Part shown: positions 1 to 34,885 of the stretch, one piece after another
Layout: each line of letters starts with the position of its first letter
How positions within the stretch are numbered: position 1 is the stretch's first letter
Assembly (NCBI RefSeq): GCF_022763305.1
Contig: NZ_JALEGT010000064.1
Span: 1 to 34,885, forward strand
DNA: 34,885 nucleotides
Origin: Marivita sp.
Lineage (GTDB): Bacteria; Pseudomonadota; Alphaproteobacteria; Rhodobacterales; Rhodobacteraceae
Direction of reading: 5' to 3'
Program-made: the position numbers and the translations under genes
Notes under the pieces: generated by a model
The model's database searches: none
Seen by the model: the letters and a program-made list of their open reading frames with translations, nothing else
Told to the model about the DNA's origin: nothing

Positions 1-24
1 AGCTCTACCCCTGAATTATCCGCC
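1..24 (-). tRNA. Possible 5' end of a tRNA cut by the window edge
   Basis: Read on the minus strand this edge gives ATTCAGGGGTAGAGCT preceded by GGCGGATA, which resembles the acceptor strand plus D-arm of a bacterial tRNA (the GGTAGAGC stretch is typical). The D-stem would contain a mismatch, and the anticodon, T-arm and 3' end would lie to the left of the window. The amino-acid identity cannot be told. Confidence 0.3.
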
Positions 25-322
25 TTCCAATCAACCCGAACCTAAGCCCGTCGTCCCGTCCAGCGTCCCAACGTCCACCTCAGCGCCGCCGGTGAAGGGG
101 TATTTAGAGTCGGCGCCCGCAGACCGCAAGAGGAAAAAACACGGAACACGAAGAATTCGTCATATTTCCGTCATGCATTTGATTTTAATGAATTTTTTCT
201 TCGCTTCATTGATCCGAGCACCCCGACACACATTCTGATATCATGTCCTGAGACATAGCCCGCCGCTTATCCACAGGCTTACCCACACGTGACCCTGCGT
301 CAGGCGGACAGGAGCACGCGAG
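25..322. other. Intergenic region downstream of the carnitine operon
   Basis: No convincing gene is seen. The stretch holds an AT-rich segment at about 126-205, a perfect short inverted repeat ATGTC-CTGA-GACAT at 243-256, and two DnaA-box-like 9-mers at 267-287 (listed separately). No clear hairpin plus T-run terminator for the minus-strand operon ending at 323 is visible. Confidence 0.6.
267..287 (+). promoter_or_regulatory. Two DnaA-box-like 9-mers
   Basis: TTATCCACA at 267-275 matches the E. coli DnaA box exactly. TTACCCACA at 279-287 differs by one base and has the same orientation, with start points 12 bp apart. An AT-rich tract lies about 70 bp to the left. They may be titration or regulatory sites, or chance. 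No origin-linked gene is in view. Confidence 0.35.
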
Positions 323-1108
323 TCACCGTCCCTTCCATACCGGATCGCGCTTTTCCGCGAAGGCGCGTGCGCCTTCCAATTGGTCTTCGGACGCATAGAG
401 CACATCCACGGTGCCCAGCTGGCGCTTGGTGATGCGGTTCATCATGTCCTGGAACGCCGTATCTTCGGCATCGCGGACGATCTCCTTGATCGCGGCATAG
501 ACAAGCGGTGGGCCGGAGGCGAGCAGCTCGGCCAACTTGCGTGCCTCAGCCATCAGGTCGGCAGCGGGATGGACATGGTTGACGAACCCCCAGCGCGCCG
601 CCTCGTCCACGTCGAGCCACCGCCCGGTCAGCAGCATCTCCATCGCGATGTGGTAGGGAATGCGCTTGGGCAGTTTCACCGACGCGGCATCGGCGACGGT
701 GCCGGAGCGGATTTCCGGCAGCGCGAAACTGGCGTGATCCGCGGCGAGGATGATGTCGGCGCTGAGCGCAAGTTCCAGCCCACCGCCACAACAGATGCCA
801 TTCACGGCAGCGATCACCGGCTTGTTGAGATCGCGCAGTTCCTGCAGGCCACCGAAGCCGCCGACGCCGTAGTCGCCATCTACCGCATCCCCCTCCGAGG
901 CCGCCTTCAGGTCCCAGCCCGGGCAGAAGAACTTGTCCCCTGCCCCGGTCACGATCGCCACGCGCAGGTCGGGATCGTCGCGGAAGTCGCGGAACACCTC
1001 GCCCATCAGGCGGCTTGTCTTAAGGTCGATGGCGTTGGCCTTGGGGCGGTTCAGCACGACTTCGAGCACATGGCCGTCTCGTATCACATGCAGCGGGGTG
1101 TCCATCAT
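323..1108 (-). CDS. caiD: Crotonase-family hydratase, CaiD-like (crotonobetainyl-CoA hydratase)
   Basis: The 261-aa protein is a cytoplasmic enoyl-CoA hydratase/isomerase-family enzyme of usual length. The CoA-binding/oxyanion segments GAGDKFFCPGWDLKA (about 55-69) and NGICCGGGLELAL (103-115) are present. The two acidic residues used by hydratases are Glu112 (GGGLELA) and Glu132 (ALPEIRSG), the arrangement known for CaiD. The ATG at 1108 overlaps the stop of the upstream ligase as ATGA; a second ATG at 1105 is better spaced from GGGAGG, so either could be used. It is the last gene of a minus-strand run containing a carnitine dehydrogenase and an acyl-CoA dehydrogenase. I infer hydration of crotonobetainyl-CoA to carnitinyl-CoA in gamma-butyrobetaine breakdown. 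A general crotonase role cannot be excluded. Confidence 0.82.
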   Translation of the reverse strand: MMDTPLHVIRDGHVLEVVLNRPKANAIDLKTSRLMGEVFRDFRDDPDLRVAIVTGAGDKFFCPGWDLKAASEGDAVDGDYGVGGFGGLQELRDLNKPVIAAVNGICCGGGLELALSADIILAADHASFALPEIRSGTVADAASVKLPKRIPYHIAMEMLLTGRWLDVDEAARWGFVNHVHPAADLMAEARKLAELLASGPPLVYAAIKEIVRDAEDTAFQDMMNRITKRQLGTVDVLYASEDQLEGARAFAEKRDPVWKGR

Positions 1109-3114
1109 CGCTCCTCCCGGATCAGCGCATCCGCCACCACCGCGCGGGTCGGGGTGACGATCAGTGGGTTCACTTCAATCTCGATCACACGGCCCGCCTT
1201 CGCAACCACGTGGTCCTGCAATGCCATCACTGCCGCCCTCAGCGCTGCACGATTGCCGGCCGGCATGCCCCGGTAGCCCTGAAGCATCGGCACGATGCGC
1301 AGAGAGTCGAGGGCGGCGTCGATCTCGGGTTCTGTTGCGGGCACCAGAAGATGACAGACATCCTGCCAAAGTTCGGTCAGCACCCCCCCTGCCCCGAGTG
1401 TCAGCACGTAGCCATGCGCGGGGTCGGCGACGATGCCCACGAGGAGTTCGGCAACACCGTCCGCGATCATCTCTTCGACATGAAAGCTGGCGGTACCCAT
1501 GGCCCGGGCCGCCGCGATCACCTCCTGCGACGACGTTAGTCCCAGAGCAACGCCGCCATGCTCGGATTTATGCGCCATCCCGCGCGCCTTGAGCACGACC
1601 GGCAGAAGCGGTTCCGCCACCTCACCGGCCATCTCGGCGCTCTCGGCCTGCGCGTGACGCGGCACATCTAGCCCTTGGCGCATCAGGATGGATTTGGCCT
1701 CGGCCTCGTCCCGCAGGACGTCCTCGCCCGCAAGCCCTGGACGCGGAATGGGTCGGGCGGGATCGGCGGCAATGCGGGGCGCGTAGATCACGGCCAGAGC
1801 ATCCAGCGCCGCGTCGAGCCCGTGGAGCGGCAGGATGCCCGCCTGCATCAGACGCTCCGCCCTGTCTTCCGGCAGCGAGTCCGACAGCGAGGTGAGCAGC
1901 GCGATCCGGTTTCCGGTCTGCTGCCGTGCGGCACGCGCGGCCTCCTCGACGCAGTCCCAGGCATCGGTCTGGCAGCGGTCGGGTCTGGGATAGTCCACGA
2001 CGACCACCGTCAGCGCCGCTGGCCCGGAGGCCATGATGCCATAGACCTCGGCCATGCGGGGCGCGTCGTTCCAGATGAAGGTATGATAGTCGAGCGGATT
2101 GGCCCGCGTCACCATCGGGCCCAGAACCCGTTCCAGCGCGCGGTCCTGCGCGTCGGTCAAGGGCGCAAAGCCAAGCCCCCGCGCCGCACCGCCATCGGCC
2201 ATCAGGCTCGCCTCGCCCCCTGAACAGGAGAGCGACGCGATGGCCCCCGGTTCCGTCGGCCCATACAGATGTGCATGTTTCAGCGCTTCGATCAGCGCGT
2301 CGAGCGAACGGACCCGCAGAATGCCCAATCGGTCAAAGAGTGCGCCCGCGCCGGCATCCGATCCGGCGAGCGATGCGGTGTGCGAGAGGGCCGCGGTCTG
2401 TGCGGCCTCGGACCGGCCGGACTTGAGTGCGATGACCGGTTTTCTCAGGCGCTGCGCCTCCTGCATGAGGGCTTGCAGGGCGTCGAGGTCGCCCACACCT
2501 TCGACATGCAGACCCAGCGCCGTAATCCGGGGGTCCCGGATGAGCTCAAGCGCCATGTGGCTCAGCCCGGTCTGGGCCTGATTGCCTGCTGTTCCAAGAA
2601 AGGCGATGGGCAGGCCACGCCGCTGCATGGACAGGTTCAGCGCGATGTTCGAACTCTGCGTCAGGATGGCCACGCCGGAGGCGACCGGCACAAGGCCATG
2701 TACATCCGGCCAGAGCGCGACACGGTCGAGCGCGTTGACGAAGCCGTAGCAATTCGGACCGACAAGAGCCATGTCACCGGCCGCTTCGAGCAGGGACGCG
2801 TTCAGGGCAACACCGTCACCGGTCTCGGCAAAGCCGCTGGCGAAACAGACGGCACCACCAGCGCCATGTGCGGCAAGCTCCGCCAGGCAGGAAATGGTGG
2901 CGGTGCGGTTGACCCCGATGAAACAGGCGTCGGGCGAAACCGGCAGATCCGCAATCGACCGGATTGCATCCGGCGCAGTGGGATGCACGTGCCAGACCGG
3001 ACCCGAAAACCCGATCCGATCGAGTGAGGTGATGACCGAACGACACCACGCCCCCCCACCGATCACCGCGACGGATGTGGGGCGGAAGAGCCGGTCGAGC
3101 GCCTTGGGATTCAT
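1105..3114 (-). CDS. NDP-forming acyl-CoA ligase (acetate--CoA ligase family, fused alpha/beta)
   Basis: This 669-aa protein has the fused ADP-forming acyl-CoA synthetase layout. An N-terminal CoA-binding Rossmann domain (SVAVIGGGAWCRSV, about 14-27) is followed by succinyl-CoA-ligase-like domains with PNCYGFVN (120-127) and a candidate phospho-histidine His245 in ALSHTASLAG. A C-terminal ATP-grasp domain starts near 470 (VVLKARGMAHKSEHGGV, LTLGAGGVLTELW, EIEVNPLIV). The reaction is acid + CoA + NTP to acyl-CoA + NDP + Pi. The ATG at 3114 follows AAGGAA. In this operon the likely substrate is a quaternary-ammonium acid such as gamma-butyrobetaine or carnitine, by analogy with the CoA-dependent gamma-butyrobetaine route described in Sinorhizobium meliloti; the substrate is inferred. 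It overlaps the CaiD-like gene by 4 bp. Confidence 0.85.
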   Translation of the reverse strand: MNPKALDRLFRPTSVAVIGGGAWCRSVITSLDRIGFSGPVWHVHPTAPDAIRSIADLPVSPDACFIGVNRTATISCLAELAAHGAGGAVCFASGFAETGDGVALNASLLEAAGDMALVGPNCYGFVNALDRVALWPDVHGLVPVASGVAILTQSSNIALNLSMQRRGLPIAFLGTAGNQAQTGLSHMALELIRDPRITALGLHVEGVGDLDALQALMQEAQRLRKPVIALKSGRSEAAQTAALSHTASLAGSDAGAGALFDRLGILRVRSLDALIEALKHAHLYGPTEPGAIASLSCSGGEASLMADGGAARGLGFAPLTDAQDRALERVLGPMVTRANPLDYHTFIWNDAPRMAEVYGIMASGPAALTVVVVDYPRPDRCQTDAWDCVEEAARAARQQTGNRIALLTSLSDSLPEDRAERLMQAGILPLHGLDAALDALAVIYAPRIAADPARPIPRPGLAGEDVLRDEAEAKSILMRQGLDVPRHAQAESAEMAGEVAEPLLPVVLKARGMAHKSEHGGVALGLTSSQEVIAAARAMGTASFHVEEMIADGVAELLVGIVADPAHGYVLTLGAGGVLTELWQDVCHLLVPATEPEIDAALDSLRIVPMLQGYRGMPAGNRAALRAAVMALQDHVVAKAGRVIEIEVNPLIVTPTRAVVADALIREER

Positions 3115-3141
3115 CGCAGGTTCCTTGCATCGGTCGCCCGT

Positions 3142-3162
3142 CGATTCTTCTGCGAAGAATCG
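3142..3162. terminator. Perfect hairpin between acyl-CoA dehydrogenase and ligase genes
   Basis: CGATTCTTC-TGC-GAAGAATCG is a perfect 9-bp stem with a 3-base loop, in the 184-bp gap between two co-directional minus-strand genes. There is no T-run on either side, so it may be a pause or processing site or an operator rather than a strong terminator. It divides the otherwise tightly overlapping operon. Confidence 0.45.
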
Positions 3163-3298
3163 GACGCCGCGCTGAAGATCGGGTTAACGGGCGTGGCCTC
3201 CTTGGCTGTCGTGACGAGGCCGAATGGCGCCCATGACGCGCCGGCTGCGTGCGCATTTGCGCCGTGGCCGGTTGCAGACCTCACCAACGTCACCGGCG

Positions 3299-4459
3299 TC
3301 ACGCTCTCAAGGGCCGCAGCAGATCGCGGCTGATGATGTGGCGCTGGATCTCGGATGTGCCGTCCCAGATCCGCTCGACGCGCGCGTCCCGCCAGAACCG
3401 TTCGATGGGGTAGTCGTCCATCAGTCCCATCCCGCCATGGATCTGCAGCGTCGCATCCGTCACCCGCGCCAGCATCTCGGAGGCATAGAGTTTGGCGCTC
3501 GCGATCTCCCGGTTCGCGGGCAGTCCCTGATCCAGCCGCCACGCCGCCGATAGCGTCAGCCAGTCCGCCGCGTCGATCTCGGTGATCATGTCGGCGATCT
3601 GGAAACTGACCCCCTGGAACTTGCCGATCTGCTGGCCGAACTGCCTGCGCTCGGCCGCATAGGTCAGCGCATGATCGAACACGCGCCGCGCCCGGCCCAC
3701 GCTCATCGTCGCCACCGTGATCCGCGTGGCATAGAGCCAGGTGTTCATCACCTCGAACCCGCCATCGACCGCGCCCAGCACCTGAGCGTCGCTCAGGCGG
3801 CACTCATCGAATTCGAGGATGCAGTTCTTGTAGCCCCGGTGGCTGACCGATTTGTACCCATCCCGCACGGTGAAGCCGGGATGACCGCGATCGACAAGGA
3901 AACAGGTGATGCGTTTCTTCGGCCCCTTCGGGGTCTCATCAACTCCGGTGGCCACAAAGACGATGAAGAAATCCGCGTGATCCGCGCCCGAGATGAAATG
4001 CTTGGTTCCATTGACCACCCAATCGCCCCCATCGCGCCGCGCGGTGCAGGACATGCCGCGCACGTCCGATCCGGCCTCGGGTTCGGTCATGGCGAGTGCG
4101 TCCATCTTTTCGCCCCGGACCGCAGGCAGCAGGTACCGCTCTTTCTGATCGCCCTCGCAGGCCATCAGGATGTTCTGCGGCCGTCCGAAGAAATGCGTCA
4201 GGGCCATCGACCCGCGCCCCAACTCCCGTTCAACCAGCGCGAAATCGAGATGCGACAGACCCGCGCCGCCCACCTCTTCGGGAAAGTTGCAGGCGTAGAA
4301 GCCAAGCTCGATCACCTTGCGCTTGATCTCCTGTGCCACGTCATGCGGCACCTCGCCCGTCCGCTCGACCTCCGTTTCGTGCGGATAGATCTCCCGCTCC
4401 ACGAACTCGCGCACGGTGGAGACGATCATCTCCTGCTCATCGCTCAGTCCGAAATTCAT
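3299..4459 (-). CDS. Acyl-CoA dehydrogenase (probable gamma-butyrobetainyl-CoA dehydrogenase)
   Basis: The 386-aa protein has full acyl-CoA dehydrogenase architecture: an N-terminal helical domain, a middle beta domain with the flavin motif AMTEPEAGSDV (123-133) and WVVNGTKHFISG (147-158), and a C-terminal helical domain with ERRQFGQ (270-276) and QIHGGMGLMDDYPIERFWRD (339-358). The usual catalytic Glu of the I-Y-E-G-T motif is Asp366 here (IWDGTSEIQ), and no Glu is seen at the alternative isovaleryl-type position. The ATG at 4459 forms an ATGA overlap with the stop of the carnitine dehydrogenase fusion and follows GGAGG. Context suggests it oxidises gamma-butyrobetainyl-CoA to crotonobetainyl-CoA, feeding the CaiD-like hydratase. 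The Asp substitution may matter for rate or substrate. Confidence 0.83.
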   Translation of the reverse strand: MNFGLSDEQEMIVSTVREFVEREIYPHETEVERTGEVPHDVAQEIKRKVIELGFYACNFPEEVGGAGLSHLDFALVERELGRGSMALTHFFGRPQNILMACEGDQKERYLLPAVRGEKMDALAMTEPEAGSDVRGMSCTARRDGGDWVVNGTKHFISGADHADFFIVFVATGVDETPKGPKKRITCFLVDRGHPGFTVRDGYKSVSHRGYKNCILEFDECRLSDAQVLGAVDGGFEVMNTWLYATRITVATMSVGRARRVFDHALTYAAERRQFGQQIGKFQGVSFQIADMITEIDAADWLTLSAAWRLDQGLPANREIASAKLYASEMLARVTDATLQIHGGMGLMDDYPIERFWRDARVERIWDGTSEIQRHIISRDLLRPLRA

Positions 4460-5871
4460 GCCGCCGCCTCCGCGTGCTTCAGCGCAAGTGCCTCGACCGC
4501 CGTCTGCACCTCCGGCAACGGCGGACAGGACCGGCGCGTCTCCAGGGATACATGCAGCAGGAACTGGTCACAGGTCGCCAGAACCGCATCATCCGACGCG
4601 CGGTGCATCTCGTGCCAGAGGCGCAGTTTCTTGCCTTCGCCCAGCGTCACCCGCGTGGTCACGTAGATGTCCTCGCCCGCATGGGTCTCGTTGAGGAATT
4701 TGATCGTCGACTCGGCCGTGAAATAGCTGTTGCCCGCCGCCACATAGGCGCGATCCGCGCCGACATGGACCATCAATTCGTCAGACGCATCACTGAAGAC
4801 CTGCCCGTAGCGGCCTTCGTTCATGTGGCCATTTGCATCCGTCCAGTCGACCGGCACAACGCGGCGCACGGTCACCAGCGGCACTTCGGTCCCTAGTGGC
4901 CCACGCAGCGTGGCGTCATGGTCGAGGATCAGCTTGCCCGCAGCCGCCCCCTGCTGCTTCAGCCCGCGCAGGATTGCGACAAGGTTGTTGTCGCGCAGGC
5001 GCTCCAGATCGCGGATGCCCATATGTCCGGATTGCGCGTCCGACTGGCCTGCGATCAGGTCCACCAGCTCATCCGTGAACTCCGGCACATCGGTCAGCTT
5101 GGTCCAGGGCCATTGCAGGCACGGCCCGAACTGCGCCATGAAGTGCCGCATCCCGGCCTCGCCGCCCGCCACTCGGTAAGTCTCGAAGAGGCCCATCTGC
5201 GCCCAACGGAGACCAAACCCATAGCGGATGGCGTTGTCGATCTCCTCGGTCGTGGCGATCCCGTCCTTGACCAGCCAGAGCGCCTCGCGCCAGACAGCCT
5301 CGAGGAACCGGTCGGCGATATGGGCGTCGATCTCGGCCCGGACGTGCAGAGGATACATCCCGATGGCGGTCAGGATGTCTTTCGCCCGCGCCACTATGTT
5401 GTCGTCACAGGCCGCACTCGGCACCAGTTCAGCCAGCGGCAAAAGGTAGACTGGGTTGAACGGATGCGCGACCATGATCTGGCCGGGCCGTGCGGCGCCT
5501 TCCTGCAACTCGGACGGCTTGAACCCGGATGTTGACGAGGCGAGCACCGCGTCTTCGGGACAGGCCGCCTGTATCTCGGCGATCACCCGGTGCTTGATGT
5601 CGAGCCGTTCCGGCACGCTTTCCTGGATCCAGTCCGCGCCCGTCACCGCCTCGGCCACCGACCCGACATAGGTGATCGTCCCGCGCGCCGGCATGGGCGC
5701 CTCATAGAGCATCGGCAGCACGCGGCCCGCGTTGCCCATGACCTCGCCGATCTTGCGTTCCGCTTCGGGATCGGGGTCGAAGACGCGCACCTCCCACCCC
5801 ATCAAAGCAAACCGCGCGGCCCAGCCGCCGCCAATCACGCCACCGCCGATGATGGCCGCTACCTTGGTCAT
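4456..5871 (-). CDS. lcdH: L-carnitine dehydrogenase fused to a hot-dog thioesterase
   Basis: This 471-aa bifunctional protein begins at ATG 5871, which gives the Rossmann fold at the very N-terminus and an ATGA overlap with the SDR; longer starts add unlikely sequence. Residues 1-320 are a 3-hydroxyacyl-CoA-dehydrogenase-like carnitine dehydrogenase: dinucleotide motif GGGVIGGGW (9-17), ASSTSGF around 111-117, and VAHPFNPVYL (134-143) with His136 and Asn139. Residues about 328-455 are a hot-dog thioesterase domain (VDWTDANGHMNEGRY, 341-355). The fused form is known in rhizobia and relatives; in Pseudomonas the activities are separate (cdhA, cdhC). Carnitine is oxidised to 3-dehydrocarnitine with NAD+, and betainyl-CoA made by the BKACE enzyme is hydrolysed to glycine betaine and CoA. 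Function is inferred from domains and the BKACE neighbour. Confidence 0.9.
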   Translation of the reverse strand: MTKVAAIIGGGVIGGGWAARFALMGWEVRVFDPDPEAERKIGEVMGNAGRVLPMLYEAPMPARGTITYVGSVAEAVTGADWIQESVPERLDIKHRVIAEIQAACPEDAVLASSTSGFKPSELQEGAARPGQIMVAHPFNPVYLLPLAELVPSAACDDNIVARAKDILTAIGMYPLHVRAEIDAHIADRFLEAVWREALWLVKDGIATTEEIDNAIRYGFGLRWAQMGLFETYRVAGGEAGMRHFMAQFGPCLQWPWTKLTDVPEFTDELVDLIAGQSDAQSGHMGIRDLERLRDNNLVAILRGLKQQGAAAGKLILDHDATLRGPLGTEVPLVTVRRVVPVDWTDANGHMNEGRYGQVFSDASDELMVHVGADRAYVAAGNSYFTAESTIKFLNETHAGEDIYVTTRVTLGEGKKLRLWHEMHRASDDAVLATCDQFLLHVSLETRRSCPPLPEVQTAVEALALKHAEAAA

Positions 5872-6629
5872 GGTGTCAAAGTCTCCGTATGTCCGTCGAT
5901 GGCCAGTATCTGGCCTGAAATCCGTTTCGCCTGCGGCGAGGCGAGCCACGCCACCGTGTCCGCCACATCCTCGGCCGTCACCCACGACCGAAGCGACACG
6001 CCCTTGACGTAAAGCGCGCGCACCTCGTCATGGGTCTTGCCCGAGGCCGAGGCCTCCATCGCCACCACCCGGTCCATCCGGTCGCCTTCGACGGCACCGG
6101 GGCAGATTGCGTTCACACGCACCCCAGCCGGGCCAAGCTCCATCGCAAGGGTCTTGGTCAGGCCGACGATGCCCCATTTCGCCGTGGCGTAAGGCGAGCG
6201 CAGCGGATAGCCGAACTGCCCGGCGGTCGAAGAGGTCAGCACGATCAGCCCCTGCCCCACCGCCCGCATCCGCCGCGCGGCCCAGCGACAGGTGAGGAAC
6301 GTGCCCGACAGGTTCACCTCCACACAGCGGTTCCAGTCCGCAAGGCTCAGATCTTCGATCCGCCCCGCAGGCCCTCCGATCCCGGCATTGGCGCAGACGA
6401 CATCGACCTGATCCCACGCGGCGTCGATCCGGTCGAAGACCGCCTGCATCTGCGCCTCGTTCGTCACATCCGCCACGCAGGCGATGTGGTCGGGATACGC
6501 CTCGGCAAACCCCGCCACCGCATTAGGGTCCGCATCGCAGATCGCAACGCGGTCGTCCTCGGCCAAAAACCGTTCCGCCATTGCGCGCCCGAGTCCTGAC
6601 GCGCCGCCGGTGATCACCACATGTCTCAC
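5868..6629 (-). CDS. Short-chain dehydrogenase/reductase
   Basis: The 253-aa classical SDR starts at GTG 6629, which overlaps the stop of the SGNH gene as GTGA; a longer ATG start would add non-SDR residues. The cofactor motif is TGGASGLG (7-14), with the NAG motif at 81-83, a Ser in the TSSTAG segment (132-137), and the Y-x-x-x-K pair at Tyr147 and Lys151. The C-terminus has the usual SGQILAIDGH. Its place between the esterase-like gene and the carnitine dehydrogenase suggests a 3-hydroxy acid substrate, for example D-carnitine or 3-hydroxybutyrate linked to the acetoacetate released by BKACE. The exact substrate cannot be read from the sequence. Confidence 0.85.
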   Translation of the reverse strand: MRHVVITGGASGLGRAMAERFLAEDDRVAICDADPNAVAGFAEAYPDHIACVADVTNEAQMQAVFDRIDAAWDQVDVVCANAGIGGPAGRIEDLSLADWNRCVEVNLSGTFLTCRWAARRMRAVGQGLIVLTSSTAGQFGYPLRSPYATAKWGIVGLTKTLAMELGPAGVRVNAICPGAVEGDRMDRVVAMEASASGKTHDEVRALYVKGVSLRSWVTAEDVADTVAWLASPQAKRISGQILAIDGHTETLTP

Positions 6630-7249
6630 AGCCGCGCCGCCACAGCCTCGGCTATCACCGCCCCAAAGGCGTGATGCGCCTCCACTTCCCAATGGATGCC
6701 GTCAACATCGGACACGGCCAAATGTCGCCCGGCCTCCAGAAAGCCGCAGCCCTGCCGCTCCGCCGCCGCCGCAATATGCTCCGCCAAACCAACCTGCCGC
6801 GCCTCGGCTCCGGCAAAGGCATGTGCCTGCACACCCGCCTCTTTCACCGGCACAGGAGAGACAAGCAGGATGTCCGGCACGTCGATCTCGTTCCGCGTCA
6901 TGACGATGAGCCGTTCCAGAGAACGAGAAATCTCGAACGCTGTCACAGAAAACCGGTTCTTGAGGTCATTCGTCCCCAGCATCAGGACCATCAGGTCAAT
7001 CGGGCGATGGCTGTGCAGGATCGCGGGCAGAACGGTCAGGCCATTGCGCATCCCGCCTTCAACCACATCATCATGGACCGTTGTCCGCCCCGGCAAGCCT
7101 TCGGAAATGACCGTATGATCGGGTCCAAGGGCTGCCGCCATGACGTCGGGCCAGCGATCACCCGGACCGTGGCGTTCAAACTTGCCCACCTGCGTGAGCG
7201 GCTTGGTCCCATGCGTGTTGCTGTCGCCGTAACAGAGAATGACCGCCAT
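6626..7249 (-). CDS. SGNH/GDSL-family hydrolase
   Basis: The 207-aa cytoplasmic protein has no signal peptide. SGNH blocks are clear: GDSN with nucleophile Ser10 (8-11), Gly51-Leu-Pro-Gly54 for the oxyanion Gly, LGTND (91-95) with Asn94, and the catalytic pair Asp183/His186 in VDGIHW. It starts at ATG 7249 behind GAGG, two bases after the BKACE gene stops, and overlaps the SDR by 4 bp, so it is translated with the carnitine genes. SGNH enzymes hydrolyse esters or thioesters. In this operon an acylcarnitine esterase role (releasing carnitine and a fatty acid) is plausible but only inferred. Confidence 0.82.
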   Translation of the reverse strand: MAVILCYGDSNTHGTKPLTQVGKFERHGPGDRWPDVMAAALGPDHTVISEGLPGRTTVHDDVVEGGMRNGLTVLPAILHSHRPIDLMVLMLGTNDLKNRFSVTAFEISRSLERLIVMTRNEIDVPDILLVSPVPVKEAGVQAHAFAGAEARQVGLAEHIAAAAERQGCGFLEAGRHLAVSDVDGIHWEVEAHHAFGAVIAEAVAARL

Positions 7250-7250
7250 C

Positions 7251-8165
7251 TCAGCCTCGCGGCGCGCGTTTGGTCAGGCCCAGCTTGTCACGCACAGCCT
7301 GCGGTCCCATGATCTTGGCCCCCATGCCTTCGACAATGCCCACGGCCCGTTCCACGAGTTGCGCGTTGGTGGCCAGCACGCCTTTGTCGAGCCAGAGGTT
7401 GTCCTCAAGCCCCACCCGCACATGGCCCCCTGCAAGAACGGCCGCCGCAGCATAGGCCATCTGGTTGCGCCCCAGTGAGAAGGCGCTGAAAGTCCAGGTG
7501 TCCGGGACGTTGTTCACCATCGCCATGAATGTGTTAAGGTCATTCGGCGCACCCCAAGGAACCCCCATACAAAGCTGCACGAGCGCCGGGTCCTCCAGCA
7601 CACCCTCCTTCACCAGTTCCTTGGCGAACCACAGGTGCCCGGTGTCGAACGCTTCGATCTCGGCCTTCACTCCAAGATCGGTCATCATCTTACCCATCGC
7701 CCGCAGCATGCCCGGCGTGTTGGTCATCACGTAATCGGCCTCGGCAAAGTTCATCGTGCCGCAGTCGAGCGTACAAATCTCCGGCAAGCACTCGGCCACA
7801 TGCGCCACGCGCTCTTCGGCCCCGACCATATCGGTGCCGTTCGGGTTCACCGGCAGCGGCTGTTCGGTCGAGCCGAAGGTGATGTCGCCCCCCATCCCCG
7901 CCGTCAGGTTCAGCACCACGTCGACATCGGCATCCCGAATGCGGTCCGTCACCTCGCGGTAGTATTCGAGCTTCCGCGACGGGGCGCCGGTTTCCGGGTC
8001 GCGCACATGACAATGCACAATCGCCGCCCCTGCCTTGGCCGCCGCGATGGCGCTGTCGGCGATCTCTTTCGGGGATCGCGGCACATGCGGACTGCGGTCT
8101 TGCGTGCCGCCCGATCCGGTGACGGCGCAGGTGATGAAGACGTCTTGGGTCATGGTAAGCGGCAT
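7251..8165 (-). CDS. BKACE-family (DUF849) 3-dehydrocarnitine cleavage enzyme
   Basis: The 304-aa protein belongs to the beta-keto acid cleavage enzyme family, a Zn-dependent TIM barrel. The metal ligands His51 and His53 (IVHCHVRDPETG) and the C-terminal VRVGLEDNLW segment are visible. ATG 8165 was chosen because GGGAGGATCACC stands just before it; the much longer open frame upstream runs into the divergent regulator. The family condenses a beta-keto acid with acetyl-CoA. Here 3-dehydrocarnitine would give acetoacetate plus betainyl-CoA, which the adjacent thioesterase domain would cleave. The Pseudomonas counterpart is CdhB. It is the first gene of the minus-strand operon. Confidence 0.88.
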   Translation of the reverse strand: MPLTMTQDVFITCAVTGSGGTQDRSPHVPRSPKEIADSAIAAAKAGAAIVHCHVRDPETGAPSRKLEYYREVTDRIRDADVDVVLNLTAGMGGDITFGSTEQPLPVNPNGTDMVGAEERVAHVAECLPEICTLDCGTMNFAEADYVMTNTPGMLRAMGKMMTDLGVKAEIEAFDTGHLWFAKELVKEGVLEDPALVQLCMGVPWGAPNDLNTFMAMVNNVPDTWTFSAFSLGRNQMAYAAAAVLAGGHVRVGLEDNLWLDKGVLATNAQLVERAVGIVEGMGAKIMGPQAVRDKLGLTKRAPRG

Positions 8166-8238
8166 GGTGATCCTCCCTCGTCTTTTGCCGGAGTTTGGCA
8201 CTGGATTTTCCCTCAACCATGCGGATACGGTCAGCTTC
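8166..8238. promoter_or_regulatory. Divergent promoter region between carnitine operon and its AraC-type regulator
   Basis: This 73-bp gap separates the BKACE gene (minus) from the regulator (plus), so it must hold both promoters. It contains a short dyad TGCC-N7-GGCA at 8186-8200 that could be part of a regulator site, and the ribosome site of the BKACE gene next to 8165. No strong -35/-10 pair is obvious. Confidence 0.5.
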
Positions 8239-9192
8239 ATGCAAAACCCGCCAGATTCCTCTGCCGCGCGGTTGAAAATCGGGTTCCTGCTGATCGACCG
8301 GTTTTCCAACCTGTGCCTGTCCAACGCGCTTGAACCCTTGCGCGCGGCCAACAGCTTTGCCGATGCGCCGGTGTATTCATGGGCGTTCTACAGCCTCGAT
8401 GGTGATGCCGTGCGGTCAAGCTCGGGGATGGCGGTTTTACCAAATGGTAAAATCAGTGACCTGACCCGCGTCGACCGGCTCTATGTCATTGCAAGTTATG
8501 GACATCTTGCCAATGACACCCCCGCCACCCGTCGCGCGTTGCTGCACGCCGACCGGCGCTGTGGCGCGATGTTCGGGCTGGATGCGGGGGCGTGGCTGAT
8601 GGCGTCGGCGGGGTTGCTCGCGGGGCGGCGGGCGACGGTGCATTGGGATCTGCTCGACGCTTTTTCCGAGCGTTTTCTGGATGTTGACGTGGAACAGGCG
8701 CTGTGGGTCGAGGATGGCGACGTGCTCACCTGTGCGGGGGCGTCGGCGACGTTGGGGCTGAGCCGACACCTGATTGCGCGGGATGTCGGTCCGGCGGTGG
8801 CGTTGGATGTGGATGCGCTGTTCACGCCGCCGGTGAGGAGCGATGCGCTGCCGTCGATCCGCGATCCGCTGCTGACGCGCGCGACCCGGATCATGCGCGA
8901 GAACATCGAGCAACCGATTGATATAAATGACCTTTCCGCACGTCTGAACACCAGTCCGCGCACCCTCACACGGCGCTGTCGGGCGGTGTTGGGGATGACG
9001 CCGGGGGGGGTGTATCGGCATATTCGGTTGAGTGCGGCGAAGGCTTTGGTGGAGGGGTCTACGGCGAGCATTGCGGAGATTGCGGTGCGGTGCGGGTACG
9101 AGGATCCGACGGCGCTGACGCGGGCATTCCGGAAACGGTTTGGTTCCGCGCCGCGGGCGCTTCGTGGCGAAAGCGCCACCTCTCTGCCGTGA
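8239..9192 (+). CDS. cdhR: GlxA/CdhR-family AraC-type transcriptional regulator
   Basis: The 317-aa protein has an N-terminal DJ-1/PfpI-like domain (about 10-190; KIGFLLIDRFSNLCLSNALEPLRAAN region) and a C-terminal AraC DNA-binding domain with two helix-turn-helix units (about 225-310; LSARLNTSPRTLTRRC and IAEIAVRCGYEDPTALTRAF). The position usually held by a reactive Cys in this fold reads GLDAGAWL, so the domain is a sensor, not an enzyme. The start at 8239 was chosen by the family N-terminus. Divergent placement next to carnitine genes matches CdhR of Pseudomonas, which activates carnitine catabolism. An AT-rich palindrome lies inside its coding region at 8435-8452. Confidence 0.82.
   Translation: MQNPPDSSAARLKIGFLLIDRFSNLCLSNALEPLRAANSFADAPVYSWAFYSLDGDAVRSSSGMAVLPNGKISDLTRVDRLYVIASYGHLANDTPATRRALLHADRRCGAMFGLDAGAWLMASAGLLAGRRATVHWDLLDAFSERFLDVDVEQALWVEDGDVLTCAGASATLGLSRHLIARDVGPAVALDVDALFTPPVRSDALPSIRDPLLTRATRIMRENIEQPIDINDLSARLNTSPRTLTRRCRAVLGMTPGGVYRHIRLSAAKALVEGSTASIAEIAVRCGYEDPTALTRAFRKRFGSAPRALRGESATSLP
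8435..8452. promoter_or_regulatory. AT-rich palindrome inside the regulator gene
   Basis: TTTTACC-AAAT-GGTAAAA is a 7-bp dyad around a 4-base centre, striking in GC-rich coding DNA. The same arms recur at 33011-33030 after the alcohol dehydrogenase gene. It is operator-like; the binding protein is unknown. Confidence 0.4.
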
Positions 9193-9248
9193 AAACACCA
9201 TAATTTCAGGACATTACGGCCCCCTGTCACACCGCCTGGGGAGGCTTC

Positions 9249-9461
9249 ATGCGACATTATCCGGACCTGCAATCGGCAGGTCACACCGATCCGCGTCGGG
9301 CAAAACTGTTCGAATTGCACCGTCAGGAACAGCTTCAGACGGGCATGGGACGGGCCTATTCCGGCCCCGAGATGCAGCGCCCGGACATCGCGCTGAGCCT
9401 GCGGGAACGGGCGATCCGTACGCTGCGCCCCCGTGAAGCGGACGTTTCATCCGTACGGTAA
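9249..9461 (+). CDS. Small basic hypothetical protein
   Basis: The 70-aa ORF starts at ATG 9249 behind a good ribosome site (GGGGAGGCTTC). The product is soluble, polar and Arg/Glu-rich, with no signal peptide, membrane segment or recognisable motif. Its last codons run into the CGTACG repeat cluster; two copies (9417-9422, 9452-9457) lie in its 3' end. It converges with rlmE. I do not recognise the family. Confidence 0.55.
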   Translation: MRHYPDLQSAGHTDPRRAKLFELHRQEQLQTGMGRAYSGPEMQRPDIALSLRERAIRTLRPREADVSSVR

Positions 9462-9539
9462 GGGTCGTTTCGTACGGTTCATCCGTACGGTTCAGGCCCA
9501 ACCGTACGATTGCGCCTGAAATCCGGTCGAACCGTACGG
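9417..9539. repeat. Cluster of six CGTACG palindromes
   Basis: The hexamer CGTACG occurs six times within about 120 bp: at 9417, 9452, 9471, 9484, 9503 and 9533. Most copies extend to CCGTACGG or TCGTACGGTT. Part of the unit is a longer direct repeat (CCGTACGGTTCAGGCC at 9483 and CCGTACGGCTCAGGCC at 9532), and TTCAGGC (9491-9497) pairs with GCCTGAA (9514-9520). The cluster fills the gap between convergent ends of the small ORF and rlmE, so it may help transcription end or bind a protein. Confidence 0.7.
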
Positions 9540-9540
9540 C

Positions 9541-10269
9541 TCAGGCCTCGGGCGTGCCCCGGAACCCGGTTGCGACGACGAATTTCTCGGAGCTGTCGGA
9601 GCGGGACGCGGGCGGCTTGACGTTCATCACCTTGGTGAAGCGCTGCTTGAGCAGCTTCTGCAATTCGCCCTCGGCCCCGCCGGCCAGAACCTTGGCGACG
9701 AAGGTGCCGCCGTCTTCGAGCACGTCGAAGGCGAAATGGGCGGCGGTCTCGCAGAGGTGGATGATGCGCAGGTGGTCGGTCTGCTTGTGGCCGGAACTGG
9801 CGGCGGCCATGTCGGACATGACCACATCCGCGCGGCCGCCCAACCATTCCTTTACCTTTTCGTCGGCATCGTCCTCGAGAAAATCAAGCTGGTGAATCTC
9901 GGCCCCGGCGATGGGTTCGACCTCCTGCAGGTCGATGCCCAGCACGGTACCGATCTTCTTGCCGGATTTCTCGCCCAGGGCATTCACCCGCTTGACGGCG
10001 ACCTGACACCAGCCGCCGGGGGCGCAGCCCAGATCGACGACGCGCGCGCCGGGGACGAGGAAGCGGTACTTTTCGTCGAGTTCGAGAATCTTGTAGGCAG
10101 CGCGGCCCCGGTAGCCCTCGGCCTGCGCGCGCTTGACGTAAGGATCGTTCAACTGCCGCTGCAGCCAGCGGGTCGAGCTGAGCTTGCGACCCCGCGCGGA
10201 TTTCACCTTGACCTTGAGGTCCCGCTGTCCACGCCCGGAGGTGTTCTTGCCGTCTGGGGTCTTGGCCAT
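9541..10269 (-). CDS. rlmE: 23S rRNA (uridine-2552-2'-O)-methyltransferase RlmE
   Basis: The 242-aa protein is an FtsJ/RrmJ-type SAM methyltransferase that methylates the ribose of U2552 in the A-loop of 23S rRNA. The K-D-K-E tetrad is complete: Lys60 (RAAYKI), Asp153 ([18 protein letters not shown]), Lys193 (GTFVAKVL) and Glu228 ([11 protein letters not shown]). The SAM-binding loop is [11 protein letters not shown] (77-87). A lysine/arginine-rich N-terminus of about 30 residues is usual in alphaproteobacteria. ATG 10269 follows GAAGGGCGCAGAC; a longer frame upstream adds no homologous sequence. The AT-rich gene lies just upstream, also on the minus strand. Confidence 0.95.
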
Positions 10270-10368
10270 GTCTGCGCCCTTCGTGATGGTTTGGAAGGCG
10301 GTGTAGCATGGGTTTGGGGGAAGGTCATGGGGATTAACAGAACTTGCGATCGGCACTGCTGTAAGAAA

Positions 10369-11484
10369 TTACTTTTTTCGATTAGTTTCTTTGAATTCTG
10401 GAATTTCCAAAACAGGGGTATCACCCATATTCGGAAATTGAAGCTTTGATTGAATATCCAGCAGGTCAGTGTAAGCCTTCATTTCATTAGACGGCTCACT
10501 TGTCTGCCCCGTCTCTTCATCAATCTCTTCGTCAAGCTCTTCATTCGGAGGAGGTGGAAGGCGAAGTTCGACAGTTAAGCCCCGCTCCATTTTCGCAAGT
10601 AGTGCTTCAAGAACCCAAGTCAATGCTCCACTTAACTCACCATGTCGATTTTTCGGTGCATTTCCGTTTTCTAGAATTTCTTTAACTTTAGCTTCAACTG
10701 ACTGATTTATCTGCTCCTGTATCTTACTATCAAAAATCTTCTTTATTTCGGCTTCTGTGAATGCTTGAATTTGAGCAGTTTCTGCACGTATTTTTCTGAT
10801 CTTTTCGACCGTGTACCACACACCTATGGCCCATGTTACAAGCAAACCAAATTGTTGAGCAACAGGAACCGAGACACCCAAAAAGAACAACGGATCAGTA
10901 GTTGATATAGAACCGACAACTGCAGGATTGTAGCTTCCTGTTCGAGCCTCAGAAACAAATCGCAGCATTCGTTGCGTCTGTTTTAACTCCTCAATAAGCC
11001 CATCTAAATTGTTACTGAATAATTCGCGTGGTATTTGAAATCCTAGTTCCGCCGTGCCTTCGTCTAGTTCATCATAATCAAATCCAAAAAAACCAAGACT
11101 TTCGGAAAAACTTTGGAGATAAGACAATACTTGCTGCCTCTCATCTCGAAGAGTGTTGACTTTCTGACTAACGACATTCGGTGACATTGGATTCTCTGAA
11201 ATCCACTTCCGGATTTCAGAAACAAGGTCTCTCTCAAAGTCACCTGGAAAAAGATGCTGAACCCTCTCGTAATCTCTAGGAGAAAATGAAGCCACAAAGC
11301 TAGCGACAGAAGTCTCCAAGTTACTAAGCGACTTAACAAGTTCAGATTGATGTCGCGGCTCCTGTGGTTGAGACGCTAGATTAGACAAAGCGTTGGCGAC
11401 GCTATCAAGATTTCCTTGAGTCCCAAATTTGCCCTCCTCCGACAAAATACTTTCAACTAATTGCGATAATTTCTCAGTGTTCAT
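10369..11484 (-). CDS. Unknown protein with a membrane segment and coiled coil, AT-rich gene
   Basis: The 371-aa product is not recognised. ATG 11484 is preferred over an ATG eight codons upstream because TTTAGGTTGAAA precedes it. The N-terminal 190 residues are helical and charged. A hydrophobic stretch at about 200-225 (PLFFLGVSVPVAQQFGLLVT and following) may be one membrane segment or hairpin. A Lys/Glu-rich likely coiled coil follows (about 230-285), then an acidic Pro-rich tail. Base use differs sharply from the neighbours: one 60-base line I counted (11101-11160) has 25 G/C. This and the lack of homology to adjacent functions point to recent acquisition, possibly as an accessory or defence-type gene; there is no direct evidence of function. 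Confidence 0.65.
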   Translation of the reverse strand: MNTEKLSQLVESILSEEGKFGTQGNLDSVANALSNLASQPQEPRHQSELVKSLSNLETSVASFVASFSPRDYERVQHLFPGDFERDLVSEIRKWISENPMSPNVVSQKVNTLRDERQQVLSYLQSFSESLGFFGFDYDELDEGTAELGFQIPRELFSNNLDGLIEELKQTQRMLRFVSEARTGSYNPAVVGSISTTDPLFFLGVSVPVAQQFGLLVTWAIGVWYTVEKIRKIRAETAQIQAFTEAEIKKIFDSKIQEQINQSVEAKVKEILENGNAPKNRHGELSGALTWVLEALLAKMERGLTVELRLPPPPNEELDEEIDEETGQTSEPSNEMKAYTDLLDIQSKLQFPNMGDTPVLEIPEFKETNRKK

Positions 11485-11858
11485 TTTCAACCTAAACGAT
11501 TCGAACAAGCATCTACACAGTATCTACCGTCGAACTAGCCGCCAAGAATGTCCAGTGATTACTGTCGAGAAAGATGCGTTTGCGAAAAAGCGTTTGAACG
11601 AATATTTGCCCTGAATTTGTTAAATTTTGCTACGGGCAATGCACGGCTTCAACGGTCAATTTATCAATAGGAACGTGCCAGCGTCCGTCCGGGGTGGGCG
11701 CTGTGACGGGGGAGCGAGGCGCTCCGGTTGGCTCAGGATAACGGCGCTTCGGCGTGATGTCAGTGCAGAAGCGCCCGCCCGGGGGGCGGACGGGCGCTGG
11801 CCCGTGCCGGGCTGGGGGTGACCTCTTGGGTTCGTGAAACGCGCCAGCCTCTCCGGGG
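11485..11858. other. Intergenic gap with AT-rich left part and a GC-rich hairpin
   Basis: No gene is supported here. The AT-rich compositional island continues to about 11690 and holds a weak inverted repeat TTGCCC (11606-11611)/GGGCAA (11634-11639). From about 11690 the DNA becomes very GC-rich again. The hairpin AGCGCCCG (11770-11777)/CGGGCGCT (11791-11798) lies downstream of the minus-strand permease and is a possible terminator, though it lacks a T-run. Confidence 0.5.
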
Positions 11859-12608
11859 TCAGGCGCGACGCCACGCGCTCGACCGCCTCTCCCATTGTTG
11901 GACGAGGCCGTATTCGATGCTCAGCATTACTCCGGTAAAGGCCAGCGCGTAGGCCATGACGGTGGCGGTGTCGAAGAGCTGAAAATAGAGGTGGATCTGG
12001 AAGCCGACGCCGTTGGAGCGGCCGAGGAACTCGACCACCAGCACGATTTTCCAGATCACGGCCAGCCCGTTGCGGGTGCTGGTGGCGACGAACGGCCCCA
12101 GTTGCGGCCAGATGATGTGGCGCAGGCGGGTCATCGGCGTCAGGCGGTAGACCTGCGCCATGTCGGCCACTCCGCGGTCGAGCGTGCGGACGCCCTCGCG
12201 GATGGTGACGGTGACCATGGCGGTCTTGTTGAGGGCGACGGCGATGATGGCCGCGACCTCGTTCAGCCCGATCCAGAGGTAGCAGAGCACGATGATCACC
12301 AGCGCGGGCAGGTTCAGAAAGACGGTGACCCACGGGTCGAGCCACATGTTGAGCTTCTCGGACCGGCCCATGGCGATGCCGAGGGTCATGCCGACGGCCA
12401 TGGCGAGGGTGAAGGCCAGAGCGACGCGGCGCAGGGTGTTGGCCATGTGATACCAGAGCGCACCGGAGGCGCTTTCGTCCGCGATCTCGTGCCAGACGGC
12501 GAGCGGGGTGGGCAGGATGTCGGCGTCGTTCATCGCCCAGGCGCCCAGCGTCCAGGCGGCGATCAGCAGGGCGAGCGAGATCAGGGTGACATGGGGTGGT
12601 GCGCGCAT
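11859..12608 (-). CDS. ABC importer permease, NitT/TauT/SsuC type
   Basis: The 249-aa inner-membrane protein has about six hydrophobic segments and the binding-protein-dependent permease pattern, with the loop that contacts the ATPase around 140-170 (EGVRTLDRGVADMAQVYRLT...). Length and sequence style match TauC/SsuC/ThiX-type permeases. It starts at ATG 12608 with a weak ribosome site and diverges from the NosR-like gene by 77 bp. No ATPase or binding protein gene is adjacent. The only matching partners in the window are at 27042-28690, so the transporter may be split. The substrate is unknown. Confidence 0.83.
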   Translation of the reverse strand: MRAPPHVTLISLALLIAAWTLGAWAMNDADILPTPLAVWHEIADESASGALWYHMANTLRRVALAFTLAMAVGMTLGIAMGRSEKLNMWLDPWVTVFLNLPALVIIVLCYLWIGLNEVAAIIAVALNKTAMVTVTIREGVRTLDRGVADMAQVYRLTPMTRLRHIIWPQLGPFVATSTRNGLAVIWKIVLVVEFLGRSNGVGFQIHLYFQLFDTATVMAYALAFTGVMLSIEYGLVQQWERRSSAWRRA

Positions 12609-12644
12609 GGGGGCAGCATAGGGGATCTCACGGTGGCGTGACTG

Positions 12645-12660
12645 TTGGACGAAGGTCCAA
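12645..12660. promoter_or_regulatory. Perfect dyad in the permease/NosR divergent promoter
   Basis: TTGGAC-GAAG-GTCCAA is a perfect 6-bp inverted repeat with a 4-base spacer, centred in the 77-bp gap between divergent genes. It contains GAC-N4-GTC, the same core as the sites before pedH and between pedF and pedA1, but lacks their TAC left flank. Confidence 0.55.
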
Positions 12661-12685
12661 TAGGGCGGTGCGGGAAAGCGGATTT

Positions 12686-14809
12686 ATGGTCGCGCTCATG
12701 GGAGGCCTTCGTTTCATATGTGCCGCGGTTCTGTGGTGTCTGAGTGCCGTTTGCGCGGTGGCCGAGGTCTTGTCGGAAGAGGAGATCGCGGCGCGGATCT
12801 ATGCGCCGATGAGCCTTGGGGCGCTGATCTCGGACAACGGGGTGTACGAGCTTTTGAACTCGGGCGGCGCGCATGCGGGCTACGTGTTCCAGACCGAGCC
12901 GATGGCCGCCCTGCCCGGCTTTTCCGGCGCGCCGATCAATGTGCTGGTGGTGCTCGATCTGGACGGGCGGTTCCTGGATGTGCAGCTTCTGACGCATAAC
13001 GAGCCGATTTTCGTGTCGGGTCTGGGGGAAGCGCCGTTTCACGCGTTCTTCGAGCAGTATCGCGGCCATTCAATCAGCGACTCGCTGGTGGTGGGCACGC
13101 CTTATGGCGGGGCGACCGGGGGCGGCGGGCTGGTTTATCTCGATGGCGTGACAAAGGCGACGGCCTCGGTGCGGATCGCGCACGAGAGCGTGCTGGCGGC
13201 GGCCCTGCAGGTGGCGCGCGAGAAGATGCAGGGGATCGCGTCGGGGCCGCCGGCGTTTCCCGATCCGGACTATGTCGAGGTGTTGAGCTGGGACGATCTG
13301 GTCACGCAGGGCCTGATCACGCGGCGGGTGGCGACCAATGCCGAGGTGCAGGCGCTGTTCGCGGGCACGGTGTGGGAGGATGACGACGCCGAGGCTCTGG
13401 ACGACCCGGATGCGCCCTATCTCGACCTCTGGATCGCGGATGTGGGGCCGAAGTCGATCGCGCGGGTGCTGCTGGACGAGGACACGCTCGAGGAGCTGGA
13501 CCGGTTCATGTCGATCTCGACCTTCGACGAGCCGATCCTCGTGATCGAGACCGCGCGGCACGGGTTGGTGTCCGAGGACTTCGTGCGCAACACCGCGCCC
13601 GACTGGATCGGGGCCGAGCAGTCAGGGTTCCCGGTGGCGCTGCGGGATGCGGACCTGTTTGTCGAACTGAGCGACGCGGTGCCCGACGATCTGCATGACG
13701 GTGTGGCAATGATCCTGCGCACCGACCGGCGGCTGGGGTTCGATCCGACCCGCGAGTGGACGATGACGGTAGAAGCGGTGCGCGAACACGGGATGTTCCA
13801 GCCCGAGATCGGATCGGTGCAACTTGCCGCGACCCATGTGACGGATGAGAGGTTCTTTGCCCGCCCCGTGGTGGTGGAAAAGCTGCCCCCCTGGAAAGAG
13901 GCGATCCTGAACCGGCAGACCGATCTGATCGTGCTGGCGGTGGTCCTCGCCGGGTTGGTCGCGGTGCTATTGGGAGCACAAAGCTGGCTTGCGGGATTGG
14001 CGGCGTTCACGCCGGTGCGGCTGGGCATTCTGGCCGGAGTGCTGGGCTTTGTCGGCTGGTGGGGACAGGGGCAGCTCTCCATCGTGACACCTCTGGCGGC
14101 GCTGCAGACCGCGATGGCGGGCGGGTCGTTTGCGTTCCTGCTCTATGATCCGTTCTCGCTGCTGATCTGGGCTGTGGTGATCCTGGGCTTCGTGCTGTGG
14201 GGGCGTGGGCTCTTCTGCGGCTGGCTCTGCCCGTTCGGCGCGATGCAGGAATTCGCCCATCACCTTGGCCGCCTGCTGCGCCTGCCCAGGATCGAACCCA
14301 GCGCGCGCTGGGATGCGCGGCTGAAGACCCTGAAATACGTGGCCCTTGCCGGGCTGGTGGCCGTGACCCTGTTTGCGCCGTCCTACATGGACAAGGCGGC
14401 CGAGATCGAACCGTTCAAGACCGCGATCACCACCTTCTTTGTCCGCGAATGGTACTATGTCGCCTACGCGGCGCTGTGGCTGGTGCTGGGCATGGTCGTC
14501 TTCAAAGGCTTCTGCCGCTATCTCTGCCCGCTGGGCGCACTGATGGCCATCGGCGGGGTGCTGCGGCTTCGGCGATGGATTCCGCGCCGGGTGGAATGCG
14601 GATCGCCCTGTCAGTTGTGCCGGGTGAAATGCAATTACGAGGCCATCGCACCAAGCGGCAAGATCCAGTATTCCGAATGTTTCCAATGCCTTGATTGCGT
14701 GACCATCCATGATGACGCGGGTCAGTGCGTGCCGCTGATCCTCAAGGGTCGGGCGGCGCGCCGGGCCCCGCGCAACCTCGGCCATCCCAACACGGTGCCT
14801 GCCGAATGA
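12686..14809 (+). CDS. NosR/NirI-like membrane protein with covalent-FMN domain and 4Fe-4S clusters
   Basis: The 707-aa protein starts at ATG 12686 (behind GGGAAAGCG) with a signal/anchor segment. A periplasmic FMN-binding domain (about 30-170) carries a flavinylation-type motif DGVTKAT at 153-159, predicted attachment at Thr159. A long periplasmic region leads to several membrane segments (from about 415) with two CxxxCP motifs (CGWLCPFG and CRYLCPLG). The C-terminal cytoplasmic part has ferredoxin-like cysteines (CGSPCQLCRVKC and CFQCLDC). This is the NosR/NirI/RnfG-like layout that moves electrons across the membrane. NosR normally supports nitrous-oxide reductase, but no nosZ, nosD, nosF or nosY is present. 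The ATGA overlap with apbE shows that flavinylation is coupled to its synthesis. Its electron partner here is unknown, perhaps the alcohol-oxidation system. Confidence 0.88.
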   Translation: MVALMGGLRFICAAVLWCLSAVCAVAEVLSEEEIAARIYAPMSLGALISDNGVYELLNSGGAHAGYVFQTEPMAALPGFSGAPINVLVVLDLDGRFLDVQLLTHNEPIFVSGLGEAPFHAFFEQYRGHSISDSLVVGTPYGGATGGGGLVYLDGVTKATASVRIAHESVLAAALQVAREKMQGIASGPPAFPDPDYVEVLSWDDLVTQGLITRRVATNAEVQALFAGTVWEDDDAEALDDPDAPYLDLWIADVGPKSIARVLLDEDTLEELDRFMSISTFDEPILVIETARHGLVSEDFVRNTAPDWIGAEQSGFPVALRDADLFVELSDAVPDDLHDGVAMILRTDRRLGFDPTREWTMTVEAVREHGMFQPEIGSVQLAATHVTDERFFARPVVVEKLPPWKEAILNRQTDLIVLAVVLAGLVAVLLGAQSWLAGLAAFTPVRLGILAGVLGFVGWWGQGQLSIVTPLAALQTAMAGGSFAFLLYDPFSLLIWAVVILGFVLWGRGLFCGWLCPFGAMQEFAHHLGRLLRLPRIEPSARWDARLKTLKYVALAGLVAVTLFAPSYMDKAAEIEPFKTAITTFFVREWYYVAYAALWLVLGMVVFKGFCRYLCPLGALMAIGGVLRLRRWIPRRVECGSPCQLCRVKCNYEAIAPSGKIQYSECFQCLDCVTIHDDAGQCVPLILKGRAARRAPRNLGHPNTVPAE

Positions 14810-15678
14810 AACGACGCCGCTTTTTGACCCTTGCCGCCGCCTTTGCCTGTGCCCCTGCCCTTGCCCGGGCCGACACATGGTCGGGTCAGGCGCTGGGGGC
14901 AGAGGTGTCAGTGACGCTGCACGGGCCGCGCGAGATGACGCAACGGGCGCTGGCCGACGTGCCGCGCCTGCTGGTCAATTTCGAAGAGGCGTTCAGCCTG
15001 TTTCGCCCGACCTCGCATCTGAGCCGGCTGAACATGATGGGCCGCCTGCGCGCCCCCAATGCGCTTATGCGGACACTCATGGCCCGCGCGGACGAGGCGC
15101 ATCGCCTGAGCGGCGGGCTGTTCGATCCAACGATCCAGCCTCTGTGGGAGGCGCTGGCCACGGGGCGCGACACCACCCCTGCCCGCGCCGCCCTTGGCTG
15201 GCACCGCGTGCGCTATTCCGACCGGATGATCGAATTGCAAAGCGGTCAGGCGCTGACCTTCAACGGGATCGCACAGGGTTTTGCGACGGATGTGATGCGG
15301 CTCTTGCTGCGCAAACACGGGGCCGAGACCGCACTGGTCAATATCGGCGAACAAGCCGCACTGGGCGGGCCGTTCACGCTGGGTCTTGAAGACCCGACCC
15401 ATGGCCATCTGGGCACGCGCGAGCTGCGCGACATGGCCATCGCCACATCCAGCCCCGCCGCAATGTCGCTGGGCGCGCGATCCCATATCCTTGGCCCAAG
15501 GGGCGAACGCCCGATCTGGTCCACGGTCAGCATCGAGGCGCCCTCGGCCACGATGGCGGATGCGCTGTCGACGGCAGCGGTCTTCATGGACCGCCCTGCC
15601 CTTGAACGGCTCAAGGTCACCGCAGGGCTGAAGCGGATCACTTTGGTGGATGCGGACGGCAACCTTCAGACCGTCTGA
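14806..15678 (+). CDS. apbE: FAD:protein FMN transferase ApbE
   Basis: The 290-aa protein begins with a twin-arginine-like signal (RRRFLTL, residues 3-9, then an Ala-rich core), so it probably acts in the periplasm. ApbE motifs include FRPTSHLSRLN (66-76), GGLFDPTIQPLWEAL (103-117), LTFNGIAQGFATD (150-162) and the metal-binding ATMADALSTAAVF (248-260) with Asp252. It transfers FMN from FAD to a Thr/Ser of the target. The start ATG at 14806 overlaps the stop of the NosR-like gene, whose DGVTKAT motif is the obvious substrate. A dispersed hairpin element starts right after its stop codon. Confidence 0.92.
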   Translation: MKRRRFLTLAAAFACAPALARADTWSGQALGAEVSVTLHGPREMTQRALADVPRLLVNFEEAFSLFRPTSHLSRLNMMGRLRAPNALMRTLMARADEAHRLSGGLFDPTIQPLWEALATGRDTTPARAALGWHRVRYSDRMIELQSGQALTFNGIAQGFATDVMRLLLRKHGAETALVNIGEQAALGGPFTLGLEDPTHGHLGTRELRDMAIATSSPAAMSLGARSHILGPRGERPIWSTVSIEAPSATMADALSTAAVFMDRPALERLKVTAGLKRITLVDADGNLQTV

Positions 15679-15769
15679 TCTTCTCTGGTTCAAAAATACT
15701 TCGGGGGTCTGGGGGTAGCACCCCCAGGATTTTGCGGTGACGCAAAATCACGATGCGTCGGCGCATCGT
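15679..15769 (+). repeat. Dispersed hairpin element, copy 1
   Basis: The element begins directly after the apbE stop. In order it holds TCTTCTCTGGTTC (15679-15691), AAATACTTCGGGGG, hairpin CTGGGGG-TAGCA-CCCCCAG (15709-15727), perfect hairpin GATTTTGCG-GTGA-CGCAAAATC (15728-15749) and perfect hairpin ACGATGCG-TCGG-CGCATCGT (15750-15769). The same modules occur in inverted order at 24785-24921. It resembles a REP-like intergenic family; the first part looks like a common Rhodobacterales post-gene sequence. Confidence 0.75.
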
Positions 15770-15783
15770 GCGCCGCATATGAA

Positions 15784-15811
15784 AAAGCCCCGGTTCGAAA
15801 ACCGGGGCTTT
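15784..15811. terminator. Bidirectional terminator between apbE and coxM
   Basis: AAAGCCCCGGTT (15784-15795), loop CGAA, AACCGGGGCTTT (15800-15811) is a perfect 12-bp stem with A-tract on the left and T's on the right. It can serve both convergent operons (apbE on plus, coxM on minus). Confidence 0.88.
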
Positions 15812-15833
15812 CCTGTCTCAATGACGCATCGGA

Positions 15834-16622
15834 TCAGCCTGCGGCGGCAACAGCCCGCTTGGTCATCACCGCGACGAGATGCGCGCGGTAGGCGCCCGAG
15901 CCGTGCAGGTCCGAGATCATGCCGTCGCCCGAGGGCGCTGCCGGAACCGCATCCGCCGAGAAATTCGACGACAGCGCCGCTTCGGCCTCGGTCCAGCGGA
16001 AGACACCGTCTTCCGAGGCACCGGTGACGGCCACGCGCACACCATCGGCGTATTTCGCCACGAACACACCGACCAGCGCAAAGCGCGAGGCGGGTTGTTC
16101 GAACTTCATGTAGGTGGCTTTCTCCGGCACCGGGAAGCGGACCTCGGTGATGATCTCGCCTTCCTCCAGCGCCGTTGCGAACATTCCCTGGAAGTAGTCA
16201 TCTGCCGCAATCGAGCGGGTGTTGGTGACGATGGTCGCGCCCGAGCCCAGAGCCGCTGCCGGATAGCAGGCGGAGGGGTCGTTGTTGGCGAGGCTGCCGC
16301 CGATGGTGCCGCGGTTGCGGACCGCCGGATCGCCGATATGGCCGGCGAGCGACGCCAGCGCCGGGTAGCTCGAGGCTGCCTCTTTTGCGACGGTGGCATG
16401 TGTGGTGCCGCCGCCGATGCAGAGTGCGCCGTCATCGCCGGTGCAGACACCCTTGATTTCCGCGATGGCGCCGAGGCTGACCAGAACCGACGGAGCTGCG
16501 AGGCGCTGTTTCAGCGTCGGGATGAGGGTCTGCCCCCCACCCAGCGCCTGTGCCTCTTCCGCGCCCAGTGCGGCCACGGCATCGGCAACAGAGGTCGGCC
16601 GTTGAATGTCAAAGCTATACAT
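15834..16622 (-). CDS. coxM: FAD-binding medium subunit of form II CO-dehydrogenase-like hydroxylase
   Basis: The 262-aa protein belongs to the CoxM/xanthine dehydrogenase FAD-subunit family. FAD-contact motifs ALGGGQTLIP (about 26-35) and the TIGGSLANNDPSACYPAA segment (about 107-124) are present. It starts at ATG 16622 with a good GGGAGGG site, 15 bp behind coxL. It would pass electrons from the iron-sulfur subunit to an acceptor. It is last in the coxG-S-L-M order, and the bidirectional terminator lies downstream. Confidence 0.9.
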   Translation of the reverse strand: MYSFDIQRPTSVADAVAALGAEEAQALGGGQTLIPTLKQRLAAPSVLVSLGAIAEIKGVCTGDDGALCIGGGTTHATVAKEAASSYPALASLAGHIGDPAVRNRGTIGGSLANNDPSACYPAAALGSGATIVTNTRSIAADDYFQGMFATALEEGEIITEVRFPVPEKATYMKFEQPASRFALVGVFVAKYADGVRVAVTGASEDGVFRWTEAEAALSSNFSADAVPAAPSGDGMISDLHGSGAYRAHLVAVMTKRAVAAAG

Positions 16623-16637
16623 GTCTCTGGCCCTCCC

Positions 16638-19013
16638 TTATTGGCCGTTGATCGCCGCCCAGACGCGCGAGGGCGACACGGGCATATCGATGTGGTTGAC
16701 GTGGGTGTGACCGCCCGAATGCAGCGCGTCGATCACCGCGTTGACCACTGTCGGCGGGGACCCGATGGCTCCGGCCTCGCCGCAGCCCTTCACGCCCAGC
16801 GGGTTGTGGGTGCAGGGGGTCTGGCAGGAATGGTCGACCACGTAGTTCGCCATATGCGGGATGTCGTCGGCGCGCGGCATGGCGTAATCCATATAGGATG
16901 CGCTGAGCAGCTGGCCGTTCTCGTCATAGGCGCAGTTTTCCAGAAGCGCCTGGCCGATGCCCTGGGCGATGCCGCCATGGACCTGGCCTTCGACGATCAT
17001 CGGGTTCACGACATTGCCGAAGTCGTCCGCCGAAACGAACTTCTCGATGGTGACCTTGCCGGTGTCCGGATCGACCTCGACCTCGCAGGCATAGGCGCCT
17101 GCCGGGTAGGTGAAGTTGGCCGGATCGTAGAAGGCGGTTTCCTCGAGGCCCGGTTCGATCTCTTCCAGCGGGTAGTTGTGCGGCACGTAGGCGGCGAGTG
17201 TCACATCTCCCCAGGCGACCGACTTGTCGGTGCCCGCGACGGTGAACTTGCCGTCCTTGAGCTCGATATCGCTGTCGGAGGCTTCGAGAAGGTGGCCGGC
17301 GATCTTCTTGGCCTTGTTGATGATCTTTTCGGTGGCGCGCACCATGGCCGAGCCGCAGACCGCCAGCGAGCGCGAGCCATAGGTGCCCATGCCGAAGGGA
17401 ATCTTCGAGGTGTCGCCATGGACGATGTCGACCATCGACTCGTCGATGCCGAGCATTTCCGCCACAACCTGCGGGAACACGGTTTCATGTCCCTGCCCGT
17501 GGCTGTGTGCGCCGACCATCACCGAGATGGAGCCGGTGGCGTTCACCCGGACGGTGGCCGCGTCATAGAGACCGGCGCGGGCGCCGAGCTGACCGACGAG
17601 GTTCGACGGCGCGATGCCGCAGGCTTCGATGAAGCAGTTGACGCCGAGACCACGCAGCTTGCCGTTCTTCTCGGACTCGGCGCGACGTGCGGCGAAGCCC
17701 GGGATGTCCATCAGCTCTTCCATCTTGGCCATGGTCGCTTCGTAGTCGCCGGTGTCGTATTCGACGGCGACGGGCGTGGCATAGGGGAATTGCGTGATGA
17801 AGTTCTGACGGCGCAGCGCGATCGGGTCGACGCCCAGTTCACGCGCGGCCTTGTCGATCACACGCTCGAGCTGGAAGGTCGCTTCGGGGCGGCCGGCACC
17901 ACGATAGGCGTCCACAGGGACGGTGTTGGTGAAGACGGCCTTCACGTTCACCTGCACCGCGGGGGTCTTGTAGTTGCCCGCCATCAGCGTGCCGTGGAGC
18001 CATGTCGGCACCGAGGACGAGAAGGTCGAGAGATACGCGCCCATATTGGCCAGCGTGTCGGTGCGGACCGCGAGGAAGTTGTTGTCCGCGTCGAGCGCCA
18101 GTTCGATCTTGGTCACGTGGTCGCGGCCATGGGCATCGGACATGAACGCCTCGGAGCGGGTCGAGGTCCACTTGACCGGACGGTTGCAGGCCTTGGCGGC
18201 GAAGGTACAGAAGGCCTCTTCCGCATAGTGGAAGATCTTGGTGCCGAAACCGCCACCCACATCGGGCGCCACAACGCGCAGCTTGTGCTCGGGGATGCCC
18301 AGAACGAAGGCACCCATCAGCAGGCGGATCACGTGGGGGTTCTGCGACGTGGTGTAGAGCGTGTGCTCGTCATTGGCGCGGGAATAGTCCCCCACCGCAA
18401 CGCGCGGCTCCATCGGGTTGGCGACGAGGCGGTTGTTCACCAGTTCCAGCGTCGTCACATGGGCTGCGTTCTTGAACGCCGCATCCGTGGTCGCGGTGTC
18501 CGTGCCGAACTGCCAGTCGTAGCAGAGGTTGTCGGCCAGATCGTCATGCACCTTTGTGGCGCCAGACTGCAGCGCCTTGGCCATGTCAACGACCGCCGGC
18601 AGCTCTTCGATGTCGACGACGATGGCCTCGGCCGCGGTGCGCGCCTGTTCAAGGCTGTCGGCCACAACGGCGGCGATGGGATCGCCCACATGGCGCACCT
18701 TGCCCTGCGCGAGCACGGGATGCGGCGGTTCCTTCATCGGATCGCCGTTCTTGTCGGTCACCTGCCAGCCGCAGGGCAGACCGCCTACACCTTCAAAATC
18801 CTTGCCGGTGAAGATGCGCACGACGCCCGGCATGCCTTCGGCGGCGCTGGTGTCAATGCTGTTGATCTTGCCATGCGCCATGTCGGAGCGCAGGAAGTGC
18901 ACATAGGCTTGGCCATGTACGTTGATGTCGTCGGTATAATTGCCGGCACCCGTCAGGAAGCGGACGTCTTCGCGCCGCTTCTGGCTTGCGCCGATGCCAT
19001 GATCCTTCGGCAT
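16638..19013 (-). CDS. coxL: Molybdopterin large subunit, form II CO-dehydrogenase-like (aldehyde oxidase type)
   Basis: The 791-aa molybdenum-hydroxylase large subunit starts at ATG 19013 behind GGAGGAGAATAAT; the frame extends to a TTG at 19028 that overlaps this ribosome site. The active-site loop reads AYRGAGR (369-375), the form II signature, not the AYXCSFR with the catalytic Cys of true (form I) CO dehydrogenase. The catalytic Glu is Glu746 in GCGEAGAIGSPP. Mo-cofactor contacts such as DVGGGFGTKI (251-260) are present. Form II enzymes have not been shown to support CO oxidation in marine roseobacters, and an aldehyde or other carbonyl substrate is more likely. No coxD/E/F maturation genes are next to it. 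Confidence 0.9.
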   Translation of the reverse strand: MPKDHGIGASQKRREDVRFLTGAGNYTDDINVHGQAYVHFLRSDMAHGKINSIDTSAAEGMPGVVRIFTGKDFEGVGGLPCGWQVTDKNGDPMKEPPHPVLAQGKVRHVGDPIAAVVADSLEQARTAAEAIVVDIEELPAVVDMAKALQSGATKVHDDLADNLCYDWQFGTDTATTDAAFKNAAHVTTLELVNNRLVANPMEPRVAVGDYSRANDEHTLYTTSQNPHVIRLLMGAFVLGIPEHKLRVVAPDVGGGFGTKIFHYAEEAFCTFAAKACNRPVKWTSTRSEAFMSDAHGRDHVTKIELALDADNNFLAVRTDTLANMGAYLSTFSSSVPTWLHGTLMAGNYKTPAVQVNVKAVFTNTVPVDAYRGAGRPEATFQLERVIDKAARELGVDPIALRRQNFITQFPYATPVAVEYDTGDYEATMAKMEELMDIPGFAARRAESEKNGKLRGLGVNCFIEACGIAPSNLVGQLGARAGLYDAATVRVNATGSISVMVGAHSHGQGHETVFPQVVAEMLGIDESMVDIVHGDTSKIPFGMGTYGSRSLAVCGSAMVRATEKIINKAKKIAGHLLEASDSDIELKDGKFTVAGTDKSVAWGDVTLAAYVPHNYPLEEIEPGLEETAFYDPANFTYPAGAYACEVEVDPDTGKVTIEKFVSADDFGNVVNPMIVEGQVHGGIAQGIGQALLENCAYDENGQLLSASYMDYAMPRADDIPHMANYVVDHSCQTPCTHNPLGVKGCGEAGAIGSPPTVVNAVIDALHSGGHTHVNHIDMPVSPSRVWAAINGQ

Positions 19014-19110
19014 ATTATTCTCCTCCAAGTTGCGGAACGCTCTTCAAGCCTGTCGGCTTTCTTCGCGAAGACACCCCGGACAGGGGTGGATGAGCGGTAC
19101 GTGTTCTGAA

Positions 19111-19596
19111 TTATTCGGCTGCGACTGCGGGCACGTCCTGACCGCTTGCCGCCATGATGGCGCGCACGATGTTGTGGTATCCGGTGCAACGGCAGATATT
19201 GCCTTCGAGGTAGTCCCGGACTTCCGCCTCGGTGGGCTTGGGATTTTCCTTGAGCAGCGCGGCCGCCGACATCACCATGCCTGGCGTGCAGAACCCGCAC
19301 TGAAGACCGTGGTAATCCTGGAAGGCCTGCTGGATCACGCTGAGCGATCCGTCCGCATTGGCCATGCCTTCGATCGTCTTGACCTCGGCGCCGTCGGCTT
19401 CGGCGGCAAACATGGTGCAGGACTTCACGGCCTCACCGTTCACATGCACGACACAGGCGCCGCACTGGGACGTGTCGCAGCCGACATGGGTTCCGGTCAG
19501 GCGCAGGTCCTCGCGCAGGAATTCGGTCAAGAGCGTGTTGCCCTTCACCTCGCCGGAAACGGTCTTGCCGTTCACCGTCATTGTTACCTTCGTCAT
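19111..19596 (-). CDS. coxS: [2Fe-2S] small subunit of form II CO-dehydrogenase-like hydroxylase
   Basis: The 161-aa iron-sulfur subunit has a plant-type ferredoxin cluster (Cys40, Cys45, Cys48, Cys60; [10 protein letters not shown]) and a second cluster (Cys100, Cys103, Cys135, Cys137; CGFCTPG and ICRCTGY), the standard arrangement of the family. It starts at ATG 19596 behind GGGAGGAG. The 97-bp gap to coxL holds a perfect TCTTCGCGAAGA palindrome (19060-19071). The S-L-M gene order is that of form II operons. Confidence 0.93.
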
Positions 19597-19650
19597 CTAA
19601 CTCCTCCCGTGGGTATTCAAATTCAACTGTGTTTCAGAAGCTTGGGGCAA

Positions 19651-20175
19651 TCAAGAAACGAGTTTCTTGAACCAGCCCTTTTTCTTTCCTTCGCCGTCGC
19701 CACCCTCGTCCGGGGCATCGCCCTCGGCATCCTGCGGGCCTTCGACGACAGACTGGAAATTGGTGAAGAACTGATCGGCCATCTTCTTGGCGAAGCCGTC
19801 GATGATGCGGCTGCCCAGCTGCGCCAGCTTGCCGCCGACCTTGGCTTCGACATCGTAGTGCAGCTCCGTGCCACCCTCGACCGCCTTCAGTTTGACATCG
19901 GCCCCACCCTTGGCAAAGCCGGCCGCCCCGCCCTTGCCTTCGCCGGTCAGCGTCAGCGACTCGCCCGGCACCATGTCCGACAGCACGACGGTGCCCTGGA
20001 ACGTCGCCTTCACCGGTCCGACCTTCTGCACGACGGTGGCTTCAAACCCCTCTTCGGCAGAGCCGCTCATTTCGGTGCAGCCGGGGACGCATTGCTTGAG
20101 CACTTCAGGATCGAGGATCGCCGCCCAGACCTCTTCGGGGGTGGCAGCAATCGTGCGGGAATCGGTCATCTGCAT
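19651..20175 (-). CDS. coxG: CoxG-like SRPBCC protein
   Basis: The 174-aa protein has a START/SRPBCC fold (residues about 1-145; SRTIAATPEEVWAAILDPEVL near the start) and a short acidic linker ending in a basic, aromatic tail (KKKGWFKKLVS) that could attach to the membrane. CoxG is known to help recruit CO dehydrogenase to the membrane. Two possible ATGs (20175, 20169) sit behind AAGGATCAC. A perfect dyad CAAGAAAC-GA-GTTTCTTG (19652-19669) covers its 3' end and may stabilise or end part of the mRNA. It is the first gene of the cox run. Confidence 0.85.
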   Translation of the reverse strand: MQMTDSRTIAATPEEVWAAILDPEVLKQCVPGCTEMSGSAEEGFEATVVQKVGPVKATFQGTVVLSDMVPGESLTLTGEGKGGAAGFAKGGADVKLKAVEGGTELHYDVEAKVGGKLAQLGSRIIDGFAKKMADQFFTNFQSVVEGPQDAEGDAPDEGGDGEGKKKGWFKKLVS

Positions 20176-20259
20176 GGGTGTGATCCTTCTTTGGAGGTCA
20201 GCCTAGGGTGTTGAACCCCCGGGGCATATAAGACCAATGGCTTAACATGTTGGTGAAAG

Positions 20260-21159
20260 CTATCTTTCGGGCGGTTGGTGCGTCAGCCCGTAACTTTCGA
20301 AAATCGCGGCAATCCGCCCATCGGAAAGGGCGGCAAGAATGGCATCATCGACCATGTAGCTCAGCCCGCGATAGGCAAAGTGACTGCCCGTGCCGAGAGT
20401 CCATTTCGACTTGGCGAACCCTGGCAGCGGAGGCTGGTGGATTGCAACCCCTTCGCCCATACCGAATTCGAGCTGTGCGAGCGGCCCCATGGCGGCCATC
20501 ACCTCACCGGCGTTCAGCGCGTCCATCGCCGCCTGCATGGTCGGATAGCGTCGCACACCCTGCGCCAGCTGGCCTCCGGCAAAGCCGGTCAGGTAGAAAT
20601 CGGCGATCGAGTCGTTCTCGACCGCCACCGTATCGAAGCGGAAATAGGCCGGAACCGGCCCGCCATCGGGGTAATCCGCCTTGGAATAGGCGATGGCGAT
20701 GCTTTCGGTCATGTACTGACCGGTGAAGACCACCTGTTCCACCCGGCAGTTGAAGGCGCTGTCATAGGGCACGCGCATCATCACGTTGGACACGGCCCCG
20801 CCGATCACGGCCCCGCGCCAGATGTTGTTGCGCAGGTCGGCATCGAGGTTCTCCCCGGCCGCCACGAATTTGAACCGGGGTTCGACACCGATATCCCCGG
20901 CCACGATCCGCGCGATGTCGATATCCACACCGCGCGGCTGTCCGGCCTCTTCCCAGCTGTAGGGCGGGTAATCCTCGTAGACCGCGAAGGTCATGAAGCC
21001 CCGGTCCATGATCTGGTCGATGTCCTGCCCGACGATGTCCCGGCTGGCATTCTGCGGTCTGGCCTGCGGGACGTAATCGGCGCAGGGGTCACTGGCCCAG
21101 ACAGGTCCGGTCAGGGCCAGCGCGGTCATGAGGCATGTTGCGCGCAACAGGATCATCAT
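20260..21159 (-). CDS. Quinoprotein dehydrogenase-associated periplasmic binding protein (XoxJ/PedG-like)
   Basis: The 299-aa protein has an N-terminal signal peptide (cleavage near ALTGPVWA-SD) and a bacterial solute-binding family 3 fold (FAVYEDYPPYSWEEAGQPRGVDIDI, about 58-80). It lies 4 bp behind the cytochrome gene, an arrangement known for PQQ alcohol dehydrogenase clusters, where XoxJ-type proteins are thought to interact with or activate the dehydrogenase rather than feed a transporter. No strong ribosome site precedes the ATG pair at 21159, which suggests translational coupling to the cytochrome gene. Confidence 0.85.
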   Translation of the reverse strand: MMILLRATCLMTALALTGPVWASDPCADYVPQARPQNASRDIVGQDIDQIMDRGFMTFAVYEDYPPYSWEEAGQPRGVDIDIARIVAGDIGVEPRFKFVAAGENLDADLRNNIWRGAVIGGAVSNVMMRVPYDSAFNCRVEQVVFTGQYMTESIAIAYSKADYPDGGPVPAYFRFDTVAVENDSIADFYLTGFAGGQLAQGVRRYPTMQAAMDALNAGEVMAAMGPLAQLEFGMGEGVAIHQPPLPGFAKSKWTLGTGSHFAYRGLSYMVDDAILAALSDGRIAAIFESYGLTHQPPER

Positions 21160-21163
21160 GGCG

Positions 21164-21862
21164 TCAGTGTGCAGCAGACAATCCGATGGTCAAGGCCTCG
21201 GCGGCCCGGGCATAGGCGTCTTCCGTACCGTCGATGATATTGGCTGCGCGGAAGGCCGCGCTGTCGGCCACCGGTGCCCCGGAGACGGTTTCGATACCGG
21301 CCGCGATTTCGCTCAGACGGGCCTTGAGCGCGTCCGCATCCGCCGCCGACGCATCGGTCGCATAGCCCGCGATCTGGTCGCGCAGCGCCTTGAGCTCGTC
21401 TGCCACCTCTTCCATGGACACATCATCGGGGCGCGTTTCGATATAGGTGCGGATGGCCCAGGCCGCGTCCTGCCCCAGCAATTCGCCGAACTCCGGCATC
21501 TTGGTGATCCCGTTCTGCGTATAGCCGAACCGGAAGCGTTCGATGAACCATTCGTCGCCATATTCCTCGGCTTCGAGGAAGCGCACATCGGGGGCGAGGC
21601 CGCCGGAGATCGCCTCGAGGCCATGGCAGCGGGCGCAGTTCTGGTTGTAGCCGGACGCCCCGATCTCGACCGCGCGGGCCCAGACCTCTTCCCCGGCCGC
21701 TTCGGCGCGATAGGGGTTCTCGGTCAGCCACTCGTCGCCGGTGGCCGGAAGGCCGGTGGTGTCGACGGCCTGCGGGGCCACGTCGCCATGCGCGTGAACC
21801 AGGCTGGCGGCGGCTGTCAGCGCAAGCGCGGCGCAGGTGGATTTGAAGAATGTCGCGGTCAT
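21164..21862 (-). CDS. pedF: Cytochrome c-550, PedF type (electron acceptor of PQQ alcohol dehydrogenase)
   Basis: The 232-aa periplasmic monohaem cytochrome c starts at ATG 21862 behind GAGGAGGACCACC; the longer frame lacks family resemblance. It has a signal peptide (cleavage after about residue 24, LVHA-HG), the PedF-like stretch GDVAPQAVDTTGLPATGDEW (26-45), and the haem motif C76-A-R-C79-H80 inside YNQNCARCHGLEAISGG. A later Met in KMPEFGELLG can serve as sixth ligand. In Pseudomonas PedF takes electrons from PQQ ethanol dehydrogenases. The gene is first in a minus-strand pair with the XoxJ/PedG-like gene, and a TACGAC-type operator lies upstream. Confidence 0.87.
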   Translation of the reverse strand: MTATFFKSTCAALALTAAASLVHAHGDVAPQAVDTTGLPATGDEWLTENPYRAEAAGEEVWARAVEIGASGYNQNCARCHGLEAISGGLAPDVRFLEAEEYGDEWFIERFRFGYTQNGITKMPEFGELLGQDAAWAIRTYIETRPDDVSMEEVADELKALRDQIAGYATDASAADADALKARLSEIAAGIETVSGAPVADSAAFRAANIIDGTEDAYARAAEALTIGLSAAH

Positions 21863-21972
21863 GGTGGTCCTCCTCAGGCACAGTCTCGTGTCTTGCCGGA
21901 TGTGTACCGAGGCCAGGTCGGTGCGGGTATTGGACTTTCGTGGCGCGACAGCGGGATTCCGGCCCCGGACGC

Positions 21973-21991
21973 ACTGGACCATGGTCGTATT
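21973..21991 (-). promoter_or_regulatory. TACGAC-type operator between pedF and the pedA1-like gene
   Basis: On the minus strand this reads AATACGACCATGGTCCAGT, with core GAC-CATG-GTC at 21977-21986. It matches the first site before pedH (AATACGACCAAAGTCCTGT) at 15 of 19 positions. It lies 111 bp from the pedF start and 51 bp from the divergent pedA1-like start, so it could serve both promoters. Confidence 0.65.
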
Positions 21992-22041
21992 CGCGGTTCG
22001 TGCCGCCTGTGACTAGGTTTTGCCAAGGGAGGAACCTGTCG

Positions 22042-23220
22042 ATGAAGACATCACGTCTTGCGTGTGCACTTGCGTCCGTTCTGACGGTCGGCATCGCCAC
22101 GTCCGCCATGGCGGAAGTTGCGGTGAACATCCATTATCTCAAGCAGGTTCTCGAAACGCCGCCCACCCTGTCCAATCTCGATCCGATCCCCGAGGACCTG
22201 GGGATGGTCGGGGCGGAACTGGGCCTGCAGGACAACAGCACGACCGGCCGGTTCCTGGGCCAGACCTACGCGCTGACCGTGACCGAGGTCTACGAGGGCG
22301 AGGATTTCGCCGAAGCCGTGCGCGCGGCCCTCGCGGAAACCGACCTGCTGGTGCTGGATGCCGGGACCGACCAGATCCTGCAGGCCGCCGACCTGCCCGA
22401 AGCGGCGGGCGCGCTTCTGTTCAATTCCGGCTCCGGCGACGCGGCGCTGCGCGGTACCGGGTGCCGGGCGCGGCTGTTACACACCCTGCCCTCGGACGCG
22501 ATGCGGGCCGATGCGCTGATGCAGTTCTTCGTCACCCGGCGCTGGGACGAGATCGCGCTGATCGCCGGAGACCGCCCCGACGATCAGGCCTGGGCCGACA
22601 CGCTCGAGGCCTCGGCGCGCAAGTTCGGGCTGTCCTTCGGCGCGCGCAAGACCTGGGTCTTCGATGCGGACATGCGCCGCAACGCCTCGCAGGAGGTGCC
22701 GCTCTTCACGCAGGACCTGGGCGACTATGACGTTCTGCTGGTGGCGGACGCGGCCGATGATTTCGCGCGCTACATTTCCTACAACACCTGGCGGCCCCGC
22801 CCCGTCGCCGGGTCCGAAGGGCTGCGCCCGGTGGCCTGGCACCGCGTCGTGGAACAATGGGGGGCCGCGCAGCTGCAATCCCGCTTCGAGAAACTGGCCG
22901 AGCGCCCGATGCTGGACCGCGACTACGCCGCCTGGGCCGCCATGCGCGCCATCGGCGAGGCCGTCACCCGCACCGGTGCCGCCGATGCCGAGACGCTGCG
23001 CAGCTTCATGCTCTCGCCCGACTTCGAACTGGCGGGCTTCAAGGGCGCGCCGCTCACCTTCCGCAGCTGGAACGGCCAGCTTCGCCAGCCGATCCCGCTT
23101 GTGCAGGAACGCGCGCTGGTCGCACAGGCCCCGCTGGAAGGCTTCCTGCACCAGCGCACCGAGCTTGACACGCTGGGCCTCGACCAACCCGAAAGCGGCT
23201 GCACCGCGTTCGACAACTGA
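22042..23220 (+). CDS. Periplasmic binding protein of PQQ-dehydrogenase-linked ABC system (PedA1-like)
   Basis: The 392-aa protein has a signal peptide (cleavage near SAMA-EV, about residue 24) and a branched-chain amino-acid-binding-protein fold, as in the family named for ABC transporters of PQQ alcohol dehydrogenase systems. ATG 22042 follows AAGGGAGGAACC. In Pseudomonas putida the PedA1A2BC transporter is needed for growth on the lanthanide-dependent enzyme PedH at low lanthanide; I match this gene to the binding protein of that system. It leads the plus-strand operon with the beta-propeller, cupredoxin-like, ATPase and permease genes. Whether the ligand is a metal, a chelate or PQQ-related is unknown. 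Confidence 0.8.
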   Translation: MKTSRLACALASVLTVGIATSAMAEVAVNIHYLKQVLETPPTLSNLDPIPEDLGMVGAELGLQDNSTTGRFLGQTYALTVTEVYEGEDFAEAVRAALAETDLLVLDAGTDQILQAADLPEAAGALLFNSGSGDAALRGTGCRARLLHTLPSDAMRADALMQFFVTRRWDEIALIAGDRPDDQAWADTLEASARKFGLSFGARKTWVFDADMRRNASQEVPLFTQDLGDYDVLLVADAADDFARYISYNTWRPRPVAGSEGLRPVAWHRVVEQWGAAQLQSRFEKLAERPMLDRDYAAWAAMRAIGEAVTRTGAADAETLRSFMLSPDFELAGFKGAPLTFRSWNGQLRQPIPLVQERALVAQAPLEGFLHQRTELDTLGLDQPESGCTAFDN

Positions 23221-23256
23221 CTGCTCCTTCATCTTGCCAAATAAACTCCGGGGGTT

Positions 23257-23272
23257 CGGGGGCTGGCCCCCG
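23257..23272 (+). repeat. GC hairpin behind the pedA1-like gene
   Basis: CGGGGG-CTGG-CCCCCG follows CAAATAAACTCCGGGGGTT, the kind of sequence that recurs behind genes in this window (compare 15691-15727). It lacks a T-run, so it may be a weak terminator or an mRNA 3'-end stabiliser inside the operon. Confidence 0.55.
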
Positions 23273-23302
23273 ATCCGACATCAACCAAAAGGACCGACAC
23301 CG

Positions 23303-24271
23303 ATGAAACTGCCGATCCTCACCACCCTGACCGCGGCACTGCTGTCGACAACGGCACTGGCCGACGAGATCTGGGTGACCAACGAAAAAGACGACACGAT
23401 CAGCGTGATCGATATCGAAACGATGGAAGTCGTGCGCACCATCGAAACCGGCGAACGGCCACGCGGGATCACCTTCTCGAAAGATTTCTCGGTCGTCTAT
23501 ATCTGCGCCTCGGACAGTGACGCGGTGCAGGTGATGGACCCGAACACGGGCGAAATTCTGCACGACCTGCCCTCGGGCGAAGATCCCGAGCAATTCGTGC
23601 TGCACCCGGACAACCGGCATCTCTACATCGCCAACGAAGACGACGCGATCACCACGGTGGTGGACACCGAAACCCGCACGGTGGTGGCGCAGATCGACGT
23701 GGGCATCGAACCCGAAGGCATGGCCGTGTCACCGGATGGCAAGATCGCCATCACCACCTCCGAGACGACCAACATGGCGCATTGGATCGACACCGAGACA
23801 CAAACGCTGTTCGCCAACACACTGGTCGATTCCCGCCCGCGCCATGCGGAATTCGTCAAGGACGGCACCGAGCTTTGGGTCAGCGCCGAGATTGGCGGCA
23901 CGATTTCCGTCTTCGATGTCACAACACAGACCGAGAAGGCCAAGATCGACTTCGACATCGACAACATCCATCCCGACCGGGTGCAGCCTGTCGGGTTCGA
24001 ATTCACCACCGGTGACACCCACGCCTTCGTCGCACTCGGGCCGTCGAACCATGTCGCCGTGGTCAATGCCGAGACCTACGAGGTCGAGGAATACATCCTT
24101 GTCGGCCGTCGCGTCTGGCACATGGATTTCAACCGCGACCGCAGCCAGCTTTTCACCACCAACGGTGTCTCTGGTGATGTGACAGTGATCGACGTGGCCA
24201 GCCGCAAGGCCATCAAGAGCATCAAGGTCGGCCGGTTTCCGTGGGGCGCAGCCTTCCGCCCGACGGATTGA
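23303..24271 (+). CDS. PQQ-system YVTN beta-propeller protein (PedA2-like)
   Basis: The 322-aa periplasmic protein (signal peptide to about residue 20, TTALA-DE) consists of repeated 40-45-residue blades such as WVTNEKDDTISVIDIETMEV, LYIANEDDAITTVVDTETRT and LFTTNGVSGDVTVIDVASRK. This is the family of beta-propeller proteins found with PQQ-dependent catabolism ABC genes. It probably binds or presents a ligand to the ABC system; it lacks residues for redox chemistry. ATG 23303 lies behind AAAAGGACC. Confidence 0.85.
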   Translation: MKLPILTTLTAALLSTTALADEIWVTNEKDDTISVIDIETMEVVRTIETGERPRGITFSKDFSVVYICASDSDAVQVMDPNTGEILHDLPSGEDPEQFVLHPDNRHLYIANEDDAITTVVDTETRTVVAQIDVGIEPEGMAVSPDGKIAITTSETTNMAHWIDTETQTLFANTLVDSRPRHAEFVKDGTELWVSAEIGGTISVFDVTTQTEKAKIDFDIDNIHPDRVQPVGFEFTTGDTHAFVALGPSNHVAVVNAETYEVEEYILVGRRVWHMDFNRDRSQLFTTNGVSGDVTVIDVASRKAIKSIKVGRFPWGAAFRPTD

Positions 24272-24313
24272 GCCTTCATCCAATACTTCACAATTGCCCC
24301 TCAGGAGACTGAT

Positions 24314-24760
24314 ATGAAACATTTTCTGACCACCTGCGCCGCTCTGACCCTCGTGCCGGCGCTGGCCTTTGCCGATGGCGCGCCGCGCGATCAATGGGGG
24401 CGCGCGGGCATCCTGTCCTCCGCGAACAAGGCGGAACTTCCGCCGATCACGCTCAGTTCCGGCATGCCGCTGGCGGAGGCCCCCTGGGTGCTGACCTCGG
24501 GCACCTATTACGAGTTCGAGATCGAAGGCGACGGCTCGGCGGAGCTGGCGCTGGAAGGGTCCGAGTTCTTCCGGGCAATCTGGATCGACGAGATCGTGGT
24601 GAATGATCTCGAAATCCGGCCGCTTGGGATCAACTCCATCGAGTTCGACGACGCCGGTACGATGGAAATCGGATTTGTCGCGATCAAGCCGGGTCAATAC
24701 TTTTTGCGTATTCCGGGCTCGACCGGAGAGACCCAGCGGCTGGACATCACCATCGAATGA
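24314..24760 (+). CDS. Periplasmic cupredoxin-like protein of unknown role
   Basis: The 148-aa protein starts behind CAGGAG and has a signal peptide (to about residue 20, ALAFA-DG). The rest is beta-rich, with segments SGTYYEFEIEGDG, EFFRAIWIDEIVVNDLEIRPLG and AIKPGQYFLRIPGS that recall cupredoxin-fold proteins. I see no classic His-Cys-His-Met copper set; the mature part has no Cys. It lies between the propeller and ATPase genes, so it is probably a periplasmic accessory of the ABC/alcohol dehydrogenase system. Confidence 0.75.
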   Translation: MKHFLTTCAALTLVPALAFADGAPRDQWGRAGILSSANKAELPPITLSSGMPLAEAPWVLTSGTYYEFEIEGDGSAELALEGSEFFRAIWIDEIVVNDLEIRPLGINSIEFDDAGTMEIGFVAIKPGQYFLRIPGSTGETQRLDITIE

Positions 24761-24784
24761 CAGGACACGGGTTGCAGGGCGTGA

Positions 24785-24921
24785 ACGATGCGTCGACGCA
24801 TCGTGATTTTGCGTCGACGCAAAATCGGGGGTCGTCCATCGAGCGCCATTGGTTCAAGCCCAATGGACGACGCCCCCGGCGCCTGCGGCGCTCCCCCGAA
24901 GTATTTGAGAACCAGAGAAGA
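24785..24921 (-). repeat. Dispersed hairpin element, copy 2 (inverted)
   Basis: This carries the modules of 15679-15769 in inverted orientation: ACGATGCG-TCGA-CGCATCGT (24785-24804), GATTTTGCG-TCGA-CGCAAAATC (24805-24826), then a long nested hairpin (GTCGTCCAT 24831-24839 with ATGGACGAC 24863-24871, flanked by GGGGG/CCCCC), and GAACCAGAGAAGA (24909-24921), the complement of the copy-1 start. It sits in the 178-bp gap inside the ped operon, just before the ATPase gene. Confidence 0.75.
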
Positions 24922-24938
24922 CGGGACGGGTCACGCGG

Positions 24939-25655
24939 ATGAGTTTGCAGGTTTCTGATCTGTCCTTCTCCTATGGACCCAAGACCGCGTTGGAGGCTTT
25001 GTCCTTTTCGGTGGGGCACGGGCAGTTTGCGGCCTTGCTCGGCCCGAATGGCGCCGGGAAATCGACGCTGTTCTCGCTGTTGACGCGCCTTTTCGTGACG
25101 CAGGATGGCACGATTTCCATCGCAGGTCATGATCTGAAGGTGGCCCCCTTGGCGGCAATGGCCGATCTGGGGGTGGTGTTTCAGCAGACCACGCTGGATC
25201 TCGATCTGACGGTCCGGCAGAACCTGCGCTATTTCGCGGCGCTGCACGGCATCACGGGGCGGGAGGCGGACACACGGATCGACGCGGCGCTGGAGCGGCT
25301 TGGCATGGCAGAGCGTGCGGGCGAAAAGGCGCGCGGCTTGAACGGCGGTCATCGGCGGCGGACCGAGATTGCGCGCGCGCTGTTGCATGACCCCAAGGTG
25401 CTGTTGCTGGACGAGCCGACGGTGGGGCTGGATGCGCCCACGCGGGCGGGGCTGACGCAGCACATCCATGATCTGTGTTTGGACACCGGGGTGACGGTGC
25501 TTTGGGCCACCCATCTGACGGATGAGGTGCGGGACAGAGATCAGGTGATCCTGCTGCATCGCGGTCAGGTGCTGGCGGATGGCCTCTGCGGCGACCTGCG
25601 CGGGGAAAAGCCCCTGCCCGCCTATTTCGCGCAGATGACGGGGGCACCGGCATGA
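24939..25655 (+). CDS. pedB: ABC ATPase of PQQ alcohol dehydrogenase system (PedB-like)
   Basis: The 238-aa ATPase has Walker A GPNGAGKST (35-43), a Q-loop (VVFQQTTLDLDLTV, about 77-90), an altered signature NGGHRRRTEIARAL in place of LSGGQ, Walker B VLLLDEPTVGLD and the H-loop His in LWATHLTDEV. The degenerate signature fits the PQQ-linked ATPase family. The stop overlaps the permease start (ATGA), so they form one transporter. It starts at ATG 24939. Confidence 0.87.
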   Translation: MSLQVSDLSFSYGPKTALEALSFSVGHGQFAALLGPNGAGKSTLFSLLTRLFVTQDGTISIAGHDLKVAPLAAMADLGVVFQQTTLDLDLTVRQNLRYFAALHGITGREADTRIDAALERLGMAERAGEKARGLNGGHRRRTEIARALLHDPKVLLLDEPTVGLDAPTRAGLTQHIHDLCLDTGVTVLWATHLTDEVRDRDQVILLHRGQVLADGLCGDLRGEKPLPAYFAQMTGAPA

Positions 25656-26443
25656 GGCACGCGCTGATCGCCATGCGGGCCATCGTCCTGCGCGAGGCCT
25701 TGCGCTTCGTGCATCAGCGCGAGCGGTTCATCGCGGCCCTCGTGCGCCCGCTGGTGTGGCTGCTGGTCTTCGCTGCGGGCTTCCGCGCGGCCTTGGGTCT
25801 CTCGATCACGCCGCCCTATCAGACCTATATCACCTACGAGACCTATATCGTGCCAGGGCTCTGCGGCATGATCCTGCTCTTCAACGGGATGCAGTCCTCG
25901 CTCAGCCTTGTCTATGACCGCGAGATGGGATCGATGCGGCTTTTGCTGACCGCGCCGCTGTCGCGGGCGTGGCTCTTGTTCAGCAAGCTTCTCGGCAGCA
26001 CGATCATTTCGATCCTGCAGGTCTATGCGTTCCTGCTGGTGGCATGGCTTTTCGACATCACGCTGCCGCCGCTGGGCTATGTGGCCGTGTTGCCCGCGCT
26101 GATGCTGGCGGGGTTGATGCTGGGGGCGCTGGGGTTGGCTTTGTCGAGCTTCATCAAGCAGCTCGAGAATTTTGCTGGTGTGATGAATTTCGTGATTTTC
26201 CCGATGTTCTTTCTCTCGTCGGCGCTCTACCCGCTGTGGAAGATGGCCGAAAGCTCGGAGCTGTTGCACGACATCTGTGCCACCAATCCGTTCACCCACG
26301 GGGTCGAGCTGATCCGGTTTGCGCTGTATGTGGAGTGGAACGGGATGGCGTTTCTGTGGACCGCGCTGGCCACGGTGGCGTTCATGGCACTGGCGGTCTG
26401 GGGCTATGACCCGGCGCGGGGGATGATGACGCGCAAAGGCTGA
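25652..26443 (+). CDS. pedC: ABC-2 type permease of PQQ alcohol dehydrogenase system (PedC-like)
   Basis: The 263-aa inner-membrane protein has six hydrophobic segments and an ABC-2 export-type fold (MILLFNGMQSSLSLVYDREMGSMRLLLTAPLSR segment near 70-102). Exporter-type permeases are typical of PedC. Together with the ATPase, binding protein and propeller it forms the PedA1A2BC system. Whether it moves lanthanide complexes in or a factor out is not settled; the fold favours export. Confidence 0.87.
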   Translation: MRHALIAMRAIVLREALRFVHQRERFIAALVRPLVWLLVFAAGFRAALGLSITPPYQTYITYETYIVPGLCGMILLFNGMQSSLSLVYDREMGSMRLLLTAPLSRAWLLFSKLLGSTIISILQVYAFLLVAWLFDITLPPLGYVAVLPALMLAGLMLGALGLALSSFIKQLENFAGVMNFVIFPMFFLSSALYPLWKMAESSELLHDICATNPFTHGVELIRFALYVEWNGMAFLWTALATVAFMALAVWGYDPARGMMTRKG

Positions 26444-26460
26444 TCTACGACCATCGGTCG
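26444..26460 (+). promoter_or_regulatory. TACGAC-type operator before the Sel1 gene
   Basis: TCTACGACCATCGGTCG shares TACGACCA with the ped sites and has a GAC/GTC dyad with a 5-base spacer instead of 4. It lies about 40 bp before the Sel1 gene, right after pedC. It is weaker evidence than the sites at 21973, 31091 and 31125. Confidence 0.4.
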
Positions 26461-26496
26461 GGTGATCTTGGGGCCTTGTTGCGCTAGGGTTGCGAT

Positions 26497-27045
26497 ATGA
26501 GACAGATTCTGATCCCGCTGAGTTGCGCGCTTGCGCTGAGTGCCACCGCCCTCTGGGCCGAAGATGACGATCCGGGTGGTGTGCTCAATCCCGACGAGAT
26601 GACGTGGCGGTCCGTGCTGGATCGGGCCGAGGACGGTGAGACCGGGATGGTGCTCTGTGCAACCGGCTACATGCTGACCAAGTCGGGGGATCATGCCGCT
26701 GCGCGCACGCTGTTCCGCAATTGCGCTGAGGCAGGCTATACCGGGGCGATGACCTGGATGAGCCAGCTCGACAACAATGGCCTGGGTGGGGATTACGACC
26801 CCGAGGCCAGTGCGGCCTGGGACCAGCAGGCGGCAGAGTTGGGCGATCCTGTCGGCAAGTTCAACCATGGTCTGAACCTGATGCGCGGTCACGGGATCGC
26901 GAAGGACGAGGTTCTCGGGCGGCGCTATGTCGACGAGGCGGCGTCCGAGGGTCTGGAGATTGCGCAGCGGTTGCAGGGCGCGGGCTATGACCTCGACGAG
27001 GTCACGCCGGATGCGGACAACTGGAAATACGCGCCGTTGTTTTAA
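26497..27045 (+). CDS. Secreted Sel1-like repeat protein
   Basis: The 182-aa protein has a signal peptide (cleavage near ALWA-ED, residue 21) and helical Sel1/TPR-like repeats: AAARTLFRNCAEAGYTGAM, EASAAWDQQAAELGDPVGKF and VLGRRYVDEAASEGLEIAQR. Such repeats mediate protein contacts. It follows pedC by 53 bp and may be a periplasmic scaffold of the alcohol-oxidation system. Its stop overlaps that of the convergent ATPase gene. Confidence 0.8.
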   Translation: MRQILIPLSCALALSATALWAEDDDPGGVLNPDEMTWRSVLDRAEDGETGMVLCATGYMLTKSGDHAAARTLFRNCAEAGYTGAMTWMSQLDNNGLGGDYDPEASAAWDQQAAELGDPVGKFNHGLNLMRGHGIAKDEVLGRRYVDEAASEGLEIAQRLQGAGYDLDEVTPDADNWKYAPLF

Positions 27046-27713
27046 CGGCGACGCGCCTGCAATTGCGCGGGGCTTCCTGACAATTCGAGGATGCGCGTCG
27101 CAAGCCGTTCGGCCTCGGGGATCGCATGGGTCACGAGCAGGGTGGCAACTGGATGGCTGTCGCGGAGGCGCTCGAAGAGGGTCATCATCTCGTCCGAGAG
27201 ATCGGCGTCGAGGCTGACGAAGGGTTCGTCGAGAAGCAGCAGATCGGGTTTGCCGGCAAAGGCGCGGGCCAGTGACAGGCGGCGCTGCTGACCGAGGGAG
27301 AGTTGATCGGGAAACGCGGCGCCGCGACCGGCGAGGCCGACCTCTTCGAGGGCAATGTCGATCTGCCCGGGCGTCAGGCCGAGGGGGATCGCGAGGTTGT
27401 CGGCGACGCTGCGCCAGCGCATCAGGGTCGGTTCCTGAAACACCATGGCCAGCTTGTCGGGGCGGCGCACATGGCCGGACTGGCGGTGTTCCAGCCCGGC
27501 AATGATGCGCATCAGCGTGGTCTTGCCGACACCGGACGGGCCGGTGATCGCGACTGTTTCACCCGGTGCGAGGGCAAGGTCGATCTGGCCCAGCACGGTT
27601 TTGCCGCCAAAACTCATGCCGTCGAGCGTGACGCTCAGCACAGGCGGAGGGTGGTCCGCCGGTGTTCTGGGGTCGCGGTTGCTCACCAGCTTGAGGGACG
27701 GTGCCGCAGCCAA
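27042..27713 (-). CDS. ABC importer ATPase, NitT/TauT/SsuB type
   Basis: The 223-aa ATPase has Walker A GPSGVGKTT (about 59-67), signature LSLGQQRRLSLARAF, Walker B LLLLDEPF and the switch His in LVTHAIPEAERLA. The likely start is TTG 27713, two bases after the binding-protein stop, behind GGAAG; no ATG fits the family N-terminus. It pairs with the binding protein upstream. The expected permease is missing here and a matching one lies at 11859. Confidence 0.85.
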   Translation of the reverse strand: MAAAPSLKLVSNRDPRTPADHPPPVLSVTLDGMSFGGKTVLGQIDLALAPGETVAITGPSGVGKTTLMRIIAGLEHRQSGHVRRPDKLAMVFQEPTLMRWRSVADNLAIPLGLTPGQIDIALEEVGLAGRGAAFPDQLSLGQQRRLSLARAFAGKPDLLLLDEPFVSLDADLSDEMMTLFERLRDSHPVATLLVTHAIPEAERLATRILELSGSPAQLQARRR

Positions 27714-27715
27714 GC

Positions 27716-28690
27716 TCAGCTTCCGGGCTGGACGAAGACGCCCTCGGGCAGTGTCTGGACCGCGCCCACAAGTTCCTCGCCGCCCAGATCGGCCATCAGC
27801 GCGAGCATGCGGGCGGCGGCCTCCTCGTCAACCGGTTGGTCGGCGGGGATACCTGCGATGAACCCGGCCTTGAGGGCCTCGAATTCAGCATCGGTCTTGG
27901 CGTTCATGCGCGGGCGCAGACGGTCCCATTCGGCGTCGGAGGAGGCCAGCAGGTCCTTCGTCGCGCGGCTGGCGGCGGCGAGGCCCTCGACCAGATCAGG
28001 GTGATCGCGCAGCATCTCGCCCCGCAGGACGTAGCCCAGAAGTGGGGTTTCGGGGTCAAGCCCCAGTTCCCGCGCGGCGGCGTCGACGGTGATCAGGGGC
28101 GTCATGCCGCCCGCTTCCATCTTTGCGAGGAAGTGCCAGAAGTTGATCGCGCCGTCGAGTTCGCCCTGCAGCCCGGTCTTGTAGATCAGGGGCGGCGCGC
28201 CAAAAACCTGTTCGGTCTCGGTCACGAGGTCCATGCCGTGCATCTTTTCGGCATAGGCGCGCAGGATCAGCCAGCTTTTGTCGAGCGGCCCGCCCGCGAT
28301 GCCGATCTTGCCTCCCTTGAGGTCGGCGAGCGAGGTGGCGGTGCTGCCTTCGGGGACCAGCAGCGCACCCACGGCCTTGGAATAGGGCACGAAGATGTAA
28401 TCCTTGCCCTCGGCCCGCTGACGCGCGACCCAGAGCCAGTCGGACACGATCACATCCGCCTCACCGCCCTGAAACGCCACCTGCGCGGCAGAGCCACCCG
28501 CAACGCCCTGCACTTGCAGATCGAACCCGTTTTCGGTGTCGAAGCCGTTGTGTTTGATGCTGTCGAGTTCCCAGTTCACGGTGCCGGATTCAAGCACGGC
28601 GGCGCGCAGAACGGGGGTTTCGGCAAGGGCGCCCGTGGCGACCAGAACCAGCGCGGCGGTACTCGCGCGGAGTGTGGAGAAAAAGCTCAT
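27716..28690 (-). CDS. ABC importer substrate-binding protein, NitT/TauT-like
   Basis: The 324-aa protein has a signal peptide (cleavage near TGALA-ET) and a two-lobed TauA/SsuA-type binding fold (GFDLQVQGVAGGSAAQVAFQ, ADVIVSDWLW, GKIGIAGGPLDKSWLILRAYAE). Of the two adjacent ATGs the second (28690) is better spaced from GGGAGG. Related proteins occur near PQQ alcohol dehydrogenase genes, but the ligand is unknown. Divergent from the small cytochrome c. Confidence 0.83.
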   Translation of the reverse strand: MSFFSTLRASTAALVLVATGALAETPVLRAAVLESGTVNWELDSIKHNGFDTENGFDLQVQGVAGGSAAQVAFQGGEADVIVSDWLWVARQRAEGKDYIFVPYSKAVGALLVPEGSTATSLADLKGGKIGIAGGPLDKSWLILRAYAEKMHGMDLVTETEQVFGAPPLIYKTGLQGELDGAINFWHFLAKMEAGGMTPLITVDAAARELGLDPETPLLGYVLRGEMLRDHPDLVEGLAAASRATKDLLASSDAEWDRLRPRMNAKTDAEFEALKAGFIAGIPADQPVDEEAAARMLALMADLGGEELVGAVQTLPEGVFVQPGS

Positions 28691-28742
28691 CATGTCCTCC
28701 CAGAATGATTGGCCCCACAGTACCAGCCGCTTTTCCTGCGGA

Positions 28743-28761
28743 AATACGACCAAAGGATGTG
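28743..28761 (+). promoter_or_regulatory. TACGAC-type half operator between binding protein and cytochrome genes
   Basis: AATACGACCAAAGGATGTG shares its first 13 bases (AATACGACCAAAG) with the first pedH site but lacks the right half GTC. It lies in the divergent gap, 86 bp before the cytochrome start. Confidence 0.5.
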
Positions 28762-28847
28762 GGCCAAGGTCGCATCTCTTGATGTGGATCATATTGGCGG
28801 ATTTCGGGTGTTCCTACGCTGGGACATCTTATTGAAGGAGACCACCG

Positions 28848-29258
28848 ATGACCCGTTTTGCCCTGATCGCAGCCGCCACTGTCTGCGCCCTGCCCGTCTT
28901 TGCCAGCGAGACCACCTTCGAGCAGGTGAAGATCGACGCGGGCAAGACCCTTTTCGAAGCCGAATGCCGCCGCTGCCACGCGGTCGAGCCGACGGATGCG
29001 TCCTACGGCCCGCCCTTGGAGAACATCGTCGGGCGCGGTGCTGGGACCTATCCGGATTACGACTATTCGATTGCTTTGGAGGCCTCGGGCATCGTCTGGA
29101 CCCCGGCGGCCCTGCGCGCGTGGATGGAGGACAATGACGGCTTCATGCCCGGCACCAAGATGCGCCATGTCGGCATCGAGGACCGCACGGTGCAGGATTT
29201 CATCCTGTCCTATCTCGTGTCGATCACGACGCAGGACAATTCGGCGATTTCGAAGTGA
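28848..29258 (+). CDS. Small periplasmic cytochrome c (class I)
   Basis: The 136-aa monohaem cytochrome has a signal peptide (cleavage near VFA-SE, residue 20), haem motif C40-R-R-C43-H44 and a C-terminal Met ligand region (GFMPGTKM). ATG 28848 follows GAAGGAGACC. Its size suits a c2/cL-like carrier. It may pass electrons from PedH or PedF to the oxidase; this is inferred from context and the shared operator sequence. Confidence 0.88.
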   Translation: MTRFALIAAATVCALPVFASETTFEQVKIDAGKTLFEAECRRCHAVEPTDASYGPPLENIVGRGAGTYPDYDYSIALEASGIVWTPAALRAWMEDNDGFMPGTKMRHVGIEDRTVQDFILSYLVSITTQDNSAISK

Positions 29259-29330
29259 GGTTGGGGGGAAAAGTGTTGCTTTCGTGGCGTGTCGTGGTGT
29301 GAACCGACTCTGATGGGAAGGCGAAGATAG

Positions 29331-29357
29331 GGTGCGTGATTTCACGCACCTTTTTTT
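29331..29357 (+). terminator. Rho-independent terminator after the small cytochrome
   Basis: GGTGCGTGA-TT-TCACGCACC (29331-29350) is a perfect 9-bp stem followed by seven T's. It ends the cytochrome transcript. Confidence 0.9.
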
Positions 29358-29443
29358 GCGCCGGGCGGTGCGTGCTAAACTGGCTTTCTTTGATCTGCAA
29401 ACTGCGCTACCGTCGTTTGAATTTAAGCGTACTTTTCTTGGTG

Positions 29444-29457
29444 AACCGATCTCGGTT
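29444..29457. promoter_or_regulatory. Palindrome before the cysteine-peptidase gene
   Basis: AACCGA-TC-TCGGTT is a perfect 6-bp inverted repeat 83 bp before the gene start, in an AT-richer stretch. It is operator-like but unassigned. Confidence 0.35.
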
Positions 29458-29539
29458 GGATGCTGAAATCTCCCGTGAGTTGAGTGCGCCATAGTCTTAT
29501 AAAGCTTTTAATTGTTCATTTGTTTTAAGGAGTTTCAGT

Positions 29540-30715
29540 ATGTACCCGCAGCCTTTGGAAATCACGGGCCTTGCCGGTTCTGTCGGGTTCGGCGGTATGA
29601 ACCGGTATGCAGATGTCTCGCAAGTTACTGATTTGATAAATCTTAACCTTGTTTACAAACCTTCCTACAGAAATGCCTGCGCCGCACAGGGTCTTCTGGA
29701 CGGTTTTGGCGAATTAAAACCGGATATCCCCGAATACGCTCCTGGCGGAGGGGGACAGTATGACTTGCCGAACCTCAACGAAGCGATCCGCCAGTTTCAG
29801 ATCGTTGGAATGGGACGGAACCAAAGCTGGGCCGATGCCAGAGTCGACCCAAATGGACAAACCTGGAAATCACTCTTGGGCACGCTGCCTTCTGGACACA
29901 TTCCGCCCAATTCATTGCCTGCACCAACAGGGCGTATGCGCGGAATCCACAACGGATTTGCCATCTTTAGCCAGGGTGATTTCCGTGAGCTCTTGGGACA
30001 TCGATGGGACTCGAACGGTGACAAGGTAGTCAACGAGTACGATGCTTGGGCGCATTTGAACGAAAAAGGGTGCTGTCTGACCGTAATCACCATGGCAGCG
30101 ACAAAACTGGGAAAACCTCAGTCCTGTTGGCCGAAAGGCCTGTTGCCAAAGAACTTATCACCGTCTGATGTGAACAAGATCGCTCTGAATAACCAAGGCT
30201 ATAGCGAATTTGGTGGCTTGATGACAACCCGGGTGCCTATGCTGCTCGGAATGAAGGCTCAGCGCTACGGTTCCCATTACAAAGAGCCACTGCCTCTACC
30301 GGTTGACGGATTTATCGACAGCATTCTGAATGCTGGGCACGCTGTAGCCGCGCATGTTGACTACTCTGGATCCTCACGCGGAGATCATTGGGTCCTGATC
30401 ACAAACAAAGTGCAAAGTGGTCTGAAGGCCTATGACGCCATTGATCCCTCAGGTGGCTACGTCATGGGGTTCTCAAAAAACATGAATGCCCGTGAGTTGG
30501 CATATGAAAACACCGCAACGGCGCGTGATGCCAAGATCAAAGCAATACAGGAGGCTAATAAGACGGCTAAGAAAAAGGCAAAGGTTCCAGAACCCTATAA
30601 TTTTCAGATGGGGCACCTTTGGGGGATGGCTGCACCAAACGCATCGCATAGCCGCAAGGAGAAACAAAACAAGTACCGTCTTGTTGGTTTGATTACTCTC
30701 ATGAGGACCGACTGA
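29540..30715 (+). CDS. Peptidoglycan-binding/C39-like cysteine peptidase protein
   Basis: The 391-aa protein starts behind AAGGAG and has no signal peptide. Residues about 10-112 resemble a divided peptidoglycan-binding repeat (SVGFGGMNRYADVSQVTDLI, then AIRQFQIVGMGRNQSWADAR, VDPNGQTWKSLL), as found in cell-wall hydrolases and contractile-injection effectors. Residues about 165-310 look like a C39-like papain-fold peptidase: Cys178/Cys179 (KGCCLTVITM), His283 (RGDHWVLI) and Asp302 (YDAIDPSGG). The C-terminus is Lys-rich. The gene is lower in GC than its neighbours and seems acquired. A role as a secreted cell-wall amidase/peptidase or antibacterial effector is plausible; no immunity gene is seen beside it. 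Confidence 0.65.
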   Translation: MYPQPLEITGLAGSVGFGGMNRYADVSQVTDLINLNLVYKPSYRNACAAQGLLDGFGELKPDIPEYAPGGGGQYDLPNLNEAIRQFQIVGMGRNQSWADARVDPNGQTWKSLLGTLPSGHIPPNSLPAPTGRMRGIHNGFAIFSQGDFRELLGHRWDSNGDKVVNEYDAWAHLNEKGCCLTVITMAATKLGKPQSCWPKGLLPKNLSPSDVNKIALNNQGYSEFGGLMTTRVPMLLGMKAQRYGSHYKEPLPLPVDGFIDSILNAGHAVAAHVDYSGSSRGDHWVLITNKVQSGLKAYDAIDPSGGYVMGFSKNMNARELAYENTATARDAKIKAIQEANKTAKKKAKVPEPYNFQMGHLWGMAAPNASHSRKEKQNKYRLVGLITLMRTD

Positions 30716-31090
30716 GCAATACGTTTGGTTGATTGATATCTTGATGGCTCAAATATTTCAGGGGGGGCGATTGAAGGCTATTTGATCCCGTTGTTCTGTC
30801 CCGGCACCTGTCTGATCTTTCTTGGCGTCAAACTTTCGCCGCCGACCCTGCGGGGACCGTCTTTGTGTTTTGAGAGAACGCTGTGACCATCGCTGGAGCT
30901 CGAAGCGATCGAGCAGCATACCTGATCCGCAGCCCCCTTGTGTCAGCGTCGCCATCGCGTAGCAGATACAAGGCCTTACACCTGCCAATATCTCGAGCAT
31001 CATTTGACGGGTATTCGGACTCGTCGCCTGCCAGATCGTAAGGCCAGCACCACCGCTCGCTCCATCCCCGTCGAATCGCCCGAACTCGAA

Positions 31091-31108
31091 TACGACCAAA
31101 GTCCTGTC
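31091..31108 (+). promoter_or_regulatory. pedH upstream operator, site 1
   Basis: TACGACCAAAGTCCTGTC, core GAC-CAAA-GTC at 31094-31103, preceded by AA. It repeats as site 2 with its core 34 bp further on. The pair is typical of response-regulator sites upstream of an activated promoter. Confidence 0.65.
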
Positions 31109-31124
31109 AACCTCCCAAAGGTCT

Positions 31125-31142
31125 TACGACACAAGTCGCGTA
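31125..31142 (+). promoter_or_regulatory. pedH upstream operator, site 2
   Basis: TACGACACAAGTCGCGTA, core GAC-ACAA-GTC at 31128-31137. It is partly palindromic (TACG ... CGTA). Its right end overlaps the expected -35 position, as in activator-dependent promoters. Confidence 0.65.
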
Positions 31143-31162
31143 CAACGCGCATCCGTTATCCC

Positions 31163-31168
31163 TATACT
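31163..31168 (+). promoter_or_regulatory. Putative pedH -10 element
   Basis: TATACT fits a sigma-70 -10. The -35 position 17 bp upstream (31140-31145) reads GTACAA, a poor match that touches operator site 2, consistent with activation by a bound regulator. The 5' leader would be roughly 65 bases. Confidence 0.5.
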
Positions 31169-31240
31169 GCCCCTCAGCCGTCCATATGCGCCCCCCGTGC
31201 ATCTGGATACCTGCAACTGAAGTTCATGGGAGGAATACGA

Positions 31241-33010
31241 ATGAACAGATTTGTTGCCGCCGTCACAGCCAGCATCATCGCCGCGACAGGCGCCTTTGCT
31301 CAGGGTGTGACCGAGGACATGCTGGCGAATGACCAGACGATGACCAATCAGGTCGTCACCAACGGGATGGGGCGGCATCTGCAGCGCTATTCGCCGCTGG
31401 AGACGCTGAACAAGGACAACGTCAAGAACCTTGTTCCGGCCTGGGCGTTCAGCCTTGGTGGCGAAAAGCAGCGCGGTCAGGAGACGCAGCCGCTGGTCTA
31501 TGATGGCATCATGTACATCACCGGGTCGTATTCGCGTCTTTACGCCATCGACGTGAACACGGGCGAAGAGGTCTGGCAGTACGATGCCCGTCTGCCCGAG
31601 GGCATCCTGCCCTGCTGTGACGTGATCAACCGCGGTGCCGCTCTGGCGGGCGACAAGGTGATCTTCGGCACGCTCGACGCGCGGATCGTGGCGCTCGACG
31701 CCAAGACCGGCGATGTTGTCTGGCGCGATCAGATCAATGATTACAAGGCGGGGTATTCCTACACGGCGGCTCCGCTGGTCGTTGGCGATCTTGTGATCAC
31801 CGGCAACTCGGGCGGCGAGTTCGGTATCGTCGGATCGGTGCAGGCGCGCAACATCGAGAACGGCGACCTCGTGTGGGAACGTCCGGTGATCGAAGGCCAT
31901 ATGGGCATGCTCAATGGCGAAGAAAGCACCATGACCGGCACGCTCAATGCGACATGGCCGGGCGACATGTGGAAGACCGGCGGCGGCGCCACATGGCTGG
32001 GCGGATCGTATGACGAGCGCACCGACACGCTGATCTTCGGCACCGGCAACCCGGCTCCTTGGAACAGCCACCTGCGCGGTGCGGGCGTTCCGACCGACGG
32101 CAATACGGGCGACAACCTCTATGCCGCATCGCGGATCGGCATCGACCCGGCGACCGGCGAGATCAAGTGGCACTACCAGACCACGCCGCGCGAAGGCTGG
32201 GACTATGACGGTGTGAACGAAGTGGTGGCCTATGACGGTCGCGACGGATCGCAGCGTCTGGCCACGGCGGACCGCAACGGGTTCTTCTACGTGCTCAATG
32301 CCGCAGATGGCGGGTTTGTGGATGCCTATCCGTTCGTCAAGGACATCTCCTGGGCCAGCGACATCGACGACACTGGTCGCCCGGTCTTCATCGAGGACAA
32401 CCGTCCGGGTGATCCCACCGCGTCGGCCGATGGCAAGAAAGGCGATGTGGTCTTCTCGTCCCCCGGCTTCCTCGGTGGCAAGAACTGGATGCCGATGTCC
32501 TTCTCGCAGCGGACCGGCAACTTCTACGTGCCGTCCAACGAATGGGGCATGGACATCTGGAACGAGCCGATCACCTACAAGAAGGGTGCCGCCTATCTGG
32601 GGTCCGGTTTCACCATCAAGCCGAACTACGAAGACCATATCGGCTCTCTGAAGGCGATCAATCCGGACACCGGCGAATGGGTCTGGGAATACAAGAACGA
32701 CGCACCGCTCTGGGGTGGCGTGATGACCACGGCGGGTGGTCTGGTGTTCTTCGGCACGCCGGAAGGCAAGTTCCTCGCGCTGGACGACGAAACCGGTGAG
32801 GTTCTGTGGTCGTTCCAGACCGGCTCGGGCATCGTCGGTCAGCCGATCACCTGGGAACAGGATGGCGATCAGTATGTCTCGGTCATCTCGGGCTGGGGTG
32901 GTGCTGTTCCGCTCTGGGGCGGTGAAGTGGCCAAGAAGGTCAACTACCTGAACCAGGGTGGCACGCTCTGGACCTTCCGCCTGCCGAAAGAGCTGGCCTC
33001 GGCGAACTGA
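31241..33010 (+). CDS. pedH: PQQ-dependent alcohol dehydrogenase, lanthanide type (PedH/ExaF-like)
   Basis: The 589-aa periplasmic quinoprotein starts at ATG 31241 behind GGGAGGAATACGA; the longer frame is not part of the protein. The signal peptide ends near AFA-QG (residue 20). Beta-propeller W-motifs such as [10 protein letters not shown] run throughout. Key residues are the vicinal disulfide Cys125-Cys126 ([10 protein letters not shown]), Glu193, Asn270 (GTGNPAPWN) and catalytic Asp321, with Asp323 two residues on (GWDYDGVNE). That second Asp is the mark of lanthanide-dependent enzymes; calcium types have another residue. The sequence around the active site follows the ethanol dehydrogenase group (ExaF/PedH), not XoxF. 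It oxidises primary alcohols to aldehydes and donates electrons to cytochrome c (PedF here). Regulation by the two upstream operators is inferred. Confidence 0.9.
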
Positions 33011-33030
33011 TTTTTACCAATCGGTAAAAA
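33011..33030. promoter_or_regulatory. AT-rich perfect hairpin after pedH
   Basis: TTTTTACC-AATC-GGTAAAAA is an 8-bp perfect inverted repeat starting at the base after the pedH stop codon. The arms match the palindrome inside the regulator gene at 8435-8452 (TTTTACC-N4-GGTAAAA). It precedes the true terminator at 33036, so it may be a protein site or a second RNA hairpin. Confidence 0.45.
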
Positions 33031-33035
33031 AGAGC

Positions 33036-33062
33036 GGCGCACCTTCGGGTGCGCCGTTTTTT
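33036..33062 (+). terminator. Rho-independent terminator of pedH (copy A of a repeated terminator)
   Basis: GGCGCACC-TTCG-GGTGCGCC (33036-33055) is followed by G and a run of T's. About 35 bases of this sequence, including the downstream GTTGGGGTG, recur at 34317-34351. Confidence 0.92.
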
Positions 33063-33213
33063 GTTGGGGTGGTGATATGACAGGAATGAGCCAGTCTCGC
33101 CCCGAGCCGCCGGACGCGTGAATCCCTGTTTCCACATTGCCGGCAAACTCCTGCCATAAAAGGGGAATACCCGAAGACCATGGATGTGAAATGTCTGGTA
33201 AAGGTTGATGGCT

Positions 33214-34215
33214 ATGAAACTGTGGATGTCGGCGTATGAAGATGGGCGCAAAGCACTCGAACCCGGAATAGCAAGGATCGCCGCCTTTCTTGGAGGACGA
33301 TACACCAGACTGTCACCGCAGGCCTCCGGGCGCGCGGACTACCTTATGGCTTTCGCCGTGCGATTTGTTCGCAGGATGTATAGCGGCAACCCGTCTGCCG
33401 CAGCGCCAACCGTTTCCTCTTTGACACGCGGGGAACAAAAAGCCTGTCAGATCATATTCGAAACGCTGGATGCCCGTCTGGGAGATGAAATCGAGCTCAT
33501 GACGGACCATCCGCGGGTGGCGCACGAGATCTACGGGCTCTACAAGTTTCGCAACGTGGGCGACCTTGCGCGCGAGGTTTTGGACGACACCTGTCAGGCA
33601 AAGCTTGATGCAGGCAGCTTCGATCAGATCGAAAACCCTCTGTCCTGCGCAGTTCTGATCATGAAAGCGTTTGCTGAATCCGAAGCCCACGCAACAGGCG
33701 CACCATCCGGTCCGAAGAATATCGAGACAACGGACCCCAAATTCATTGAATGGCAAAGCGAGTCACCGGACCCCGACTTGTGGCATCAAATGCTTCCTGA
33801 ATTGAACTATGACATTCCGGAGAATGTTAATCTTCTGTATTGGATCGTCCGGCAACCCGGGTGCGATCGTGCGACCGCCGCCGGCATCTTTCTGATGTTG
33901 TACGGTCAGGCCATCGTTGGCATGCCCAAGGACAAGAGTTCCGCACAATTTCCCGGGTCCCTTATCCTCGATATCTGCGAACGGGCGAATTCGCAGGGAT
34001 TTGCCCGGCAGGAATTGTCGCTTGCGTCCATCGGATATGCCAATGACCAACGCCCCCTTCTGAACGAAATGCGGCGGCTTTTCGAAGAACGGTCAATCCA
34101 TTCCGACGAGAATGTTCCGGTGCCGGTCGGGTTGTTCAAGGATGTCCTGAGCGGTCGCCCGCCTCAGAGCCGATACACGGCTCATTCCGAGCAGGTCGTC
34201 AGCCTGGATGGTTGA
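33214..34215 (+). CDS. Hypothetical protein with DUF4274-like domain
   Basis: The 333-aa protein has no signal peptide. ATG 33214 is preferred because AAAGG lies 9 bases upstream; ATG 33208 is too close to it. The N-terminal half is helical with no recognised motif. The stretch YDIPENVNLLYWIVRQPGCDRATAAGIFLMLYG (about 201-233 in this numbering) resembles DUF4274, a small domain often seen with immunity or toxin-related proteins. The gene lies between two near-identical terminators. Function unknown; an immunity role is speculative. Confidence 0.6.
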   Translation: MKLWMSAYEDGRKALEPGIARIAAFLGGRYTRLSPQASGRADYLMAFAVRFVRRMYSGNPSAAAPTVSSLTRGEQKACQIIFETLDARLGDEIELMTDHPRVAHEIYGLYKFRNVGDLAREVLDDTCQAKLDAGSFDQIENPLSCAVLIMKAFAESEAHATGAPSGPKNIETTDPKFIEWQSESPDPDLWHQMLPELNYDIPENVNLLYWIVRQPGCDRATAAGIFLMLYGQAIVGMPKDKSSAQFPGSLILDICERANSQGFARQELSLASIGYANDQRPLLNEMRRLFEERSIHSDENVPVPVGLFKDVLSGRPPQSRYTAHSEQVVSLDG

Positions 34216-34316
34216 TGGGTCGTCTGGCCGCCATTTGCAGCGCACTACGACAAGACGCGTTCCCTCGTTCGCGCGAAGGCGTGCTTCTGGGGTAATGAAA
34301 CGTAAGTGATTGAGCA

Positions 34317-34343
34317 GCGCACCTTCGGGTGCGCCGTTTTTTT
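34317..34343 (+). terminator. Rho-independent terminator after the DUF4274-like gene (copy B)
   Basis: GCGCACC-TTCG-GGTGCGC (34317-34334) is followed by CG and seven T's. Almost identical to the pedH terminator, with one extra T and the same GTTGGGGTG downstream. Confidence 0.9.
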
Positions 34344-34432
34344 GTTGGGGTGATTGGTGCCGCGATGACCGCTTTGAGCCCATACCTCCATGATGCTGCG
34401 CCACGACCAATGACCGCTGTGAAGCAATAGCA

Positions 34433-34462
34433 TTGACGCTGCTCTCAGGGGTGCTCTATCAC
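34433..34462 (+). promoter_or_regulatory. Putative promoter of the tyrA leader
   Basis: TTGACG (34433-34438) is a good -35 and TATCAC (34457-34462) an acceptable -10, 18 bp apart. Transcription would start near 34469-34470, right at the ATG of the leader peptide, so the mRNA would be leaderless. Confidence 0.5.
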
Positions 34463-34469
34463 TACCGGT

Positions 34470-34520
34470 ATGGTGAACTCGTTCTTCGCAGAGCAGGATT
34501 ATTACCCTCAGCTTCCATAG
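34470..34520 (+). CDS. Candidate leader peptide with Phe-Phe and Tyr-Tyr codons
   Basis: The 16-residue ORF reads MVNSFFAEQDYYPQLP and stops at TAG 34518-34520. Two tandem Phe and two tandem Tyr codons in such a short peptide, in front of a prephenate dehydrogenase-like gene, suggest amino-acid-sensing attenuation. There is no ribosome site at normal distance, but the predicted start of transcription coincides with the ATG; a leaderless trp leader is known in Sinorhizobium meliloti. The hairpin CAGCT-TCCAT-AGCTG (34509-34523) covers the stop codon. Confidence 0.55.
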   Translation: MVNSFFAEQDYYPQLP

Positions 34521-34545
34521 CTGCGGGTCATTCATCATTGGTTTT

Positions 34546-34609
34546 CCGCTGCCCCTGACAGCGGTCAACATGCAATCGACCTTTTTGCCAGGCGGCACTT
34601 CAAAGGTCG
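34546..34609 (+). promoter_or_regulatory. Competing hairpins of a putative attenuator
   Basis: Hairpin A is CCGCTG (34546-34551) with CAGCGG (34559-34564). Hairpin B is GGTC (34563-34566) with GACC (34578-34581), followed by T's. Hairpin C is CGACCTTT (34577-34584) with AAAGGTCG (34602-34609). A and B share bases, and B and C share CGACC, so they exclude each other. Hairpin C would hide the AAAGG ribosome site of the tyrA-like frame at 34614. This fits transcription or translation attenuation. Confidence 0.5.
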
Positions 34610-34613
34610 AAAA

Positions 34614-34799
34614 ATGAAAGACAACAATAGAATTCATAAGCCGTCGCTCGGCATTGTGGGGTTTGGTGCGTTCGGACAACTTGCCGCCCGTCATCTCGGC
34701 CAGCATTTCGAAATAACGGCCTACGATCCGTCCTTGGTCGTTGCTTCGTCGGCCAAGCAACTCGGAGTGCCGCTGACATCGTTACGCTCGGTTGTCTAA
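34614..34799 (+). pseudogene. Truncated prephenate/arogenate dehydrogenase (TyrA-like)
   Basis: Only 61 codons remain, holding the start of the NAD-binding domain: LGIVGFGAFGQLAARHLGQHF (12-32 region) with the GxGxxG dinucleotide motif and ITAYDPS after it. Full-length enzymes are about 250-300 residues. The frame ends at TAA 34797-34799 and no continuation is seen in the following bases, which lead into a terminator. It starts behind AAAGG with the leader/attenuator upstream. Either a decayed copy or a truncated frame retained with its control region. Confidence 0.7.
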
Positions 34800-34832
34800 T
34801 CGCGCACTATGGGTCAAGCACTTCTTCTCTTG

Positions 34833-34861
34833 AACGTCGCCAAAATGGGCGGCGTTTTTTT
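34833..34861 (+). terminator. Rho-independent terminator after the tyrA fragment
   Basis: AACGTCGCC (34833-34841), loop AAAATG, GGCGGCGTT (34848-34856) is a 9-bp stem with one G-T pair, merging into a run of seven T's (34855-34861). Confidence 0.88.
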
Positions 34862-34885
34862 GGTTTTTGACCAGCTGAACGTGTG

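Follow-up and report, generated by a model that had tools for sequence, protein, structure and literature searches.

AgmR is a LuxR-type regulator, and NosP is a FIST protein. In Pseudomonas, AgmR (PedR1/ErbR) controls the ped/exa cluster, with the NosP-like PP_2663 and the NahK-like PedS1, as described in the available part of PMC12997753. In Paracoccus and Rhodobacter, FlhR-orf2-FlhS and AfdR/T/S and RfdR/T/S, respectively, control C1/formaldehyde genes, according to the accessible portions of PMC4776306 and PMC8879981. An operator has been described for CrbR of Pseudomonas fluorescens and other Gammaproteobacteria: the ACTU motif, whose acs copy (TACTACCATCGTCGAAT) lies at -52 to -36 and is needed for LuxR-type activation (PMC5715377, in the part available). 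The accessible text of PMC12997753 names no operator for AgmR, and the literature examined, itself partly accessible, names none for regulators of the AgmR or FlhR type, though one may have been described before.

The window (the whole stretch of DNA analysed, 34,885 nt, which is contig C96 in full and ~0.8% of the 4.43-Mb, 121-contig host assembly G000) carries ped-type PQQ-system genes with matches to TIGR03863, TIGR03866, TIGR03864, TIGR03861 and TIGR04494, the gene names being those of the earlier note. Another contig of the assembly, C55, encodes in one unit a response regulator with receiver and LuxR helix-turn-helix domains (PF00072 and PF00196), followed by a FIST protein (PF08495 and PF10442) and a kinase with PAS, HisKA, HATPase and receiver domains. 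The operator predicted in the window is, like the ACTU motif, an imperfect inverted repeat of comparable form and position, and CrbR's is the nearest described operator that was found. The CrbR system differs in that it controls acetate use via an SLC5-type kinase, whereas here alcohol-oxidation genes, a FIST protein and a NahK-like kinase are involved (PMC5715377, same portion). The likeness to AgmR lies in a PQQ alcohol dehydrogenase regulator whose gene clusters with those for a NahK-like hybrid kinase and a NosP-like protein. There, however, NosP-NahK acts through HptB on biofilm, as the accessible text of PMC12997753 has it, while here gene order and the site link the trio to pedH. The FlhR, AfdR and RfdR units, also from Rhodobacteraceae, likewise join a regulator gene to a middle gene and a kinase gene, with the three-gene order of C55 in the FlhR and AfdR units, a likeness drawn by description. 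Their named targets are flhA, fghA, mxa, mau and adhI (PMC4776306, PMC8879981, in the portions at hand), whereas no site was found before flhA in G000. Since the nearest operator is that of CrbR and the nearest regulators are AgmR and FlhR/AfdR, the site is classed as a LuxR-type operator and the C55 regulator as AgmR/FlhR-like, by description and not as a proven orthologue of either. An FlhR-like role would have led one to expect a site before flhA, yet none reaches score 7 in G000; within the genus, matches occur before flhA in 4 of 15 genomes (7.1, 8.1, 9.8 and 12.3) and the reversed matrix gives 1 of 15 (9.7). The gfa profile TIGR02820 had no match anywhere, controls included.

The predicted site is conserved, holds a fixed promoter position and recurs in a set of promoters, and the regulator gene co-occurs with pedH and often adjoins it. 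We consider it probable, on sequence grounds, that one LuxR/NarL-type regulator, most likely that of C55, activates a PQQ/lanthanide-type alcohol-oxidation regulon through these sites.

The central target gene encodes a pedH-like, lanthanide-type PQQ alcohol dehydrogenase (31241–33010, plus strand; TIGR03075, 746.8 bits against a cut-off of 480). Its best PDB matches are 6zcw and 6zcv (785 bits), which we take to be structures of PedH, followed by ExaA (656 bits) and XoxF (318–330 bits). The segment GWDYDGVNE aligns with GWDFDGVNE of PedH, as against AWDFSGNNE of ExaA; the Asp of this GWD(Y/F)DGVNE segment is presumably the extra metal-site ligand. The product is thus closest to PedH among solved enzymes and carries the additional Asp. 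An assignment to xoxF was dropped because the PDB comparison favours PedH (785 against 318–330 bits). The named records nearest to this pedH are a Rhodobacteraceae metagenome-assembled genome (94%) and Marivita (93 and 90%). Between the small cytochrome gene and pedH, a 391-aa reading frame (29540–30715) has no Pfam or NCBIfam match at E 0.001.

The earlier note had proposed that a LuxR-type regulator encoded outside the window acts on these promoters, and association lends support to this. A LuxR-type response regulator is encoded directly downstream of pedH in genomes G021, G022 and G032, and the C55 gene (6509–7171, minus strand) is the sole match to that subfamily in G000 at E 1e-30. Among 120 genomes of the family, pedH (E 1e-200) is found in 21 and the regulator (E 1e-50) in 44, including all 21 with pedH (Fisher P 1.4e-11, a statistic that ignores relatedness). 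At most the 24 best candidates were scored per genome in this survey, which makes absences less sure. The regulator gene lies directly downstream of pedH in 15 of the 21 pedH-bearing genomes and elsewhere in G000. It is also present, among the best 24 or fewer candidates scored per genome, in 23 of the 99 sampled genomes without pedH, so that it should have other targets too. In the 17 genomes of the genus, the near-complete G008 and G011 have none of pedH, pedF and the regulator, G006 has the regulator only, and the incomplete G001 combines pedF and the regulator but shows no full match to pedH.

The regulator's own promoter carries the site as well. In all 15 genus genomes that have the gene, TGAGACCTTTCG lies upstream of it, ~110 to 126 nt from the first matched codon. 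A site scoring at least 8 is found in 25 of 30 usable regulator promoters, 29 of these 30 being from other genera, by a matrix whose training included regulator sites of other genera. The remaining five (L286, L294, L300, L304 and L085) have no site down to a score of 7. Of the 28 promoters with a listed score for the reversed matrix, 5 attain 7 (7.0 to 12.3). Two truncated loci, L283 and L308, were left out of this count and of the regulator tree. The DNA-binding helix hardly differs between regulators encoded beside pedH and those encoded elsewhere, and the pedH-adjacent genes form no clear cluster in the tree (90 of 500 shuffles were as low). In a separate observation, another site lies at nt 2471–2483 of C55, the contig of the trio, in the gap before a thioesterase-like gene (also in L101).

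Alternatively, the operator may be real and be bound by a different LuxR-type protein, for instance one like CrbR/ErdR or PedR2, with the C55 trio serving another purpose. The best NCBIfam match of the C55 regulator is indeed the CrbR/ErdR model NF041830, at 167.5 bits below the cut-off of 390; the published CrbR motif is similar, and the 23 genomes with regulator and without pedH also suit this explanation. It is nevertheless unlikely, as G000 holds a single match to the subfamily at E 1e-30, the regulator gene adjoins pedH in most pedH-bearing genomes, and the site recurs in the regulator's own promoter. The best models of the kinase beside the C55 regulator are NahK/ErcS', both below cut-off (NF041831, 396.8 against 1500 bits; NF041832, 362.3 against 400).

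The geometry of the site bears on how it may work. Expectation-maximisation from random starts on 72 pedH upstream regions recovered the motif TACGACCATTGTGCAATACC de novo, with a fitted occurrence of 0.97 and a palindromic form TacGACcATgGTCgtA. The set derives from 80 loci, less L184 (no upstream sequence) and seven near-duplicates of the remaining 79. The full motif is longer than first described, about TAMGACCWWNGKNCAAT; its left half is strong and its right half weaker. It lies mostly 105–133 nt before the pedH start codon. When the best -10-like hexamer between offsets 28 and 49 from the motif start was taken, 57 of 64 family pedH promoters had a TATAAT-like hexamer beginning 39 or 40 nt from the motif start, and the -35 between them is not conserved. 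The fixed spacing together with the lack of a conserved -35 gives the geometry of a class II activator site. A short inverted repeat at the activator position near -42, common to functionally linked promoters above controls, is what a LuxR/NarL-type operator would look like, and both features are seen here.

In the window, site 2 of pedH (TACGACACAAGTCGCGTACA, nt 31125–31144, plus strand) is the predicted class II operator; it stands at the same place as the family motif TACGACCATTGTGCAATACC, and in Marivita hallyeonensis DSM 29431 it has the form TACGACCCAAGTC. The -10-like hexamer TATACT (nt 31163–31168, plus strand) starts 38 nt after the start of site 2, which places site 2 over the -35 position, as had been claimed. 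Site 1 (nt 31091–31106, plus strand), 34 bp before site 2, is an accessory upstream copy kept in 2 of 13 genus pedH promoters, those of G000 and G003; from this distribution it appears to be a lineage-specific extra copy. An inverted box (TAAGACCTTTGGGAGGTTGA, nt 31107–31126, minus strand; score 11.9 with the class-balanced matrix described below) overlaps site 2, its GGTCTTA abutting TACGAC, and scores 8.0 to 12.8 in the nine genus rows listed. The abutment of GGTC[TG]TA on TACGACC (GGTCKTACGACC, nt 31107–31127) occurs at the equivalent place in other genera too, and the two half sites sharing ends may leave room for a second dimer or another register. In a number of family pedH promoters a TGTCAA element also recurs ~20 nt before TACGACC, with little variation in position.

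A site over the -35 could also serve a repressor, and the boxes could act in repression or have a dual function, which has been proposed for RfdR of Rhodobacter sphaeroides. The related RfdRS is thought to repress adhI, in the part of PMC4776306 available. The fixed 39–40 nt to the -10 and the missing -35 conservation fit class II activation instead, and FlhRS, AfdRS and AgmR are described as activating in the accessible portions of PMC4776306, PMC8879981 and PMC12997753, so that repression seems distinctly improbable.

The earlier note had described the operator as TACGAC-N4-GTC, in tandem before pedH and once between pedF and the pedA1-like gene. Exact matches to this pattern (TACGACNNNNGTC) are found at just these three places of the window: nt 31091–31103 and 31125–31137 (plus strand) and nt 21977–21989 (minus strand). 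The weaker relatives that it listed, AATACGACCAAAG at 28743, TACGACCATCGGT at 26446 and TTGGACGAAGGTCCAA at 12645, are present as well. The bare pattern is not enriched. With two mismatches it occurs 78 times in the window against 81.7 expected from shuffles; genome-wide in G000, exact matches are rarer than those of the reversed control (13 against 33), as are matches to a 16-mer with one mismatch (39 against 109). Enrichment of the pattern by itself was thus rejected. Clustering is suggestive: 3 of the 13 exact genome matches fall within the window, where 0.10 would be expected (P 1.7e-4, post hoc, the pattern having been picked from the window), and so do 4 of the 39 one-mismatch 16-mers (0.31 expected, P 2.9e-4). 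As to equal frequency at random genomic positions, which the earlier note had named as one refuting outcome, the bare pattern is no commoner than its controls in window or genome, but 3 of the 13 exact genome matches lie on this contig. Given the missing enrichment, the bare pattern alone proves little. The independent evidence for the sites is their conservation, which, as read from the sequences compared, we regard as decisive.

For this, a matrix was trained on 65 sites (41 distinct) before pedH in other Rhodobacteraceae; the other 14 of 79 promoters lacked a site that met the identity filter, below which the genus loci L113–L116 fell. In the window its highest ranks are nt 21970 (16.7), 31091 (7.0), a coding position (6.5) and 31125 (5.0), and the reversed matrix has one match, of 8.3. 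Across the 80 loci (1.61 Mb), 109 matches score at least 14, of which 67 fall at pedH promoters, and the reversed matrix yields 3; with the threshold lowered to 10 the figures are 178, 71 and 17. A score of at least 8 is reached in 73 of 79 pedH promoters (6 lie below 8), 41 of 54 pedF and 41 of 56 pedA1 promoters, the last two counts not being independent since both genes flank one gap. The same holds for 12 of 35 cytochrome, 10 of 34 coxG, 12 of 51 regulator, 5 of 41 Sel1, 2 of 7 NMT1-type binding-protein and 2 of 6 permease promoters. By comparison, this score is reached in 0 of 337 cases for seven internal operon genes, 0 of 47 for SBP_bac_3 gene promoters and 1 of 30 for coxS, where the reversed matrix likewise gives 1; in every other promoter class the reversed matrix gives 0. 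NosR promoters gave 0 of 6, the reading frame having probably begun too far upstream, and in the scan of the 80 loci matches do precede NosR-like genes in L130, L143 and L180. When the 120 genomes were searched with the 20-mer at a tolerance of 3 mismatches, 18 of them contained 19 matches in all, and the reversed pattern had 3. These matches include the pedH promoter of G021 at least, and some others are probably chance.

A class-balanced matrix, trained without L113–L116, scores every site noted earlier above 10, the three weaker relatives included. At a score of at least 10 it gives 15 window matches, which fall at nine places. Six promoter gaps account for seven of these places, and the other two are coding (26856 and 1529). 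Thirty simulated windows had a mean of 2.9 and a maximum of 8, and the reversed matrix had two matches (15.5 and 10.5).

The strongest site in the window by both matrices is the predicted operator between pedF and the divergent pedA1-like gene, the distal site TACGACCATGGTCCAGTGCG (nt 21970–21989, minus strand). A weaker proximal site, CGCCACGAAAGTCCAATACC (nt 21926–21945, minus strand; class-balanced score 8.7), is conserved in the genus alignment and lies 44 bp downstream of the distal one, with the hexamer TACACA 39 nt after its start, counted by eye. The flanking genes are pedF, for cytochrome c-550 (21164–21862, minus strand; TIGR04494, 186.9 bits, cut-off 122), and the gene for the pedA1-like PQQ-system substrate-binding protein (22042–23220, plus strand; TIGR03863, 486.9 bits, cut-off 413.6), whose start was set at MKTSRL by inspection. 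The class-balanced matrix also added a site absent from the earlier note, TAAGCCATTGGTCTTATATG (nt 20225–20244, minus strand; 12.3), with TAGGCT 39 nt after its start. It precedes an operon (16638–20175, minus strand) of CoxG (19651–20175), CoxS-like (19111–19596) and CoxL-like (16638–19028) genes, with Pfam matches to COXG, Fer2/Fer2_2 and MoCoBD. A double site (nt 28745–28774; 28745 plus, 11.0, and 28755 minus, 10.9) occupies the gap between the NMT1-type binding-protein gene and the gene for a small cytochrome c-550-like protein (28848–29258, plus strand; PF00034; NF043008, 66 bits, below the cut-off of 240). The site before the Sel1-repeat gene is TACGACCATCGGTCGGGTGA (nt 26446–26465, plus strand; 12.9). 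The palindrome at nt 12645–12660 (13.5), in the permease/NosR-like divergent gap, recurs in L110, the only other genus row having that gap. Outside the window, a near-perfect palindrome, TACGACCAAAGTCGTA, lies at nt 52275–52290 of contig C87 (also in L014, ~8276), close before a gene that adjoins pyrC and matches DUF6647 weakly; it is a possible further target.

Within the genus, all 13 pedH promoters retain site 2 with its flanks and the pedF site is retained in 14 of 14 cases, while the surrounding sequence drifts. Non-conservation before orthologous pedH and pedF genes, which the earlier note had named as refuting its proposal, is thus not what is seen. All 9 genus rows retain AAATACGACCAAAGGATGTGG before the cytochrome gene and TACGACCAT before Sel1; before coxG, TTAAGCCATTGGTCTTATATGCC is identical in all 8 rows aligned. 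Besides the window, the nine rows comprise four loci of pedH relatives and four stretches from genus genomes; L111 and L116, on contigs of equal length, are identical in sequence and probably one strain, so that the distinct rows number 8 and 7 and not 9 and 8. A shared operator linking the alcohol-oxidation genes is strongly supported by this cross-species footprinting. Chance likeness among unrelated promoter sequences, to which the unenriched loose pattern and its choice from the window would lend themselves, is highly improbable given the training on other species, the 0 of 337 internal controls, the de novo recovery in 72 promoters and the block conservation in the genus, which refute it for site 2 of pedH and the pedF, coxG and cytochrome sites, and not for site 1 or the 12645 palindrome taken alone.

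PQQ synthesis seems to be missing in the genus despite pedH and pedF. PqqB was found in 1 of 15 and PqqE in 1 of 12 genomes searched, both in G005, where the PqqB match is in two pieces and below cut-off; pqqB is absent from G000. These genomes may scavenge the cofactor from outside.

In the mechanism that we propose, a phosphorylated dimer of the regulator would occupy TACGACC-N2-(weaker half site), with its centre near -42 and overlapping a poor -35. At pedH, the CoxGSL-like operon and the proximal pedF site, the bound dimer would bring in RNA polymerase by class II activation. Upstream copies, such as site 1 of pedH at 34 bp and the distal pedF site at 44 bp, would raise occupancy. We infer that the binding protein is the C55 regulator, which would control its own gene as well. 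The NahK-like hybrid kinase encoded beside it would phosphorylate it, with the FIST protein influencing this step. In Pseudomonas, a NosP-like FIST sensor and a NahK-like kinase are known from nitric oxide and biofilm signalling. It is possible, though doubtful, that in Rhodobacteraceae such a pair acts via an AgmR-like regulator directly on one operator that co-regulates pedH, the cytochromes, the transporter and the CoxGSL-like aldehyde oxidoreductase. If that were true, alcohol oxidation would answer to NO, heme or aldehyde sensing.

For lanthanide-type alcohol oxidation in a large group of mostly marine bacteria, our study provides a candidate operator, the promoters that it probably serves and a single candidate two-component system. 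In this marine bacterium, as in many relatives, the signal stands before alcohol-oxidising genes at the position where an activator would act, and gives a concrete handle on the control of lanthanide-type alcohol use.
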